Assembly: GCA_016937155.1 (NCBI GenBank)
Contig: JAFGWM010000051.1
Location: 1-64,000, forward strand
DNA: 64,000 nt
DNA from: Deltaproteobacteria bacterium
GTDB taxonomy: Bacteria; Myxococcota_A; Polyangia; HGW-17
Direction of reading: 5' to 3'
Position 1 is the first letter of the stretch; each line of letters opens with the position of its first letter. The notes below the pieces were generated by a model, which was not told where the DNA came from, did no database searches, and saw only the letters and a program-made list of their open reading frames with translations. Position numbers and translations under genes: made by a program. Of this stretch, positions 1 through 64,000 are shown one piece after another.

Positions 1-2
1 AG

Positions 3-404
3 AATCTTGTGGTCCGTGGGAATCTTGGTTACCTCATGAAATCCTGGTCATTCTCTGACAAAACCACACTGGATGTTCCCGGAGTTTCATACAGCGCCAT
101 AAATTTAACACTTGGTGCACGCTTTCTTATCATCGATAAAGCTAATGTTGAAGGAAACATTTCCTTCATGATGCCACTTGATGCCGGTGATATTGCATCT
201 GCTGATTTTTATGGTCAGGCCACCCTTATGGGACTAAGATTTAATGTTGCATTTGGGTACGAAGTTTTAAAAGGTGTTGAAGTTCTGGCCGGATTCGACT
301 ATACCCGTTTTGACTTTACTTTCGACGGCTTCGGAGCGAGGACAGCTGACAGTGCATCAGATCAGTACATTTCATTCCTTCTTGGTGTCAGATACACCAT
401 GTAA
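3..404 (+). CDS. outer-membrane beta-barrel protein, C-terminal part (5' truncated by window edge)
   Basis: The frame is open to the left edge, so this is the C-terminal part of a longer protein; a GTG at position 9 is probably internal. The residues alternate polar and hydrophobic in short stretches separated by turns (FIIDKANVEGNISFMMP, FNVAFGYEVLKGVEVLAGF), and the end YISFLLGVRYTM resembles a terminal beta strand of an outer-membrane barrel. No family can be named. The next gene follows 26 nt later on the same strand. The barrel assignment is inferred from residue pattern only. Confidence 0.6.
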   Translation, partial: NLVVRGNLGYLMKSWSFSDKTTLDVPGVSYSAINLTLGARFLIIDKANVEGNISFMMPLDAGDIASADFYGQATLMGLRFNVAFGYEVLKGVEVLAGFDYTRFDFTFDGFGARTADSASDQYISFLLGVRYTM

Positions 405-430
405 AAACCACCGGCAGGGTTTCTCTTACC

Positions 431-1459
431 ATGGACAATGAAAAATTAACTTTAAGCAGCATTGATAATGTTGTTGGACCTTTTACCAGTGAGGAGCATG
501 CTCTTATTGAGGAGGTTCTTGAGCTTCTGTCTTCAATGGAAGATGACAGTCACAGCTATTTTATTAACATCATTGTTGAAAAAATGAATCGGCTGTTTAA
601 ACTTCATTCCCTTGCACTGGAAATGCCTCCTCCTGTATCACACAAAGTAAATTCTTCTCTCACCCTTGATTTTAATCATCTGATAGAGGACCTCAATATC
701 ATTAATCCACATGATTTTGAACTGAGACTGCCCATAAGAACAATCATGGGAAAAGCCCTCATCGATATGGAAATAAGTTTCTGGGCATTTCTGAGTTATT
801 CTCTTGACCAGGTTTGTACTGCAACGGATATTGGCCAGACTCTGAATCATAGTGTGGAAAACTTCCTTTGTGACCGTATTTTTAATAAAATGACATCAGA
901 ACTTCTGGTAAGTGTGGCGACTAACGATCAGGCCGATCCTGAAATAAGAAAAGCTGCTATAAAATTCCTGCTGACATTATGGGAAAACGCCAGTATCAGG
1001 GCAATGAGAAACTTTGCCCCGCTAATGGAATCTATATGGAGAGCACGTCGTCAGGCCAAAGTTGTTATGGGCACAATGATGGGAATACGAGAAATTCTTG
1101 ACCTGCTTGCTCATGGGGCCACCCCGCACTTTCTGGATTTTCTTAGTAAAAATTCTGAAAATCAGGAAGTTATTGATGCTTTTAGAGAATTTATTTTTGG
1201 AACCACATATGAAGAGTTACGACAAAAGGATAAGGAACAGAGTGTAAACGGAATAGTCTGTGTTGAATGCGAAGACACGGATTTTTCCGGACGTTTGAGT
1301 GACGGTTCAATATCTCCTATGGAACGAGCTCTTGGGATATACAGGTTTTTTACAAAACGGAAAATGGAAGCTAAAGGCAGAATGTTCACAGGAACACCAG
1401 GCCCTAAAAGAACAGCTGAAGAATATCTGTTGATTTATTTCATTGAGAACAAATTGTAA
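431..1459 (+). CDS. hypothetical protein, 342 aa
   Basis: I do not recognise the family. The protein is soluble, has no signal peptide or membrane segment, and is mostly alpha-helical by composition, with leucine- and glutamate-rich stretches in the first 60 residues (EEHALIEEVLELLSSMEDD). The start is ATG with a weak CAGGG about 11 nt upstream. It lies between a barrel protein and ffh on the same strand, 53 nt before ffh, so it may be co-transcribed with ffh. No function is proposed. Confidence 0.75.
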   Translation: MDNEKLTLSSIDNVVGPFTSEEHALIEEVLELLSSMEDDSHSYFINIIVEKMNRLFKLHSLALEMPPPVSHKVNSSLTLDFNHLIEDLNIINPHDFELRLPIRTIMGKALIDMEISFWAFLSYSLDQVCTATDIGQTLNHSVENFLCDRIFNKMTSELLVSVATNDQADPEIRKAAIKFLLTLWENASIRAMRNFAPLMESIWRARRQAKVVMGTMMGIREILDLLAHGATPHFLDFLSKNSENQEVIDAFREFIFGTTYEELRQKDKEQSVNGIVCVECEDTDFSGRLSDGSISPMERALGIYRFFTKRKMEAKGRMFTGTPGPKRTAEEYLLIYFIENKL

Positions 1460-1512
1460 TTCCCACCCATGGTGGGTGATATTCAATACCAGAATTATAC
1501 CGGAGTATTATT

Positions 1513-3147
1513 ATGCTTGATACACTTACTAAAGGATTCAGAAATGCCAGGCAAAAACTCACCGGCATGGGTGAATTTACGGAAGAGAATATAAACGACG
1601 CCCTTAGAGAAGTCAGGCTCGCATTACTTGAGGCTGATGTTGACTTCAAAGTCACAAAAATGTTTCTCAACACTGTAAAGGAAGAGCTTCTCGGTCAGGA
1701 AATTAAAATCAAGGCAAAGGCTGCCACAGGTAGAAAGGTTACAATTTCCCCGGGAGAAATATTTATTAAAAGCTGTTACGATCAACTGGTTAACCTGATG
1801 GGACCTGTTGATACAAGTCTGCAGCTTCCCACAAGGGGTATTTCAACTTTTATGATGGTTGGGCTTCAGGGCTCCGGAAAAACCACCACCACTGGAAAAC
1901 TTGCAAGTTTTCTAATGAAAAAGCACGGAAGAAAACCAATGCTGGTGGCCGCGGATGTATACAGACCCGCTGCAATTGAGCAGTTGAAAGTTTTAGGAAA
2001 AAGACTTGGAATTCCAGTATACAGTGAAGATACCAAGGATCCTCCCGGAATATGTGATCGTGCCATGAAAACAGCCAAGATGAAGGGACGTGACACCCTC
2101 ATCTTTGATACCGCAGGAAGACTTGCAATTGACGAAGTTCTTATGGAGGAACTGGTACAGATAAAAGCCCGGGTTAATCCTGAAAATGTATTTCTGGTAA
2201 TTGACTCCATGATTGGACAGGATGCAGTAAAAACAGCAAAAGCATTTGATGATAAGCTGGATTTAACTGGAACCATATTAACAAAACTTGATGGTGACGC
2301 CAGAGGTGGTAGTGCTCTTTCAATTAAAACCGTAACCGGGAAACCCATTAAATTCCTTGGTATGGGGGAATCTCTTGATAAACTTGAGGAGTTCAGACCG
2401 GAAGGAATGGCGAGCCGCATTCTTGGAATGGGTGATGTTGTTGGTCTGGTTCAGGATTTTGAAGATGTTGTAGATTCTGAAAAGGCTGAAAAAGATGCCA
2501 AAAGAATGCTTCAGGGAAAATTTGATATGGCGGATTTCCTTGAACAGATAACTATGATCCAGAAAATGGGCTCTCTTAAGGATCTAATGGAGAAAATGCC
2601 GTTTTTCCCTGATGGTCTCCCTCAGGATATTTCTCTTGATGACAAGGAACTGGTAAGAATTCAGTCAATGATCAAATCCATGACCAATGAGGAAAGAAAA
2701 AATCCTGATATTATGTTTGATATTCCGGACATGAGCAAACAGCCCAGATGGAAGACAAAAAAGAAAGTTGCTGTTTCATTTAATGAGTCAAGAATTAAAA
2801 GAATTTCTAGAGGTAGTGGTACTACTGAAGATGATGTTAGAAGTCTTCTATCCCGTTTTTTAAGTATGCGGCAGATTATGGCAATGATGGGACAGAATCA
2901 GGGGCTACTAAACAAGCTTCCTATCTTCAAACAGTTAAACCAGATGAAACAGCTTAAAAATATGGATGTCAATGACATGATGGCATTCAGTGGAATGGGG
3001 GGTCAGGGAATGGATGAAATGCCTCAGGATCCGGGCATGATGGGAGCTGGAGGCCTTCGTAAAAAAGGAAGCTCCATAGACAAAAGCAAGGCTAAAAAGA
3101 AGAAAAAAATAGCCAAAAAGAGCAGAAAGAACAATAAAAAGAGGTAA
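1513..3147 (+). CDS. ffh: signal recognition particle protein Ffh (SRP54)
   Basis: This is the GTPase of the signal recognition particle, which binds signal sequences and 4.5S RNA and targets ribosomes to the membrane. The N-domain (about 1-90) is followed by the G domain with P-loop GLQGSGKTT at 117-125, DTAGR at 199-203 and TKLD at 257-260. The Met-rich M domain follows, with RIKRISRGSGTTEDDV as the RNA-binding core. At 544 aa it is longer than usual (about 450): there is extra sequence between the M-domain helices and a long tail that is Met/Gly-rich and then ends in many Lys/Arg residues. ATG has GGAG 8 nt upstream. Its stop codon abuts the stop codon of the convergent rlmB with no gap. 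Confidence 0.97.
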   Translation: MLDTLTKGFRNARQKLTGMGEFTEENINDALREVRLALLEADVDFKVTKMFLNTVKEELLGQEIKIKAKAATGRKVTISPGEIFIKSCYDQLVNLMGPVDTSLQLPTRGISTFMMVGLQGSGKTTTTGKLASFLMKKHGRKPMLVAADVYRPAAIEQLKVLGKRLGIPVYSEDTKDPPGICDRAMKTAKMKGRDTLIFDTAGRLAIDEVLMEELVQIKARVNPENVFLVIDSMIGQDAVKTAKAFDDKLDLTGTILTKLDGDARGGSALSIKTVTGKPIKFLGMGESLDKLEEFRPEGMASRILGMGDVVGLVQDFEDVVDSEKAEKDAKRMLQGKFDMADFLEQITMIQKMGSLKDLMEKMPFFPDGLPQDISLDDKELVRIQSMIKSMTNEERKNPDIMFDIPDMSKQPRWKTKKKVAVSFNESRIKRISRGSGTTEDDVRSLLSRFLSMRQIMAMMGQNQGLLNKLPIFKQLNQMKQLKNMDVNDMMAFSGMGGQGMDEMPQDPGMMGAGGLRKKGSSIDKSKAKKKKKIAKKSRKNNKKR

Positions 3148-3915
3148 TTATTTTTTATGAATCATCTGCTGTCTTCTGACTTCATAAAGTGCAATAGAAG
3201 CACTTACACTTGCGTTGAATGAACCAATACTACTGGAACTCATTGGAATGGTCAGCATCTCGTCACACTGAGCCTCAAGAGATGGTCTTATACCCTTGTC
3301 CTCACTGCCGGTTACTATTACAATATCTCCGGTTAAATCTGCTTCATATATTGGTTTTGAGCCATCCATTGAAAGTCCCACTACCTTAAAGCCAAGTTCT
3401 CTGAGCTGCCCAAGAGATTTACCCAGATTATTTGCCCGCGCAACTTTAGTATGCAAAGCTGCCCCTGCACTGGTTTTTATCGTTCCTGATGTTACCTTTG
3501 CCGACTCGCTGAATGGGATCAGGGTAGCTTCAACATCATTCAAAAAAGCACTCCTTAAAACAGCTCCCAGATTCCGTGGATCGGTAATTCTGTCAAGAAC
3601 CATTATTACCCTGTTTCCTGATTGTTGTGATTCCATAAGGCCAATCAGTTCACTCCAGTTCTGGTACTTATAACCCTCAACAAATAAAACAACTCCCTGA
3701 TGATTTCCACCGTTACATAAAAGATTAAGCTCCCCGGTCGTCATATTTTCAACTTTAATCCCCATCCTTTTTGCGGTGGAAATAATCTCTTTTCTTGCCT
3801 CAGAATTGATACAAAGTGTACTGCCCTTCCCCATTTCCAGGGCTTCAGTTACAACATGTACTCCAAAAACTATATGCTCTCCTTCTGGAGAATTTTTCCT
3901 AAACTGTTTCTTCAC
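3148..3915 (-). CDS. rlmB: TrmH/SpoU-family 23S rRNA 2'-O-ribose methyltransferase (RlmB-like)
   Basis: This is a SPOUT methyltransferase expected to methylate a ribose 2'-OH in RNA using SAM; RlmB modifies G2251 of 23S rRNA. An N-terminal substrate-binding domain (EHIVFGVHVVTEAL) precedes the SPOUT domain with the three family motifs: motif 1 DRITDPRNLGAVLRSA, motif 2 VTGSEDKGIRP, motif 3 IPMSSSSIGSFNASVSASIA. The length of 255 aa fits. The start is GTG with GAGG 6 nt upstream, inside the 3' end of pyrF (17-nt overlap), so the two are probably translationally coupled. RlmB versus another TrmH-family member cannot be settled by eye. Confidence 0.9.
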   Translation of the reverse strand: MKKQFRKNSPEGEHIVFGVHVVTEALEMGKGSTLCINSEARKEIISTAKRMGIKVENMTTGELNLLCNGGNHQGVVLFVEGYKYQNWSELIGLMESQQSGNRVIMVLDRITDPRNLGAVLRSAFLNDVEATLIPFSESAKVTSGTIKTSAGAALHTKVARANNLGKSLGQLRELGFKVVGLSMDGSKPIYEADLTGDIVIVTGSEDKGIRPSLEAQCDEMLTIPMSSSSIGSFNASVSASIALYEVRRQQMIHKK

Positions 3916-4612
3916 TGCTGACCTCGTCTATTCTCATGGCAAATTGTCTGGCTGCTTCTCTTGGGCTATGAGCATCACGTATCGGCCTGCCAACCACCAG
4001 TATATCGCTTCCCATACGCACAGCATCCGAAACATTCAGAACTCTTTTCTGATCCTGAGCTTCCTGAGCCTCTTCCCTTATCCCGGGAGTTACAATAATC
4101 AGTCCTGAATCCTTCAGAGAGCCAAGAATATCCAGCTCTGCCGCGGATGCAACAATACCCTCTATTCCGATACTTTTTGCCAGAGCAGCTCTTTTAAGAA
4201 CAGTTTCTGATACTGACAACCCACTCCCTGTGGAAATCAAATCATTTCCATCCAGACTGGTTAGAACAGTTACACCTAAAAGACCAACACCTGATGATAG
4301 CGATGCTTTTTTTGCCATTTCAAGCATCCCTGCGCCACCTGATGTATGAAGAGTAAGGTATCTCACCCCAAGATCACCCACGACTCTTACTGTTCGTTCA
4401 ACAGTTGCAGGAATATCATGTAGTTTAAGGTCGAGAAAAATATCAACTCCATAGTCCAATATAGATTTAACAATAACTGGACCAAGAGAAGTATACAGTT
4501 CCAGTCCTATTTTAAAAACATCAACAAATTCTGAACATTCTTCAGCTAATTTTTTTGCTTCACCAGAAGTGGATACATCCAGAGCGAGAGCCAGACGAGG
4601 TCGATTACCCAT
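3899..4612 (-). CDS. pyrF: orotidine 5'-phosphate decarboxylase
   Basis: This enzyme converts OMP to UMP, the last step of de novo UMP synthesis. It is a TIM barrel with the conserved beta1 motif LALALDVS and the catalytic DLKLHDIP. VTPGIR and the late VVGRPIRDAHSPREAA phosphate-binding loop are also present. An upstream TTG in frame exists at 4636, but the ATG at 4612 is preferred because it has AGGA 7 nt upstream and starts 1 nt after the stop of the preceding gene (237 aa, family size). It lies within a minus-strand series with rlmB downstream. Confidence 0.95.
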   Translation of the reverse strand: MGNRPRLALALDVSTSGEAKKLAEECSEFVDVFKIGLELYTSLGPVIVKSILDYGVDIFLDLKLHDIPATVERTVRVVGDLGVRYLTLHTSGGAGMLEMAKKASLSSGVGLLGVTVLTSLDGNDLISTGSGLSVSETVLKRAALAKSIGIEGIVASAAELDILGSLKDSGLIIVTPGIREEAQEAQDQKRVLNVSDAVRMGSDILVVGRPIRDAHSPREAARQFAMRIDEVSSEETV

Positions 4613-4613
4613 A

Positions 4614-6116
4614 CTAATATCCTGTTTTCTTCCCAAATTTAACTTTTATATCGGGAAAAGGTTTCCGTATTTTCCCAGGAACAGCGCCCTTATCCAGCTT
4701 CATTTTTGGTATGGTCTCTGGATCCACAAAGTCAGCTGAAATACTTTTTTTGTCTGGACAAATTCTGTAAAGTACCTCTCGCTCAATTTTAAACAGAAGT
4801 TTTTCCTTTCCTTCACACTGAGTCCAGGTCCAGAAATATCCCTTCATATCCCCTTGTATTTCCTTACCAAACTGACACCTGGTTCTTTCACCATTAAACT
4901 TTTTTATCTCAATAAAATCAGACTCAGGACTCAGCCCGGAATTTGAATAAATATCATCATTATGTTCGATAATTTTCTCCACATGGAAACCTTTAGCAGC
5001 AAGATTCTTTGTGTAGCTCTTCATTTTTGCTGGTGATGGTGAAAAACTGATATTCCCCTTTACATATTTAAACCCACTTTTTGGATCTTTTCGGGACATT
5101 TTAAACTCAAAGCCCCGACAACTACCTGAAATTTCGTTGATATCATCCTTGTTTCCCTGCCACATAACTCCGTTCATAAGATCATACTTATCAAGTATCA
5201 GGGTATTACGTACATTTCTGGCAAAAATTTCACCCAACCACGTTACTTCAGGTATTTCGATGTTTATGTACTGACCAATGGTATCACCACTTATAAACTG
5301 GAATGTTTTTCCTGAATTCATTGTAAGAACAGCTTTTACCCGACCGGATTTGAAATATTTTTCCTTACCGTTAACATCATTGTTTATTCTCTGGATTTTA
5401 AGATTCAGAAAATCCATTACACCATGCCTGATATTATCAGAAGTAAAATCCTCCGGAACATCCCCTTTTAAAACTTTCCAGTCACCCTTTGGCCCCCTGG
5501 AAAACTCATACAATTGTTTCTCATTCCGAAAAATTGAGAACGTTTTAACATCTTTGTACTTTCCCTCAGCCACACGTGGTTCAATCCAGCCAATGGAGTC
5601 CAGAACAAAAACCTGCCTGATTGCTCCCTTTAGTTGCCATACTGAATTGCTGCTCTTCTGGCGGATAAGTGAAAATTTTCGGGATTTTCCAATATAAATT
5701 GTTTTTTTCATTTTACCCTTTGAAAAAATTTTGAGTCTGAGAGCATTCTTATCATCAACCTTGTATGTTCTGAAAGTTTTTGGTGAATCACTGATCATCA
5801 TTGAATATCGGATTCCCGACAGTTTGAGAAGCATGGCATTCAGCCGTCTCTGAGATGCAACGGACTTAATAGGACTGGTAAGGAACCAGGTCCCGTTAAT
5901 TTTTTCCAGTCTGAAATTTCCATGAATATTCTTCACTTCCAGCTTATCGACATCTTTTAGATCTGCTGCAGTAAGAGGATAATCACCATCAGATGAGTTT
6001 TTATCGTTTAATGTAGGTGGCTTAATATCCTTAGGCCAAAGAAAATAAATTCCCCCGGACAAAACAACTAATATGATAAATGGTAATACAGTTTTAAATA
6101 TTTTATTTGTTTTCAT
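4614..6116 (-). CDS. DUF4340 domain protein, membrane-anchored, partner of a Gld-type ABC exporter
   Basis: A single N-terminal membrane segment (about 8-26, FKTVLPFIILVVLSGGIYFL) is followed by a large extracytoplasmic part. The region from about 50 shows DUF4340 features (VDKLEVKNIHGNFRLEKINGTWFLTSPI, then the RLNAMLLKLSGIR block). DUF4340 proteins are commonly encoded after the GldF/GldG-like permease components, exactly as here: the start overlaps the stop of the permease gene (ATGA at 6113-6116), with AAGGTGA as ribosome-binding site. The biochemical role is unknown. The gene set argues for a shared envelope complex with the two genes upstream. Confidence 0.8.
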   Translation of the reverse strand: MKTNKIFKTVLPFIILVVLSGGIYFLWPKDIKPPTLNDKNSSDGDYPLTAADLKDVDKLEVKNIHGNFRLEKINGTWFLTSPIKSVASQRRLNAMLLKLSGIRYSMMISDSPKTFRTYKVDDKNALRLKIFSKGKMKKTIYIGKSRKFSLIRQKSSNSVWQLKGAIRQVFVLDSIGWIEPRVAEGKYKDVKTFSIFRNEKQLYEFSRGPKGDWKVLKGDVPEDFTSDNIRHGVMDFLNLKIQRINNDVNGKEKYFKSGRVKAVLTMNSGKTFQFISGDTIGQYINIEIPEVTWLGEIFARNVRNTLILDKYDLMNGVMWQGNKDDINEISGSCRGFEFKMSRKDPKSGFKYVKGNISFSPSPAKMKSYTKNLAAKGFHVEKIIEHNDDIYSNSGLSPESDFIEIKKFNGERTRCQFGKEIQGDMKGYFWTWTQCEGKEKLLFKIEREVLYRICPDKKSISADFVDPETIPKMKLDKGAVPGKIRKPFPDIKVKFGKKTGY

Positions 6117-8293
6117 TTTCTATATTCACCTTTTTTTCGCTTTCTCAATAAGTTGTACATTACTCCAAATAAAATAACAATCAACGTGGGAAGAATGCAT
6201 GAATATAGCTGTACAGTGAAGGGGCTTTTACCCGCAGGACTGATCCAGGAAACACTTCTTCCTTTAAATCTCAGGTGAGAAAGACTTCTGTCATCAAGAA
6301 GCTCATTAATAAAATGCCTCAGGAAAATAATGTGTGTACTGACACTTTCAAATCCTTTATCTCGAAGAATATCACTGTCGCCAAACCCAAATATCTTTTC
6401 TTTCCCCTTTTTATATAGAAAGCCTGTAATAAATGGACCTCTATCCTTGGTTACAGGCCATTTTCTATCCTCCTCATATGCATTAACATGCCGCCATGCT
6501 TCATTTGTTGTTTTCATTACATACTTGAATTTTTCCGGATTTTTTAATGAAAAACTCGAAACAGTGTAAGGAACAACCATGAGTTTTGAATTTACCTGAA
6601 TGTATGGCATCAGCGGATAAGTCATCGTCTGATGTCTTGAAACAGGAATTTTGGGAGCCCTAAAACTGAGGACAAGATCGTGATTAATTTCGATTCCCCT
6701 TTTTGACAGCAGTTTATTCATACCGGTGTCATTTACAATCCAGTGCATCGGAAGACCGGCAATAGCTTTATTCCATCTGGTTTTCATGCCATCGAGGAAA
6801 AGCATTACCGGTTTCCCGGAATCAATAAATTTTTCCAGTGAATTGATAGCATCCTGAGAAAATGAAATATTGGGGCCTGCAATAATAAGCAATTCTCCTT
6901 CGCTCAAATCGTCCTTACCCGGGATTACTTTTTTAAATTCATATTCATTTAGAAGTGAGAAAAATCTTGAAAAAGGGGCACGTAAATCTTCTTCGGAAGG
7001 TTCTTCCCCATTCCCCACAGAAAAAAGTATTTTCACTCTTTTTCCGGTAATTCTTTTAAGCCTGAATGTCAATTCATACTCGAGAGTTCGATATCTGGCT
7101 GCATTAATTGCTTCAGGAATAACCTCTGTTTTATCCCCAAGAATCATTGCTATTCCAAAAAATATTCGGTCAATACTGGTTTTCCTGCGGGAATAATTTC
7201 CGACTTCTATTTCATTAACTTTATAATCCGAAGCCAGTCTCCGTGCATCCAAATCTGTATCCGGGTCCAGTACAGTAACTGAAAAATTGCCTGAATATCT
7301 GGAATACTGCTTTAGAATATTAATTACATCATTTCTGAGATATTTCAGTTTTCCTGGAATCTTTGAAGAGCAGAAGAAAATTACCTTTAGTGGCATATCA
7401 AGTTTCTTCAGTTCTTTTTTAGTCGTATTATCAAGAGTAAACAATTTGTCTCTTGTCATATCAAGTGAAATATCCAGACGAACAGCAGAAATATTAGCCA
7501 GAATAACCGCTGCAATTATAACAAGGGTATAGACCGGGGAAAATGCCCTGAAAAGTGCATATCCGTTTCTGACTTTCATTGATATCAGAATTCCTTTGAT
7601 TCCAAGAACAGAGATTCCAATAAAGTATACAATATCTACCAGTTGCACGAGACCAAGAGAAAACTTCTTTACGTGATAACTGAATGAAATATTTCTCAAT
7701 ATGGAACCCAAAAGCTCACTGGAATGCTCACCAAGAAAATCAGGAATCCACATAAAAAAAGCAATCATGAAACTTATGAGAAAGGCACTGGTAAAATTTT
7801 TCTGAGTACTGCTCACCAGTAAGCCGATAGATGAAAATGCCATACCAAGTAGGGCAAGGCCAAGCGTTCCACTCACCCATACTCCGGTATCTGCACTGCC
7901 CCATGATGCCAGTTTCATTGTTATTATTACAAGAACTCCTGCGAGAAGTGGGAATAGCAGAATCAGTAATGCAACCAGAAGTTTTCCTGTTACAGCAGCC
8001 ATCTCCATTCCTGGTACCATCAGTGCGAAATCCCTCCGACCATCTCTTCTAAGAAGCATTGGAGAACTGATAGCAATGGAAAAAAGAAGAATCATATAAG
8101 GTGCTATCTGAAAATAGGGTTTAATAGTTACAATTCCAGTAGCATGAATTGTATTTATTGAAGTGATACCTGCCACAAGCAGATATGCCCCAAATGCTGC
8201 GTAAAGCAGAGGAGATGCAAGAAGCAATCTGAACTCACGTTTAAAAACATTATATACGCCAGTGAAATATCCAGAGTTATAGTCATTGCCCAT
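6113..8293 (-). CDS. ABC-2 permease fused to a GldG-like ABC auxiliary domain
   Basis: The first about 250 residues are a polytopic ABC-2-type permease of the GldF kind (FKREFRLLLASPLLYAAFGAYL, then about six membrane segments). After a further membrane segment comes a GldG-type extracytoplasmic domain (TRDKLFTLDNTTKKELKKL, then FFCSSKIPGKLKYLRNDVINIL and DPDTD). It ends with a C-terminal membrane helix and a basic tail. In Bacteroidota GldF and GldG are usually separate proteins; fused forms occur elsewhere. Two ATGs compete: 8302 has its AAGG immediately adjacent, whereas 8293 has AAGG 9 nt away and is preferred. It overlaps the ATPase gene by 11 nt. The substrate is unknown. Confidence 0.88.
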   Translation of the reverse strand: MGNDYNSGYFTGVYNVFKREFRLLLASPLLYAAFGAYLLVAGITSINTIHATGIVTIKPYFQIAPYMILLFSIAISSPMLLRRDGRRDFALMVPGMEMAAVTGKLLVALLILLFPLLAGVLVIITMKLASWGSADTGVWVSGTLGLALLGMAFSSIGLLVSSTQKNFTSAFLISFMIAFFMWIPDFLGEHSSELLGSILRNISFSYHVKKFSLGLVQLVDIVYFIGISVLGIKGILISMKVRNGYALFRAFSPVYTLVIIAAVILANISAVRLDISLDMTRDKLFTLDNTTKKELKKLDMPLKVIFFCSSKIPGKLKYLRNDVINILKQYSRYSGNFSVTVLDPDTDLDARRLASDYKVNEIEVGNYSRRKTSIDRIFFGIAMILGDKTEVIPEAINAARYRTLEYELTFRLKRITGKRVKILFSVGNGEEPSEEDLRAPFSRFFSLLNEYEFKKVIPGKDDLSEGELLIIAGPNISFSQDAINSLEKFIDSGKPVMLFLDGMKTRWNKAIAGLPMHWIVNDTGMNKLLSKRGIEINHDLVLSFRAPKIPVSRHQTMTYPLMPYIQVNSKLMVVPYTVSSFSLKNPEKFKYVMKTTNEAWRHVNAYEEDRKWPVTKDRGPFITGFLYKKGKEKIFGFGDSDILRDKGFESVSTHIIFLRHFINELLDDRSLSHLRFKGRSVSWISPAGKSPFTVQLYSCILPTLIVILFGVMYNLLRKRKKGEYRK

Positions 8294-9005
8294 CAAAAAC
8301 ATCCTTCATGATTGCCTGTTTCAACTCATCTTCGCCCTCAGCACCTCCATCATAAGTTATAACACCACCGCTTATAACAAGGGCTCTGGATGCCAGTTTT
8401 ACAACTTCAGAAAGATAATGAGTCGAAAGTACAATACATTTCTTATCAGCAATTTTATTCAACATTTTATGAAGGGAATCAATCTGACCTGGATCCAGCC
8501 CCGTTGAGGGTTCATCCAGTATCAGAATTTCCGGATCATGAATCATGGAAACACCGAGGGATAGTCGCTGTCGAAAACCCCTGCTTAATTCCGAATTCAG
8601 ATAATTCCATACACCCTGAAGCTCAAATATTTCTACAACACGATCTATAGCCTCGTTTACACGGGAACGTGAAACTCTCATGGAGGCTGCGAATTTCAAC
8701 TGCTCCCTGACTTTTAATTCAGGATCCAGAATCGACTCGTCAGGAAGAACTCCGATTCTGTTGAGAATCAGGGGTTTCTCGGCTATATTCATGCCCAAAA
8801 TTTCAACTTTTCCACTAGACGGAGTAAGCATACCGCTCATAAGTCTGAGTGTAGTTGTTTTACCAGCCCCGTTTAATCCGATAAGTGATGTTATTCCATT
8901 TGTTTCTATGGAAAGATTCATTCCAGATATAATTTTATTACCACCAAGAATGCAGCTCACATCTGAGAATGAAATTTTTTTTGCAGGTTCGGTGCTTTTG
9001 CTCAT
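8283..9005 (-). CDS. ABC transporter ATP-binding protein (GldA/CcmA type)
   Basis: This is the nucleotide-binding subunit of the exporter formed with the fused permease downstream. Walker A GLNGAGKTT lies at about 43-51, the signature LSRGF at about 140 (a variant of LSGGQ), and Walker B ILILDEPSTGLDP at about 160. The H-loop is in LSTHYLSEV. An in-frame GTG at 9014 is possible, but ATG 9005 has an AGG about 8-9 nt upstream and is preferred (240 aa). It is first of a three-gene series with overlapping ends. Confidence 0.93.
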   Translation of the reverse strand: MSKSTEPAKKISFSDVSCILGGNKIISGMNLSIETNGITSLIGLNGAGKTTTLRLMSGMLTPSSGKVEILGMNIAEKPLILNRIGVLPDESILDPELKVREQLKFAASMRVSRSRVNEAIDRVVEIFELQGVWNYLNSELSRGFRQRLSLGVSMIHDPEILILDEPSTGLDPGQIDSLHKMLNKIADKKCIVLSTHYLSEVVKLASRALVISGGVITYDGGAEGEDELKQAIMKDVFDGQ

Positions 9006-9076
9006 AGTATACACCTGAAGAAAAGAAAACAGATGTTTCAGTTTATTATCAGAATGCTTTTAAAACTTAATTCTAT

Positions 9077-9241
9077 TTATTCAAAATGACATTCAAGCAA
9101 TGGATGTTTATCCTTTTTAATATCTTCCAGAAATTCCTGATAAATTTTATCCTTTTGCTTCTCGGATACTGAAGCATTAACTTTTTTTTCCAGTTCACGA
9201 AGTTTTTCAAAAAGATTATTCTGATATTCTATAAAATTCAT
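9077..9241 (-). CDS. small hydrophilic protein, 54 aa
   Basis: The ATG is preceded by GGAG with ideal 6-nt spacing. The frame runs 54 codons to TAA. The product (MNFIEYQNNLFEKLRELEKK at the start, CHFE at the end) is charged, has no membrane segment, and is probably a short helical or coiled-coil protein. It begins 35 nt after the cysteine synthase stop, so it is likely translated from the same message. Its function is unknown. The protein-like composition and the ribosome-binding site support a real gene, but no homologue is recognised. Confidence 0.6.
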   Translation of the reverse strand: MNFIEYQNNLFEKLRELEKKVNASVSEKQKDKIYQEFLEDIKKDKHPLLECHFE

Positions 9242-9276
9242 CGGTTTCTCCATAAATATATATAAGTTTCAAACAT

Positions 9277-10179
9277 TTAAAGTAGGGCTGTTGAAAAATA
9301 TCTTTCAGCTCTGTCTGGCAGTACAGTTACAACATTGCGCCCCGGCACACTCAATTCAGTCGCAGCCCAGATGTTAGCTCCTGAAGAAGTTCCCACCAGC
9401 AGGCCTTCAATTTTCGCCAGTTGTCGTGTCACATCTATCGCATCATCATCAGTTACAGTGATAACCATATCAACCAGATTTTTATCAAGGACGTCGGGAA
9501 CAAAGCCATCACCAATTCCCTGTATCTGATGAAGTCCAGGCTCTCTGCCAAGAAGGGCAGTATTAGCTCTGGGCTCAACTGCAACAATTCGGATAGCAGG
9601 ATTTTTTTCCTTCAGATATGAGCCAACTCCCTGGATTGTTCCACCACTGCCAACCCCTGCAACAAATACATCAATCTTGCCATCCAGAGCATCCCAAATC
9701 TCTCTTGCTGTTGTTTCATAATGAATCTGGGGATTAAGAGGGTTTGTAAACTGATTTGGAACATACCAGAACTCAGTTTCTTTCTTAATCTCTTCAATCC
9801 TGGCAAGACAGCCATCAAGGCTCAGTGTGGCATCGGTTAGTTCAAGCCTTGCACCAAGTGCAGCAATAATTTTTTTTCTCTCTTCACTCATATTTTCAGG
9901 CATAACAATAATAACTTCACAGCCAATAAGCCTTCCAACCATCGCCATGCCTATACCGGTATTTCCACTTGTCGCTTCAATAATAGTAGTTTTCCCGGGA
10001 ATGATATCCCCATTTTCCAGTGCTGTAAGCAAAATGTTTTTCGCAACTCGATCCTTTATGCTTCCACCCGGGTTTAAAAATTCGCATTTTGCGAACAACC
10101 CCCCATGAGAACAAAACCTGTCAAGCTTAACCAGCGGTGTATTACCAATTAAATCCAGAACATTATTAGTATATTTCAT
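9277..10179 (-). CDS. cysK: cysteine synthase (O-acetylserine sulfhydrylase), CysK/CysM family
   Basis: This PLP enzyme makes L-cysteine from O-acetylserine and sulfide. The N-terminus LIGNTPLVKL is the family signature. PLP is held by Lys42 in GGSIKDR, the substrate loop is EATSGNTG, and phosphate binding is through GVGSGGTIQG. GTSSGAN and PDRAERY at the C-terminus are also conserved. At 300 aa it is normal. The ATG fits the usual N-terminus, yet the nearest Shine-Dalgarno (GGAGGT at 10205-10210) is 25 nt away with a perfect inverted repeat between them (see the regulatory entry). CysK and CysM cannot be separated with certainty. Confidence 0.95.
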   Translation of the reverse strand: MKYTNNVLDLIGNTPLVKLDRFCSHGGLFAKCEFLNPGGSIKDRVAKNILLTALENGDIIPGKTTIIEATSGNTGIGMAMVGRLIGCEVIIVMPENMSEERKKIIAALGARLELTDATLSLDGCLARIEEIKKETEFWYVPNQFTNPLNPQIHYETTAREIWDALDGKIDVFVAGVGSGGTIQGVGSYLKEKNPAIRIVAVEPRANTALLGREPGLHQIQGIGDGFVPDVLDKNLVDMVITVTDDDAIDVTRQLAKIEGLLVGTSSGANIWAATELSVPGRNVVTVLPDRAERYFSTALL

Positions 10180-10252
10180 TATTCAGTAAAAGTGCCCAGG
10201 CACTACCTCCAGCGCAAGTGGTTACCACCAAAAACCAAACAGTGCAAGCACT
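10180..10252 (-). promoter_or_regulatory. cysteine synthase leader: ribosome-binding site separated from the start by a hairpin, plus further palindromes
   Basis: Read on the minus strand, GGAGGT (10210-10205) is followed at once by AGTGCCTGGGCACT (10204-10191), a perfect 6+6 inverted repeat. An 11-nt linker then leads to the ATG at 10179. Folding the repeat (five pairs closing CTGG) would bring the ribosome-binding site to about 11 nt from the start. Upstream lie AGTGC-AA-GCACT (10241-10252) and GTGG-TTA-CCAC (10218-10228), with the three centres about 24-26 bp apart. This could be a translational bridge, an operator set, or both. Confidence 0.45.
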
Positions 10253-10310
10253 TTGGCAGAAATGATACGACCTGTTTTAAGTGGTTTCTACAAGCAGTTT
10301 AGTGGAAATT

Positions 10311-11582
10311 TCAAGTCTGGCCCTGACTTATTTTACCTACAATACTCTGAAGCTCGTTTTCTATTTCCGGCTCTATTGTGATACCGGAAGAGAACAGAAG
10401 AAAATAAAAAATTTCGTCAAGAGCCTTATACAGATTTGAGAAGACCTTGTTTGTATTATCCATCTCTGAAATATTCTTTAAAAGAGTTGAACTGTTAAAT
10501 GTGAGATCGTCCGCAACTTCAACCCCGGCAAACATAACCTTAAGATTTCCTTCAAGTTTTGCAGTAAATGTATCTAGATCATGTATCAGTTTTTTTCGAA
10601 CATTTCCCGCTTTTTGGGCTATGTAACTGAAAATCTTATTATAAGCCAGTAAAAGCTTTTCAATATTGCCTTTATCACATTCGGTTTCAACAGCCATGGA
10701 ACTTACAGTCCTGACCTTTACATAACCACCCTGCATAAGGTAAAAAATTATTCTGGTTGTTTCAAAAAGCCCCATCCTGTTCTGTCTGGCAAGATCCCGG
10801 AGATTTTTCCTTCCATCAATTAATTTATAAGTAGTAGCCTCATGATCTGTAAGATTGGAAACACTTGCCTCTGAAACTATCTCGGGAACAACGTCAGGAC
10901 TTGGAAGTTTCTTTTTGAAGTAACTCATTTCATCCATTCGACGAACACCCTCAAGCAAAATATTCCTTGTCTGTAGATGAATTGTTGAAGGAATAAGGTC
11001 TTCAGATACCAATTGGTAAAAGTAAAAATGCCCATTCTGAAGCAGAAATGAACTATAACAGATCTCTTCAAGTTGAAGTTTGATGGCTCTGTACAAGTCA
11101 GCTACGGTTATATGTCCTAACTGAACCAGCTTTTCACCAAGACGTTTTGATTTATCAGCCAGTGCCTCTTCAAGAACATCTTTTTTAACCATCCCGTATC
11201 TGTAAAGTACCTCACCAAGCCTGTCCTCTGACATGTTTGATGTGGCATAACGTATTTGTCCATCTTTAAAGAAAATGGATTTCTTTATTTTTTCGGTAAC
11301 CACAACAAGAACTCCGCTTCTTGAGTTTTCTCCTAAAAAATTAAAAAACTCCAGAAGGGAACCTTCATGAATAACACCGCTGAATAGCACCTTACTGATA
11401 AGGCTGCTTTCCTGGGAGAGCTCAACATTTGATGAACTTTTCCTCTCAAAAAGCATTAAATATGAAGTGGATGGTGCAAGCTGCCATTCACCGGCAAATC
11501 TCGCAAGTCTTTTCGCACTATATTCACCAATGGTGCTGATTTCTCCGTTTTTATCTATTTTGAATCTTATACTGCCATCCAT
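10311..11582 (-). CDS. DUF4388 (PATAN-type) domain protein, 423 aa
   Basis: Residues about 70-190 match the DUF4388/PATAN pattern common in delta-proteobacterial and myxobacterial regulatory proteins: GVIHEGSLLEFFNFLGENSR, SGVLVVV, SIFFKDGQIRYATSN, then DRLGEVLYRYGMV and a second similar unit LGEKLVQLGHITVADLYRA. A winged-helix-like region follows (LIDGRKNLRDLARQNRMGLFETTRIIFYLMQGG), and then a helical tail. There is no signal peptide. Such proteins are linked to signalling and motility, but this one's role is not known. No good ribosome-binding site lies next to the ATG; a GGAGG occurs 38 nt upstream inside a short palindrome (11622-11634). Confidence 0.8.
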   Translation of the reverse strand: MDGSIRFKIDKNGEISTIGEYSAKRLARFAGEWQLAPSTSYLMLFERKSSSNVELSQESSLISKVLFSGVIHEGSLLEFFNFLGENSRSGVLVVVTEKIKKSIFFKDGQIRYATSNMSEDRLGEVLYRYGMVKKDVLEEALADKSKRLGEKLVQLGHITVADLYRAIKLQLEEICYSSFLLQNGHFYFYQLVSEDLIPSTIHLQTRNILLEGVRRMDEMSYFKKKLPSPDVVPEIVSEASVSNLTDHEATTYKLIDGRKNLRDLARQNRMGLFETTRIIFYLMQGGYVKVRTVSSMAVETECDKGNIEKLLLAYNKIFSYIAQKAGNVRKKLIHDLDTFTAKLEGNLKVMFAGVEVADDLTFNSSTLLKNISEMDNTNKVFSNLYKALDEIFYFLLFSSGITIEPEIENELQSIVGKISQGQT

Positions 11583-11851
11583 ATTAAACTCATAAACCGG
11601 AAATTGTTCAGATAAGGTTACCTCCGATCCGGAGACAGATTATATATTAAAACTAACATAGTACAAAAAAATAATTCATGCAGGAGTAACTTTTAGTTGG
11701 TCAATAAAGCAAATACCCAATGTATAGCCTTAAATACTGCAGCAATCAGTTCATTTACCGGATTACTCAGATCAGAGATTAAAATTCGAACTGGTTTCTT
11801 TATAAAATAAGTATTTTAAAGTTCTTTTATACCTGAGTGAAAATCCGGAAG

Positions 11852-12211
11852 TTATTTAAAAAACATCCTTACACTCACAATCATTAAAAATACTGCAAAA
11901 ATTCGCCTGAGTACCATTGGGTTCATTTTTATTGCAAATTTTGCTCCTATATATCCCCCAATGAAAAAAAATGCTGCCATCCATAGTCCCGCCTTGATAT
12001 TGACATGTCCATGTCTGTAATATTCCATAGCAGCCAGAACGCCTATTGGAGGAACCATAAGCATAAGGGTTGTACCCTGTGCAAGTTTCTGTTCATAACC
12101 CAGTATAAAAACCAGAGAAGGAACCATCAGAGTTGCACCACCAATACCTAAAAGACCACTTACCATGCCTCCTGTCAGACCGATAATAATAAAAACCATA
12201 GTTGTAAACAT
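11852..12211 (-). CDS. half-size TauE/SafE-family membrane transporter
   Basis: This 119-aa protein has about four membrane segments and the family N-terminal motif GLTGGMVSGLLGIGGATLMVPSLVFILG. TAAA-type permeases of this family (sulfite/organosulfonate or anion export) are usually about 250 aa with two such repeats. Here only one repeat is present, so a homodimer would be needed for a full transporter. AGGAG lies 6 nt before the ATG, and the ORF ends cleanly with VRMFFK, so it does not look like a decayed fragment. It is transcribed away from the peptide/ATP-grasp locus. Confidence 0.85.
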   Translation of the reverse strand: MFTTMVFIIIGLTGGMVSGLLGIGGATLMVPSLVFILGYEQKLAQGTTLMLMVPPIGVLAAMEYYRHGHVNIKAGLWMAAFFFIGGYIGAKFAIKMNPMVLRRIFAVFLMIVSVRMFFK

Positions 12212-12607
12212 AGTTCTCTCCTGCAGATCTCAACATATAACAGAGAAAAAAAACAAATAAAACATGCTTTTTAAAGTCAGTACAGACAAGGGATTTTATA
12301 ATTTTTATAAATAAAATTCCTGAAAAATATCCACCAGCAAACTCTCCAGTGTCATAAGTCGCATAAATAAACTGTTACAACCTCATATTTTCAAGATTTC
12401 GTTACACAACAGACTTTTTAAATCAGCAGCTACCGTTATTTTGTTTTTCTTATATTATTACTTTATGTTATACCAACACACTTTTTTTAAAATAATATCT
12501 TCACAAAGGTGACAGGAGGCCTAATATAACACCATGACTGTGTGTTTCAGAAAACTTAATATCTCACAGTTAAACAGGGCATAACCTTCATGCCGTGGAG
12601 ATAATGC
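12212..12607. other. 396-nt divergent intergenic region with leader of the peptide/ATP-grasp locus
   Basis: No convincing gene is present. The part next to 12211 is A/T-rich. A weak plus-strand promoter candidate lies at 12441-12469. AGGAGG at about 12516-12521 precedes a 16-codon ORF at 12534-12584 with long spacing (probably not translated). A short hairpin GGCAT-AACCTTC-ATGCC (12578-12594) sits immediately before the GGAG that serves the 55-aa peptide. The leader from the promoter to the peptide would be about 130 nt, long enough for regulation. Confidence 0.4.
12441..12469 (+). promoter_or_regulatory. possible promoter of the peptide/ATP-grasp locus
   Basis: TTGTTT (12441-12446) and TATGTT (12464-12469) are separated by 17 nt. 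The -10 matches the sigma-70 consensus at 4 of 6 positions and the -35 at 3 of 6. The surroundings are AT-rich, so a chance match is quite possible. Confidence 0.3.
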
Positions 12608-12775
12608 ATGACTATTAATTCAGTAGTCTTCAATGAAAACAGTATTCCGGCTGTCGAGGCCGATGAACCTCCATCTTTTGTAAACTGCAGAAAATATGCT
12701 GTCCTTCCACGTCATTGTCTCAGGGGTGCACACGCTTTATCTGACGGAGTGTTGCCCTATGGCCCCCCCGGATAG
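12608..12775 (+). CDS. putative precursor peptide (55 aa) of an ATP-grasp peptide-modifying system
   Basis: ATG has GGAG 7 nt upstream. The 55-codon frame ends at TAG, 65 nt before the first ATP-grasp gene, with no terminator between. The first about 26 residues contain the acidic residues E10, E17, D19 and E20, like a leader. From C27 on the peptide is basic and rich in Cys, His, Gly and Pro (C27, H36, C37, H42, ending LPYGPPG). The coding DNA is richer in G+C than the flanks, as expected for a constrained sequence. I do not recognise the family. A precursor role is inferred from position and composition. A run of seven C at 12763-12769 makes the last residues sensitive to sequencing error. 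Confidence 0.65.
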   Translation: MTINSVVFNENSIPAVEADEPPSFVNCRKYAVLPRHCLRGAHALSDGVLPYGPPG

Positions 12776-12840
12776 CCGTTCCTAAAAAACAAACAAATAG
12801 ATTAATAAAATATATTCCTTTTCAATTAAGGAGAAGTGCG

Positions 12841-13890
12841 ATGAAAATAGGTTTCACATACGACCTGAAAGATGACTACCTTGCAATGGGTATGTCAGAA
12901 GAAGATACAGCAGAATTTGATAAAATTGACACCATCACAGGGATTGAATCAGCAATAGTTTCTCTGGGGTATGAGTGTGAGAAAATCGGAAATATACAGT
13001 CTCTTGTCAGAAGACTGGCTTTGGGAGAAAAATGGGATATCGTTTTCAATATTTCAGAGGGACAGCATGGAATTGGAAGGGAAGCACAGGTTCCAGCTAT
13101 TTTAGAAGCGTATAATATACCATACGTATTTTCTGATCCCCTTGTGCTGTCACTAACTCTTCATAAGGGCATGACTAAACATGTCATAAAAAGTCACGCT
13201 ATTCCAACTCCAGAGTTTTTCGTTGTTGAAACACCGGAGGATATTGATAAGGTTGTTCTGGAATATCCTCTTTTTATTAAACCCGTTGCCGAAGGTACCG
13301 GAAAAGGTATCAGTGCCAGAAGTCTCGCTACGAATCCTGAAGAACTGAAGGAGAGCTGTATTGAACTCCTCACACGCTTCAATCAGAGTGTTCTTGTGGA
13401 ACGTTATCTTCCTGGAAAAGAGTATACCGTTGGAATAGTCGGCAAAGGTGAAAACGCCCGTGTCGTTGGAATGATGGAGATTTCCGTTAAACCGGATGAG
13501 GATGGAAGTGTTTATGGATTTCTCAACAAACAGAACTATGAAGAAATAGTTATGTATTCTCCTGTTAAAAGCGATAAGAGAGAAATGTGCAAAGCCGTTG
13601 CCTTAAGTGCCTGGAAAGCTCTGGGTTGTTCTGATGGAGGAAGAGTTGATCTCAAAGAGGATTATTTTGGAATACCTAACTTCATGGAGGTAAACCCTCT
13701 TGCGGGTTTAAATCCAGTTCACAGTGACCTTCCAATTCTTGCAAGAATGAATGGAATAAATTTTGAGGAACTAATTTCCCTTATATTATCAGAGGCATTT
13801 AAAAGAACTGGTCTACAGTCAGAATCCTCGAGAATCGAAAGGAATTTCGGTTATGAATATACTGATATTAACAAGCTCCGTTTCCCCTGA
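12841..13890 (+). CDS. ATP-grasp ligase of the D-Ala-D-Ala ligase (Ddl) family, first of two
   Basis: This is an ATP-dependent carboxylate-amine ligase. The N-terminal domain contains WDIVFNISEG, and the central ATP-grasp fold has the nucleotide lysine K147 in LFIKPVAEGTGKGIS, VERYLPGKEYTVG (E187, E194), and the metal ligands in GGRVD (D270) and FMEVNPLAGLNP (E283, N285). At 349 aa the length matches Ddl. It is not the housekeeping Ddl by context: it lies between a precursor-like peptide and a second Ddl-like gene. AAGGAG lies just upstream of the ATG. The substrate is unknown; acyl-phosphate activation of a peptide or amino-acid carboxylate is the family chemistry. Confidence 0.88.
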   Translation: MKIGFTYDLKDDYLAMGMSEEDTAEFDKIDTITGIESAIVSLGYECEKIGNIQSLVRRLALGEKWDIVFNISEGQHGIGREAQVPAILEAYNIPYVFSDPLVLSLTLHKGMTKHVIKSHAIPTPEFFVVETPEDIDKVVLEYPLFIKPVAEGTGKGISARSLATNPEELKESCIELLTRFNQSVLVERYLPGKEYTVGIVGKGENARVVGMMEISVKPDEDGSVYGFLNKQNYEEIVMYSPVKSDKREMCKAVALSAWKALGCSDGGRVDLKEDYFGIPNFMEVNPLAGLNPVHSDLPILARMNGINFEELISLILSEAFKRTGLQSESSRIERNFGYEYTDINKLRFP

Positions 13891-14842
13891 AGATTCTGCA
13901 GATGAACAGGATACCCTGATTGAAGCAGAATATGTTCGGATTCAACTCAGTACCGGAAACAACCGCGTTGAAATCTTTCCTTTCACAAGGAATCCAATGG
14001 AGGTTTTAAATAAACTGAGCAAATTCAATGCTGATATGGTATTCAATCTTGTTGAGACCATTGGTGGGAAAAGTGCTGAAATTTTCAAGGTATTATCACT
14101 TCTTGAACTGATGGATATCCCATACACCGGTTCATCATCCAAAGGAATGATGCTGTCAACTGATAAAATTCTGGCTAAAAGAGTTCTAAAGGGTTGTTCA
14201 ATAAGTACACCGGCAATGTTAAATAGTATTGAAATTACTGATGAGGAGCCATTTTCAGGACCGTGGATACTGAAACCGTCTTCTGAAGAAGGCAGTAGTG
14301 GATTCCTTGAAACATCTGTTTTCTCAGACTGGATAGAGCTTTGTAATTATCAGAAAAAACTACCTTCCCATATAGATTATATGGTTGAAAAATTTATAAA
14401 TGGCAGAGAATTCAATGTTGCTGTTCTTCCCTCTGAAAATAATTATTACTGTCTTGGAGTCTCAGAAATAATATTCAAAAACTTTCCTGAAAATAAACCC
14501 AGAATTCTTGATTACAAAGCGAAATGGGAACCTGACAGTTTCGAGTATGAAAATACCATCAGATCTTTTGAGTTTTCTCCTGAAGATGAAATACTTCAGC
14601 ACACTCTTAAAAACGAAGCAATCAGGGGTATCAGAGCACTTGACATTGATGGATACTGTCGAGTTGATTTCAGGGTTGATGAGAATGGAGTACCATACAT
14701 ACTTGAAATAAATGCAAATCCCTGCATTTCACCTGATGCAGGGTTTATGGCTGCCGCAGCACAAAGCAGTTTCCAGCCTGATAACATCATACATCAGATT
14801 ATCAGTCAGGGGCAGTGGAGGCACTTTCATGGAAAAAGTTGA
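13853..14842 (+). CDS. ATP-grasp ligase of the Ddl family, second of two
   Basis: This is a second, divergent Ddl-like enzyme (329 aa): ADMVFNLVETIGG in the N-domain, WILKPSSEEGSSGF with K141, the VEKFINGREFNVAV strand, and the metal site RVDFRVDENG...EINANP (E285, N287). The catalytic residues seem intact. It starts at an ATG with AAAGGA 9-10 nt upstream inside the end of the previous gene (38-nt overlap), so the two are translationally coupled and probably made in equal amounts. Two ligases in series could add two units, or the proteins could form a heteromer; the sequence does not decide. Confidence 0.88.
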   Translation: MNILILTSSVSPEDSADEQDTLIEAEYVRIQLSTGNNRVEIFPFTRNPMEVLNKLSKFNADMVFNLVETIGGKSAEIFKVLSLLELMDIPYTGSSSKGMMLSTDKILAKRVLKGCSISTPAMLNSIEITDEEPFSGPWILKPSSEEGSSGFLETSVFSDWIELCNYQKKLPSHIDYMVEKFINGREFNVAVLPSENNYYCLGVSEIIFKNFPENKPRILDYKAKWEPDSFEYENTIRSFEFSPEDEILQHTLKNEAIRGIRALDIDGYCRVDFRVDENGVPYILEINANPCISPDAGFMAAAAQSSFQPDNIIHQIISQGQWRHFHGKS

Positions 14843-15317
14843 AATTTCCGAAGGAATTTTATCCAGTAAAGAAACAGAGGAAATTGTTGATCTTGCTTCG
14901 ATGACCGGGTTTTTTAATTCTGAAGAGCTTATTATTCTTAGAGAACTGGCATGTGAATGCTATGACAAGAAAAACACCGGAGATTATCAGTTCATTCTTG
15001 GGAAGAATTATTCAGGGAAAATTATTGGTTTCAGTTGCTGGGGGAAAATCCCCGGTACAGCATCCGGATATGATCTCTACTGGATTGCTGTGGATAAGAA
15101 ATATCAGGGTAATGGATTAGGAAGATTTATTCTGGAAACAACCGAAAAGGAAATTCATAAAAAGGGAGGCTCAAGAATTTATATTGAAACTTCCTCAAGG
15201 GAGCTTTATATCCCCACAACTGCTTTTTATAAGAAATCCGGCTACACAAAAGCAGCCATGTTAGAAGACTTTTATGCAGATGGAGATTCTAAAATTATTT
15301 TTCAAAAAGTTCTATAA
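14829..15317 (+). CDS. GNAT-family N-acetyltransferase of the ATP-grasp locus
   Basis: This 162-aa GCN5-related acyltransferase carries YWIAVDKKYQGNGLGRFIL with the acetyl-CoA pyrophosphate loop Q-G-N-G-L-G, a preceding beta-bulge strand (YDLYWIAVD), and the C-terminal AFYKKSGY region. The ATG at 14829 has GGAGG 7 nt upstream and overlaps the ATP-grasp stop by 14 nt; an earlier in-frame start at 14712 would overlap far more and lacks support. Coupling to the ligases suggests it acylates the same product, either to finish it or to protect it. This is inference. Confidence 0.88.
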   Translation: MEKVEISEGILSSKETEEIVDLASMTGFFNSEELIILRELACECYDKKNTGDYQFILGKNYSGKIIGFSCWGKIPGTASGYDLYWIAVDKKYQGNGLGRFILETTEKEIHKKGGSRIYIETSSRELYIPTTAFYKKSGYTKAAMLEDFYADGDSKIIFQKVL

Positions 15318-15432
15318 CAACAGATATGTTTTCCTGCTGTATTTAATTCCAATTTATATTTTTAAGTTTCAAATGGTTTTTTTGCAACAACTGTTGTAGT
15401 TTTCCTCTGTCAGAAATATTACGGATTAAGGT

Positions 15433-16620
15433 ATGAACCATAACTTAAAGTTTTTAATCTTACTTCTCGGAGTCGCAATTGTTTCCTGGATTATCACCAG
15501 AATTGCCATTATTCTGGCTCTGAAAAATGATGTGGTTGATCATCCCAGAGAATCAAGATTTCATGAAAATGTAACTCCTCTTCTAGGTGGAATATCATTC
15601 AATCTTACATTTATCCTTGGATGTATTTATTTTTTCCCCCTGCATACAGTTGTTCTTCTTTTTTCCTCAATAACTGGAATTTTTTTGGTTATACGCAAAA
15701 AAAAGGTCTCATTGTTGTTGTCATCACTGATTTATATGGGGTTATACACATATCTGGTGCTGAAATTTCCTGCAGGAAAAATGAACAGTTCATGGCTATA
15801 TCTTCTTGGTGGTGGCCAGATTATTTTTCTCACAGGATTATGGGATGATGGAATCCGGGAACTTGATGCAAAACGCAAACTGCTGTTCCAGTTTGTTGCA
15901 GCCCTCTACTTTATACTTCCAGGCCAGACTGTGACCTTTTTCCCGTTTCCCGTCAATTACATGGTTACCACTTTCTGGATTGTTTCTCTCACCAATGCAT
16001 TCAATCTGATTGACGGAATGAACGGTCTTGCTTCTGGTGTCGCATTTCTCAGTGCAGTATTTTTCGGACTGATATCTCACTATACGGGTCAGACTCAACT
16101 ATCATGGTTCTGTTTTATCTTTGGCGGAGCCATTGCAGGATATATTCCCTTTAATTTTCCAAAAGCAAGAATATTCATGGGAGACAGTGGCAGCATGTTT
16201 CTTGGCTTCATTCTGGGAAGCATTGCAATTTTCGGTACATGGCGCACAAATCTGCCGGCAATCAGTCTGAGTGTTCCTCTTATGGTACTGATGTATCCAC
16301 TCTTTGATGTCGCCCTTGTAATGTTCAACAGGATTAGAGAACGACGTTCTCCTTTTCAGGGGGGGAATGATCATTCTCATCATCGGCTGGTAAAGATGGG
16401 GCTTTCGCCATTTGACGCAGTGCTGTTTATTTATCTGGTGGCTTTCTACAATGGATTCAGTGCATACTTCATTACTATGATTTCATACCGAAGTGGATTA
16501 AAAATGCTGTTTTTCACCATGGCTGTTATGACTCTTTTGGGGCTCAGACTTTCTTTTGTAAACGGTGAACTGAAGAGACAGACAAAAGAGTTTGAAACTG
16601 TTCCAACTGACAGGGAATAA
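15433..16620 (+). CDS. undecaprenyl-phosphate sugar-1-phosphate transferase (MraY/WecA/TagO family)
   Basis: This polytopic membrane enzyme transfers a HexNAc-1-phosphate from UDP-sugar to undecaprenyl phosphate, starting an envelope glycan. Family motifs are in order: LWDDGIRELDAKRKLLFQ with D138-D139, NAFNLIDGMNGLA (N188-D194), FMGDSGS (D251), and the cytoplasmic GNDHSHHRL that typifies WecA/TagO rather than MraY. It has about 11 membrane segments and 395 aa. The start ATG has AAGG 3 nt upstream. No other glycan genes are adjacent, so the polymer is unknown. It is convergent with the CDP-alcohol transferase. Confidence 0.93.
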   Translation: MNHNLKFLILLLGVAIVSWIITRIAIILALKNDVVDHPRESRFHENVTPLLGGISFNLTFILGCIYFFPLHTVVLLFSSITGIFLVIRKKKVSLLLSSLIYMGLYTYLVLKFPAGKMNSSWLYLLGGGQIIFLTGLWDDGIRELDAKRKLLFQFVAALYFILPGQTVTFFPFPVNYMVTTFWIVSLTNAFNLIDGMNGLASGVAFLSAVFFGLISHYTGQTQLSWFCFIFGGAIAGYIPFNFPKARIFMGDSGSMFLGFILGSIAIFGTWRTNLPAISLSVPLMVLMYPLFDVALVMFNRIRERRSPFQGGNDHSHHRLVKMGLSPFDAVLFIYLVAFYNGFSAYFITMISYRSGLKMLFFTMAVMTLLGLRLSFVNGELKRQTKEFETVPTDRE

Positions 16621-16623
16621 TAT

Positions 16624-17364
16624 TCAGTGACCTGATTTATAAGCCTGTTTTCCTCTAATAAACAGCATTGCAGTAAACTGTAGCGCCTGGGACAGAGATA
16701 AAACATAAAGAATCCATGCAAACGGAAGTCTGAATAAAATTCCAACGGTGGAAAAAAGCATTATATCACATTCATTTACAGCCCATATTTTGACAAATAT
16801 CAGGGTAAACAACACCTTAAAGGGATTGTGTTTAATTTCATCCTTCTCTAAAGAAGATTCTGCATCCCTTTTGTTTTCAACCATGGACGCAACAACCCAT
16901 TTAACATATCCGGTACCCATAAGTCCAAAAATCCCAAGTGACCCTATAAGAAACATATGGAAATCACCTGTTTCCTTAAATGCGCAATATGATAGCACCA
17001 TGAAAAAAACAAAAAATCCCAGAATATCTGTGGTTTTATCAAGATATGAACCGAAATTTGATCCTTTTCCACGATATCTGGCAAGCATTCCATCCATATC
17101 ATCCAGTATCAGGCGTAAAAAAAGCAAAACACCAGCAAGAACATGCATTGACGGAATCTGGAACAGGATAAAAGCAGCAGCAATAAAACTGATGAACCCC
17201 ATAATCGTAAGCAGATTTGGTGTTATAAAAGAAATATTACCAATTAAATGAAGTAGAATAAAATTAATCGGACGACTGATAAGTACAGATGTAAACTCCC
17301 AGTCACTTTTATCCGCCGGAAGACGAATGAGTTTTCGCAATCTATCAGTTTTAGACTCAGTCAT
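16624..17364 (-). CDS. CDP-alcohol phosphatidyltransferase family membrane protein
   Basis: The full active-site pattern D-G-x2-A-R-x8-G-x3-D-x3-D is present (D91, G92, A95, R96, G105, D109, D113), so this is an active class enzyme that transfers a CDP-linked phospholipid head group or alcohol. There are about five to six membrane segments. The substrate cannot be told: PgsA, PssA and inositol-phosphate synthases share the motif. ATG at 17364 with AAAGG 4 nt upstream is preferred over an in-frame TTG at 17385 (246 aa). It follows valS by 21 nt on the same strand. Confidence 0.9.
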   Translation of the reverse strand: MTESKTDRLRKLIRLPADKSDWEFTSVLISRPINFILLHLIGNISFITPNLLTIMGFISFIAAAFILFQIPSMHVLAGVLLFLRLILDDMDGMLARYRGKGSNFGSYLDKTTDILGFFVFFMVLSYCAFKETGDFHMFLIGSLGIFGLMGTGYVKWVVASMVENKRDAESSLEKDEIKHNPFKVLFTLIFVKIWAVNECDIMLFSTVGILFRLPFAWILYVLSLSQALQFTAMLFIRGKQAYKSGH

Positions 17365-17385
17365 TTTACCTTTCAATAAATACAA

Positions 17386-20304
17386 TCATTCTTCAGATAA
17401 AAATGATTTAAAATTTTCAAGAGTTCTGGTTATCTTTAAAACCTTGTCATTATTTTCCTGATAACGCCTCTCATTTTCCTCAACAACATGAACTGGAGCA
17501 TTTTGCATAAAAGCTTTATTGTTAATTTTTGCAGTTATGCTTTTTAAGTCTTTTTCAGCTTTCAGCAGAGACTTTTCAAGTCGCTTAATCTCATCTTCAA
17601 AATCCACAAGACCTTCAAGTGGAATGAACAGTTCTCCTCCAGAAAGTGGAACCATCGCTCCTTTTGAAGGCCTTTTTGTAACTTCATTCCAGGAAACCGC
17701 CCTTGTCAGATGCCCCAGAGCAAGAGAAATATTTTCACGAATAATTTCGGCATATTCAGGATTATCAAATTTCAAAGATAGAGTTATCTCTGATTTTACT
17801 GGAATTGAGACTTCTCCCCTCACAGTTCTTATCCCGTTTATTAACTCTTTAATATATTCAAGTTTTTTCTCTGACTTTTCATCAACAGGGTAGTTTTTTT
17901 CATTCGGAAAGGATGAAATCATTAGAGCACTATGTTGATTTCCCGGAAGTGTCTGCCACAATTTTTCAGTGATAAACGGCATAAAGGGATGAAGCAATTT
18001 AAATGCCCCATCAAAAACATAAGCGAGTACGCTGAGTCGATCAATTTTGGCGTTTTCACCATTGTTTCCATATAAATCGGACTTGATAAACTCCAGATAC
18101 CAGTCACAAAGTTCATGCCAGATAAATCTATATATGGAGTCCGCTGCATCATTAAGTCGAAACTCTTCCATTGAGGAATTCAGTTGTCTTACCGTTCTTC
18201 CCAATCGTGAAAGTATCCATTTATCTGGAAGTTGAAGATCAACATCATCCAGAGACTTCAACTCGAGGCCCTGTGCATTTCTAAGATAAACACCATGGAA
18301 AGCCTGCCAGATTTTATTGCTGAAAGCTCTGTACCCTGAAACTCTTGCGAGATCCAGTTTTACATCTCTTCCTTGAGCAGCCATAACAGCCAGAGTAAAT
18401 CGCAGTGGGTCAGCTCCATGTGCTTCAATTCCATCGGGATACTTCTTTCTGATTCCATTAAGAATTTTCTTTCTGCGTTCCTCTTTTTCAGATTCCGGTG
18501 GCAATCCCTTTTCAATCTTCTCCAGTAAATCTGCCAGTGAAATCCCATAAATAACATCAAGAGGGTCTATGGTATTTCCCAGACTTTTGGACATTTTCTT
18601 TCCATCTGCATCTCTCACCATTGCATGAAGAAAAACTGTTTTGAAGGGAACCTCATCCATAAAATAAATTCCCATCATCATCATTCTTGCAACCCAGAAG
18701 AAAAGTATATCAAAGCCTGTTTCCATAACAGCATTAGGATAAAATGTTCTGAGAGCATCAGTATCCCCAGGCCACCCTAAAGTTGAAAAAGGCCAGAGTG
18801 CACTTGAAAACCATGTATCCAGAACATCTTCATCCCTGGTTAAAGAATTACTCTGGCAGTGTGGACAACAAACTGGAGTTTCCCGGGAAACTACAGTATG
18901 ACCATTTTCACAATACCACGCAGGAATCTGATGACCCCACCACAACTGTCTGGAAACACACCAGTCTTCAATATTTTCCATCCAGTGATCGTAAACCTTG
19001 TTCCACATGGGGGGAATAATAGTGGTTTCACCTTCTTTGACAGCTCTAATTGCCTTTTCAGCCAAGGGTTTCGTTTTCACATACCACTGCAGAGATAAAA
19101 CCGGCTCTACGACTGTGTCACACCTGCTGCAGTGTCCAACCTCGTGATCATGAGGCTCCACTTTCACAAGAAAATTACCATTTTCAAGATCTTCAGAAAT
19201 TAACTTTCTTGCCTCTGCAACTGTTAAATTACGGTATCTTTCGGGCACTTCATCATTTAGAGTACCATCATCATTTAATATATTAACTACAGGAAGATCA
19301 TTTCTCTTTCCAACTTCAAAGTCATTGAAATCATGTCCGGGAGTTATTTTAACAGCCCCGGTTCCAAAAGAAGGATCCGCATGAATATCCGCAACAACTG
19401 GTATTCTGGTTCCCTTTAGGGGCAGTTCCACAAACGATCCCGCCAGAGATGCCAGCTTTTTAAGTCTTTCAAGTTCAGAAGAGCCAAGGATACTCTGTAT
19501 TCGGTCATATTCCTTCTGGAATTCCTCTCGGACGGAGTCGGAACTCTCATTTATTTTTGTTTTCAATCCAGCTGCAAGCCGTTTCAACTCTTTTTCAGGT
19601 TCCGGGTGCACAGCTACTGCGGTATCACCAAGCAGTGTTTCAGGTCTGGTCGTGGCAATTTCAATGAAGTCTCCGGTTCTTTTTCCGTGTTCGTCCAGAA
19701 TAAAATATTTAAGATGCCAGAAATTTCCTTCATGAGATTCATGCTCAACTTCCAGATTCGATAGGGCTGTCCTACAGGAAGGACACCAGTTTATTAACCT
19801 GTTGTCCCTGTAAAGCAGTCCATCATCGTATAGCCTGACGAAGACCTCAACAACGGCATTGCTAAGACCTTCATCCATTGTGAATCGTTCTCTCTCCCAA
19901 TCCAGAGAAGATCCAAGCCTGCGCAACTGTCCGGTAATCCTGGCACCATACTGTTCCTTCCACTCCCATACTTTCTCAATAAATTTATCACGGCCAATAT
20001 CATGTCTGCTGAGGCCAGAGCGCCTTAGATTTCTCTCTACAACAGCCTGTGTGGCAATACCGGCATGATCAGTTCCAGGAAGCCATAATGCATTATATCC
20101 AGACATTCTCTTCCATCGGATAAGGATGTCCTGAATAGTATTTGTAAGAGCGTGACCCATATGTAAAGCCCCTGTTACATTGGGGGGCGGAATCACTATA
20201 CAGTATGGGGGTTTTTCGGAATTATCCTCAGCCTTAAAGAAACCGGATTCTTCCCACCATTTATATATTTCTTCTTCGAAATCCAGCGGATTATATTCAC
20301 TCAT
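17386..20304 (-). CDS. valS: valyl-tRNA synthetase
   Basis: This class I synthetase charges tRNA-Val. The HIGH motif appears as HMGH at 48-51 after PPPNVTGAL, the CP1 editing domain includes TTRPETLLGDTAVAVHP, and KMSKS lies at 570-574. The VLDTWFSSALWPFSTLGWP block is typical of ValRS, and the C-terminal coiled coil (about 895-970) is present. At 972 aa it is slightly longer than E. coli ValRS. AGGTG lies 6 nt before the ATG. Confidence 0.98.
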   Translation of the reverse strand: MSEYNPLDFEEEIYKWWEESGFFKAEDNSEKPPYCIVIPPPNVTGALHMGHALTNTIQDILIRWKRMSGYNALWLPGTDHAGIATQAVVERNLRRSGLSRHDIGRDKFIEKVWEWKEQYGARITGQLRRLGSSLDWERERFTMDEGLSNAVVEVFVRLYDDGLLYRDNRLINWCPSCRTALSNLEVEHESHEGNFWHLKYFILDEHGKRTGDFIEIATTRPETLLGDTAVAVHPEPEKELKRLAAGLKTKINESSDSVREEFQKEYDRIQSILGSSELERLKKLASLAGSFVELPLKGTRIPVVADIHADPSFGTGAVKITPGHDFNDFEVGKRNDLPVVNILNDDGTLNDEVPERYRNLTVAEARKLISEDLENGNFLVKVEPHDHEVGHCSRCDTVVEPVLSLQWYVKTKPLAEKAIRAVKEGETTIIPPMWNKVYDHWMENIEDWCVSRQLWWGHQIPAWYCENGHTVVSRETPVCCPHCQSNSLTRDEDVLDTWFSSALWPFSTLGWPGDTDALRTFYPNAVMETGFDILFFWVARMMMMGIYFMDEVPFKTVFLHAMVRDADGKKMSKSLGNTIDPLDVIYGISLADLLEKIEKGLPPESEKEERRKKILNGIRKKYPDGIEAHGADPLRFTLAVMAAQGRDVKLDLARVSGYRAFSNKIWQAFHGVYLRNAQGLELKSLDDVDLQLPDKWILSRLGRTVRQLNSSMEEFRLNDAADSIYRFIWHELCDWYLEFIKSDLYGNNGENAKIDRLSVLAYVFDGAFKLLHPFMPFITEKLWQTLPGNQHSALMISSFPNEKNYPVDEKSEKKLEYIKELINGIRTVRGEVSIPVKSEITLSLKFDNPEYAEIIRENISLALGHLTRAVSWNEVTKRPSKGAMVPLSGGELFIPLEGLVDFEDEIKRLEKSLLKAEKDLKSITAKINNKAFMQNAPVHVVEENERRYQENNDKVLKITRTLENFKSFLSEE

Positions 20305-20355
20305 GTTATCACCTCTATAACCAGAGCACTGATTACTTTAATATATCCTTGTTTG

Positions 20356-21951
20356 TCAATGATTTTCCCTGATGAACCCTTGAAATTCTTTTAATCGGGA
20401 GAGACTGAATATTGCAGTCCATCCGGAGGATTTCAAGTCTTTCAGATCACTGCCTGTAAATTCACCATCCAGTAGCAGCACCCTGTTTTTCGGTGGTCTT
20501 TCACTGAGATATAAAGCCATTCCCCTTGCGCATAGTTCCTTTGTTTTATCCCTGTGACCGGCATATGCACTTTTCCAGTAATAAAAAGTATTATCCACCT
20601 TATATCCTGTTATGGTTCCCACTTTACCTGTCTGATCTATAAAAGTGGGAAGTCTGACTTTTTGACCTCGAAAATTTGATAATTCTTCAATTATCCACAA
20701 AAGAGGTTCCAGATGTCTTGATTTCACAGCTTCTTCATTTAGTATTTTTTTAAATATGTCAGACTGTTTTGGGCTTCTTCCAAGAAAATCCAGGCATTCC
20801 ATTGCCTTTTTTGTAAGAGTGTGGAGAATTCCGGGATTTTCAATCAGTTTTTTACCGGAAAAAACATCTGCCAGACGATATAAGCTGCCAGTATCACCTA
20901 AGCCACCAGATTCCTTCAGTAACCATGAATTGCCATAACCATCACCGTGAACTGTTTTTACTATATATCTCAGCCCAAGCCATAAAGAATTTCCTCCGGT
21001 TATTTCTGCTTTTTTGAACATCTCCTCTTCAAGTGAATTCAGGTCAGTGAATCTCCCATTGGAAAATAGTGTAATACCATGTTCTGCAGTATTCAGAATA
21101 AGTTCTATATTTGATGCCCGTTTGATATGCGCTGATAAAATTCCAGAAGCCTGGGCTGTTAACTTTTCAAAAAAGGTTTTCCCCAGAATATCAAATGTGT
21201 TCTTAAATACGTCAATATACTCATCAGCAACATAATCACCAAACAGCCCCTCGGTTTTGAATGGGCCAACCCAACTACTACTGTCTTTCAAAAATACCTG
21301 TTTCCCTGCAAGAGCAGCAAATGTTACTCCACGCCTCACACTACTCGGGGAAAAAGTTGTTACCAGGGCATTTGGGGGATATTTAAATTTTGACAAGGGT
21401 TTCGTTATGCTCAACTGATATTTAATAACTTCGCTCAGATGTTCAAACGCTTTTAATAGTATATTGTCTTTATCCAAAAGATTTTTTTTTAATTCCTCAT
21501 AAAACTTATCAAAACCAGCAAAGCGCATATCATCTGATACAAGGGCTTCAAGATATTGACTTAAATATTTACCATCCTCTATTTCGTCCAGAACAATATT
21601 TGAATCCACAATTGAATCCAGAGCTGATTTCCAGTACATCGAAATAGCACTGCCGAAGAGCAGCCTTATCACTTTCATTGAAGGAAACTTTCTTTTAAAA
21701 ATAAACAGTTCGTGAAGATCACGCCACATTTTCATTTGATTTGCATTCTGAGGACCGGAGTGGGTTACCATTACCAGATATTTGTAATTATTCTGCTCAT
21801 CAAGCACCAGGAAATCAGGATCAAATTTAACTTTCTCTACATGGGGATGCCACAATACAAGATGTCTATTGAAAATATCTTCGAGAACAAGTTTAACAAA
21901 TGCCTCCTGAGATTTATAAATATGCTTACTTTTATCAAAAAATGAAGTCAT
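20356..21951 (-). CDS. hypothetical protein, possible PD-(D/E)XK-like restriction nuclease fold, 531 aa
   Basis: I do not recognise it firmly. Residues about 40-90 read VKFDPDFLVLDEQ, then YKYLVMVTHSGPQNANQMKMW: an acidic strand followed by a strand ending in TxS, then a helix rich in Asn/Lys, as in some divergent type II restriction enzymes where a V-T-x-S segment replaces the usual E-x-K. The remaining about 400 residues have no known motif, and there is no signal peptide. No DNA methyltransferase is encoded nearby. It sits between coaE and valS on the same strand. The nuclease idea is weak inference. Confidence 0.7.
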   Translation of the reverse strand: MTSFFDKSKHIYKSQEAFVKLVLEDIFNRHLVLWHPHVEKVKFDPDFLVLDEQNNYKYLVMVTHSGPQNANQMKMWRDLHELFIFKRKFPSMKVIRLLFGSAISMYWKSALDSIVDSNIVLDEIEDGKYLSQYLEALVSDDMRFAGFDKFYEELKKNLLDKDNILLKAFEHLSEVIKYQLSITKPLSKFKYPPNALVTTFSPSSVRRGVTFAALAGKQVFLKDSSSWVGPFKTEGLFGDYVADEYIDVFKNTFDILGKTFFEKLTAQASGILSAHIKRASNIELILNTAEHGITLFSNGRFTDLNSLEEEMFKKAEITGGNSLWLGLRYIVKTVHGDGYGNSWLLKESGGLGDTGSLYRLADVFSGKKLIENPGILHTLTKKAMECLDFLGRSPKQSDIFKKILNEEAVKSRHLEPLLWIIEELSNFRGQKVRLPTFIDQTGKVGTITGYKVDNTFYYWKSAYAGHRDKTKELCARGMALYLSERPPKNRVLLLDGEFTGSDLKDLKSSGWTAIFSLSRLKEFQGFIRENH

Positions 21952-21982
21952 TGAAACTATAAATAAAATATTGCTAAGGAAG

Positions 21983-22633
21983 TCAGTACAGTTTCTTCAC
22001 ATTTCCACTGATAATATCAGTGTACAGATTAAGAACCTTTTCATAAAGGACCTTTTCATCCATATCGTTCTCAATAATTACATCACCCTGACTGATAAGC
22101 CAGTCCTCTTTTGCCTGATTTCTTAACCTTGCATTAAATGAGTCCTCATCAAGGCCATCCCTTTTATTCACTCTTTGCATCCTCAGTTCAGTTGGGCAAA
22201 TAACCACCACATTCAAGTCTGTAAACTGGTGCTGTCCTGTCTGAAAAAGTAATGGCACCTCATAAACAGCAGGATATTCAGCAGTTTCAAGTCTTTTAAG
22301 CGCTTCATTTTGCAATACAGGATGAACAATAGACTCAAGTTTTTTTAATTTTTCAGGATCAGAAAAAACAATCTGACCAAGCATTTTTCGGTGTAATGTA
22401 CCATCCGGATATAGAATTTTATTACCGAATACACTTGTTATCTGCTTTAAAAGATTTGACCCCGGAACCATTATCTCTCTGGAGAGTTCATCAGAATCAA
22501 GACGAAAACAGCCAAGTTTTTCAAGTATTCTCCCTACACTGCTTTTTCCACTCCCTATACATCCGGTAAGGCCGATAATTCTTATGGGAGCAGTTTTCTT
22601 TTTATCCTTGTAACACTCTTTTTCAGAAGCCAT
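21983..22633 (-). CDS. coaE: dephospho-CoA kinase
   Basis: This enzyme phosphorylates dephospho-CoA, the final step of coenzyme A synthesis. P-loop LTGCIGSGKSSV lies near residues 21-32, followed by FRLDSDELSREI, the LESIVHP helix and the VPLLFQTG lid region, all typical of CoaE. The length of 216 aa is normal. The ATG at 22633 has only a weak GGG upstream and lies inside the 3' end of the S26-like gene (52-nt overlap), so coaE appears coupled to the peptide locus upstream. Confidence 0.95.
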   Translation of the reverse strand: MASEKECYKDKKKTAPIRIIGLTGCIGSGKSSVGRILEKLGCFRLDSDELSREIMVPGSNLLKQITSVFGNKILYPDGTLHRKMLGQIVFSDPEKLKKLESIVHPVLQNEALKRLETAEYPAVYEVPLLFQTGQHQFTDLNVVVICPTELRMQRVNKRDGLDEDSFNARLRNQAKEDWLISQGDVIIENDMDEKVLYEKVLNLYTDIISGNVKKLY

Positions 22634-22935
22634 TTTGTTACCCGTAAAATATTTTCATAAGGGTCAATCCGCTCACTGACTATGGGTAATTCAACCCTGC
22701 CTGCTATGTCAGCAACTGAAATCAGAGTAACAATGCCTGAAGCATCACCTTTTTCAAGAAAAAAACCTGTGAAAGGAATCACTGCATAAAGTCTGTGAAC
22801 ACAATATCCTTCACGAAGAAAAACCACCACATCCCCCGGATAATAATTTTCTGAAGGAATCACTCCCGCAATATCCCCTGTTTTTAAAACCGGAAACATA
22901 GAATCAGAGTTAACTCTGTAGAATTTAAACTGCAT
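22582..22935 (-). CDS. S24/S26-family (SipW-like) peptidase of the peptide locus
   Basis: This short (117 aa) S26-type fold has the nucleophile region RVNSDSMFPVLKTGD (catalytic-type Ser in SDSMFP), GDVVVFLREG, and VHRL, where signal peptidase I would have its general-base Lys. A His in this place resembles SipW-type peptidases. No membrane anchor is obvious. The ATG at 22935 shares its A with the TGA of the 49-aa peptide gene (TGATG), so translation is coupled; a longer ATG at 22977 would lie wholly inside the peptide gene and is rejected. It may remove the leader of the adjacent peptide (inference from context). Confidence 0.82.
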   Translation of the reverse strand: MQFKFYRVNSDSMFPVLKTGDIAGVIPSENYYPGDVVVFLREGYCVHRLYAVIPFTGFFLEKGDASGIVTLISVADIAGRVELPIVSERIDPYENILRVTKWLLKKSVTRIKRKLLP

Positions 22936-23084
22936 CAGGTTGATGAAAGTGGAACATACCTCGGGGGTCGTCCACATTCACCTGCAACAGCCATCGTACA
23001 ACCACCAAACGCATCTCTGGTTATTATTTTTTCAGATTTTAACTGAGGTTTCACATATTTCTTTTTAGTCTTTACTTCAGACAT
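22935..23084 (-). CDS. putative RiPP precursor peptide with YxxPxL leader motif, 49 aa
   Basis: ATG is preceded by GGGAG at 6 nt, which overlaps the stop of the FG-GAP lipoprotein gene. The N-terminal part is basic and contains Y10-V-K-P13-Q-L15, the YxxPxL pattern that PqqD-like recognition domains bind in lasso precursors. A Gly-Gly (27-28) precedes the C-terminal segment with C29, C37 and PPRYVPLSST. Its stop overlaps the start of the S26-like peptidase. PqqD, radical SAM and HprK-like genes lie upstream on the same strand. This is strong evidence for a precursor; the modification is unknown. Confidence 0.78.
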   Translation of the reverse strand: MSEVKTKKKYVKPQLKSEKIITRDAFGGCTMAVAGECGRPPRYVPLSST

Positions 23085-23094
23085 TTTACACTCC

Positions 23095-26000
23095 CTAATA
23101 AATAACAGTTACTCTACCCTTAAGAGGATTATCTCCCGGTCCACCATAGAAACTGTCCCAACCCGGATCTCCAACACCCAGATCACTGTATCCATCTCCA
23201 TCAATATCCCCAAGCCACCTTACATTATATCCCCAGTATCCATAATTCGGTGGAAGAAACCAGAATGTTGCTTCTTCATAAGTGGCCCATGATGATGAAG
23301 GAATAAATCCGCCGTCGCCATACCATACAAAAGCACTTCCGTGATATGATCCAAAATGTTGTGTTCCTACAAGCAAATCAGGAATTCCATCTGCGTTGAA
23401 ATCACCAAGAGGAGTGTTCACTGTCTGAACACTGGTACCAATTGATCTGCCAAAGTTATCATCTGTGCTCAATGGCCACTCACTTCTAAGCTTCATTGAA
23501 GAATCGTTTGAGGTCAGGTTTCCGATGGAACCAGTTCCGAAAAATACAAATACTGCGCCTTCCCTGTAGTTGGAAGATTCAGGCAGGTTATATTTATTAT
23601 CAGAAACAGCGTAATCCATCATACCATCATCATTAAAATCACCAAGGCCAGCAACTGCCCAGCCGAAACATTCTGTACCGCTTACATTAACAGTATCCTG
23701 AGATATTATCCCCAGTCTTGTACCATCATATGTCACCACATCGATGTCTTCAAATGAGCCACCACTTACTATGTACACTTTTCCTTCCTGGTATCCGAGA
23801 TAAATATTACAGCCAGGTGCACCAATTATGAAATCATCGTATCCATCGCCATTGATATCACCAAGTGCACTTAAACTTTCCCCCAGATTCTCATACTGAG
23901 CCTGAGCCGTATCGGCATTATTGATATCGGCACTTCCCTGAACTGCCATATCCATATCAGCAGGAGCATATAGTTTAGTTGGATTTGCAGTGCCATTTTT
24001 AAAGGGAATACTTCTGCTGCCAAGGACATATACAGCACCTGATGGCATTGCACCTGGAGCACTTATTGCTAAATCACCCCATGAATCACCGTTAAAATCA
24101 CCAATCGGAGCAACTCTGTGACCCAATTCTTCTGCATATCCCAGACTCCAGAAATCAGCATAACTGGAATCTGATCTTTCATAGCGGATAACAGCATCCA
24201 TACCGTTAGCTGAACCATCAGCTGTGTGGAAGTCCGAAGATGTCCATGATGGACGCCCTTTCAGAATATAAACTGCACCTGGGATATTACCGGTGTTTTC
24301 ATCATCCTGATAATCCCATAATGCGCCGATTGCGATATCCTCACAGGTTGAACTGTCATCAGTAGAATCACTATGCCTTGTGAAATTACCGATACCGGCA
24401 ACACTCAAACCGAAATAAGCCCATGATGTATTAACCAGAGAAGCCGGGGTATCATAAGTGATAGTAACATCCGGAGTAGCATTGAATCCACCCGTCTCCT
24501 GAGCAAAGAAAATATAAACGAGACCATCACCATTGCAGAAACCACCAGTTCCATAGGGCATTCCAGGAGCATCGCCAAAACATGCGGGATCCTCATACCC
24601 ATTGGGAGCACCAACGATGAGGTCTTTTTTCCCATCACAGTTCATATCTGCACTTGAAATAGCACTTCCAAACTGAGTGTAATCAGTAATTCCTTCGACA
24701 GTATTGTAGTTGGGATAAACCGAACCTGTCCAAGATGTATCAGTGCAGTCACTTGTATTTCCAGCCATATCAACCGGCTTGGTACCAATACAGTATCCCG
24801 GACTTGGAACAAACGGAGTGAATGTGTAGTTCTTTGAATCTCCTGGATCCCCTCCGCCATCCAGAGAATAACTCCCCGGCGCCTCATCAAGTGTACCCCA
24901 TCCACCTGAGAAAATACCGTTTGAATCAGCAAGGCAACCTGCTTCGTCGTAGTTTGCTGTATATCTGACATCAGTATCAGAAAGAACTTCATCACCTGCA
25001 GTACCAGGAAGTGACCAAGAACATTCAATATCAACCTCATGATAGTTAGTTACGCTGCATTCAAGGTCTCCTGCACAAAGTGGAGGAACAGTATCTACGT
25101 ATACATAATGTACCTGACTGATATCTTCAAATGAGCCTTCATCGGTATAGCATGCAGGTTTTAGCGCTACTGTACCATCAGGTATTGTACAAGGCAGAGT
25201 AGGAGTATCTGATGACACAGAAGAATTACGGCATATTTCGCTGTATGTTCCGCTACCATCATCAGCTAGAACTGCTATCTCGTTGACAAAGCCACTATCA
25301 GTGCTCAGATGGAAGACACTCTGGTGATCATCAGTATCCCAATCGTTGTCTGTTGAACGATTCAGGGTATCAATACCAACAGGTGTCCCTGAAACAAATT
25401 CAGTTCCGTCTACCCACTCCATGGAGCAGGGAATTTCTCCAAGACAGCAGCTTTCACCGGTGTTTACATAATCAGAAAGAGTTTCGCCATTATAATCAAG
25501 AGAAATGGAAACGCTGACAGATGACTGACAAATACCAGTCACAGGCAGTGTAATTACAGCTTCAACCTCACCGTTTACACTCACTTCCTCATTTGTCTGA
25601 AGGTTTCCATCCACATAAAAATCAACACCAGTTCCTGAGGCAACATCAACACAGTGAACAGTTACAACACGCTGAAGGCCCAACTGATTTGGAACAAGAT
25701 CATCATCGGGACATGAGTACTGAGCATTCTGTGAAATACCGTTTATAATGTTGCACTCGGGTATCCCCGCTGTGGAAAGCCTGATTTCTGTGGTTTCACT
25801 CTGGCAGTCAGGAACCACAGCTGTCATACCAAGAATTCCTGCTCCTGAAAAAATAGTATATCCGGTAAATGTAGCTGTATGATTTTCAAGCACTGCATAT
25901 GCATTCTGAAGACCACCTGTTAATGTGACCTGCGTACCGTCCGCAGGAACACAGTCATAACCTTCTGTGGCAACTTCCACGACAACATCAATCTGAAAGC

Positions 26001-26214
26001 CCGCTGTTTCAGCATCCTGATCATCATCTCCAACAGTGAGAAGGCTGACATCTTCAAGGGGAACACCATTTATTGAAACAATGGACACACCGCAGGCACA
26101 GTTATTTGTGTTGTTGGTGGTATTGTTAGTGTTATTATTGTTATTTTCATCATCATCACATGATGATAACGCAAAAAAAGGAACCAATAATGCCAAAATC
26201 AGGAACTTCTTCAT
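23095..26214 (-). CDS. large Cys-rich FG-GAP (integrin-alpha-like) repeat lipoprotein, 1039 aa
   Basis: The signal peptide ends in lipobox ALSSC (C19). A short Asp/Asn/Thr linker follows to about residue 38. Residues 40-500 are Cys-rich beta domains (many paired Cys). From about 505 on there are seven FG-GAP-like repeats with calcium loops such as GDFNGDSWGDLAISAPG, GDINGDGYDDFIIGAPG and GDIDGDGYSDLGVGDPG, which should fold as a beta-propeller on the cell surface. GGAGG precedes the ATG. It lies between the radical SAM gene (38 nt) and the precursor peptide (10 nt), an unusual place for such a protein. Confidence 0.9.
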   Translation of the reverse strand: MKKFLILALLVPFFALSSCDDDENNNNNTNNTTNNTNNCACGVSIVSINGVPLEDVSLLTVGDDDQDAETAGFQIDVVVEVATEGYDCVPADGTQVTLTGGLQNAYAVLENHTATFTGYTIFSGAGILGMTAVVPDCQSETTEIRLSTAGIPECNIINGISQNAQYSCPDDDLVPNQLGLQRVVTVHCVDVASGTGVDFYVDGNLQTNEEVSVNGEVEAVITLPVTGICQSSVSVSISLDYNGETLSDYVNTGESCCLGEIPCSMEWVDGTEFVSGTPVGIDTLNRSTDNDWDTDDHQSVFHLSTDSGFVNEIAVLADDGSGTYSEICRNSSVSSDTPTLPCTIPDGTVALKPACYTDEGSFEDISQVHYVYVDTVPPLCAGDLECSVTNYHEVDIECSWSLPGTAGDEVLSDTDVRYTANYDEAGCLADSNGIFSGGWGTLDEAPGSYSLDGGGDPGDSKNYTFTPFVPSPGYCIGTKPVDMAGNTSDCTDTSWTGSVYPNYNTVEGITDYTQFGSAISSADMNCDGKKDLIVGAPNGYEDPACFGDAPGMPYGTGGFCNGDGLVYIFFAQETGGFNATPDVTITYDTPASLVNTSWAYFGLSVAGIGNFTRHSDSTDDSSTCEDIAIGALWDYQDDENTGNIPGAVYILKGRPSWTSSDFHTADGSANGMDAVIRYERSDSSYADFWSLGYAEELGHRVAPIGDFNGDSWGDLAISAPGAMPSGAVYVLGSRSIPFKNGTANPTKLYAPADMDMAVQGSADINNADTAQAQYENLGESLSALGDINGDGYDDFIIGAPGCNIYLGYQEGKVYIVSGGSFEDIDVVTYDGTRLGIISQDTVNVSGTECFGWAVAGLGDFNDDGMMDYAVSDNKYNLPESSNYREGAVFVFFGTGSIGNLTSNDSSMKLRSEWPLSTDDNFGRSIGTSVQTVNTPLGDFNADGIPDLLVGTQHFGSYHGSAFVWYGDGGFIPSSSWATYEEATFWFLPPNYGYWGYNVRWLGDIDGDGYSDLGVGDPGWDSFYGGPGDNPLKGRVTVIY

Positions 26215-26252
26215 AAGATACCTCCGGTTTTTTTTAACTAAATTAGTTTAGA

Positions 26253-27275
26253 TCACTTTCCTTCAGAGTAAACTAAAAATTTATTTTTTATTGCAGCAAT
26301 CCTACAATTTTCAGGATTCACCACATTTCCCTGCCCGAGATCATAACGAACAGTCCCGGGACACCGGCTGCAAAAATTGTAAAGATTACATGTCCTGCAT
26401 TTTTCCGGTAAAATATTACTTTCTCTGAATTCGGCCAGTTTCTTACTTTCTAAAATGGTTTTTAAATTTTCTGATAAAATATTTCCAAGTTTCTGTTGAA
26501 AAACAAGGCAGGGAAAAACATCACCTGAAGTATTAACAGCTAGGGATGAAACTCCAGCGCCACAAGCTGCAGTACTGTTCACCTTACAGTCACTGCTCAC
26601 ATTCAATTCCTTGAAATACATGGGACCTGCAACAGCCAGTATCTTCATAAGAAAATTTTCATCAGGACGGTAGATCAGATGAGCACCGTCGCCATTCTCA
26701 GAAGTACTTATCACATCAGTGAGGTTCCACGGGATTTCCTCTTTTTCAAGAAAAGAAATAACATTCCAGGGTTCATTTTCAGGAGTTTCCAGCGCGCTTA
26801 CAGTTACACTAACTTCTCCTCCCAGATCGCGAATACGCAAAATATTTTTCATTACTCTTGAAAATGATTCTGGAACACCCGTGATAAACTCTGATGTTTT
26901 GTCATCACTTCCATATATACTTATTTGAAATCTAAGGGCATTATGAGAGATAAGTGTTTCAGGGAGTTCAAGGTTAAAGCCATTTGTCAGAATTGTCAGA
27001 AAAAATCCTTTTTTAACAACTTCTTCAGTAAATGGAATGATATTATAGTGTGAAAAAGGTTCACCACCATTGAAACTTATACTTGTCGCCCCTGCATCCT
27101 CTGCCTGCTTAATTATTCTGAAAAAAACAGGTTCAGAAATGTATGCAGGACTTTTGGTTTTATAACAGTGCAGACAGTTAAACGGGCAGTCTCTGGTAAT
27201 TTCTATGGAAACACTGTTTATTTTTCCCTCTCTGGAGCTTTTGCTCAGAAGGTAATCCCACAGTTTTCCCTCCAT
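26253..27275 (-). CDS. radical SAM / SPASM domain peptide-modifying enzyme
   Basis: The radical SAM cluster motif is C30-x3-C34-x2-C37 in TRDCPFNCLHC, followed by GGEP (SFNGGEPFSHY). The C-terminal SPASM region has Cys residues that bind auxiliary Fe-S clusters: CGAGVSSLAV, DVFPC, then CRTCNLYNFCSRCPG. SPASM enzymes next to a PqqD-like protein usually modify ribosomal peptides. An ATG at 27275 with GAGGAG 8 nt upstream is preferred over an in-frame GTG at 27284 that overlaps the PqqD stop (340 aa). The product chemistry (thioether, C-C link or other) cannot be told. Confidence 0.92.
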   Translation of the reverse strand: MEGKLWDYLLSKSSREGKINSVSIEITRDCPFNCLHCYKTKSPAYISEPVFFRIIKQAEDAGATSISFNGGEPFSHYNIIPFTEEVVKKGFFLTILTNGFNLELPETLISHNALRFQISIYGSDDKTSEFITGVPESFSRVMKNILRIRDLGGEVSVTVSALETPENEPWNVISFLEKEEIPWNLTDVISTSENGDGAHLIYRPDENFLMKILAVAGPMYFKELNVSSDCKVNSTAACGAGVSSLAVNTSGDVFPCLVFQQKLGNILSENLKTILESKKLAEFRESNILPEKCRTCNLYNFCSRCPGTVRYDLGQGNVVNPENCRIAAIKNKFLVYSEGK

Positions 27276-27280
27276 CAGTG

Positions 27281-27544
27281 TCACTCCTCAATTTTTAAAA
27301 TTCCGACTTCAGTGAGTCGTTTAAGAAGATCATCAATATCCTCTAAAACCTCATCTGGTTCAACTTCATATTCAGAAGCCATCAGTTCAGAAGTCTCCCT
27401 GATACTGCCGGTTCTTTCAAGGATATTAAAAATTATCATTCCAGTTTCATTAAGCGTATGAACTTCACTGGAAAATGGCGTAATAAAAAAGAGTTCATTT
27501 CCAAGCTGCCTTTTTGCCACTCCGTCACAAACTGTTATTTTCAT
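27281..27544 (-). CDS. PqqD-family peptide recognition protein (RRE)
   Basis: This 87-aa protein has the winged-helix PqqD pattern: a short N-terminal beta part (ELFFITPFSSEVHTLNETGMIIFNIL) and then the helical region LMASEYEVEPDEVLEDIDDLLKRLTEVGIL. Such proteins bind the leader of a precursor peptide and present it to a radical SAM enzyme; the precursor at 22935-23084 carries a fitting YxxPxL. The ATG at 27544 has AAGGG about 9 nt upstream and overlaps the HprK-like gene by 20 nt. A longer in-frame start at 27646 would lie inside that gene and is not supported. Confidence 0.88.
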   Translation of the reverse strand: MKITVCDGVAKRQLGNELFFITPFSSEVHTLNETGMIIFNILERTGSIRETSELMASEYEVEPDEVLEDIDDLLKRLTEVGILKIEE

Positions 27545-28361
27545 TTTGAATTTCCCTTCCTGCGAAAATACTCCAGAACTCAGCTTGCCGAGTTGCGCCC
27601 ACAGTTTGGACATTAAAATTTCTGGATATCGCAGCAACCGTTTCAAGGAACTTTAAATTAAACTCTTCATCCCCACCCGGGAAAACACTGCTTTTCATAA
27701 TTAACATCTCTTTATTACCTGAAAAAGAGCAGATATAATCAGTATTATCCTTCACAATGTCTATAAATATTACAGGAGCTCCTGTGTTACCGGATGGCAT
27801 GATATCTCCCCCGAAAGGTGTTGACCATACATGAATACTATTGTTTTCCAGTGTGACTCCCGTAATTTCATCACACAGTATTTTTCCCGGAATTTTACTT
27901 ATGGCTGTTGATTTTCCGACACCACTGGCCCCAGGAATCACGTATACCCGCTCATTCATAATACCACTCGAGGCATGAAGGAGTATCCCTCTCTTTGTAT
28001 GAACAAGATATGTTGCCAGAGATGCTTTAAGTGCACCAAACCATGCGTCCAGTGTATTAAGGCATTCTCCTCTGAAATACCTGAACTCAGCATCAAACAC
28101 AATATGCCAGCCTGAAGCTGAATTATGCAGATATTCGTCTCTCATAAAGCTGTCCACAACTGAAGTCCCCTGAAAATTAATATCCTGAGTGATTTTCAGT
28201 TCGATGGAGTAATCAACTGAGTCTGAATGAAAAACCTCATAGTTTTTTGCATAAACCGGCGCCAATCCGGAGAATTCCAAAGGCTGTACATTAACTGCCT
28301 TTATATTTATACCACAGATAGAAAAATATCTGTCATCGGCCTTCAGTCCCAGAGATTTCAT
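27525..28361 (-). CDS. HprK-related ATP-binding protein of the peptide locus
   Basis: The family pattern is GILLHASSG, followed by P-loop IPGASGVGKST (144-152) and LCDEITGV, as in the C-terminal kinase domain of HPr kinase. HprK-related proteins recur in PqqD-containing peptide clusters, including lasso-peptide ones, where some are kinases acting on the peptide. The 278-aa length with an extra N-terminal domain (about 1-120) is usual there. Its ATG overlaps the stop of the cyclophilin gene (28358-28361) and its 3' end overlaps the PqqD gene. Kinase activity here is inferred only. Confidence 0.88.
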   Translation of the reverse strand: MKSLGLKADDRYFSICGINIKAVNVQPLEFSGLAPVYAKNYEVFHSDSVDYSIELKITQDINFQGTSVVDSFMRDEYLHNSASGWHIVFDAEFRYFRGECLNTLDAWFGALKASLATYLVHTKRGILLHASSGIMNERVYVIPGASGVGKSTAISKIPGKILCDEITGVTLENNSIHVWSTPFGGDIMPSGNTGAPVIFIDIVKDNTDYICSFSGNKEMLIMKSSVFPGGDEEFNLKFLETVAAISRNFNVQTVGATRQAEFWSIFAGREIQNENNSL

Positions 28362-29245
28362 TTTTTGAGTGTCACCTTTAGTATTTCAACAGTTTTTGAA
28401 GGCATCCATACAAAAGGTCCACCTTCGTTGACAGTAGGTATATTTTTTATTTTATTTACTACATCCATCCCATTGAGAACCTGACCAAATACTGCATAGC
28501 CAAAACGACGTCCAGGCCCACGATGGTTTAATCTGTTATTATCCACAACATTAATAAAAAACTGTGCAGTTGCGCTATCCACAACATTAGTTCTTGCCAT
28601 TGAAATAGTACCACATTTATTTACCAGACCATTATCAGCTTCGTTCTTGATTGGCGGCAGCAAATCCTTTGTTTTTTCCTTTTTATCTTTTGTAAAACCT
28701 CCACCCTGAATCATAAAATCACTTTTAATACGATGGAAAATAGTTCCTGAATAATGACCATTTTTTATATACTTAAGGAAATTTTCCACAGAAATCGGAG
28801 ATTTATCCTTGAACAGTTCAAGCTCAATTTTTCCCATATTTGTTTCCATAACAACCACGGGATTACCTGGATTGGAAGCCTTTACCACACCAGTCGGGCA
28901 ATTTGCGGTTTTTACCTTCAGTAATTCCGCTCTTTTTTCCATTCTCTTTTTACGAAGTTCATCCATTTTTGCTTTTCTGGCGTCACCATCCAGATTTGCA
29001 AATCCCCTCTCGATACCATTCATAGGGTGATGTCTTCTTCCCATGCCTCTTTTACCGGAAATACGCATCATATTTTTATTCAATTTAGAATGATGCTTTT
29101 TACCCTTTGCATCACTATTTTTATTCATAGTCTGTCCTGATGCGTTCTCTGACCCTTTGTCTGCAGCCTTATTTTCGCCTCCAGAACAGGAAACCATAAA
29201 TGTAATAAGAGCAACCAACACACTGTAATAAATAGTTTTTTTCAT
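28358..29245 (-). CDS. cyclophilin-type peptidyl-prolyl isomerase, lipoprotein
   Basis: Signal peptide with lipobox FMVSC, then a Lys/Arg/Gly-rich linker (about 25-125), then the cyclophilin domain from about 128: VVVMETNMGKIELELF, FHRIKSDFMIQGGGF (active-site Arg and Gln region), MARTNVVDSATAQFFINV and FGYAVFGQVLNGMDVV. It isomerises X-Pro bonds of envelope proteins. AGGAGG lies 8 nt before the ATG. Because its stop overlaps the start of the HprK-like gene, it heads the peptide-locus gene string. Whether it works on that peptide (which has PP at 40-41) is open. Confidence 0.92.
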   Translation of the reverse strand: MKKTIYYSVLVALITFMVSCSGGENKAADKGSENASGQTMNKNSDAKGKKHHSKLNKNMMRISGKRGMGRRHHPMNGIERGFANLDGDARKAKMDELRKKRMEKRAELLKVKTANCPTGVVKASNPGNPVVVMETNMGKIELELFKDKSPISVENFLKYIKNGHYSGTIFHRIKSDFMIQGGGFTKDKKEKTKDLLPPIKNEADNGLVNKCGTISMARTNVVDSATAQFFINVVDNNRLNHRGPGRRFGYAVFGQVLNGMDVVNKIKNIPTVNEGGPFVWMPSKTVEILKVTLKK

Positions 29246-29501
29246 AATATGTACCTCCTGTATTGAAATGGAAGATACTCAATCAGGAATAAAAGACAAG
29301 CTGATTGAATCTGAGATGCATAAAAAATACACTATCGATGAATAAATAATGCAGGAGCTAACTCCCCAAGATTACATATCAGTAATTTCAGAATAATAAA
29401 ACAATTCATCCCTTGACTTTATACACACTCTGACAAACTATTACCCGTTGTTTAATAGATAATTACCAGGGCACAATTTGTGCTTAAACAATGGAGGCAG
29501 C

Positions 29502-30677
29502 ATGCGTAAATCAGTTATTGTCAGTGCAGTAAGAACACCGGTTGGAAGTTTTCAGGGGGCATTAAAAAATACCAGTGCCACTGAATTGGGAGCAAAAGTT
29601 ATCAGAGCTGCAATTGAAAGAGCCGGTATTACTGACAGCGATATTGAATATGGAATAATGGGATGTGTACTCACAGGTGGGCTAGGACAATCTCCAGCAA
29701 GACAGGCTATTATCAAAGCCGGACTTCCGGATACAGTTCAAGCTCTCACTGTAAATAAAGTATGTGGTAGTGGTCTCAAGGCTGTAATGCTCGCGGATCA
29801 AATGATTAGATGTGGTGATTATGATGTAATCGTTGCAGGTGGTATGGAAAATATGACCAAAGCTCCCTATATACTCCAGCGTGCCCGGGAAGGCTATCGT
29901 ATGGGCAATGGAGAACTGGTTGATTCAATGGTCAATGATGGATTATGGGATGTATATTCAAATCAGCACATGGGTAAATGTACTGAAGAAGCATGTAAAA
30001 AGTACAACTGCACCCGAGAGGAACAGGATGAATTTGCAGCAGAAAGTTACAGAAGAGCTCAGAACGCAATTTCACAGGGTTTGTTCAAGGATGAGATCGT
30101 CAGCATTGAAATTCCATCCCGTAAAGGGCCACCTGTTATTTTTGATACTGATGAAGGGCCAGCAGCAGTTAATTTTGAGAAAATTCCCAATCTGAGACCG
30201 GCATTTATTCCTGATGGCACTGTTACAGCAGCCAACGCCAGTTCCATTAATGACGGGGCGGCTGCATTCGTTATAATGAGTGAAGAGAAGGCTGTTGAAC
30301 TTGGTATAAAACCAATGGCGGTAATTTCCGGTCATGCCGGACATAGTCATAATCCAACGTTCTTCACCACTGCGCCTTCAGGGGCAATGCAAAAACTGTT
30401 TGATAAAAAAGGTATATCTCCCAGTGATATAGATCTTTATGAGATAAACGAAGCTTTTAGTTTTGTAACTCTAAATTCGATGAAAGACTTTGATATTCCT
30501 TATGAAAAAGTCAATGTAAATGGTGGAGCTGTTGCAATAGGACACCCTATTGGGGCAAGCGGAGCAAGAATTCTGGTAACTCTAATTCATGCCATGAAGA
30601 AAAGAAATCTCAAAAGAGGAATGGCAAGCCTGTGTATTGGTGGCGGAGAAGGTGTAGCCCTGATGATAGAATCCTAA
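29502..30677 (+). CDS. acetyl-CoA acetyltransferase (thiolase)
   Basis: This biosynthetic or degradative thiolase reversibly condenses two acetyl-CoA or cleaves 3-ketoacyl-CoA. The nucleophile Cys88 lies in NKVCGSGLKAV, NEAF is present, and the C-terminal sites are GHPIGASGA (His) and SLCIGGGEGVAL (Cys). Length is 391 aa from the ATG at 29502, which has GGAGG 4 nt upstream; an in-frame TTG at 29478 is rejected. It overlaps the convergent MlaF-like gene by 4 nt. It could serve fatty-acid degradation with the acyl-CoA synthetase at 57257. Confidence 0.96.
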   Translation: MRKSVIVSAVRTPVGSFQGALKNTSATELGAKVIRAAIERAGITDSDIEYGIMGCVLTGGLGQSPARQAIIKAGLPDTVQALTVNKVCGSGLKAVMLADQMIRCGDYDVIVAGGMENMTKAPYILQRAREGYRMGNGELVDSMVNDGLWDVYSNQHMGKCTEEACKKYNCTREEQDEFAAESYRRAQNAISQGLFKDEIVSIEIPSRKGPPVIFDTDEGPAAVNFEKIPNLRPAFIPDGTVTAANASSINDGAAAFVIMSEEKAVELGIKPMAVISGHAGHSHNPTFFTTAPSGAMQKLFDKKGISPSDIDLYEINEAFSFVTLNSMKDFDIPYEKVNVNGGAVAIGHPIGASGARILVTLIHAMKKRNLKRGMASLCIGGGEGVALMIES

Positions 30678-31435
30678 AAACCGGGAGTTTCCATAGGTCC
30701 TGTACTTGTGCCAGACAGGAACTGCTTAATAACCGGATCCTGGCTTTCCCTGAATTCCTCAATTAGTCCTTCTTTATATACTGTTCCTTTGTAAATCATC
30801 GCAATTCTTGTGGCCACAGTAAAAATGGATGTAAGATCATGACTCACAACAATACATCCGGCATTGTGTTTGGCAGCGAGAGATGAAATCAGAGAGTCAA
30901 CCCTTCTGGCACTTACCGGATCGAGTCCCGTTGTTGGTTCGTCAAATAAAACATAATCAGGATCAAGTGTTAATGCTCTTGCGATAGCTACCCTTTTCCG
31001 CATTCCATCACCTATTTCAGCTGGAAATATATGAGCATAACTCTCCATCCCAACTTCTTTTAAAAGCCCCATGGCTTTATCACGTATTTTGGATTCCGAC
31101 ATCCGCAGATGCTTTTTGATCGGCAACATAACATTTTCCAGAATACTCAGAGAATCAAACAGTGATGAAGCCTGAAAAACCATGGCAACTTTTTTCCTTA
31201 TGGGCAGCAACTGGCTTTCTCCAAGTTTTTCAACATGAACTCCATCCACAGTTACTGTTCCGGATGTTGGTTTCAAAAGTCCGATGATATGCTTTATTGT
31301 AACGCTTTTTCCCACACCGCTTGTTCCTATAACAAATAAAACTTCACCGCGGCCTACCCCCATAGTCACTCCAGTCAGGACGGATTTTTCACCAAAGCTT
31401 TTATACAAATCACTAAACTGAATACCGTTTTCCAT
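30674..31435 (-). CDS. MlaF-type ABC ATPase (MCE transport system), second of two
   Basis: This ATPase belongs to the lipid-trafficking MCE/Mla type: Walker A GTSGVGKS, VFQASSLFDSLSILENVMLPI (the MlaF-like Q-loop region), a signature degenerated to IGDGMRKRVAIARAL, and Walker B YVLFDEPTTGLDPVSARRVD. The C-terminus DPVIKQFLSGTSTGPM is also typical, as MlaF ends with a DP-x-x-x-QF-x-x-G element. The length is 253 aa. It starts 3 nt after the MlaE-like permease stop, last in the four-gene F-E-E-F block. Confidence 0.92.
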   Translation of the reverse strand: MENGIQFSDLYKSFGEKSVLTGVTMGVGRGEVLFVIGTSGVGKSVTIKHIIGLLKPTSGTVTVDGVHVEKLGESQLLPIRKKVAMVFQASSLFDSLSILENVMLPIKKHLRMSESKIRDKAMGLLKEVGMESYAHIFPAEIGDGMRKRVAIARALTLDPDYVLFDEPTTGLDPVSARRVDSLISSLAAKHNAGCIVVSHDLTSIFTVATRIAMIYKGTVYKEGLIEEFRESQDPVIKQFLSGTSTGPMETPGF

Positions 31436-31438
31436 ACT

Positions 31439-32242
31439 TCATACTTTCTGCACTGTAAGCAGCCCTACGGAAGAGATAAGAAAATCCAGAATGATAACAG
31501 TTAAACTTGAGTTAATAACTGCTCTTGTGGTTGCATTTCCTACGCCTTCACTGCCTCTGGTGGCAGTAAAACCACAATATCCACTCACAATAGGAATAGC
31601 ACCCCCATGTACTATAAGTTTTACGCTTCCGATAAGAAGATCCCCCCATGTGACTTTATCAAATACAAAAAAAACATTGTAATTTACATTGAATGCATGA
31701 TGAGCCATCCATGCACCAGCAAAAATAACAACCACCATGGCGAAAATTCCCAGAACAAAAGTCATCACCACACTGGCTATAAACCTGGGAACAAGTATAT
31801 AATCCACAGGATCCACACCATTCATTCTCAGTGCGTCCACCTGTTCTGTAACAACCATTGATCCAATTTCTGCGGCTATACCTGCTCCAACTCTTGTGGC
31901 AAGCATCATTGCCGTCAGAATGGGGGCGAAAGCATGAACCATTCCCTTAATAAACTCAGGACCCACCTGACTCTGGTCTCCTGTAATTTTATTTATCTGA
32001 AGACAAACCTGAAAAACCAGCACCATTCCTAAAGAGCCCAGAGTAATGGTAATAAAAAGAAGCGATTTGTTTCCTATAAAATACATCTGTTTTACGACTT
32101 CGCCCTTTTCCCTACCCTTAAAATGGAAAACACCCTTAAATGTTCTCATCATGATGGAAAAAAGATTCAGGGTTGAAGTGATTAAACCTAAAAACCAGGC
32201 TCCCACATTTACACAAAAACTGTAAAACAATCGTTCCTTCAT
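31439..32242 (-). CDS. MlaE-type permease (MCE transport system), second of two
   Basis: Residues about 110-170 carry the MlaE signature: ATRVGAGIAAEIGSMVVTEQ, VDALRMNGVDPVDYILVPR. There are about five membrane segments. It begins 8 nt after the other permease, with AAGGC 5 nt before the ATG. MlaE forms a dimer in the inner membrane and moves phospholipids or other lipids between membranes with MlaF. This copy has a longer N-terminus (267 aa) with a basic loop (FHFKGREKGEVVKQ). Confidence 0.93.
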   Translation of the reverse strand: MKERLFYSFCVNVGAWFLGLITSTLNLFSIMMRTFKGVFHFKGREKGEVVKQMYFIGNKSLLFITITLGSLGMVLVFQVCLQINKITGDQSQVGPEFIKGMVHAFAPILTAMMLATRVGAGIAAEIGSMVVTEQVDALRMNGVDPVDYILVPRFIASVVMTFVLGIFAMVVVIFAGAWMAHHAFNVNYNVFFVFDKVTWGDLLIGSVKLIVHGGAIPIVSGYCGFTATRGSEGVGNATTRAVINSSLTVIILDFLISSVGLLTVQKV

Positions 32243-32250
32243 AAAATGCC

Positions 32251-33021
32251 TTAACTCAGAGTGTATGTCAGAAAATAATCTGAGATTACAATGCCAAGTG
32301 CCGCAGTGACCACTGCATTATTAACTGCCCGTCCAACTCCTACTGCTCCACCTTTTACACTAATTCCGGCATAGCAGCTTGTGAGTGAAACTATAAACCC
32401 GAATATTCCTGCTTTAATAAGTCCATGTACAACGTCAACCACGTGTACATTCTGGGAAAACGATGTCCAAAAGGCAGCATAACTGACATCTGCAAGAAAA
32501 ATCCCAAAAACGGCAGCTCCTGCAATAGCAATAACATCACCGATAATAGTAAGAATAAAAAGCATTATCACCATTGCAAGAACTCTAGGGACCAAAAGAT
32601 ATTTAACAGGATCAATACCCAGTGCGCGCAGACCGTCTATCTGCTCTGTAACAACCATAGTTCCAAGCTCTGCAGTATTGTTTGAACCTACACGACCACT
32701 GAACATCAATCCCAGTAAAATTGGTCCCACTTCGCGGAAAACGGCATATCCGGCACCCCATCCCACAAGAGATGTTGCCCCAAAGCGCTTTACAAAAACA
32801 CTTGCCTGAATAACCATAATTCCACCTGTAAAAAAAGCAGTCATGGAAATTATAGGAACAGATTTGACTCCCATTTTGTAAAGGTTACGCCAGAACTCTG
32901 CTAAATCAAATCTTGGTGGCAGGAGTGCTTTAAGTACTGTAAGCAGAAGAAACAGCAACCCCCCTGCCTCATGACAAAGACGAAGAAAAACATCTCCCAG
33001 ACGGGCAATGAGACCATACAT
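32251..33021 (-). CDS. MlaE-type permease (MCE transport system), first of two
   Basis: The signature reads SGRVGSNNTAELGTMVVTEQ, IDGLRALGIDPVKYLLVPR, close to canonical MlaE but with a different sequence from the neighbouring copy, so the pair may form a heterodimer. It has about five to six membrane segments and 256 aa. Its ATG shares its A with the TAA of the ATPase gene (33021), so it is translationally coupled to it. The MlaD substrate-binding protein that normally accompanies these genes is not in the window. Confidence 0.93.
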   Translation of the reverse strand: MYGLIARLGDVFLRLCHEAGGLLFLLLTVLKALLPPRFDLAEFWRNLYKMGVKSVPIISMTAFFTGGIMVIQASVFVKRFGATSLVGWGAGYAVFREVGPILLGLMFSGRVGSNNTAELGTMVVTEQIDGLRALGIDPVKYLLVPRVLAMVIMLFILTIIGDVIAIAGAAVFGIFLADVSYAAFWTSFSQNVHVVDVVHGLIKAGIFGFIVSLTSCYAGISVKGGAVGVGRAVNNAVVTAALGIVISDYFLTYTLS

Positions 33022-33761
33022 TACAGAGGCCCCCTATCCAGCCCTCTAAGAAACTGATACACAACAGGGTCTTCACATTTGTCGATATCCTCATTTCTAC
33101 CACTAAACAGAACTTTTCCCCTGTGAAGAAACAATATATTTTTAACAAAGGTTCTTAAACCACTAATATCACTTGAAATAGCAATTACAGCACTGTTGCT
33201 TCTGGCCTGGATATCAGTGAGTAAATCATATATTTTACTTGTGGTGACAGGATCAAGTCCTGCCGTGGGTTCATCGTAGATAACCACAGGTGGTTCAGTT
33301 ATTATTGCTCGTGCAACACCAACCCTTTTTCTCATACCCCCTGATAGTTCCGAAGGAAACTTGTTTTCACTACCCAAAAGACCAACATCTTTCAATCTTT
33401 CCAGTGCTGTTTTCCGGATTTGCTCTGATGATGCATCAGGATTTGCTCTGGCCAGAGGGAAAGCAACATTTTCGCCAACTGTCATAAAATCAAAAAGTGC
33501 GTTATTTTGAAAAAGCATTCCAATTTTTCTTCTAACAAAAACCATCTGCTCTTCCTTCATTGATGAAATCTCATCTCCGTCTATTTCAACAGTACCGAAT
33601 TGTGGGGTATAAAGTCCTGCAATGACTTTAATAAGAACAGTCTTTCCTGCTCCAGGAGGACCTATAATACCCCAGATTTCACCGGATTTAAAAGATACAT
33701 TAATATCATCCAGTACGATTTTTGAGGAAATAGAGAGCCTCAGATCAGTACACGTAATCAT
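33021..33761 (-). CDS. MlaF-type ABC ATPase (MCE transport system), first of two
   Basis: Walker A GPPGAGKTVLIKVI, LFQNNALFDFMTVGENVAFPL, intact signature LSGGMRKRVGVARAI, and Walker B VVIYDEPTAGLDPVTTSKI are all present. The C-terminus DPVVYQFLRGLDRGPL matches the MlaF tail pattern. The 246-aa gene begins with an ATGA overlap of the lipoprotein stop at 33758-33761. This is the more canonical of the two ATPases in the block. Confidence 0.94.
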   Translation of the reverse strand: MITCTDLRLSISSKIVLDDINVSFKSGEIWGIIGPPGAGKTVLIKVIAGLYTPQFGTVEIDGDEISSMKEEQMVFVRRKIGMLFQNNALFDFMTVGENVAFPLARANPDASSEQIRKTALERLKDVGLLGSENKFPSELSGGMRKRVGVARAIITEPPVVIYDEPTAGLDPVTTSKIYDLLTDIQARSNSAVIAISSDISGLRTFVKNILFLHRGKVLFSGRNEDIDKCEDPVVYQFLRGLDRGPL

Positions 33762-34798
33762 GGAATATCTCTCTTACTGCAGGTATTCATCAAAGTCTTA
33801 ACTTCATTGTAAAATCTTGATCTTTTATGTTTATTTAAGAAGATCGAAATACTTTTACACATTTTTTTGTGTTCACCTGACTCCTTGAGACTGAGAATCA
33901 ACTTATAAAGGACATCGTCTCTATTGCGGGAGAATGGAAACTCATTGCTGAATTTCTCCATAAGTTTATGACATTTTTTAAATTTTCCCATTTTACAGTA
34001 TATATCTGCAAGGAGAACATATGCATCATCATGATGTTCGCTGTTGTAATCTCCAAAGATAAAACTGCTTCCTCTTAGAGAAAGGAACTTTTTTAAAACC
34101 CTCAGTGCTTTACTGTACTGTTTCATATTTATGTAAAGCTTTGATGCTTCATAATATGAATCATCAGCTAGAGACGAAGCAGGATAATCCCTGTATACTT
34201 TACAAAATAAATGTACAGCAAGCTCCTTGGTGTTAACAAATTTCTTGCCGTTCCAAACCACATTTTCAAGGTTCATATGTTTCATCTGAGAAGCTGAAGT
34301 AAACAAAACATTATCACCCAGATTGGTTTTTCTATAAAATGGATACATATACTCAAGATTTCTCAGAAATTGTCTATCAGACAGTTTCTTTCTCCAGAGT
34401 GAAATAAGCAGTTGAAATGCATCCTGCGCAGCAACAGTGGAATGGAACCGTTCCATTAGCTCCAGCAGACTTTTTTCTGAGATACCAAGCTGCTTTATCA
34501 GAAGTAGTTTTGCTCTTGCACGTGTTCTGACCTCAGCTTTTTCATCCTCAACTATTTTAGCAAGTTGAAGAAGAGCTTTTTTTTTATCCCCTGTGTCAAA
34601 AAGCAGCCTGACTGCTTTAAGCCTAAGTTCACCTCTTCTAAAATTCTGTATTTTTTTACTGGCCTCAATATATTGCATGGCCATAAGATGCTTATCAGAT
34701 TTTATATTTCGAGGAGTAGAATTCCTGTTTTTCTTACTGCATGAAATTAATAATCCAGCAATCACCGCAAGCAGAAGAGATAATCTACACTCTGACAT
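33758..34798 (-). CDS. TPR-like lipoprotein, 346 aa
   Basis: Signal peptide and lipobox LLISC, then helical repeats resembling TPR units (ELRLKAVRLLFDTGDKKKALLQLAKIV, YYEASKLYINMKQYSKALRVLKKF, YVLLADIYCKMGKFKKCHKLMEKF). Such proteins scaffold envelope complexes. The start ATG at 34798 has AAAGGG about 9 nt upstream; it overlaps the EtfB-like gene by 14 nt. It is followed at once by the Mla-type ATPase (4-nt overlap), so it may belong functionally to that transport block. Its role is unknown. Confidence 0.8.
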   Translation of the reverse strand: MSECRLSLLLAVIAGLLISCSKKNRNSTPRNIKSDKHLMAMQYIEASKKIQNFRRGELRLKAVRLLFDTGDKKKALLQLAKIVEDEKAEVRTRARAKLLLIKQLGISEKSLLELMERFHSTVAAQDAFQLLISLWRKKLSDRQFLRNLEYMYPFYRKTNLGDNVLFTSASQMKHMNLENVVWNGKKFVNTKELAVHLFCKVYRDYPASSLADDSYYEASKLYINMKQYSKALRVLKKFLSLRGSSFIFGDYNSEHHDDAYVLLADIYCKMGKFKKCHKLMEKFSNEFPFSRNRDDVLYKLILSLKESGEHKKMCKSISIFLNKHKRSRFYNEVKTLMNTCSKRDIP

Positions 34799-35489
34799 GG
34801 ACGATTTCCCTTTTAAGCCATTCAACAGCCTCTGAAGCATCGTCGGTAATCAGATTATTCTCTCCGGCCATTTTAGTGAAAGCCGGGTTCAGCCGAGCCT
34901 TACTGAGAATAATTTCCTTATCAAGGTTCTGTTTCTCAAATGTGTGTGTATGGACAGGGATATCTTTGAACAGGCTCTGTGAAGGTTCCAGTGAAGCCCT
35001 GTTTTTCAAATGCCATGCTGTGCAAATCACAGGAAATTTCACCTTCTGTTGCAGCTCCCCGGTTAATGTCGGCCTTGTAACAGTTACACCATGCTCATCC
35101 AACTGAAAATCTGTTGCATAGTTGATAAAATTGCAATCCATCAGACCACAAAGAGCCGCTCCCAGGTGAGGAAACAAAAATGATGAACCATAATGAGGAA
35201 AAACTATTAAATCAAAAGCAGAGCTAAGAAGAATCTTCTGAATATGCTCGGCCAGATGAAAAACATCTACATTTTCAGGAAGATCAGGATCGGTCAGGTG
35301 AACAGCTCCCCAGGAAACGGTAAAAATATTTTCAGGAAGGGCACCCGGAAAAAGCACGAGGGCTTCAATGTCATATCCAGAATTTTCAGAATACCAGCGG
35401 GCCGAGTCAAGCATTGGATTGTGAATAACAGCCAATATGTCGTTATTAATTTTGTCTGTAACAGATTGAAAAATCCACAGGATCTTCAT
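34785..35489 (-). CDS. EtfB-like (electron transfer flavoprotein beta) divergent protein
   Basis: Weak similarity in order to EtfB: MKILWIFQS at the start, a middle part HIQKILLSSAFDLIVFPHYGSSFLFPHLGAALCGLM (as in the EtfB region before the AMP site), and LDEHGVTVTRPTLTGELQQKVKFPVI (the RPxxGG-like strand). The usual AMP-binding residues are not evident. It lies 3 nt after the EtfA-like gene, in the reverse of the common etfB-etfA order. Cofactor binding is doubtful; it may be a structural or repurposed pair member. The family call is moderate. Confidence 0.6.
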   Translation of the reverse strand: MKILWIFQSVTDKINNDILAVIHNPMLDSARWYSENSGYDIEALVLFPGALPENIFTVSWGAVHLTDPDLPENVDVFHLAEHIQKILLSSAFDLIVFPHYGSSFLFPHLGAALCGLMDCNFINYATDFQLDEHGVTVTRPTLTGELQQKVKFPVICTAWHLKNRASLEPSQSLFKDIPVHTHTFEKQNLDKEIILSKARLNPAFTKMAGENNLITDDASEAVEWLKREIVHVRV

Positions 35490-35492
35490 TTC

Positions 35493-36437
35493 CTAAAACT
35501 CCCCGGAAATTGCATCCAGCAGACTGGATTTATCACCTGTGAATTTACAGATTCCCCAGTTATCCATAACAGGTGGAACATCACAACCATGAAATATACA
35601 TCTGTTTCTACCAGTAAAAACTGGCATAATCATTTTCATTTCGGAAAAATCAAGACCAAAGAAAATTATTCTGGACATATTCAGGAATTTTCCTGAGATA
35701 AAAAATTCACTGATATTCTCATATTTTGATTTATCAAATGCAAAAAGCGAGCACACTGGGATTTCGTTTTCCATACTGAAATTATCAAATATTTCCAACT
35801 CTGCCTTTTCTTTGCTACCCAGAACAATCATCGTATCTTCCTGAATCCATGGTCCGCTGTCAGTAACGTTTATTATATCCCCTTCAAATGGCTCTTTTTC
35901 AACAATAACTTCTATATCACTAGTTTCACTGGGTATTTTCAAAGGGTCTCCATACACAACAGCAACTACAGGCTGCTCTATATCTTCTTCTATGTATGTT
36001 ATTTTATCCCCGAATAACCGATCCCTTATGCAAAGCTCCACTTCATCCCTGAAATAAATCACTCCATCCTGAACATAAAGCCCTCTGATTTTTCCTGTGA
36101 CCCAAGCAGCAAGTTCCCGAGAGGAAACTGTATTCCCAAAAAGCATAATGTTTGGAGGAAATTTGGACAAAATTGAGGTGAGGCTATCTTTTATTGCATT
36201 AATCCGAAGTGGAGGAGGAGCGCCATCTGTACTGGCCACAATTAACTTATCGGTTTTATAAGCGCTTAACTGATACAATAGACTTTGATTTGAACCATTT
36301 ATTTCATCAGTTGGCAGGACACTGTAAAGAGTCGCTCCCATTTTTGAAGCAATAACTCTTCCAGTCTCGAGAGCATGTAGACAGGATCCCACAATAGTAC
36401 CCTCGTGAGACTCAATGAAAACCAGTAGATTGGCCAC
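35493..36437 (-). CDS. EtfA-like protein lacking the canonical FAD-binding motifs
   Basis: The N-terminus LLVFIESHEGTIVGSCLHALETGRVI and the following TRP-like stretches resemble the alpha subunit of electron transfer flavoprotein. The C-terminal third has the length of the EtfA FAD domain, but the signature elements are missing: no GRG, no SR pocket, no Q-x-G-x-T-G-K, no SGAIQH. Starts: TTG 36440 or GTG 36437; the GTG has AAGGGG 6 nt upstream and is preferred. It pairs with the EtfB-like gene downstream. A degenerate, possibly non-redox Etf is the simplest reading. Confidence 0.65.
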   Translation of the reverse strand: MANLLVFIESHEGTIVGSCLHALETGRVIASKMGATLYSVLPTDEINGSNQSLLYQLSAYKTDKLIVASTDGAPPPLRINAIKDSLTSILSKFPPNIMLFGNTVSSRELAAWVTGKIRGLYVQDGVIYFRDEVELCIRDRLFGDKITYIEEDIEQPVVAVVYGDPLKIPSETSDIEVIVEKEPFEGDIINVTDSGPWIQEDTMIVLGSKEKAELEIFDNFSMENEIPVCSLFAFDKSKYENISEFFISGKFLNMSRIIFFGLDFSEMKMIMPVFTGRNRCIFHGCDVPPVMDNWGICKFTGDKSSLLDAISGEF

Positions 36438-36460
36438 CAATAACCCCTTATAATGCTAAA

Positions 36461-36973
36461 TCATTCAAGTCCGTAACGCACCTTGATTTTTTCGAGAGTA
36501 TTCTGATACTCGATATCCCAGGTGGTGGTTCCTTCCTCAAGATTTTTCATTCTTTTTCGAACTTCTGCATCAATCTCATCATCCAGAGACATATGTTTCT
36601 GCAGTATAGGTTCAATTTTATTTCTTAATTCAAAATCTTCAGTGAAAATTTCATCAATATTGTTTGACTGCATAAACATTTCAACCATCTGGACACTGAT
36701 GTATCTTACACCCTCCTCACCAAACTGAAAACCTCTCTCATCAGCAAGTGTTTTTTTCAGTCTACCCAGACTTGAATATGGAAGTTTAGCACTTATCAGA
36801 CGTTCCTTGGCTTTTTCGGTTATCTCAATACTGAGCCTGAGGTACTCATTGAGAACCGACTCGGCATCAAGTGAAGCTTCATCAGGATTTTCCACTTCGA
36901 TATCACCGTCTTCTGCCAACTTAAGCACAATATCTTTTGCTATCAGGGGAATTCTATCTCTATAAAGTCGCAT
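36461..36973 (-). CDS. DUF507 family protein
   Basis: This 170-aa, charged, helical protein matches the DUF507 pattern: MRLYRDRIPLIAKDIVLKL at the start, and a second copy-like segment at about 85-120. The family occurs in thermophiles and delta-proteobacteria, and no activity is known. It lies between infC (9 nt) and the EtfA-like gene. In many bacteria rpmI and rplT follow infC; here this gene does instead. The ribosome-binding site is weak (AGAG). Confidence 0.85.
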   Translation of the reverse strand: MRLYRDRIPLIAKDIVLKLAEDGDIEVENPDEASLDAESVLNEYLRLSIEITEKAKERLISAKLPYSSLGRLKKTLADERGFQFGEEGVRYISVQMVEMFMQSNNIDEIFTEDFELRNKIEPILQKHMSLDDEIDAEVRKRMKNLEEGTTTWDIEYQNTLEKIKVRYGLE

Positions 36974-36982
36974 TTCGTTTCT

Positions 36983-37534
36983 CTATTTCTTGCTTTTCTT
37001 CGAGCCGGATGGTGGTGCCACCAGCATGGAAACAGCACGACCTTCTCTATTAGGTCTCTGCTCGATATCAACTGTATCTCCCAGAATTTCAATAATTTTA
37101 TCAAGTAGTGCAAAACCAATATCAGGATGGACAATCTCACGACCACGGAAAACAACCACTATTCTGATTTTATCACCATTTTCAATGAACTTCTTGATAT
37201 GGTTCAGTTTGAAATCCATATCATGAGCATCTGTTTTCGGTCTGAATTTAATTTCCTTCACCGAGACATGGGTAGCATTCTGCCTCCGGACCTTGTCCTG
37301 CTTAGCTTTTTCATATTTGAACTTGCCATAGTCCATAATTTTGCAGACAGGTGGATTTGCCTTGGGGCTGACCTCAACCAGATCCAACCCTTTTTCTTCT
37401 GCAATCAAAACAGCATCCCTTGTGCTGATCACACCCAACTGATTACCTTCGGCATCAATACAACGAACCTCCGGAACACGTATCTGTCTGTTAATACGGT
37501 GTTCTTCACTCTTTGCGCCTCTTTGCTGTCTAAT
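36983..37534 (-). CDS. infC: translation initiation factor IF-3, AUU start codon
   Basis: IF-3 binds the 30S subunit and checks the start codon and initiator tRNA. The N-domain (HRINRQIRVPEVRCIDAEG, then GVISTRDAVLIAEEKGLDLV), basic linker (YEKAKQDKVRRQN), and C-domain (VKEIKFRPKTDAHDMDFK, RIVVVFRGREI) are complete at 183 aa. The start is ATT at 37532-37534, 6 nt after AGGAGG, giving the complete family N-terminus; later ATG-like starts would cut off the N-domain. AUU is the known autoregulatory start of infC. It is preceded by thrS, whose stop overlaps the ribosome-binding site. Confidence 0.95.
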   Translation of the reverse strand: MRQQRGAKSEEHRINRQIRVPEVRCIDAEGNQLGVISTRDAVLIAEEKGLDLVEVSPKANPPVCKIMDYGKFKYEKAKQDKVRRQNATHVSVKEIKFRPKTDAHDMDFKLNHIKKFIENGDKIRIVVVFRGREIVHPDIGFALLDKIIEILGDTVDIEQRPNREGRAVSMLVAPPSGSKKSKK

Positions 37535-37535
37535 G

Positions 37536-39281
37536 TTACACCTCCTTTGTTATTTCAGGCCATTTAGCCTGCTCACTCATTATATCCAAGAATTCTTCAA
37601 TTGAAACAGAAGATTCAGATTTTCCACCAAGATATCTCGGAGTCACACTTCGTGTCTCAGATTCCCTTGCACCTGCAATAAGAGTGCAAGGAACTTTCTG
37701 TAACTGGGATTCACGTATTTTAAAACTTAGTTTTTCATTTCTGAGATCAGCTTTTACTCTGTATCCGTGAGATCTCAAAATCTCACATGCTTCGGTAGCC
37801 CACTCATCCTGATCACTCGTGACTGTTACAATTCTCAATTGCTCAGGAGCAAGCCACATAGGGAACTTACCCGCATAATGTTCAATAAGGATACCAAAAA
37901 ACCTTTCGATACTTCCTAAAAGTGCCCGGTGAACCATAATCGGTCTTACTTTTGTTCCTTCATTTGATATATATGTCATATCAAAGCGTTCAGGAAGATT
38001 AAAATCAAGTTGAATAGTCGAACACTGCCATTCTCTGTTCAGAGAATCCTTGAGTGCAATGTCAATTTTCGGTCCGTAAAAGGCTCCACCACCTTCATCG
38101 ACTTCATATTCCCCACCCCACTCCTCAAGAACTTCTCTGAGTCTTGCTGTTGCCTCATCCCAGATTTCATCAGAGCCTGTATATTTTGATTCAGGTTTTG
38201 TAGAAAGTCTGCAGATGAAATTTTCAAATCCGAATGCTTTCAGCATTTTAAGACTGAAATCAAAAACTCTGGTGAGTTCACTTTTCATCTGATCCTTACG
38301 GAAGAAAATGTGCGCATCGTCCTGGGTAAATCCTCTAACCCTGAACAAACCATGCATAACACCACTTCTTTCATACCTGTAAACAGTTCCAAGCTCAGCC
38401 CATCTTAAAGGAAGGTCTCTGTATGAATGAAGTGAATTTTTATAAACCATTATGTGATAGGGACAATTCATGGGTTTTACAAGATATGTCTGTCCATCGA
38501 TTTCCATACCGCTGAACATACCCTCCTTGTAAAAGTCCAGATGACCGCTCTGTTTCCAAAGCTCATCTCTGGCTATGTGAGGAGTATAAACTATGTCATA
38601 TCCATGATTCTCATGCTCACCTCTCCAGAAGTCTTCCAGTGTTTTTCTTATTTTTCCCCCTCGTGGATGCCATAAAACCAGTCCACCCCCGATTGTTTCG
38701 GTGATACTGAACAGATCCAGCTCTTTTCCAAGCTTGCGATGATCCCGTTTCTGAGCTTCTTCAAGCCACATCAGGTGAGCTTTCAGAGCCTTTCGGTCCT
38801 CAAATGCTGTACCATAAATACGCTGCAGCATCTTGTTATTTTCATCACCACGCCAGTAGGCACCGGCAATACTAAGAAGTTTATATGCCTTAATCTGTCC
38901 TGTACTGTCAACATGAGGGCCACGACACAGATCCATGAAATCCCCATGTTTATAAATTGTTACAGTTTCATCTTCCGGTATTGCGTCTAACAGTTCCAGT
39001 TTGTATGACTCTCCCATCTCAGAAAAAATCCTGTGAGCCTCCTGTCTGGACACTTCAATTCTTTCGAATGGCAGATTTTCTCCAATGATCTCCTTCATTT
39101 TTTCTTCTATTTTTACGAGATCATCCTCGGTGAATGAAGCCGGAACATCGAAATCATAATAAAATCCATTGTCAATAGAAGGACCTATTGTAATTTTTGC
39201 CTGTGGAAACAATTGTTTTACAGCATCAGCCATTACGTGGGCTGTTGAATGCCTGATTGTATCTATAGAAAATTTGCTCAT
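37536..39281 (-). CDS. thrS: threonyl-tRNA synthetase lacking the N-terminal TGS domain
   Basis: This class II synthetase charges tRNA-Thr. It begins directly at the editing (N2) domain: TIRHSTAHVMADAV with the HxxxH pair, and the later C of DLCRGPHV. The catalytic core shows the zinc-binding Cys and His (MNCPYHI), motif 2 RYERSGVMHGLFRVRGF and motif 3 MVHRALLGSIERF, then the anticodon-binding domain (VTVTSDQDEWA). At 581 aa it lacks the about 60-aa TGS domain; an in-frame stop lies 21 nt upstream of the ATG, so TGS is truly absent. AAGGA precedes the ATG. Confidence 0.97.
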   Translation of the reverse strand: MSKFSIDTIRHSTAHVMADAVKQLFPQAKITIGPSIDNGFYYDFDVPASFTEDDLVKIEEKMKEIIGENLPFERIEVSRQEAHRIFSEMGESYKLELLDAIPEDETVTIYKHGDFMDLCRGPHVDSTGQIKAYKLLSIAGAYWRGDENNKMLQRIYGTAFEDRKALKAHLMWLEEAQKRDHRKLGKELDLFSITETIGGGLVLWHPRGGKIRKTLEDFWRGEHENHGYDIVYTPHIARDELWKQSGHLDFYKEGMFSGMEIDGQTYLVKPMNCPYHIMVYKNSLHSYRDLPLRWAELGTVYRYERSGVMHGLFRVRGFTQDDAHIFFRKDQMKSELTRVFDFSLKMLKAFGFENFICRLSTKPESKYTGSDEIWDEATARLREVLEEWGGEYEVDEGGGAFYGPKIDIALKDSLNREWQCSTIQLDFNLPERFDMTYISNEGTKVRPIMVHRALLGSIERFFGILIEHYAGKFPMWLAPEQLRIVTVTSDQDEWATEACEILRSHGYRVKADLRNEKLSFKIRESQLQKVPCTLIAGARESETRSVTPRYLGGKSESSVSIEEFLDIMSEQAKWPEITKEV

Positions 39282-39406
39282 GATAATACTTTCCTTCCGG
39301 AGTTAGACCAACTCGCCCCTGATAAAACAGATTCAGTATATGGATTAGGAAAAGGAGTCACTGCTCGTGAAAAATTCATATCCTCAAATAATACGTCGTT
39401 TATTTG

Positions 39407-39478
<72 letters not shown>

Positions 39479-39652
39479 TCAGCTGTATCTTCTAGTATTG
39501 TAACAAGTGGATTTTGTCAAGATGAAAAAGACACATAGTGTAAACTCCGTACTTAAATCAATACTTCCACTAATATCTTTTTTGAATATCTAGATAGAGT
39601 TTATAGCAAACCAGCTTCATGATTAAACACATTTACCAACTAAAGGCTCTGT

Positions 39653-40168
39653 CTATCTGAGTGATTTTAAGTATGAAGTGGCTTTTTGAAGTAATTTGTT
39701 CACACGATTTTCATGAAGCCTTACTCCAGGTTTTTTTTGACAAATTTCTGGAATCAAAGCAGGAATAACATAAGAAAGCGTTTTGAGAATTTTATGATAA
39801 ACAGGACAGATTCCGCATTTATTTGCCGGATCCATGCGGGTTATATCATCCTTCAGTTTCTCAGATATTTTCTGGTATTCATCAGTCAGCAGAGCCGGAG
39901 ATTTATCTGATTCATTTTCACATATTTCCTTTATATCCGCTCTGAGTCTTTCATTCATTTTTTTTATTTTTTTTAATATTTTCCTGTGAACATCCAAATT
40001 TTTCAGGTCAAACCTGTTCTGGTTATCAGTGAAAAGTTGTTTTTCAGGGATTGAAATAAAAATATTTCCACTTACCGGAGCACCTTCAAAAGCTTCAACG
40101 CTGTTTTTCCCACAGGATGATAAGACAAAAATAAAAATAGCAGACACAAAATTTCTGAAATTTTTCAT
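39653..40168 (-). CDS. small lipoprotein of unknown function
   Basis: Signal peptide with lipobox VLSSC, then a 150-residue helical, charged domain (KIKKMNERLRADIKEICENE, YQKISEKLKDDITR) with a C-x2-C (CGIC) and other Cys residues. I recognise no family. It lies in a cluster of lipoprotein genes and ends 174 nt before the tRNA gene. The short size and Cys content may mean a disulfide-stabilised periplasmic protein. Confidence 0.7.
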   Translation of the reverse strand: MKNFRNFVSAIFIFVLSSCGKNSVEAFEGAPVSGNIFISIPEKQLFTDNQNRFDLKNLDVHRKILKKIKKMNERLRADIKEICENESDKSPALLTDEYQKISEKLKDDITRMDPANKCGICPVYHKILKTLSYVIPALIPEICQKKPGVRLHENRVNKLLQKATSYLKSLR

Positions 40169-40237
40169 AAACCGGATTTTATCTTTTTTTTCTCAGGAAG
40201 CAAAATTAAATGGAGAGAAGGGAGAATTCAACTTAAG

Positions 40238-41563
40238 CTAGAATGTGCATTCTTCGCCCTGAACAGTTCCGAGAGGGAAATCCACTGTAAGAGTATATTC
40301 GCCACAGGTGCTTCCGGCTCCATATACTTTGACATAGAAGTTAAGATCGTCTGTCTGACCACAGAGCCCTTCCCAATTGAGATATACTTCATTCTCATAA
40401 CTTGAAAAAGTGAGACCGGCTGGTTCGTCTTCACATGTACCGGTAGGATCTTCATCATCAGGCCAAACAGCAATAACATCAAATTCAACATCATTATCAT
40501 CTGGATCCACTACGCTGATATAAATGCTGTAACACTCATAGCCGTCACCTGTAAGCATATAATATGAACAGAGAGCATAATCTGAAATTTCAGCTACAGG
40601 GAATATGTAGTAATCATAATCATCAGTTAAATTACTGTGATAAATGGATGCAGTCTTTACAACAGGATCATCACCCTCCTCTATTGCAGGCATATGCATT
40701 TTTGCCTGGCTGCAGTTGTCATTTGGCTCATAGCTGTCTTCGGGAAGACCGTTATCTACAATACCATCACAGTTATCATCAACACCGTTGCAGATTTCTT
40801 CCGGAACAGCAGGACATGCGGGGAAACTTCCACCTGTGCAACTAACAGGATCGGCACCGCAGCAATCCTGTGTATCACCTTCATTACATGCACAACCTTC
40901 ATTTACGCTGCCGTTACAGTTTTCATCAGCGCCATTTGCATCACAAACTTCATCAGTTGCAGTTACTTCACCAAGGCAGCTCCCTGACCACTCGCAACTT
41001 TCAGTACATAATTCGGTTCCACTAACACATTCACCGACATCACTGCCACAAGTTCTGGATGAACCTCGAGCACATTCCATGCCTTCGCCATCATCAACAG
41101 TACCGTTACAGTCATTGTCAATACCATCACATACTTCTGTTGTGGGCTGAGGAGCAGTACAGTTTTCCCAGGAACCATTCACACAGATTTCATTTCCGAT
41201 ACCACAATCATTGTTACATGGCCGCGTGAGGTCTTCATCAACCTCACCATTACAGTTGTTGTCAACACCATCACAGTCTTCATCAGTAGGAAGAACTGCT
41301 CCAACACACTCTGTACCCCAGTTACCGGTACTGTCACAAGTCTGAGTACCAGGGCTACACTCACCAACGTTACTGCCACATTCTCTGGTTGCTCCAGGTG
41401 TACAATCACCACAGCCGTTGTCAATAATTCCGTCACAATCATTATCAACACCGTCACATACTTCTGTTGTTGGTGTACAGCCTGATGTTGTGTCGTCATC
41501 ACAACCCACTGCAGCGCCCATGAAAACTAATGAAGAAACAATAATCAATGATTTCCTGAACAT
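40238..41563 (-). CDS. MopE-like lipoprotein with putative metal-binding repeats, 441 aa
   Basis: Signal peptide with lipobox AAVGC. Repeats of the putative metal-binding kind follow, with Asp/Asn-rich Cys loops: VCDGVDNDCDGIIDNGCGDC, DCDGVDNNCNGEVDEDL, VCDGIDNDCNGTVDDGE and EEICNGVDDNCDGIVDNG, linked by ECGSNVGECSPGTQTC-type Cys-rich linkers. The Asp/Asn positions suit calcium. The C-terminus from about 280 looks like a beta-sandwich domain (PVAEISDYALCSYYML). ATG at 41563 has AAAGGAGG 6 nt upstream; an earlier in-frame start at 41674 is less likely. A surface or secreted role is inferred. Confidence 0.85.
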   Translation of the reverse strand: MFRKSLIIVSSLVFMGAAVGCDDDTTSGCTPTTEVCDGVDNDCDGIIDNGCGDCTPGATRECGSNVGECSPGTQTCDSTGNWGTECVGAVLPTDEDCDGVDNNCNGEVDEDLTRPCNNDCGIGNEICVNGSWENCTAPQPTTEVCDGIDNDCNGTVDDGEGMECARGSSRTCGSDVGECVSGTELCTESCEWSGSCLGEVTATDEVCDANGADENCNGSVNEGCACNEGDTQDCCGADPVSCTGGSFPACPAVPEEICNGVDDNCDGIVDNGLPEDSYEPNDNCSQAKMHMPAIEEGDDPVVKTASIYHSNLTDDYDYYIFPVAEISDYALCSYYMLTGDGYECYSIYISVVDPDDNDVEFDVIAVWPDDEDPTGTCEDEPAGLTFSSYENEVYLNWEGLCGQTDDLNFYVKVYGAGSTCGEYTLTVDFPLGTVQGEECTF

Positions 41564-41964
41564 ATAAATCCTCCTTTCAGGAAAAATAGTCATAACAAAT
41601 ACAACCCTCTCCAGTTGAACTCCAGTATCTTCGTCCGTGAAAAAACAGATGTTTACTGACAGCTTTGTTCTCATACATTTTGAGGGTAAAGTTGCAGGGT
41701 TTATAAATAGGGTTGAACAGCAGTAATGTCAATAAAAATTTCTTTTGTAATGACTATTAAATTTCTTTTAAATATTCGGCAGATTGCTTTTTTATTACTC
41801 TGTGTTTTTTAGTAATGTAGATTTCATAATCAGTAAACGAAAATGTATTAATTTAGTTCTGTGTATACTCCCTCCAAAATCTTCACCCGAAATTCCTCAC
41901 TTGCTTTTACCAAATTTTCAACTACAGTATCTCACCTGTTTTGGGGATAACATCGGAGCTTTTG
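41564..41964. other. 401-nt divergent intergenic region between lipoprotein genes
   Basis: No gene is convincing here. It lies between the divergent MopE-like and Cys-rich lipoprotein genes. A plausible plus-strand promoter is TTGCTT (41901-41906) with TACAGT (41923-41928), spacing 16 nt. The stretch is A/T-rich, with no clear inverted repeat, so control of the two genes is unknown. Confidence 0.4.
41901..41928 (+). promoter_or_regulatory. possible promoter of the first Cys-rich lipoprotein gene
   Basis: TTGCTT and TACAGT are separated by 16 nt (the -10 matches consensus at 4 of 6 positions). They end about 36 nt before the ATG at 41965, with GGAG 7 nt before that ATG. This is a match by eye only. 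Confidence 0.35.
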
Positions 41965-43887
41965 ATGAATAAAATTTATACTGTATTTTTCTTACTGTTA
42001 TTTTCAGTTATCTCCTGTGGTGAGCCTGCCATTGTTGACAGAACCTACATTTGTAACACCAGTGATGAATGTCCTCCAAACCAATGGTGTGTAAATTATT
42101 TTGCCGTTTCTTTTATAAATGGCGATATGTCAACATATCCGGATCCAGTTGTTGCCAGCATAAATCTGCTGGGGCTCACTCCTGAAAATTATTATCACGG
42201 TATTTGCTGGCTTAAGGAAAACATCGGGCTTGGGCCCGATAAAATTGCTGTTGAGGTGTGCGACAACAACAGGGATGATGATGGAGATGGCAGGATTGAT
42301 TGCGATGATCCTACGTGTTTAAACCATTACTCCAAAGCATGTATTTCTCAGGGTTTTGAATCAAGAGACAGTTGTTCTATTCATGACACATCATCAAATG
42401 AGGCATATGTGTACAACCAAGCTTTTGAACACATGGATGATGGAGAATACTGTCTTCCACTGAAACTGCCTGGTAATGGAGAGGATCTCTGGATACCTGA
42501 AACCGGTGAGTTTTTATATCCCGGGGATCACTACATTATGAATTCGGATGGCATAACGGTATTTTTCAATGAATATACTGATAAGAAGCCGTTTCTGATG
42601 TGTGGTCCAGGCTGTAAAATAGCTATTTACTCACCCATTATTGGTAAACCTGGTTATTCCATCAGTTATGATACATGCAACGGTACCGAATTAGACAGTT
42701 GGGAATGGTGTGATTCACTGACCATAAGACCAGGAATAAAATGTACTTCTTTCGGCTACAACTCAGGAAATCTGAAGTGCGGTGATGATTGCTCGCTGGA
42801 TTTCAGCAGTTGTGAAGACTATTCCTCAGACAATGAAGGTGCCTGCAATGCAAATGATACTTTCAGGTGCAGTGAGATAAATTCTGGTGAACCACCACTT
42901 TGGGCCATGGAATGTGTTGAACAGAATCCAGGAGAATACATCTGGAAACCTGTGAAAAACTGCGGTCTTTTTCCTGAGAACGAGTTTTGTATCAAGTCAT
43001 GCGGAAGCACTATCTCTCAATGCAACAATGGGGACTTTCGCTGTGGCAACCCAACGAATGGAGAAAACCCCAACCACGTATTCATTTGTGATGAAAACAA
43101 CATGTGGGTTGATACTACGGATTGTCTAGTTACTCAAGAGGAGACCGGATGTGAAGCATGTGCACCTCCATGTGATACTTCAACCTATATGACGTGCGGT
43201 TTTGATTATGATCTCACGGTTCCAGGTGGTGTTTACACCTGCACCCAAGTGGATAGTGGTTCAAGTGTATGGGTATTCAACACAGATTGTAATTCTAATC
43301 CGGATTTTGAATTCTGCTTAAATAATAACAACTGTCAAACCACCTTTTCGGACTGCGGAAACAATTTGAGAGAAGGTGAAGAGGAATGCGATGGAACCGA
43401 TGTAATTGCCAACCTGCCTTGTTCATCCTTAGGAAATGAATTTTCAGCTGGGTCTTCATCATCGTGCACTGCCAGTTGTACTTACGACAGAGCACAATGT
43501 TTTACAAACAGCTGCAATAATGGCACACTGGAAGTAAATGAATGGTGTGAAAACTCAGTTGAAAACGGTCTGAATTGTGGAATGTTTCTTGGAGGCTTAA
43601 CCTCGGCCTGGCAAACAGCACCTGTGTCGTGTATGTGTACGTCTGATGGCTACGCTCTGCCGGATCTTGAGGGTTCTTGCCCTGAGCCTGGAGCAGATCT
43701 GCCTTTATGTGACAATGTATTTGAACCGTTTTGCAGTAACGAAGATGGAACAGGGATACAACCGGAAGGTTTCGTGATGAATTGCTCAATATACGACAAT
43801 ACTGGTTTCAGGTACCTTGAGATTTCACAAAGATGTGAAAATGGTAATGTCTGCATGACTGGTGAAGGCTGTATACCATATCGTTAG
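41965..43887 (+). CDS. Cys-rich lipoprotein A (tandem paralogue pair), 640 aa
   Basis: Signal peptide with lipobox SVISC followed by GEPAIVDRTYIC. The rest holds many paired Cys and one EF-like acidic loop, VCDNNRDDDGDGRIDCDD, a motif of proteins with putative metal-binding sites. The neighbour at 43987 shares its order: CGEPAVVDKTYIC, CVNYFAVSF, TYPDPVVAS, YYHGICW and NGEWC-type repeats, so the two are tandem paralogues. The family is not recognised beyond the motif. The start is ATG with GGAG 7 nt upstream. Confidence 0.8.
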   Translation: MNKIYTVFFLLLFSVISCGEPAIVDRTYICNTSDECPPNQWCVNYFAVSFINGDMSTYPDPVVASINLLGLTPENYYHGICWLKENIGLGPDKIAVEVCDNNRDDDGDGRIDCDDPTCLNHYSKACISQGFESRDSCSIHDTSSNEAYVYNQAFEHMDDGEYCLPLKLPGNGEDLWIPETGEFLYPGDHYIMNSDGITVFFNEYTDKKPFLMCGPGCKIAIYSPIIGKPGYSISYDTCNGTELDSWEWCDSLTIRPGIKCTSFGYNSGNLKCGDDCSLDFSSCEDYSSDNEGACNANDTFRCSEINSGEPPLWAMECVEQNPGEYIWKPVKNCGLFPENEFCIKSCGSTISQCNNGDFRCGNPTNGENPNHVFICDENNMWVDTTDCLVTQEETGCEACAPPCDTSTYMTCGFDYDLTVPGGVYTCTQVDSGSSVWVFNTDCNSNPDFEFCLNNNNCQTTFSDCGNNLREGEEECDGTDVIANLPCSSLGNEFSAGSSSSCTASCTYDRAQCFTNSCNNGTLEVNEWCENSVENGLNCGMFLGGLTSAWQTAPVSCMCTSDGYALPDLEGSCPEPGADLPLCDNVFEPFCSNEDGTGIQPEGFVMNCSIYDNTGFRYLEISQRCENGNVCMTGEGCIPYR

Positions 43888-43986
43888 AATAATCATTTTT
43901 CATGCAAGACAATTTAAACTGGCACTTGATTTTACACCTGTTATATATTAAGTAGAGTGTATGGTCCAACCAATCCGGAGTACAAA

Positions 43987-45954
43987 ATGAAGAGGATATT
44001 TGTTTCAAGTGTTTCCCTTATTACTTTGCTTATATTCATGAATGCATGTGGTGAGCCTGCTGTAGTGGATAAAACATACATCTGTCATACAAGCAGTGAC
44101 TGCCCACAGGATCAACTCTGTGTAAACTACTTTGCTGTATCTTTCATACACGGAAACATGGTTACATACCCGGATCCCGTTGTAGCAAGCTCAAAAATTC
44201 TTGGAATCAGTAATCCAGACGATTATTACCATGGTATCTGCTGGGGAGCTGATGAAATAAATCCTTATGAAATCGCCATTGAAGTCTGTGACAACGGCAA
44301 GGACGATGACGGAGATGGTAGAATTGACTGTGATGATCCAACCTGCATTAATCATTTTTCCAGAGCATGCCGGGATAAAGGTTACGGCACTTCCAGTTCA
44401 TGCACACTTTTTGCTCCTGAGGCAGAACCCTACACACTGAATCCAGAGTATAACCAACTCGATTCTGGAGAACTTTGTGTTGCTCAGTCTATTCCGCTGA
44501 TTGATGAGCCGTTGTGGGTCCCGGATGATGCTAATATGTATGGTATTCCTTACAGAATAAATACCGGAGATGCTGATTACCAGGGGCTGGAGCATACATT
44601 TATGCTTAACAATGGCAGATCTTTCATTTCCTGTGGTCCAGGTTGCAAACCGGCAATTTTTTCACCCAGTACCGGAAGCCCCGGATATTCCATAAGTTAC
44701 AGCACTTGTAATGGGCAGCAGGTGGATGACTGGGAATGGTGTGATGGCATTAAAATCAGAGGCGATATTAACTGCAAGTATTTCGGATATAATTCTGGAC
44801 AACTAAAATGCAATGATGATTGCACTTTGGATTTTTCTGCTTGTGCATCATATAGTCCTGATCAGCCAGGTACCTGTTCAGTTAATGATTCTCCCAGATG
44901 CTCATCAACCATTTTGGGTGAGCCATCACATTGGGCAATGGAGTGTATCGAACAGAATCCCGGAGAACGCATCTGGAAACCTGTTGCAGACTGCAATCTG
45001 TCTCCGGATAAACCATTATGCAGTGAAACCTGTGGTGGTGCAGTGCAGTGCTCTTCCGGAGAAACAAGATGTGGTCAGCTATCACTTTTTGAACCGGAAT
45101 ATGAACTTTATATGTGTAATGAAGTGGGAACATGGGATTATTTGTTAAACTGCTATGAAGATTCTTCAGCTCCAGGCTGTGAAATGTGCCTTGTTACATG
45201 TACGCCCGATGAAGAAGGCTGCGGATATCAGATGGATCCGACTCTTTCTCCCACAGGCTGGTACATGTGCAGAGCGGATGGTTTTTTTGAGTTTCAGTTT
45301 GATTGCACTGATAGTACAGACCCCATTTGCGCTGCCAACAACTACTGCAGTCAACAGAGTAATACCTGTGGAGATGGGACATGGGATCCTGGTGAAGAAT
45401 GCGATGGTGGAACTATCGCTCCCGGTGCAAGCTGTGCAAGTATTTCAGCCGATTATAGTGCTGGAATCCCTTCATGTGACGACAATTGTAAACTTATTGT
45501 GGGGAGCTGTCTAGACCAGGGAGACGACTACTGTGGCATGGGCATTTTGTATGATAATGAATGGTGTAAGTATGATGCTAGCACCGGCGAACAGATTGCT
45601 GTTTTTGGAAGCGTTCCCTGCTCTGCTTTCCACGGGGGAGAAATCACTGATGCTGATCTTCCTGACTGCGGAATGGATAGTACTGGAACATTCTGTGCCC
45701 CGGTTGCTCCCGATGACACTCAGGTTCAGGGATGTCCAGCTCCTACGAGTGACCACCCTGCATGTTTAGATGGGTGGCCAGACACTCACTGCAGTAACAG
45801 ATATTTTGATGGGAAAAACTGGGAAGAGCCGGAAGGTTTTGTAATGAGATGTGAGCCCAATGCCGCAACTAATTATATAGTCAGAACAATTTCACACCGC
45901 TGCGGAGAGGGCCAGAGATGCATTGATGGTTCCTGCGAAGCAATCGAAACTTAA
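43987..45954 (+). CDS. Cys-rich lipoprotein B (tandem paralogue pair), 655 aa
   Basis: Signal peptide with lipobox FMNAC, then CGEPAVVDKTYICHTSSDC and the same domain order as the previous gene (VCDNGKDDDGDGRIDCDD, GYSISYSTCNG, ECDGGT loops). The gene follows 99 nt downstream with CGGAG before the ATG at 43987. The divergence of the sequences shows an old duplication. Surface exposure and disulfide bonding are likely; the biological role is unknown. Confidence 0.8.
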   Translation: MKRIFVSSVSLITLLIFMNACGEPAVVDKTYICHTSSDCPQDQLCVNYFAVSFIHGNMVTYPDPVVASSKILGISNPDDYYHGICWGADEINPYEIAIEVCDNGKDDDGDGRIDCDDPTCINHFSRACRDKGYGTSSSCTLFAPEAEPYTLNPEYNQLDSGELCVAQSIPLIDEPLWVPDDANMYGIPYRINTGDADYQGLEHTFMLNNGRSFISCGPGCKPAIFSPSTGSPGYSISYSTCNGQQVDDWEWCDGIKIRGDINCKYFGYNSGQLKCNDDCTLDFSACASYSPDQPGTCSVNDSPRCSSTILGEPSHWAMECIEQNPGERIWKPVADCNLSPDKPLCSETCGGAVQCSSGETRCGQLSLFEPEYELYMCNEVGTWDYLLNCYEDSSAPGCEMCLVTCTPDEEGCGYQMDPTLSPTGWYMCRADGFFEFQFDCTDSTDPICAANNYCSQQSNTCGDGTWDPGEECDGGTIAPGASCASISADYSAGIPSCDDNCKLIVGSCLDQGDDYCGMGILYDNEWCKYDASTGEQIAVFGSVPCSAFHGGEITDADLPDCGMDSTGTFCAPVAPDDTQVQGCPAPTSDHPACLDGWPDTHCSNRYFDGKNWEEPEGFVMRCEPNAATNYIVRTISHRCGEGQRCIDGSCEAIET

Positions 45955-45981
45955 AGTAAAATAAACTAAAAAATTTAGTTA

Positions 45982-46010
45982 TTGACAAACTGCTCCCACC
46001 TCCTTAGTGT
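45982..46010 (+). promoter_or_regulatory. promoter of the YtrA-type ABC operon
   Basis: TTGACA (45982-45987, perfect -35) is followed 17 nt later by TAGTGT (46005-46010), a poor -10, which lies within the left arm of the palindrome below. A weak -10 overlapped by an operator fits a repressed promoter. Confidence 0.45.
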
Positions 46011-46037
46011 ACTAGTTATCTATCACACTAAGGAGGT
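45998..46037 (+). promoter_or_regulatory. 13-bp inverted repeat spanning the ribosome-binding site of the ABC ATPase gene (YtrA operator candidate)
   Basis: ACCTCCTTAGTGT (45998-46010) and ACACTAAGGAGGT (46025-46037) are perfect inverted arms around a 14-nt spacer. The right arm contains AGGAGG, the ribosome-binding site of the gene at 46041. The DNA includes TTAGTGTACTAG and CTATCACACTAA, which match as an imperfect palindrome of the kind bound by YtrA-type GntR regulators. The same sequence in RNA could hide the ribosome-binding site. The regulator gene is the third of this operon (47700). Confidence 0.7.
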
Positions 46038-46040
46038 AGT

Positions 46041-46886
46041 ATGATAAACATATCAGGTATAAATTTCAGTTACAGTAAAAAGAGGCCCCTTTTTAATGAT
46101 CTCGATCTAAAAATGGAGAAGGGTAATATTTATGGCCTGCTTGGAAAAAACGGGGCAGGAAAAACCACATTTTTAAAAATAATAAGTGGACTCAGGTATG
46201 CTAATTCAGGTGATATTAAAGTGTTCGGCCAGAATCCAGCTGAAAGGAAACCATCTTTTTTCAATGAACTTTGCTTTATTCCAGAGAATCTTTATGTTCC
46301 ACCACTAAAGGTATCAGTATACATAAAGTTATATTCCCCTTTCTATCCTGATTTCAGTAAAAAGAAATTTAACAAATACTGTGATGCATTCGAACTGGAT
46401 GTGGAAAACCGTAAACTGAATGAATTAAGCCAAGGACAGAAGAAAAAATTTCTACTCTCTTTTGGTATGGCTACCCAGGCAAAATTCCTTATTCTTGATG
46501 AGCCGACAAATGGACTTGATATCCCATCGAAAAGCATCTTCCGTAAACTGGTAGCTTCTCTTGCAACAGAAGATAAAATCATTATCATTTCCACACATCA
46601 GGTCAGGGATGTTGAAAATTTAATCGATCCCATACTGATTCTTGAAAACGGGAAAATTATTTTCAACCACAGCATCAGTGAGCTCACTGAAAAAATATCC
46701 TTCAGTTTTGTTCCATCACTTCCGGATGATATAAAACTTATTCACAAGGAGAAAATAATGGGTGGATATATGATTGCGACCCCTTCAAAATCAGGTGTTG
46801 ATCATACCGGTATTGATCTTGAATTTCTTTTCAATACTGTGGTTTCCAGTGGTGATAAGATTTCACGGATAATGGAGGGCAAATAA
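46041..46886 (+). CDS. ABC transporter ATP-binding protein, YtrB type
   Basis: Walker A LLGKNGAGKTTFL lies at about 33, the signature is degenerated to LSQGQKKKFLL, Walker B LILDEPTNGLD is present, and the H-loop is in STHQVRDV. The C-terminal domain (about 215-281) is atypical. It is followed by a permease and a GntR regulator with overlapping or near-touching ends, the plan of YtrA-controlled operons. The substrate is unknown; such systems often respond to envelope stress or antimicrobial peptides. Confidence 0.93.
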   Translation: MINISGINFSYSKKRPLFNDLDLKMEKGNIYGLLGKNGAGKTTFLKIISGLRYANSGDIKVFGQNPAERKPSFFNELCFIPENLYVPPLKVSVYIKLYSPFYPDFSKKKFNKYCDAFELDVENRKLNELSQGQKKKFLLSFGMATQAKFLILDEPTNGLDIPSKSIFRKLVASLATEDKIIIISTHQVRDVENLIDPILILENGKIIFNHSISELTEKISFSFVPSLPDDIKLIHKEKIMGGYMIATPSKSGVDHTGIDLEFLFNTVVSSGDKISRIMEGK

Positions 46887-47698
46887 TGAACACTCAGGAT
46901 TATTTCGTACCTGCAAGACTTCTGAACTACATGAAAATCGATATTTTTACCAAGAGCAGACTATGGCTTATCGGAGCGGCGGTGTTTGGAGGTATGTCTC
47001 TGCTAATCTCGGGATTCACTGCTCTCGGCGGAAATACAGGAAACTTTCATTTCTATTATTACGGTGTTTTCCTGTTTCTCGGCGGTCTCTATACCACAAG
47101 CAGAGCTTACAGTGAAATGCACCTTGGAGAAGCCAGTTACTCGTATATTTCCTTGCCAGCCTCCACTCTTGAAAAAACCATTGGAAAAGTTTTAATATAC
47201 GGTCTGGGCTACGCCCTTTTTGTTACAGTTTTTTATACGGGAGTAAGTATATTCAGTGAATTTCTGAACGGTATTTTTTTCTCCAGAACTCATCCGGTTT
47301 TTAAACCTTTCGGATATAATTTCTGGTTGATGCTTTCCATTTTTATTGTATTTCAAACAATTTTCCTTATGGGAAGTGCATGGTTTAAGAGTTTTTCCTT
47401 TATAAAAACCCTTCTCTTTCTGATTTTACTCTCTTTTCTGACATTCATCGTGGTTATTGTAGCCTTCAAACTGATCTTCTGGTCATTTTTTGATGGATGG
47501 AATCTCAACAGGGGTCTGGACAGTCTTTTAATCAATCTTCAAAAAGGAGGAACAATCCAGAAAATGGTGGATGCAAAAAGAAATATAGAATCCTTCGATG
47601 AAGTTTTCAAATACATATGGAAAGTATTCATGTGGGGGCTTTTACCCTTGGGTGGAATTGCCAGTGTTTATTTTAAATTGAAGGAAACCGAGGTCTGA
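46886..47698 (+). CDS. ABC transporter membrane subunit
   Basis: Six hydrophobic segments (for example WLIGAAVFGGMSLLISGF, LFLILLSFLTFIVVIVAF) in 270 aa. It has no clear motif, but the ATG overlaps the ATPase stop by 1 nt (TAATG, 46884-46888) and the gene precedes the regulator. It is the permease partner by position; no family name can be supported. Confidence 0.85.
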   Translation: MNTQDYFVPARLLNYMKIDIFTKSRLWLIGAAVFGGMSLLISGFTALGGNTGNFHFYYYGVFLFLGGLYTTSRAYSEMHLGEASYSYISLPASTLEKTIGKVLIYGLGYALFVTVFYTGVSIFSEFLNGIFFSRTHPVFKPFGYNFWLMLSIFIVFQTIFLMGSAWFKSFSFIKTLLFLILLSFLTFIVVIVAFKLIFWSFFDGWNLNRGLDSLLINLQKGGTIQKMVDAKRNIESFDEVFKYIWKVFMWGLLPLGGIASVYFKLKETEV

Positions 47699-47699
47699 G

Positions 47700-48137
47700 A
47701 TGAATTTCAATACCTCATCACCCATATACCAGCAGATTGCTGAATATATATGTGATCAGATAATAAATGGAGAATTCAACGGGGATAAAAAACTCCCCAG
47801 TGTGAGAAAACTCTCCGCTGATCTTGAGGTTAATCCAAATACTGTAATTCACACATTCCAACTACTCACCAGTCAGGGTATAATTGCAAACAGGCGTGGA
47901 ATTGGTATGTTCTGCACCCCTCTTTCAAAAGATATTATCCTGAACATAAAAAGAGAGCGTTTCATCAAGACTTTTCTCCCTTCTTTTTTCGATACTATGG
48001 ATAAACTGGGGTTCAGTTGTGATGAAATATGTAATTTACATAATGCCTACAAAAAAGGCACAATTGAAAATCTAGCAGCATTGATTGATACAAAAATAAA
48101 TTATGCGGAGGATACTGATTATGAAAACCAGCAATAA
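47700..48137 (+). CDS. GntR-family regulator, YtrA subfamily
   Basis: N-terminal winged helix-turn-helix: SPIYQQIAEYICDQIINGEF, then LPSVRKLSADLEVNPNTVIHTFQLLTSQGII, the hallmark of GntR regulators. The C-terminal part is short (about 60 residues), which defines the YtrA subfamily. It is probably the repressor of its own operon through the palindrome at 45998-46037. It starts 1 nt after the permease stop and its end overlaps the next small ORF. Confidence 0.93.
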   Translation: MNFNTSSPIYQQIAEYICDQIINGEFNGDKKLPSVRKLSADLEVNPNTVIHTFQLLTSQGIIANRRGIGMFCTPLSKDIILNIKRERFIKTFLPSFFDTMDKLGFSCDEICNLHNAYKKGTIENLAALIDTKINYAEDTDYENQQ

Positions 48138-48258
48138 GATATTACTCGGACTCCTGTTACTTTTCTGGATGCTCACCATTTCAAAATTTGTGGGCTACAG
48201 GATTATTCTAAATGATGTTCTAAATGCTGAAGGGAATGATATTACTATGGGAAAATGA
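48121..48258 (+). CDS. 45-aa single-span membrane protein in the YtrA-type operon
   Basis: The ATG lies within the 3' end of the GntR gene in another frame, with GGAGG 9 nt upstream. The product has a hydrophobic helix (ILLGLLLLFWMLTISKFVG, about 7-25) and a short polar tail ending GNDITMGK. It could be an accessory subunit of the ABC transporter. Because it was found only by reading the overlap, it may be missed by gene callers. No homologue is recognised. Confidence 0.55.
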   Translation: MKTSNKILLGLLLLFWMLTISKFVGYRIILNDVLNAEGNDITMGK

Positions 48259-48266
48259 ATGAACGA

Positions 48267-48824
48267 CTATCTTCGGTGACCTCTACCATGTTTTCCCAAC
48301 ATGAATATTTTAAACCGTGTTTTCTGAATAGGATTAAGAAGTTTCTGCATTTCAAGCCTCATTTTTATTCCTAATATATTCTTCTGAGCCTTCACTGCCA
48401 TTTTTGCTTTCATTAATTTTTCAATCTTTGCAATAGATGGATTATCCAAAAGAAGCTCCTTTTTTATGTCAAGTTTCAGAGGAACAATCTTCTTCTGAAG
48501 ATCAATAAATTTGGGGGCATACTTCAATTTGATGTTCATAAGGTTGAGAATCTGGGCATCTGACAATTTCAGCATTACCTTAGCCATCATCAGTTTGTGG
48601 AAAAATCCATTTTCACCATTATGCATTCCTTTCATACCCTTGTGATGCACTCCCATCCCTCTGCCCATCATTCCTCGTCCCTTCATACCCATACGCATAC
48701 CCATTCCTCTACCTTTTTCCATTCCCCCACGTAGACCCATTCCCATTCCCATTCCCTGAGCGCTCACCATAAATGATATAAGAAAAACAGAACTGAAAAC
48801 TGATACTGCGAATAATTTTTTCAT
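48267..48824 (-). CDS. Met/Gly-rich periplasmic Spy/CpxP-like protein
   Basis: Signal peptide (about 1-22, ending SAQ). Residues 23-70 are a run of MGMGMG, RGMGMRMG and MMGRGMG repeats, with His and many Met residues that could bind copper or silver. Residues about 75-185 are helical (KVMLKLSDAQILNLMNIKLKY, KIEKLMKAKMAVKA), like the LTxxQ-helix proteins Spy, CpxP and ZraP. It probably senses or buffers metal or chaperones envelope proteins. AGGAG lies before the ATG. Confidence 0.78.
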   Translation of the reverse strand: MKKLFAVSVFSSVFLISFMVSAQGMGMGMGLRGGMEKGRGMGMRMGMKGRGMMGRGMGVHHKGMKGMHNGENGFFHKLMMAKVMLKLSDAQILNLMNIKLKYAPKFIDLQKKIVPLKLDIKKELLLDNPSIAKIEKLMKAKMAVKAQKNILGIKMRLEMQKLLNPIQKTRFKIFMLGKHGRGHRR

Positions 48825-49008
48825 GTTAATACTCCTTACTATGAAAAAGATTAGTGTAAAATCAACATAACCTCTTTGACCACACTACATTCCGGAAAAG
48901 TTCCATAAGAATATTTTTTTTTGAACCCCATAGAATGAAGCAGCAGTTTTTTTCAGCGCCCATTAAATTGAAGTATAAAAAGAAAACTGATTTATAAACA
49001 TATTCTGG

Positions 49009-50022
49009 TCAGTATTCTACAGGCGGATCAAAATCCAGACTTGAAATTCTTGCACCAAAACCCGGACCATCATTCTTGGGTTTTTTTATTACCATCATTC
49101 TGTAATGGGAAGGAATATTTATGGATTTCACCCAGACTCTGCTGAATTGACTCATCCAGTAAACTCTGTCTGAGTTTGTTCCCAGAGAGCACACTGTAAT
49201 CATTGACCATTTAGCCCTGAGTTCAGAAGAAAACACCTCATTTTCACTGACCGGGTCTAAAAATTTTCTGATAATACCTCCACTGCGTCTTTTAGCACTT
49301 CTCTGAAAAGCCATCAGACGGTTTTTAAGAAGATTTCTAAGTTTTTTCACTTTGATATCCAGGGTGCTTAAGTCTCCAGGAAGAGGAAACGAATGTTCAG
49401 TAACAACCTTAAAGGAAGGATATCTGGAAAGAGTATAATCTAGGGGAATAACCTTTTCCACAAATACCCTGAGTGAGCTTTCCACAGTTTTGGGCTCATG
49501 AATAACAGGCACTTTAAGAATTGCCAGCCATCTGTCGGGATGAAGACGCGCTCTTGTTATCATACTTGAAATAACTTTTGCGGTGGTGGTGGACATCTCG
49601 TATATAATTCCCTCCATCCTGAACTTTCGGCATTTCCACATTATCTCAAGATTTTTAAATGTAGCGCCTGTCCAGACATCAAGTATCCAGTCAACTTCAC
49701 ATCCTGCATTTGATTTATTCTTTGAAAGCTCAATATATCTTAGATTTCTTAGTGCAACCTCCCCGTCAATATACATTACACCAACCTGAATCCTTTTTTT
49801 CAACGAGGTATCTATATCAAACGGCCGAAGGGAAATTTTAACATCCTTTGAAACATTACCTAAAAAACCCTGTTTCCCTGGTTTTACTTCAATTGAATGC
49901 TTTGCGGATTTAGAAACTGTATTTTTTCGCTTTGGTTTTCGGGAAAGCTTATCGGGATCAGCGTTACAACCGATAATAAACAAAATTAAAACCGAGAATA
50001 ATAGCCTGGAAAAAGGAATCAT
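49009..50022 (-). CDS. lipoprotein of unknown function, 337 aa
   Basis: Signal peptide with lipobox IIGC, a basic linker (SRKPKRKNTVSKSAK), then a beta-rich domain (about 60-330) that includes CEVDWILDVWTGATFKNLEIMW. No family is recognised. It starts 1 nt after the tadA stop on the same strand, so it may be co-transcribed with the glycolytic genes. Confidence 0.75.
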   Translation of the reverse strand: MIPFSRLLFSVLILFIIGCNADPDKLSRKPKRKNTVSKSAKHSIEVKPGKQGFLGNVSKDVKISLRPFDIDTSLKKRIQVGVMYIDGEVALRNLRYIELSKNKSNAGCEVDWILDVWTGATFKNLEIMWKCRKFRMEGIIYEMSTTTAKVISSMITRARLHPDRWLAILKVPVIHEPKTVESSLRVFVEKVIPLDYTLSRYPSFKVVTEHSFPLPGDLSTLDIKVKKLRNLLKNRLMAFQRSAKRRSGGIIRKFLDPVSENEVFSSELRAKWSMITVCSLGTNSDRVYWMSQFSRVWVKSINIPSHYRMMVIKKPKNDGPGFGARISSLDFDPPVEY

Positions 50023-50023
50023 T

Positions 50024-50494
50024 TTACTTATTGAGCCTCAATGAGGTGAAAAAATCACTTATTATTAACGAACATTCAGCCTTAAGTATTCCCTCAATAA
50101 TTTCAACTCTGTGGTTAAGACGGGGATCCTCACAGATAGCAAAGAGTGATCTGACACCTCCGGCTTTTGAATCTCTCGCCCCAAAGATAACAGTATCAAT
50201 ACGAGCATTTACAATTGCTCCACTGCACATCACACAAGGCTCTAAAGTAACATAGAGCTCACAGCCATCCAGTTTCCACGTTCCAAGATTTGAACAGGCA
50301 TCATTCAGAGCCATGATTTCAGCATGTCCTGTGACTCTCTGTTCCTTTTCCCTTGTATTATAGCCCTGACCGACAACAACACCGTCTTTGACAACTACAC
50401 ACCCCACTGGAACATCACCTGTTTCATGACATTTAGCTGCCAGTTCCAGAGCATGTTTCATAAAAACAGCTCTGTGGCTTCGTGGCATATTCAT
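50024..50494 (-). CDS. tadA: tRNA-specific adenosine deaminase
   Basis: Converts the wobble A34 of tRNA-Arg to inosine. The zinc site is the H of GHAEIMALNDA, and the PCxxC of LEPCVMCSGAIV supplies the two Cys. The N-terminal MKHALELAAKCHETGDVPVGCVVV and the tail LIISDFFTSLR are also typical. At 156 aa it is of normal length. Its ATG overlaps the tpiA stop (50491-50494). Confidence 0.96.
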   Translation of the reverse strand: MNMPRSHRAVFMKHALELAAKCHETGDVPVGCVVVKDGVVVGQGYNTREKEQRVTGHAEIMALNDACSNLGTWKLDGCELYVTLEPCVMCSGAIVNARIDTVIFGARDSKAGGVRSLFAICEDPRLNHRVEIIEGILKAECSLIISDFFTSLRLNK

Positions 50495-51267
50495 TGTTGA
50501 GATTCAGAAGCAGCTTGAATAATGGAAATGAAACTCTCCGGTTTCAGCGAAGCTCCGCCAACCAGAGCACCATCAATGTCCTTCTGACTGAACAGATCCT
50601 TGGCATTTTTATCATTTACACTGCCACCATAGAGAATGATTACTTTATCAGCAGCATCACCCAGCCAGCTTTCACGTATTTTCCCCCTTATCAGGGCATG
50701 AACTTCCTGCGCCTGCTGTGGAGTGGCTGTTTTTCCGGTACCAATAGCCCAAACCGGTTCATATGCAATTATCAGTTTTTCTCTGGACACAGGAGGAACA
50801 TGGAACATTGCACTCTCCAGTTGTTCCTCAACAACTTCCCATGTTCGTCCTTCTTCTCTCTCACTAAGACTTTCCCCCAGACATAGAATTACTTCCAGAC
50901 CAGTCTGAAGAGCGCTTTCAACCTTTTCACCCACAAGTTTGTTTGTCTCCCCAAAGAGATGTCTACGCTCGCTGTGTCCAACTAAAACACCATCGCAGCC
51001 TACATCGGAAAGTAGTGAAAACGAAACTTCACCTGTAAAAGCCCCATTGGGTTTGGGATAACCGTTCTGACCAAGAAGTTTAATGTGGGAAACTTCCCCC
51101 AGGATGCGTCTTACATTCACAAGAGATGTAAAAACAGGAGCCACACCTATGTTAACTTTTTCAGCATAGTTTTTAGTGCCCTCTGCTATAGCTTCAGCCA
51201 GTTCCTCAGAAGCGTTCAGAGTATTATGAAGTTTCCAGTTTCCGTATACATGGGGTTTTCTAGTCAT
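50491..51267 (-). CDS. tpiA: triosephosphate isomerase
   Basis: Interconverts DHAP and glyceraldehyde 3-phosphate in glycolysis. Lys12 in GNWKLH, HSERR (catalytic His) and AYEPVWAIGTG (catalytic Glu), then the phosphate loop YGGSV and GALVGGASL. The length of 258 aa is normal. Third gene in the gap-pgk-tpiA-tadA order, 17 nt after pgk, with AGAAA before the ATG. Confidence 0.97.
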   Translation of the reverse strand: MTRKPHVYGNWKLHNTLNASEELAEAIAEGTKNYAEKVNIGVAPVFTSLVNVRRILGEVSHIKLLGQNGYPKPNGAFTGEVSFSLLSDVGCDGVLVGHSERRHLFGETNKLVGEKVESALQTGLEVILCLGESLSEREEGRTWEVVEEQLESAMFHVPPVSREKLIIAYEPVWAIGTGKTATPQQAQEVHALIRGKIRESWLGDAADKVIILYGGSVNDKNAKDLFSQKDIDGALVGGASLKPESFISIIQAASESQQ

Positions 51268-51284
51268 TTCTTTTCTCCAAATTT

Positions 51285-52469
51285 TTATCTTGCCAATGCC
51301 TGTAGTCCGGGAAGCAGCAAACCTTCCATCATTTCAAGAGAGGCTCCTCCACCCGTTGAGATATGGCTAATCTTATCAGCCAGACCAGCCTTATTGATTG
51401 CACTTACACTGTCGCCACCACCAATTACAGTCATACCCTTGGATTTGGCAACGCCTTGAGCCAGATTCATGGTTCCCACAGCTAACACAGGATTCTCAAA
51501 AACACCCATTGGCCCATTCCAGAATATGGTTCTGGCATCAGTAAGCGCATCAAGAAACATTTCCACAGTTTCCGGGCCAATATCCAGAGCCATTTTATCC
51601 GGATCCACACCTTCACTTATACCTACAATTTCTGTTTCAGTTGCATCAAGGGATGCTGCAATAACAACATCCTTTGGAAGTAAAATATCTATATTTCTGG
51701 CTTTTGCATTCTGAAGCAATTCTTTGCACAGTGAAATTTTGTCTTCCTCAACCCTGCTCTGACCTGTTTTAAAACCCTGAGCACTCAGAAAGGTGTTGGC
51801 CATTGCACCACCGATGATGATTTTATCAACCAGATCCATCAGTTTTCTAATGACCCCTACCTTATCCGAAACCTTGGCGCCCCCGAGTATTGCCACAAAT
51901 GGCTTATCCGGAGAACTCAGCAGTTTTTCAAAGAAATTAACTTCCTTCTCCAGTAAAAAGCCTGCCCCGGCTTCTTCAACAAAGGGAACCATTCCTGCAG
52001 TGGAAGCATGAGCCCGATGAGAAGTACCAAAGGCATCATTAACATAGACGTCAGCCATGGAAGCCAGAGCTCTGGCAAATGACTCATCATTTGAAGTTTC
52101 GCCAGGATGAAATCGAAGATTTTCAAGTAAAAGCACTTCGCCATCTCTCAACTCACTTGCCAGTTTGAAAGGTCCATCACCCACCGCACTGTCAGCAAGT
52201 TTTATTTCCATATCAAGTTTTTCAGCTAGAACCATACCCACTGGTTCCATTGAAAATTTCATGTCAACCTTACCCTTTGGACGGCCAAGATGAGATGCAA
52301 GTATAACCCGGACTCCTTTTTCCAGAGCAAATCTTATTGTGGGAAGAGCTGCATCTATTCTGGTGGTATCGGCAACCTTACCATCACGAGTCAGAGGAAC
52401 ATTGAAATCAACTCTGATAAATACCTTCTTCCCTTCAATTGGAAGTTCCTTGATTGATTGAATACTCAT
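51285..52469 (-). CDS. pgk: phosphoglycerate kinase
   Basis: Makes ATP from 1,3-bisphosphoglycerate. The N-domain has RVDFNVPL, HLGRPKG and RFHPGE; the C-domain ends in IGGGDSVSAINKAGL and STGGGASLE, binding ATP and the substrate. Length is 394 aa. It follows the gap gene by 33 nt on the same strand. Confidence 0.98.
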   Translation of the reverse strand: MSIQSIKELPIEGKKVFIRVDFNVPLTRDGKVADTTRIDAALPTIRFALEKGVRVILASHLGRPKGKVDMKFSMEPVGMVLAEKLDMEIKLADSAVGDGPFKLASELRDGEVLLLENLRFHPGETSNDESFARALASMADVYVNDAFGTSHRAHASTAGMVPFVEEAGAGFLLEKEVNFFEKLLSSPDKPFVAILGGAKVSDKVGVIRKLMDLVDKIIIGGAMANTFLSAQGFKTGQSRVEEDKISLCKELLQNAKARNIDILLPKDVVIAASLDATETEIVGISEGVDPDKMALDIGPETVEMFLDALTDARTIFWNGPMGVFENPVLAVGTMNLAQGVAKSKGMTVIGGGDSVSAINKAGLADKISHISTGGGASLEMMEGLLLPGLQALAR

Positions 52470-52502
52470 GTTTTATCCTTCACTGAAATTATTAAGATAA
52501 AA

Positions 52503-53501
52503 TTACATCTGGGCTGCAACATGCTGGGCCAGATCAATCAGACGTGCGCTGTATCCGTATTCATTATCGTACCATGAAAGAACTTTTACCATATTGCCAA
52601 TTGCACTTGTATAAGCAAGGTCAACTGTTGAGCTGGCAGTATTTCCATTAAAGTCAACACTTACAAGACTTTCATCCGATACAAAAAGTCTTCCTGCAAG
52701 AGGACCATCTTTGCTTGCTGCGATCAGAGCGTTGTTAACCTCTTCCGCTGTAACCTCTTTATTAAGTTCAGCTACAAAATCCACAAGGGAAACATTCGGT
52801 GTCGGAACCCTTACAGCACATCCGTCAATTTTTCCATTCAGTTCAGGAATAACCAATCCGATAGCTTTGGCTGCACCGGTTGATGTTGGAATCATGGAAA
52901 GAGCAGCTGCTCTGGCTCTTCTGAGATCGCTGTGAGGCAGATCGAGTATTCTCTGGTCATTTGTATAAGAATGGATTGTAGTCATAAGACCCTTTACAAC
53001 TCCAAATTTTGAATTGAGAACACTGACAACTGGAGCGAGACAGTTTGTAGTACAGCTTGCATTACTTATTACATGATGAACTGAATTATCATAATCTTCA
53101 TGGTTGATACCCATAACAAATGTTGCAACGCCACTTTTTGCAGGTGCACTGATAATTACTTTTCTGGCTCCGGCTGCTAAATGTCTTGCTGCGTCATCGG
53201 CACCTCTAAAAAGACCAGTACATTCGAAAACTATATCAACGCCCATATCTGCCCAGGGAAGTTCCTCGGGATTTCTGACAGCAAGTAAGCGGGGACGATG
53301 CTTCCCGATTACCATATTTTCGCCTTCAAGACTCACGTTTTCAAGTTTTCCATGAACACTGTCATATTTTAAAAGGTGTGTGAGAACAGATGGACTGGTG
53401 AGATCGTTAATCGCAACAACCTCAAATTCAGTTTCCATACCAGAGATTAATCTCATTACAGCCCTACCAATTCTTCCAAAACCATTTATTGCTACTTTCA
53501 T
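52503..53501 (-). CDS. gap: glyceraldehyde-3-phosphate dehydrogenase
   Basis: NAD binding by INGFGRIGR (5-13), catalytic Cys150 in SNASCTTNC, and SWYDNEYGYSARLIDL at the end. The ATG at 53501 (332 aa) is preferred because AAAGGAG lies 7 nt upstream; a longer start at 53552 would add an unrelated N-terminus. It begins the gap-pgk-tpiA series, but no clear promoter was identified (a TTGACT lies about 33-38 nt upstream of the alternative position). Confidence 0.97.
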   Translation of the reverse strand: MKVAINGFGRIGRAVMRLISGMETEFEVVAINDLTSPSVLTHLLKYDSVHGKLENVSLEGENMVIGKHRPRLLAVRNPEELPWADMGVDIVFECTGLFRGADDAARHLAAGARKVIISAPAKSGVATFVMGINHEDYDNSVHHVISNASCTTNCLAPVVSVLNSKFGVVKGLMTTIHSYTNDQRILDLPHSDLRRARAAALSMIPTSTGAAKAIGLVIPELNGKIDGCAVRVPTPNVSLVDFVAELNKEVTAEEVNNALIAASKDGPLAGRLFVSDESLVSVDFNGNTASSTVDLAYTSAIGNMVKVLSWYDNEYGYSARLIDLAQHVAAQM

Positions 53502-53597
53502 ATTAATACTCCTTTCGATATAAGTCTGAAAATTAGTTTCAAATTGCTTCAAGTCAAGTAAGCATTTAAATATTTCTAAAAAACAAAAATTTTTCAG

Positions 53598-53620
53598 GTT
53601 GAAAAAACAGCTCTTTCAAC
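53598..53620. repeat. 7-bp inverted repeat GTTGAAA/TTTCAAC
   Basis: Perfect arms 53598-53604 and 53614-53620 with a 9-nt loop, between the thioredoxin-like gene and gap. It is not followed by a run of T on either strand. It may be part of the gap regulatory region. Confidence 0.35.
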
Positions 53621-53682
53621 GGAGGTTACAATACGCTTTTTTTGATTTTTGCCAACAGAATCTTAATAGGGCTTTTCTTTTC

Positions 53683-53698
53683 GTGAGATTTTTCTCAC
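53683..53698. repeat. 6-bp inverted repeat GTGAGA/TCTCAC
   Basis: Perfect arms 53683-53688 and 53693-53698 separated by TTTT, between the thioredoxin-like gene and gap, both on the minus strand. There is no T run afterwards, so a terminator is weakly supported; an operator for gap is possible. Confidence 0.35.
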
Positions 53699-53774
53699 AT
53701 ATTGGGTTACTGGCTTAGGAAAATTAAAATAACCACCACAGATAGTGATTCAGGACGTAAACTGAGAAAAAAAT

Positions 53775-54467
53775 TTATTTCTCCAACTGAGAAAGGAGGT
53801 CATCCAGCTCTGAAGAAAACAGTTCAACAGTTTCCAGAGCACTTGAGTATGCAAAAATCGTCATATCACTGAGATCAATATAAAGGTTGAAGGGATATGA
53901 AGTTGATGTCATCAACTGATAGAAACTTCCTCCGGGATCATTCGTGACTGGTACCGAATCTCCCATGTTATGCAAATCACTGTATTCCCCGGCAAAATCA
54001 AGTGAGGCCCATTCCAGTGCTTCATCTTCCTCCACAACAACCAGAAAAGCAACCTGGGGATCATCACTGAGATGCCCGTACAGTTCCACCATTTGTGGCA
54101 TTGTATCCATTTGAGCTGCACAGTGTTCACACCATCCGGTTGTGGTCGAAATCATCAGCATCTGGTAACCCTGCTCATAGAGTTTATAAAAATACTGAAG
54201 ATGAGCTATTCCAGAATTATCTGCGATATCCATCGCTGCTTCATTTGCTCCAAGGAAAGGAATATCTCTCACAGTCTGATAAAGTCTGGTTCCATAGGGT
54301 GGACATGGATAAATATCAATACCACATGATTCATTATCCCATTCGGTGGTCGCTCCAAGATTGAGGGGAGTATCCACAAAGGATCCTTCAGGAGTGGAAT
54401 CATCACAGGAAGAAATTATAGAAACAAGGAGTACCGATGTAACTAAAAAAATTAACCTGACTTTCAT
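53775..54467 (-). CDS. thioredoxin-like lipoprotein
   Basis: Signal peptide with lipobox ISSC, then a thioredoxin-type domain from about 75: ISTTTGWCEHCAAQMDTM contains the redox pair C-E-H-C, and VAFLVVVEEDE and SYPFNLYIDL follow as in AhpC/TSA or TlpA proteins. It is likely an envelope disulfide reductase or oxidase. AGCAGC precedes the ATG weakly. The partner is unknown. Confidence 0.85.
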   Translation of the reverse strand: MKVRLIFLVTSVLLVSIISSCDDSTPEGSFVDTPLNLGATTEWDNESCGIDIYPCPPYGTRLYQTVRDIPFLGANEAAMDIADNSGIAHLQYFYKLYEQGYQMLMISTTTGWCEHCAAQMDTMPQMVELYGHLSDDPQVAFLVVVEEDEALEWASLDFAGEYSDLHNMGDSVPVTNDPGGSFYQLMTSTSYPFNLYIDLSDMTIFAYSSALETVELFSSELDDLLSQLEK

Positions 54468-54633
54468 TTAGCTGCTCCTTGGGCAATCTTAACACTTTAA
54501 CTTTAAAAACAATTACAAGTTTAAATACCATGTTCGTACTGATTCATCAACACATTACCGATGAAAATAGCCTCGTGGTCCTCAGAATAAACCCGAATTT
54601 AAAACATGAATATAATCAGTGACAAATATTTAC

Positions 54634-54662
54634 TTGAATATAAACACATTATGGATTATAAG
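54634..54662 (+). promoter_or_regulatory. promoter of rpoZ
   Basis: TTGAAT (54634-54639) and TATAAG (54657-54662) are separated by exactly 17 nt and match the sigma-70 consensus at 4/6 and 5/6 positions. They lie 35 nt before the ATG of rpoZ, where AGGAG is placed 7 nt upstream. Confidence 0.6.
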
Positions 54663-54696
54663 TACGTGCTCCGTTTTGAGGAGTAGGAGTAAATAA

Positions 54697-54954
54697 ATGG
54701 CTAGAGTTACAGTTGAAGATTGTCTGGAAAAAATACCCAACCGATTCGCATTAGTGAGACTTGCGTCGGAGAGAGTCCGGGAACTTTCCAGACCAGGCAT
54801 GGATCCACTGGTTATCTGCAAAAATAAAGCTGCTGTTACATCATTGAGAGAGATTGCAGCCGGACTGGTAAGATACGAAGAGGATGTAAATGAAGTTGTT
54901 CGCGCCTATTCCGAAGAGATGAAATACACTCTTCCTCAGCATTTCACTTTTTAA
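54697..54954 (+). CDS. rpoZ: DNA-directed RNA polymerase omega subunit
   Basis: This small subunit aids assembly of RNA polymerase. The N-terminal [30 protein letters not shown] is the family pattern, and the total length is 85 aa. It carries AGGAG 7 nt before the ATG and follows a good promoter. UPF0158 follows 29 nt later. Confidence 0.96.
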
Positions 54955-54983
54955 TATTTTCCTAAAATAGTCTGGTGATTGAA

Positions 54984-55601
54984 ATGACACTTAATGTGGA
55001 CTGGGAAGAACTGGAACTGGCGTGTGAAAGAAACGCCACCAGTGTTCATTCATATCTGGATCTCGTCACAGGTGCTGTTCTGGTGTTTTACGGCGAAAGT
55101 GAAGAAGAGGAAGAACGCCGTCTGGAGGTTGATGCAAACCGTGAGCGTTACCTCAAGGTTGAACCTGCTTCTTCTCGTGAACAGTACAAGTGGATGGAGA
55201 AATTCGTATCCACAGTTCACGAGGAAAAATTAAAGGAGAGACTTTTAATAGCAATCGATGGTAAAGGGGCTTTCCGCAGATTCAAGGATCTTCTGGTTCA
55301 TTTTCCAGGTGTAAGAGAACGCTGGTATTCATACAGAGCTGTACACCTTCATGATCATATCAATAACTGGCTGGGAAATCTGGATCTGGCAGTGGATATT
55401 GCTCCACCATGGGGTGATGACATTGAAATTCCGGATGATGAACCAATTGAACCAATAACTGTCACCCAGAACCTGAGCCCAGCTGAGATTCTTCGAAGAC
55501 AGGCCAGTGAACTTCTTGACGGAATTCCTGCTGTTGACCTTCCTGCTGCGATCGCTTTTTTACAGTTTCTGAAGGATAAAGACGGACCTCCTCCGGTTTG
55601 A
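54984..55601 (+). CDS. UPF0158 family protein
   Basis: The UPF0158 features are VDWEELELACERNATSVHSYLDLVTGAVL, EPASSREQYKWMEKFVSTV, and KGAFRRFKDLLVHFPGVRERWYSYR. No function is known. Its gene follows rpoZ with an ATG at 54984 (GGTGA 5 nt upstream); an in-frame GTG at 54975 is possible. It is convergent with recA. Confidence 0.88.
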   Translation: MTLNVDWEELELACERNATSVHSYLDLVTGAVLVFYGESEEEEERRLEVDANRERYLKVEPASSREQYKWMEKFVSTVHEEKLKERLLIAIDGKGAFRRFKDLLVHFPGVRERWYSYRAVHLHDHINNWLGNLDLAVDIAPPWGDDIEIPDDEPIEPITVTQNLSPAEILRRQASELLDGIPAVDLPAAIAFLQFLKDKDGPPPV

Positions 55602-55612
55602 GAACAATCTGA

Positions 55613-56617
55613 TTAACTTACAACTGAAGCACTAAGTGGGACCCCATCATATGTTGAGTGGATATCTTCTATGATTTCGGGGTGCTCATCGAGGTACTGA
55701 CAAACTTTTTCCTTACCCTGGCCAAGTCTGGTTTCATTCATGCTGTACCAGGAACCGGATTTGGTGATTATCCCTTTTTCCAGAGCCAGTTCCACCAACT
55801 CTGAAGTTCTGGAAAAGCCTTTGTCAAAATAGAAATCCGTTTCAGCTATGGAAAATGGAGGTGCCATTTTATTTTTTACGACCTTAACCTTGATCCTGTT
55901 ACCAATTATATTTTCACCGTTTTTAACATGTCCTGTTCTTCTTATATCCATCCTTACGCTTGAAAAAAACTTCAAAGCATTTCCTCCGGTTGTAACTTCC
56001 GGACTTCCAAACATAACACCTATTTTCATCCTTATCTGATTTATAAAGATCACACTGCAACCATGCTTGCTGCAATGACTGGTGATTTTTCTCATGGCTT
56101 TACTCATTAATCTGGCCTGAAGACCAATCTGATTATCGGTCATTTCACCCTCTATTTCAGCTCTGGGAACAAGGGCCGCAACACTATCCACAACTATAAG
56201 ATCCACATTTCCGGCGCAAACCAGTATATCCGTTATCTCAAGGGCCTGTTCACCATAATCCGGCTGACTTATCATCAGGTTTGAGACATCCACACCCAGT
56301 TTACCAGCGTATCTTAAGTCAAGGGCATGCTCAGCGTCTATAAAAGCACAGACATTTCCTGCTTTTTGAGACTGTGCGATTATGCTAAGAGCCAGACTTG
56401 TTTTTCCTGATGATTCCGGGCCATATATCTCAATCAGTCTTCCCTGTGGAACACCTCCAATCCCAAGTGCATTATCAATCAGAAGTGAACCAGTGGAAAA
56501 AGATTTTACATCTTCCACCGGCCCGTCACCCAGTGCCATTATCAATCCCTTTCCGCATTTCTTTTCAACCTGTGCAATGGCATCTGAAATCTTTTTTGAA
56601 ACACTGTTCTTATCCAT
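55613..56617 (-). CDS. recA: recombinase RecA
   Basis: DNA strand exchange and SOS activation. Walker A is GPESSGKTS (66-74), [15 protein letters not shown] carries Walker B, loop L1 is [22 protein letters not shown], and loop L2 has the [24 protein letters not shown] stretch. The 334-aa form lacks the long acidic tail found in E. coli RecA. It is preceded by a helical protein (8-nt overlap). No LexA box was evident upstream. Confidence 0.97.
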
Positions 56618-56957
56618 GTCTGCCTCCTTTTTTCTCTATTTTTGTTGTTGCCCATCCCTGCCATGGATGAACTTTTCCAGGGATGTTCTGTAATGCTGTG
56701 CTTTCCAGTTGATTTGAAAAATACTGGGTTTCCACATTTCTAAGGAATTGAATTTCCTTAACTGAAATATGATTATGAGTCTGACCCCATTCGCATATCT
56801 TTATAATATCGTGAATTGCTCTGAAATTACCTTCCACGAGAGAAATTAAAGCTCCTCTTGCCATATATGAATATCCTCTTGAAGTTCCGGATTTCTCAAT
56901 TGAAGAGACCAGTTCATGTACTGCTTTTGAAAATGTATAAATCAGATAATCTCTCAT
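56610..56957 (-). CDS. hypothetical helical protein upstream of recA, 115 aa
   Basis: A soluble, mostly helical 115-aa protein ([20 protein letters not shown], then [21 protein letters not shown]) with a basic C-terminus ([10 protein letters not shown]). It resembles small four-helix bundle proteins loosely, without a clear signature. Its 3' end overlaps the recA start by 8 nt, so co-translation with recA is likely. No function is proposed. Confidence 0.65.
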
Positions 56958-57132
56958 TGTTTCTCCTCACAACATTCATAATTTGAAGTATTGGACAAAA
57001 TAGATTAAGCACCATTCATGCCAAACATTAACACGTTGTTTTTATTATTTTTTTTCAGTTTAATGATGTTTTTACAATCCATATCCGGTTAATTTCAGCC
57101 ACATCCGGTCATTGAATTTTAATGTGGGTAAT

Positions 57133-57157
57133 ATTTCACAATTTGATATTGTGAAAT
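57133..57157. promoter_or_regulatory. 10-bp perfect palindrome between divergent genes
   Basis: ATTTCACAAT (57133-57142) and ATTGTGAAAT (57148-57157) surround TTGAT. The 25-bp element sits between the recA-side genes and the acyl-CoA synthetase, 100 nt before the latter's ATG. It has the size and symmetry of a binding site for a dimeric (TetR- or GntR-type) repressor. No regulator gene is adjacent. Confidence 0.55.
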
Positions 57158-57256
57158 TCCGCATTTTTCCTTGCAAAACAATCAGAAAATAAAGTAAAAA
57201 CTTGTTGAAGCATTTTAAGTTCAGGTATTAACAAATTTCTCAAGGAGTATTAGAAT

Positions 57257-58981
57257 ATGACAGCCAAGAAACCAAGTTATGAAGCAGGTTCAACAGATTT
57301 CCCGTTCATTTACAGCACAATTGGTGAGACACTGAAAAATACAGCTGCCGGATATCCTGACAATGAAGCAATCGTTGATATTCACCAGAATAAACGATAC
57401 ACCTACAGTGAATTTGATCGAATTACAGATGATCTGGCAAAGGGGTTTCACAGGATAGGCATAACAAGGGGCCAGCGAATAGGACTCTGGGCTGTGAACA
57501 GATGGGAATGGACGGCAACTCAGTTTGCAACAGCTAAAATTGGTGCTGTCGTTGTAAATATTAATCCAGCTTATCGGACACACGAACTTAAATATGCATT
57601 GAATCAGAGTGAAACAACATCCATCGTGCTGATGAATAATTTTAAAAGTTCAAAATACAAGGAAATGCTGCTTGAAGTTGCCCCTGAAATTCATGACTGT
57701 GAACCGGGAAAACTTGTCAGTGCTGAACTTCCCTTACTTAAGAACGTAATTATTTTCGATGATCCTGGTGTGGAAACACCCGCAGGAATGTTCTCATTCA
57801 ACGGACTTATTCAACTTGGAAAAGAAGTCACCGATGAAAAATTAATGGAAATGATGTCAGAGCTGGATCCGGATGATGATATAAATATCCAGTATACAAG
57901 TGGAACAACCGGATTCCCGAAGGGAGTTACTTTATCTCACTTTAATATCCTGAATAATGGGTACCACGTTGCAAAAGTGATGAACTTCACAGACAAAGAC
58001 CGTCTATGCATTCCTGTTCCATTTTATCACTGTTTCGGAATGGTTATGTCAAATCTGGCATGCAGTGTTTATGGGGCAACAATGGTTATCCCTGGTCCCG
58101 TCTTCACACCGGATGATGTCCTGAAGGCTGTTTCAGATGAAAAATGCACAGCACTCCACGGTGTTCCGACCATGTTCATAGCTGAGTTAAATCATCCTGA
58201 ACTTGAAAAATTTGATTTCAGTTCATTAAGAACAGGTATCATGGCCGGTGCACCCTGCCCCATTGAGACAATGAAAGAAGTCATTTCACGAATGAACATG
58301 AGTGAAGTTGTTATCGCCTATGGTCAGACTGAATCTTCTCCGGTAACAACAATGACCCGTATTGAAGACACTATTGAAAAACGTGTTTCCACTGTTGGAA
58401 GTGTTATGCCCCGTCAGGAACTCAAGATCGTGGATCCCGCAACAGGACTTACTGTGGACAGAAATGTTCAGGGAGAAATCTGTTTCAGAGGATACAACGT
58501 AATGAGTAGATACTATAATAATCCTGATGCCACAGCATCTGCAATTGACAGATCCCACTGGCTTCACAGTGGAGATCTCGGAGTAATGGATGATGAAGGC
58601 TATGTGAAAATCACCGGTCGAATCAAAGAGATGGTTATCAGGGGTGGTGAAAACCTTTACCCTCGAGAGATTGAAGAATTTCTTCACACTTCAAACAAGG
58701 TAATGGATGTATATGTCATAGGAGTTCCCGATGTGAAATATGGTGAAGAACTTATGGCATGGATTCTTCTGAAAGAGGGTGATAAATCCTCCGAAGAGGA
58801 GATGCGCGAATACTGCAAAGGGAAAATCGCTCACTTCAAAATTCCAAAATACTGGAAGTTTGTATATACGAGAGAAGAATTCCCAATGACAGTTACGGGA
58901 AAAATCCAGAAATTCAAAATGCGTGAAATGGCTATCAAAGAGTTAAAACTTGAAGACGCTGCAAATATCGTTACCGCATAG
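57257..58981 (+). CDS. AMP-dependent acyl-CoA synthetase
   Basis: Activates a carboxylic acid (probably medium/long-chain fatty acid) to acyl-AMP and then acyl-CoA. The P-loop IQYTSGTTGFPKGVTLSH, VIAYGQTESSP, LHSGDLGVMDDEGY, the hinge GRIKEMVIRGGENLYPREIE, and the C-terminal Lys of TVTGKIQKF are all present. Length is 574 aa. AAGGAG lies 8-9 nt before the ATG. It may be controlled by the palindrome upstream and act with the thiolase at 29502. Confidence 0.95.
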   Translation: MTAKKPSYEAGSTDFPFIYSTIGETLKNTAAGYPDNEAIVDIHQNKRYTYSEFDRITDDLAKGFHRIGITRGQRIGLWAVNRWEWTATQFATAKIGAVVVNINPAYRTHELKYALNQSETTSIVLMNNFKSSKYKEMLLEVAPEIHDCEPGKLVSAELPLLKNVIIFDDPGVETPAGMFSFNGLIQLGKEVTDEKLMEMMSELDPDDDINIQYTSGTTGFPKGVTLSHFNILNNGYHVAKVMNFTDKDRLCIPVPFYHCFGMVMSNLACSVYGATMVIPGPVFTPDDVLKAVSDEKCTALHGVPTMFIAELNHPELEKFDFSSLRTGIMAGAPCPIETMKEVISRMNMSEVVIAYGQTESSPVTTMTRIEDTIEKRVSTVGSVMPRQELKIVDPATGLTVDRNVQGEICFRGYNVMSRYYNNPDATASAIDRSHWLHSGDLGVMDDEGYVKITGRIKEMVIRGGENLYPREIEEFLHTSNKVMDVYVIGVPDVKYGEELMAWILLKEGDKSSEEEMREYCKGKIAHFKIPKYWKFVYTREEFPMTVTGKIQKFKMREMAIKELKLEDAANIVTA

Positions 58982-59047
58982 TAAACGCATAATTTCTTTA
59001 ACTTCACCGAATCAGTACCCTTTATCCAGACAATAAAATACAATTTT

Positions 59048-59076
59048 TTGAGTAAATATCTTTTTAGGTGTATGTT
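59048..59076 (+). promoter_or_regulatory. possible promoter of the 59117/60241 gene pair
   Basis: TTGAGT (59048-59053) and TATGTT (59071-59076) with a spacer of exactly 17 nt, each 4 of 6 to consensus, ending 40 nt before the ATG at 59117. Confidence 0.45.
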
Positions 59077-59116
59077 TCTCTCAATAAAATGAGTATATAA
59101 CAACTGGTAGTTACAA

Positions 59117-60244
59117 ATGCTGGATCTAAAAAAACTTATTGCAACATACAGTTTCTGGACAGGAAATGGCAGACCTGTTTCAATCGAAAAGCTCAATACT
59201 GAGCTAAAAAAGACAGGTCTGGGGTTCACTCTTTCAAAAAACTATATATCAAATCCCGATTATGATTGTGTGTTCAGTGCCGATGGCACCCCCCTTGTTT
59301 TAATGGGATTTCATAAATCTGACAGTCTTCCGGCTTTTATTAAAAATGGTACCGCCAAGGTGAAAGAGGATCATATAAGTCAGTTTCATTACGATCTTCT
59401 TTTCACTCCTGCCTTAAGTCTGCTTCCATCCATAGCATCCCTTTCGGTACTTCAGGCGCTGTTTCGCTTTATCGATGGGATATCGCTTGATTTGAAAGCG
59501 CAGAGGATTCTCACAGAAAAAAACATAAATGATATTATATCCTTGAACAAATTCAGGGTTGAGGATTTCGTCAGTATTCATTTTATAAATGATGAAAACA
59601 ATCGCGGATGGGTTCATACACATGGTATGGAAAAATTTGGACTTCTGAATCTCGAAACTTTTGACTTAAAGCAGGAGTCGACACTGGATTGTATTCAACT
59701 TTTCAATGATATCATGGATCTTTTTCTAAAAGGCACTCCTGTTGTTCCTAATTCACCTGTCAAATTGACAAATGGTGTAGTAACGCTGATGTATTCATAC
59801 GATGTGAGACCATATCTTCCCAGAAAAACAGAGCTGCTTATAAAGGAGCATCAAGAGGATTTTTACAGCCTGATTGATTTTGAGACTGTTGGCGATATAA
59901 GTGAAGCAGTTGAAGGCTATTTCATCGAGAAACGGCTGGGTAAAAATATAAAAATGTTCAAACCGGAGGAAGTTGAATTTCCCGTCAACAGGATAAAGGA
60001 ACTTCCCCTCAAGGGCTATCAGGTTTTTATCCGCGGAAGAGTTCCTGGTGAATCGGATCCGGTATTTGCTGAACTGATGCTGGGCAGAGATGGGAATATT
60101 CATTATGAAATTCTGCTGGACAGTATATTCAATCCCACTTTGCAGAAGGGAAATCTACTGGATTTTGATTCTCTGGAAATTGATTACATTATTCCGTATC
60201 AAAATGGAAAAAATATCAGTTTTGAGGAAATTTCTGAAAAATGA
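59117..60244 (+). CDS. hypothetical protein with HTHG motif, 375 aa
   Basis: The middle part contains GWVHTHGMEKFGLLNLE (about 172-188), a motif found in some uncharacterised domain families (DUF2314/DUF4026-like proteins). The C-terminus has AELMLGRDGNIHYEILLDS. No signal peptide or membrane segment is seen. Its 3' end overlaps the next gene by 4 nt (ATGA), implying coupled translation with the membrane kinase-like protein. Function unknown. Confidence 0.7.
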   Translation: MLDLKKLIATYSFWTGNGRPVSIEKLNTELKKTGLGFTLSKNYISNPDYDCVFSADGTPLVLMGFHKSDSLPAFIKNGTAKVKEDHISQFHYDLLFTPALSLLPSIASLSVLQALFRFIDGISLDLKAQRILTEKNINDIISLNKFRVEDFVSIHFINDENNRGWVHTHGMEKFGLLNLETFDLKQESTLDCIQLFNDIMDLFLKGTPVVPNSPVKLTNGVVTLMYSYDVRPYLPRKTELLIKEHQEDFYSLIDFETVGDISEAVEGYFIEKRLGKNIKMFKPEEVEFPVNRIKELPLKGYQVFIRGRVPGESDPVFAELMLGRDGNIHYEILLDSIFNPTLQKGNLLDFDSLEIDYIIPYQNGKNISFEEISEK

Positions 60245-62481
60245 ATCACAGGGAAGAGTCAAAAAGCGAGGGGAATATAAAGGACCCATTTCCTGTTCTT
60301 GCTGGAATTCTGTTTTTCTCAACACTTTTTTTCTATTTCTCCTTGGGGACAAACCCATGGATTTATCCTTCACCGGAAGTATATAAATTCCTGTACCTGG
60401 TGGATACAGGAAACCACAGTTTCTTTTCAATCAATGCCTTTCCTTTATGGAATTACATTTTCCTGATGGACAGCAAGATAAATCTTCCTCTTGTAATGCT
60501 TATAAATTTTCTTCTGGCCACTGCTGTAACAGCTATTTTCAGTTACCAACTCAGGATTTCCAGTTTTCTGTCACTTTTACTCATTAGTGTAGGGGTATTT
60601 CTGACATCCCTGCCTCAACTTATAGTCACTGGTTCACCGGTAATATTTTCAGCTTTTATTCTTTATATGCTGATTGATAAGTGGAATAAAAATACCTGGG
60701 CATTCATTCCGTTTGCAATCGCAGGAGGATTTCTGTCTCCATTTTTCCTGTTGGCTCTTCCCATTGGTATTTTTGACGACAGAAGAAGCCCGATGGCCAG
60801 AATTGTATATTTTATACTTATAGTTTTACCTTCATTTTTTAGTCTTCAGTATCAGTTAATAAATGGAATGAATCCACTTCCATCCATTCTGAGAGGTATT
60901 TATCAAATATCTACAGCACAGATGTTCAGTGGATTAATCCTTCTTTCAATAAGCTGGGCATTTTTTCTCTACAGAGATGAATTTGACAAAACCCCTTATT
61001 ACTTTGCCGGTTTATCATTTTTAAGTGCAGTATTTTTCCCGGACAGAAAGACTGCTTTAGGGATCATGGCAATCTGCACTTTTCCATATCTTGTAAATAT
61101 TTTTCTGGAAAAAAAGAAAAATCTTCGTATTTACAGCAGTATAATAATGATATTTCTGGCTTTTTTTGCGTGGAAAACTGCGGTTCAAACCAAGCTTTCA
61201 TCTGAATCCTTAACAGCGAATTACACTGCGGGCATTTCTCTTACGAAGGCGCTTAAAGGTAGTACCGTCCGTATATCCGGTATTGATGAATTAAAACTAT
61301 TTCTCAGAGGTACATACTGTGCGGTATCAGACAAAACATGCAAAGTGGACTTCCTGTTAATAGGGGAAAAAGAGAAATTCAGTGATGGAAAAACATGGAT
61401 TCCTGTGATTGAATATCAGTTACCCGGAAACACAGTCACTATATTTACCAGAAATCCATCAAAGGCATACAATCTCTCAAAACAGTTATCAGGTGAACTT
61501 CTAACCTCTAATTCTGCTATAAACGTTCTTTATAAGGATGAACCTGAGATTCAGGAAACAGCCCCGGGGAAATCTCCTGTGAATTTGCTCTCTGCAAATA
61601 AGGGGCATATTCCGGTATGCTCGGACATCACATCGGGATATTTTGAAAATATTTCAGTATCAAGAATTATTGAAATTCTCAGGTACGAGAAAATTACCCG
61701 GATCTGGCCTGGCCTTAGTGGAGGCCGCACTGTCAAATTCAGAATGAAACTTGAGGATGATGACTTGCCTGGTAATGATTTTAGTGTGATATTTAAACCA
61801 AATCATAAAAACTTGGAATTTGCTTCCTGGAAGGGAGAAATTTCAGCATACAGGCTGGCTAAAATGCTGGGAATTAATAATGTACCTGTAGCCGAAAAAC
61901 GAACTGTCAACTCTCATATCCTTGGTATGACCATCCGGAAAATGGCCACAGATGATATGATGAAAGCATATTTTAAATATATTTCCACAGAAGAAAATTC
62001 TATCGAAGGCGCAATGATTATGTGGGTTTCCGGAGCTGAAGAATACGAAATACCTCAGTCTCTTATTGAAAAACTTGGAAAAGTGGCACCATACTCCAGA
62101 CAGGAAATCAGTTTATTAAAACAATTAAGTGATATGATTATTCTGGATTTCCTGACAAACAACTATGACCGGTTCACAGGTGGAAATATACTTAAGACAG
62201 ATAGTGGGAAATTACTGTTTATTGATAATGGGGCGGCATTCGGCATCGAAACTTCCTGGAAAAGAAAATGGAGATTTTATGTACTGAAAAAACTTGCCCG
62301 AATCAGCCCTGATACGTGGAATAACCTAATCAGACTGAATAAAGTTGAATTAAAAAAATGTCTTGGTGAATATCTGGAAGAAAACGAAATAAATGAACTT
62401 GTAATAAGAATTAATGAAGTTGTCGCCCATGCTTTGAGTCTGGAGTTAAAATGGGGGCCAAAAATATTTTTTGAAAAATAG
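60241..62481 (+). CDS. polytopic membrane protein fused to a FAM20/HipA-like kinase domain, 746 aa
   Basis: The first about 310 residues contain about nine to ten membrane segments (from ILFFSTLFFYFSLG to IIMIFLAFFAWK). The rest is soluble. The C-terminal region has kinase-like motifs of the FAM20C/HipA type: Lys519 in VIFKPN, Glu533 in WKGEISAYRLAKMLG, the catalytic NNYDRFTGGN with D643 and N649, and metal-binding D662 in FIDNGAAFG. Cys pairs (for example CAVSDKTC at about 357) suggest an extracytoplasmic linker. If active, it would be an unusual membrane-anchored kinase. Function unknown. Confidence 0.82.
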   Translation: MNHREESKSEGNIKDPFPVLAGILFFSTLFFYFSLGTNPWIYPSPEVYKFLYLVDTGNHSFFSINAFPLWNYIFLMDSKINLPLVMLINFLLATAVTAIFSYQLRISSFLSLLLISVGVFLTSLPQLIVTGSPVIFSAFILYMLIDKWNKNTWAFIPFAIAGGFLSPFFLLALPIGIFDDRRSPMARIVYFILIVLPSFFSLQYQLINGMNPLPSILRGIYQISTAQMFSGLILLSISWAFFLYRDEFDKTPYYFAGLSFLSAVFFPDRKTALGIMAICTFPYLVNIFLEKKKNLRIYSSIIMIFLAFFAWKTAVQTKLSSESLTANYTAGISLTKALKGSTVRISGIDELKLFLRGTYCAVSDKTCKVDFLLIGEKEKFSDGKTWIPVIEYQLPGNTVTIFTRNPSKAYNLSKQLSGELLTSNSAINVLYKDEPEIQETAPGKSPVNLLSANKGHIPVCSDITSGYFENISVSRIIEILRYEKITRIWPGLSGGRTVKFRMKLEDDDLPGNDFSVIFKPNHKNLEFASWKGEISAYRLAKMLGINNVPVAEKRTVNSHILGMTIRKMATDDMMKAYFKYISTEENSIEGAMIMWVSGAEEYEIPQSLIEKLGKVAPYSRQEISLLKQLSDMIILDFLTNNYDRFTGGNILKTDSGKLLFIDNGAAFGIETSWKRKWRFYVLKKLARISPDTWNNLIRLNKVELKKCLGEYLEENEINELVIRINEVVAHALSLELKWGPKIFFEK

Positions 62482-62482
62482 A

Positions 62483-63058
62483 CTATTTACTCCAGATTCC
62501 CACACCATTGGCTATTGCAGTATTCTGTAACTGGAGATACTGAGTTTTTCGATTAAAATCTGCAATGGTATAAACCTCACCAAGACCATTAACAATAAGT
62601 AAAGCCCCAAGATCATCATCATCCTCTGTCCTGATATAAGCTAGAAGACGATCATACATATCAAAGCAGGAATCAGGAATCGGGGTCTGAGTTGCACAGT
62701 TATCATCATCAAATTCAAGACCAACCCATGAACCAACAGGGAGATGATCAATTGTAAACTGCTTTGCTTCAGGGCCAAATGGTTCAACAGTTCCATATGT
62801 TTCAGGGGTGTTTACACCAAGGAAACGAACCTTATACTTGACATTGTTATACCATACATAGACGGTGTCACCATCAGTAACGGATGACAGGATCGCAGGA
62901 TACTCCATAAAATCAGGAGGATCATTGTCATTATTATTATTTGTAGTGGTGGTTGTATTATTATTGGTGTTGTTATTTACACTTTCGCTTTCAGGATCCA
63001 TACATGATGTTAAAGTAATAAGTGTACCAGCAACAAATAATACAAGTAATTTTTTCAT
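62483..63058 (-). CDS. thermonuclease-like (SNase) lipoprotein
   Basis: Signal peptide with lipobox TLTSC, a long Asn/Thr linker (about 28-46), then the nuclease domain: VTDGDTVYVWYN (metal Asp), KVRFLGVNTPET (catalytic Arg and metal Asp-type region), and YDRLLAYIRTED (second Arg and acid). It should hydrolyse DNA or RNA at the cell surface, for nutrient use or as a weapon. Length is 191 aa. The linker resembles that of the FG-GAP lipoprotein at 23095. Confidence 0.9.
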   Translation of the reverse strand: MKKLLVLFVAGTLITLTSCMDPESESVNNNTNNNTTTTTNNNNDNDPPDFMEYPAILSSVTDGDTVYVWYNNVKYKVRFLGVNTPETYGTVEPFGPEAKQFTIDHLPVGSWVGLEFDDDNCATQTPIPDSCFDMYDRLLAYIRTEDDDDLGALLIVNGLGEVYTIADFNRKTQYLQLQNTAIANGVGIWSK

Positions 63059-63295
63059 TTAAAACTCCCGGGGAAACTGAAATTCCAGCTTTTAAAAAAT
63101 CAGGACAAGGCCTTAACGGTGGCCCACTGATATGCACACCGTAAATTTTAACATAGCACATTCAAACAAAGTGACCAGTGTATTATACAGGGTGTAAAAA
63201 CACTATAGGAACTAAAGAACCTGACTCCGAACCTGTGAAGATTTTATTTAATTTAATTTTTATAGAGATTTAAATGAACACTCTGAAGACAGTTT

Positions 63296-63754
63296 TTATT
63301 TTGCTTCAAGAAACTTGTATTTTTTCAGGGCAGCCTCGGGATCTTTAAGGAAAATACCTTTACATCCATTACAACCAAACACATAAGTCTTTCCCTTATA
63401 CTCAACAAAAGGACGTGAAGCTGAAAATTCAAATGTCTCACCCTTAATGGGGCAACTTACTTTTGTTCCATATGGTGGTTTTTTGGCGAAAACACTTGGG
63501 TAAAGCTTACCATCAGATTTCCCGGTATGATTTCCGCATGGGACATGTCCATCAGTATGTTTAACTTCAATTTTTTGAACTTTAGAAGCCTTTTTTATTG
63601 CCTCAGCAGTCTTTTTATCCTTTGTAGGATTAGTTTTTTGTCCTTCTTTTTTTACTTTTTTGTCAGGTTTTCCCGATTCTACATCCTTACTGCTGCATGA
63701 GGACAAAGAAAAAATAATTGAAAACAATACGAGTGATAAAAAACTTAATTTCAT
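63296..63754 (-). CDS. YHS/TRASH-like lipoprotein
   Basis: Signal peptide with lipobox LSSC, a Lys-rich linker, then a Cys-rich domain: VPCGNHTG, then SCPIKGETFEFSASRPFVEYKG and YVFGCNGCKGIFLKDPEAALKKY, the YHS pattern in which Cys and aromatic residues bind metal. It may act in heavy-metal sensing or delivery in the envelope. It is 152 aa long. Function is inferred from the domain only. Confidence 0.82.
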   Translation of the reverse strand: MKLSFLSLVLFSIIFSLSSCSSKDVESGKPDKKVKKEGQKTNPTKDKKTAEAIKKASKVQKIEVKHTDGHVPCGNHTGKSDGKLYPSVFAKKPPYGTKVSCPIKGETFEFSASRPFVEYKGKTYVFGCNGCKGIFLKDPEAALKKYKFLEAK

Positions 63755-63778
63755 ACGTTAAAGATCCTTTCTTTTTTA

Positions 63779-64000
63779 TTATAGCGGTGATGCTGTCATC
63801 ACAGGAAGTGTTCTTTGGGTTGAGCTGTTATCTCCTAACTGACCGAAGATGTTGTATCCCCAGCACCAGGAGAATCCATCAGTATTTATAATACATGTAT
63901 GAGTTGTTCCCCCGGTTATCATTAAACTGCTGTTCATTCCCACCGCGCTTACAGGCTCTTCAGCATCATTAGTAAGATCATTTCCAAGTCTGCCGTTACC
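63779..64000 (-). CDS. RCC1-repeat protein, C-terminal part (truncated at window edge)
   Basis: The frame is open to the right edge and ends in TAA at 63779. The residues show RCC1 propeller repeats: GNGRLGNDLTNDAEEPVSAV, then GGTTHTCIINTDGFSWCWGYNIFGQLGDNSSTQRTLPV, the G-H-T-C and W-G-x-N-x-x-G-Q-L-G-D elements of the family. Bacterial versions are often secreted or surface proteins. The upstream part is missing. Confidence 0.85.
   Translation of the reverse strand, partial: GNGRLGNDLTNDAEEPVSAVGMNSSLMITGGTTHTCIINTDGFSWCWGYNIFGQLGDNSSTQRTLPVMTASPL

Follow-up and report, generated by a model that had tools for sequence, protein, structure and literature searches.

The window, by which we mean the whole stretch of 64,000 nucleotides analyzed here, derives from a deltaproteobacterium and hosts four consecutive genes on the forward strand. 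The first is an ORF of 55 amino acids (12608-12775, +), which starts with ATG, has a good ribosome-binding site (GGAG, 7 nt upstream) and encodes a protein ending in YGPPG. After a gap of 65 nt it is followed by lig1 (12841-13890, +) and lig2 (13853-14842, +), which encode two Ddl-like ATP-grasp ligases, and by a gene for a GNAT acetyltransferase (14829-15317, +). The overlap is 38 nt between lig1 and lig2, and 14 nt between lig2 and the GNAT gene; a 201-aa ORF starting at 14712 is the same GNAT frame with a longer choice of start. The coordinates and the matches to PF07478 and GNAT agree with a preliminary description of this locus, which had seen in the four genes a candidate system for peptide ligation. 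Directly 3' of the GNAT gene lies a glycosyltransferase family 4 gene (PF00953, WecA/MraY-like; 15433-16620), outside the conserved operon.

Both ligases match the C-terminal domain of Ddl (PF07478; E 1e-24 for lig1 and 2e-20 for lig2). The predicted structure of Lig1 has the Ddl fold (TM about 0.8 against Ddl structures), and Lig1 retains the invariant ATP/Mg residues K147, E187, R268, D270, E283 and N285. The comparison with D-Ala-D-Ala ligase proper, made on sequence and predicted structure, also reveals differences. Both proteins score below the cut-off of the curated Ddl models (147.4 bits for lig1 and 114.4 for lig2, cut-off 243), the Ser loop HEGSSVG of Ddl is replaced by AEGTGKG in lig1, and the genes keep company with kamA rather than with cell-wall genes. 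Among the best 25 matches listed, the top ones are Ddl and Van models, not ATP-grasp maturases of the graspetide type. Conservation within the operon is highest for lig1, with 52-60% identity to its counterparts in many phyla, and lig2 is more divergent. In a second genome of the same genus (G001) the three enzyme genes occur in identical order, with 75, 44 and 45% identity for lig1, lig2 and GNAT, respectively.

We scanned genome contigs with an alignment of lig1, which detected relatives of this gene at more than 570 places, and kept 80 loci, distributed among Deltaproteobacteria, Bacteroidetes, Spirochaetes, Acidobacteria, KSB1, Calditrichaceae, WOR-3 and others. The conserved operon order is kamA–lig1–lig2–(GNAT/HDAC)–GNAT. 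kamA lies directly or nearly 5' of lig1 in 73 of 84 loci, which span many phyla, and lig2 and GNAT, the usual last gene, mostly follow. When the neighboring ORFs were clustered, kamA-lig1-lig2-GNAT emerged as the sole strongly conserved unit; some loci of Spirochaetes and WOR-3 have only the adjacent kamA-lig1 pair. The standard partner kamA is absent from the window locus, and the class relatives G051 and G057 carry a KamA of the lysine-2,3-aminomutase family in place upstream of lig1. Fourteen of the 84 loci host a gene that fuses a GNAT-like domain to a histone-deacetylase/acetylpolyamine-amidohydrolase (HDAC) domain (for example, L083, 257-2044, and L089, 4206-5999), which suggests acetylation and deacetylation of one amine. 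No protease, hydrolase, peptidase or exporter is conserved among the clustered neighbors of the 84 loci. An intracellular product is therefore plausible, as had been supposed when neither proteases nor exporters were seen in the operon of the window. Likewise, no cell-wall genes, efp, EpmA-like genes or genes of lysine/arginine biosynthesis were recognized among the conserved neighbors.

Since the first gene of the operon encodes a radical SAM enzyme of the lysine-2,3-aminomutase family, the pathway probably uses beta-lysine. Four operon KamA proteins that we compared with curated models all belong to family TIGR00238 and are nearer to lysine-specific than to glutamate-/arginine-specific or EpmB models; they reach 468-505 bits against TIGR03820 (cut-off 525.4) and 236-273 bits against the EpmB model TIGR03821 (cut-off 369). 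An enzyme of this family and a GNAT are also encoded together in AblA/AblB, the pathway of the osmolyte N-epsilon-acetyl-beta-lysine, in which beta-lysine is the intermediate (PMC3543383, PMC9337991). Beta-lysine is a likely intermediate here as well, but the operon adds two ATP-grasp ligases, its KamA falls below the AblA cut-off and bears an additional N-terminal tail, and the GNAT of the window, identified by domain match, lies far below the AblB model (TIGR03827, 15.2 bits, cut-off 205.1). The beta-lysylation of EF-P by EpmB/EpmA similarly relies on a KamA-type enzyme that makes beta-lysine for ligation to an amine; it differs in that the operon KamA does not reach the EpmB cut-off and lacks an efp or EpmA-like gene in its conserved surroundings. 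The predicted product of the operon is a small peptide that contains beta-lysine. A lysine-2,3-aminomutase would convert L-lysine to beta-lysine, and Lig1 and Lig2 would each use ATP to activate a carboxylate for coupling to an amine, yielding a short beta-lysine-containing amide. The GNAT would then acetylate an amine, which in some species the HDAC-like deacetylase may edit.

All 69 operon KamA with a complete N-terminus bear an extension of 46–130 aa that contains a short motif. In 63 of them it reads acidic–E-P-P-[S/G] or a close form, and in the other six EVPL. The strict motif occurs in 55 of the 69, compared to none of 345 control ORFs (first 90 aa of unrelated ORFs of related loci), and is missing from lig1, lig2 and GNAT. 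KamA proteins of family and order relatives that are not linked to the ligases are also devoid of it. The median distance between the KamA start and the motif is 20 residues; a variable linker (29-88 residues) comes next, and several operon KamA repeat the motif in tandem. Its Glu is nearly invariant (60 of the 63 EPP-type proteins, with Q, K and D once each). At L177 (8033-10435) and L194, in genomes G215 and G216, KamA is part of a longer ORF (about 800 aa) that has an extra domain and two EPP motifs.

Judged by its sequence and surroundings, the 55-aa ORF of the window is the detached N-terminal tail of an operon KamA. Its residues 18-24, A-D-E-P-P-S-F, are encoded by GCC GAT GAA CCT CCA TCT TTT (12659-12679, +), so that the ORF belongs to what we define in this analysis as EPP-tail proteins, namely those with an acidic E-P-P-[S/G] near the N-terminus and located beside lig1/lig2 or on KamA. 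In G001 a 46-aa ORF occupies the same position and reads DDEPPGS at the motif; the two proteins have D-E-P-P-[S/G] in common and little else. This counterpart, together with the absence of the motif from the 345 control ORFs, confirms that the 55-codon gene is real. The preliminary description had proposed to look for the 55-aa frame in related genomes. The motif recurs beside the ligases, but when the 55-aa sequence itself was used as the query against 59 relatives, it matched only itself, apart from one marginal match with internal stops. Conservation is therefore visible only as the motif.

Overall, 12 genomes of two distant lineages keep an intact stand-alone tail ORF while the KamA body is gone. 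Five of them belong to the family of the window organism (G000, the window organism itself, and G001, G004, G006 and G007). In G004, G006 and G007 the tail is a 71-aa ORF with L-D-E-E-E-E-P-P, which precedes lig2 rather than lig1 and whose stop overlaps the lig2 start (ATGA); lig1 of G007 lies on a different contig, without such an ORF. The other seven genomes come from one Bacteroidales family, in which tail-only ORFs of 111-157 aa replace KamA and nine relatives keep the full enzyme. These relatives were obtained by a family-level search; a class-wide search around G318 with a strict cut-off returned only the query genome. According to parsimony on the lig1 tree, the KamA body was lost at least three times, with the window lineage clearly apart from Bacteroidales and weak support within Bacteroidales.

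The order of a peptide, two ATP-grasps and a GNAT resembles microviridin-type clusters, and the number of genes is the same as in these graspetide systems. Accordingly, the small protein could be a RiPP precursor, with its basic C-terminal part as a core peptide that the two ligases extend and the GNAT acylates. We consider this very improbable. The Cys/His/Gly/Pro-rich C-terminal part, which the preliminary description had taken for the core, is not conserved between species: the C-terminal halves differ among G000, G001 and G004 and drift in the stand-alone ORFs of Bacteroidales, and only the acidic EPP motif region is conserved. The segment that corresponds to this C-terminal part forms, in most relatives, a linker inside KamA. 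Moreover, no peptidase or exporter is conserved, and the ligases match Ddl models instead of graspetide maturases among the families listed. What stands of the proposed peptide-ligation system is thus a real small ORF in a ligase-ligase-GNAT operon, but the peptide is the tail of an enzyme and not a classical precursor. The locus also resembles LysW/LysX, in which a small acidic protein is found beside an ATP-grasp ligase. The 55-aa protein, however, lacks the C-terminal Glu motif of the EDWGE type, its EPP motif sits inside the sequence and in most cases belongs to KamA, and the conserved neighborhood contains no genes of lysine/arginine biosynthesis.

To measure selection on the stand-alone ORFs, we compared amino-acid changes along pairs of related sequences. 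Between G318 and G725, changes affect 3 of 77 sites in the first 31 or so codons and 47 of 279 in the rest (p=0.003), and between G728 and G729 they affect 1 of 78 and 65 of 224 sites, respectively (p=6e-9), with small numbers of sites in both pairs. The dN/dS of the rest is about 0.5-0.9, compared to 0.03-0.09 for lig1, and the Bacteroidales ORFs drift almost neutrally after the motif. The same trend is detectable in the stand-alone loci as a drop of identity past the motif region and a new rise at the next gene. Protein-level selection, another check suggested at the outset, therefore acts on the first 31 or so codons, and the remainder drifts. Stand-alone ORFs may in principle be decaying, functionless relics of KamA, and a degenerate KamA start is indeed still present within those of G318, G725 and G723. 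The constraint on the motif region and the persistence of intact ORFs in 12 genomes of two distant lineages make this highly unlikely, as does the genus of the window organism, which retained the motif while lig2 and GNAT fell to about 45% identity.

Constraint is also detectable at the level of codons, as GAR-CCY-CCN-RGT over the EPP motif, beyond what the amino acids require (KamA N-extensions of L075-L154; window 12665-12676). The first Pro of the motif is encoded by CCY (CCT or CCC) in 61 of 63 KamA, compared to 225 of the 374 other Pro (60%) of the same extensions (p=3e-10), and the first codons of other PP pairs are CCY in 101 of 251 cases (40%). These counts include related sequences more than once, and the pattern holds in 56 less redundant sequences. 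The motif Gly is GGT in 18 of 20 cases and the Ser is AGT in 21 of 37; the window, with CCT for the first Pro, matches most relatives. We rejected a programmed frameshift at the motif, as the alternative frames close at varying distances and none is conserved. Neither this part of the window nor the surroundings of the tails in 12 related loci yielded a known RNA element or family, and a hairpin pairing CCUCC with the Shine-Dalgarno GGAGG is visible by inspection in some loci only.

The case for a function during translation rests chiefly on this codon signal. Once KamA had been lost, the beginning of its gene may have been retained as a translated leader acting in cis, whose E-P-P codons, placed early in the first cistron, slow or sense ribosomes (for example, in response to EF-P or tRNA-Pro status) and thereby set the expression of the operon. 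The motif is indeed located no further than 70 codons into that cistron, and in G728, G729 and G322 the 5' UTR and the start of the ORF are conserved at the DNA level even though dS in lig1 reaches 0.9. We nevertheless hold this explanation to be possible but doubtful. The near-invariant Glu, with Asp almost absent, and the residue after PP, most often Ser and not Pro, Asp or Trp, both speak against it, and six proteins have EVPL in place of EPP. The motif is accompanied neither by a conserved alternative frame nor by a known RNA family. In G318, G725 and G723, furthermore, synonymous sites of the motif region change freely and amino-acid sites do not. Finally, in G226, G216 and G323, where KamA and lig1 are on separate contigs, KamA keeps the motif and no motif ORF was found before lig1.

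The four genomes with stand-alone tails that we checked in detail (G000, G001, G318 and G322) each encode a KamA that is unlinked to the ligase genes and lacks the motif. Homologs of Kdd adjoin it in G000, G001 and G322, as in lysine fermentation. The stretch read in G318 shows no Kdd, but the genes 3' of KamA there are collinear with those of G322. In the window organism, the AblA-type KamA and Kdd lie side by side in a lysine-fermentation-like arrangement (G000:C34, 39902-42312; L183, 11903-14313), and both score above the cut-offs of their curated models (593 and 267 bits). These data suggest that any source of beta-lysine would satisfy the pathway and that the tail is required for a different purpose. 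If the tail only tethered KamA to a ligase, its retention without the enzyme would be left unexplained.

We favor, with a probability of about one half, the reading that the window hosts a KamA-less form of a widespread beta-lysine ligation operon, whose detached tail acts most likely in trans. Beta-lysine would be supplied by the unlinked KamA of lysine fermentation, and the E-P-P-[S/G] motif, working without the KamA body, may act on the ligase machinery by docking to it or activating it. Several observations count against this reading. In an AlphaFold2 model of a natural read-through KamA-lig1 fusion, built on a shallow alignment (77 rows, 13 paired), the tail is disordered (pLDDT 34-43) and does not visibly dock on lig1; G019 has lig1 and no clear motif; and the tail precedes lig2 in G004, G006 and G007. 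In addition, a peptide acting purely in trans does not explain the codon constraint beyond the amino acids.

The tail could instead be an acceptor or carrier, with the ligases attaching beta-lysine or another residue to it, for instance at the motif Glu, and the product being built or stored on it as on LysW. ATP-grasp ligases such as LysX, RimK and those of graspetides commonly use Glu carboxylates or peptide ends. The near-invariance of the Glu, the tandem copies of the motif and the retention of a free small tail protein where beta-lysine can be made elsewhere would all fit. In single proteins, however, the Glu is replaced by Q, K or D, the C-terminus is not conserved, and the conserved operon offers no protease or hydrolase for release; we regard this explanation as unlikely, and favor a factor acting in trans over both it and the cis leader. 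If true, it would reveal a new type of ribosomally made amino-acid carrier, on which Lig1 and Lig2 assemble a chain of beta-lysine and which is in most cases attached to the beta-lysine-producing enzyme but occurs as a free protein in certain lineages.

The kamA–ligase operon is widespread and apparently undescribed: we found no mention in the open-access literature on aminomutases with ATP-grasp, Ddl or GNAT, the coverage of which is incomplete, so that an earlier mention is possible. The likeliest earlier survey is reportedly one of amidoligase neighborhoods in Mol. BioSyst. in 2009. The operon represents a conserved pathway of four to five genes in many environmental phyla, which appears to make a beta-lysine-containing metabolite. 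The loss of the enzyme body where another KamA can supply beta-lysine, with the short tail staying behind, is a natural experiment that separates the substrate of the pathway from a second role of the motif and makes both testable. Ddl-like ligases occur in a further arrangement, as many class relatives (for example, G013:C596, G022:C53 and G028:C51) carry an ORF of 700-880 aa with two fused Ddl-like ATP-grasp domains, which forms a related but separate subfamily.
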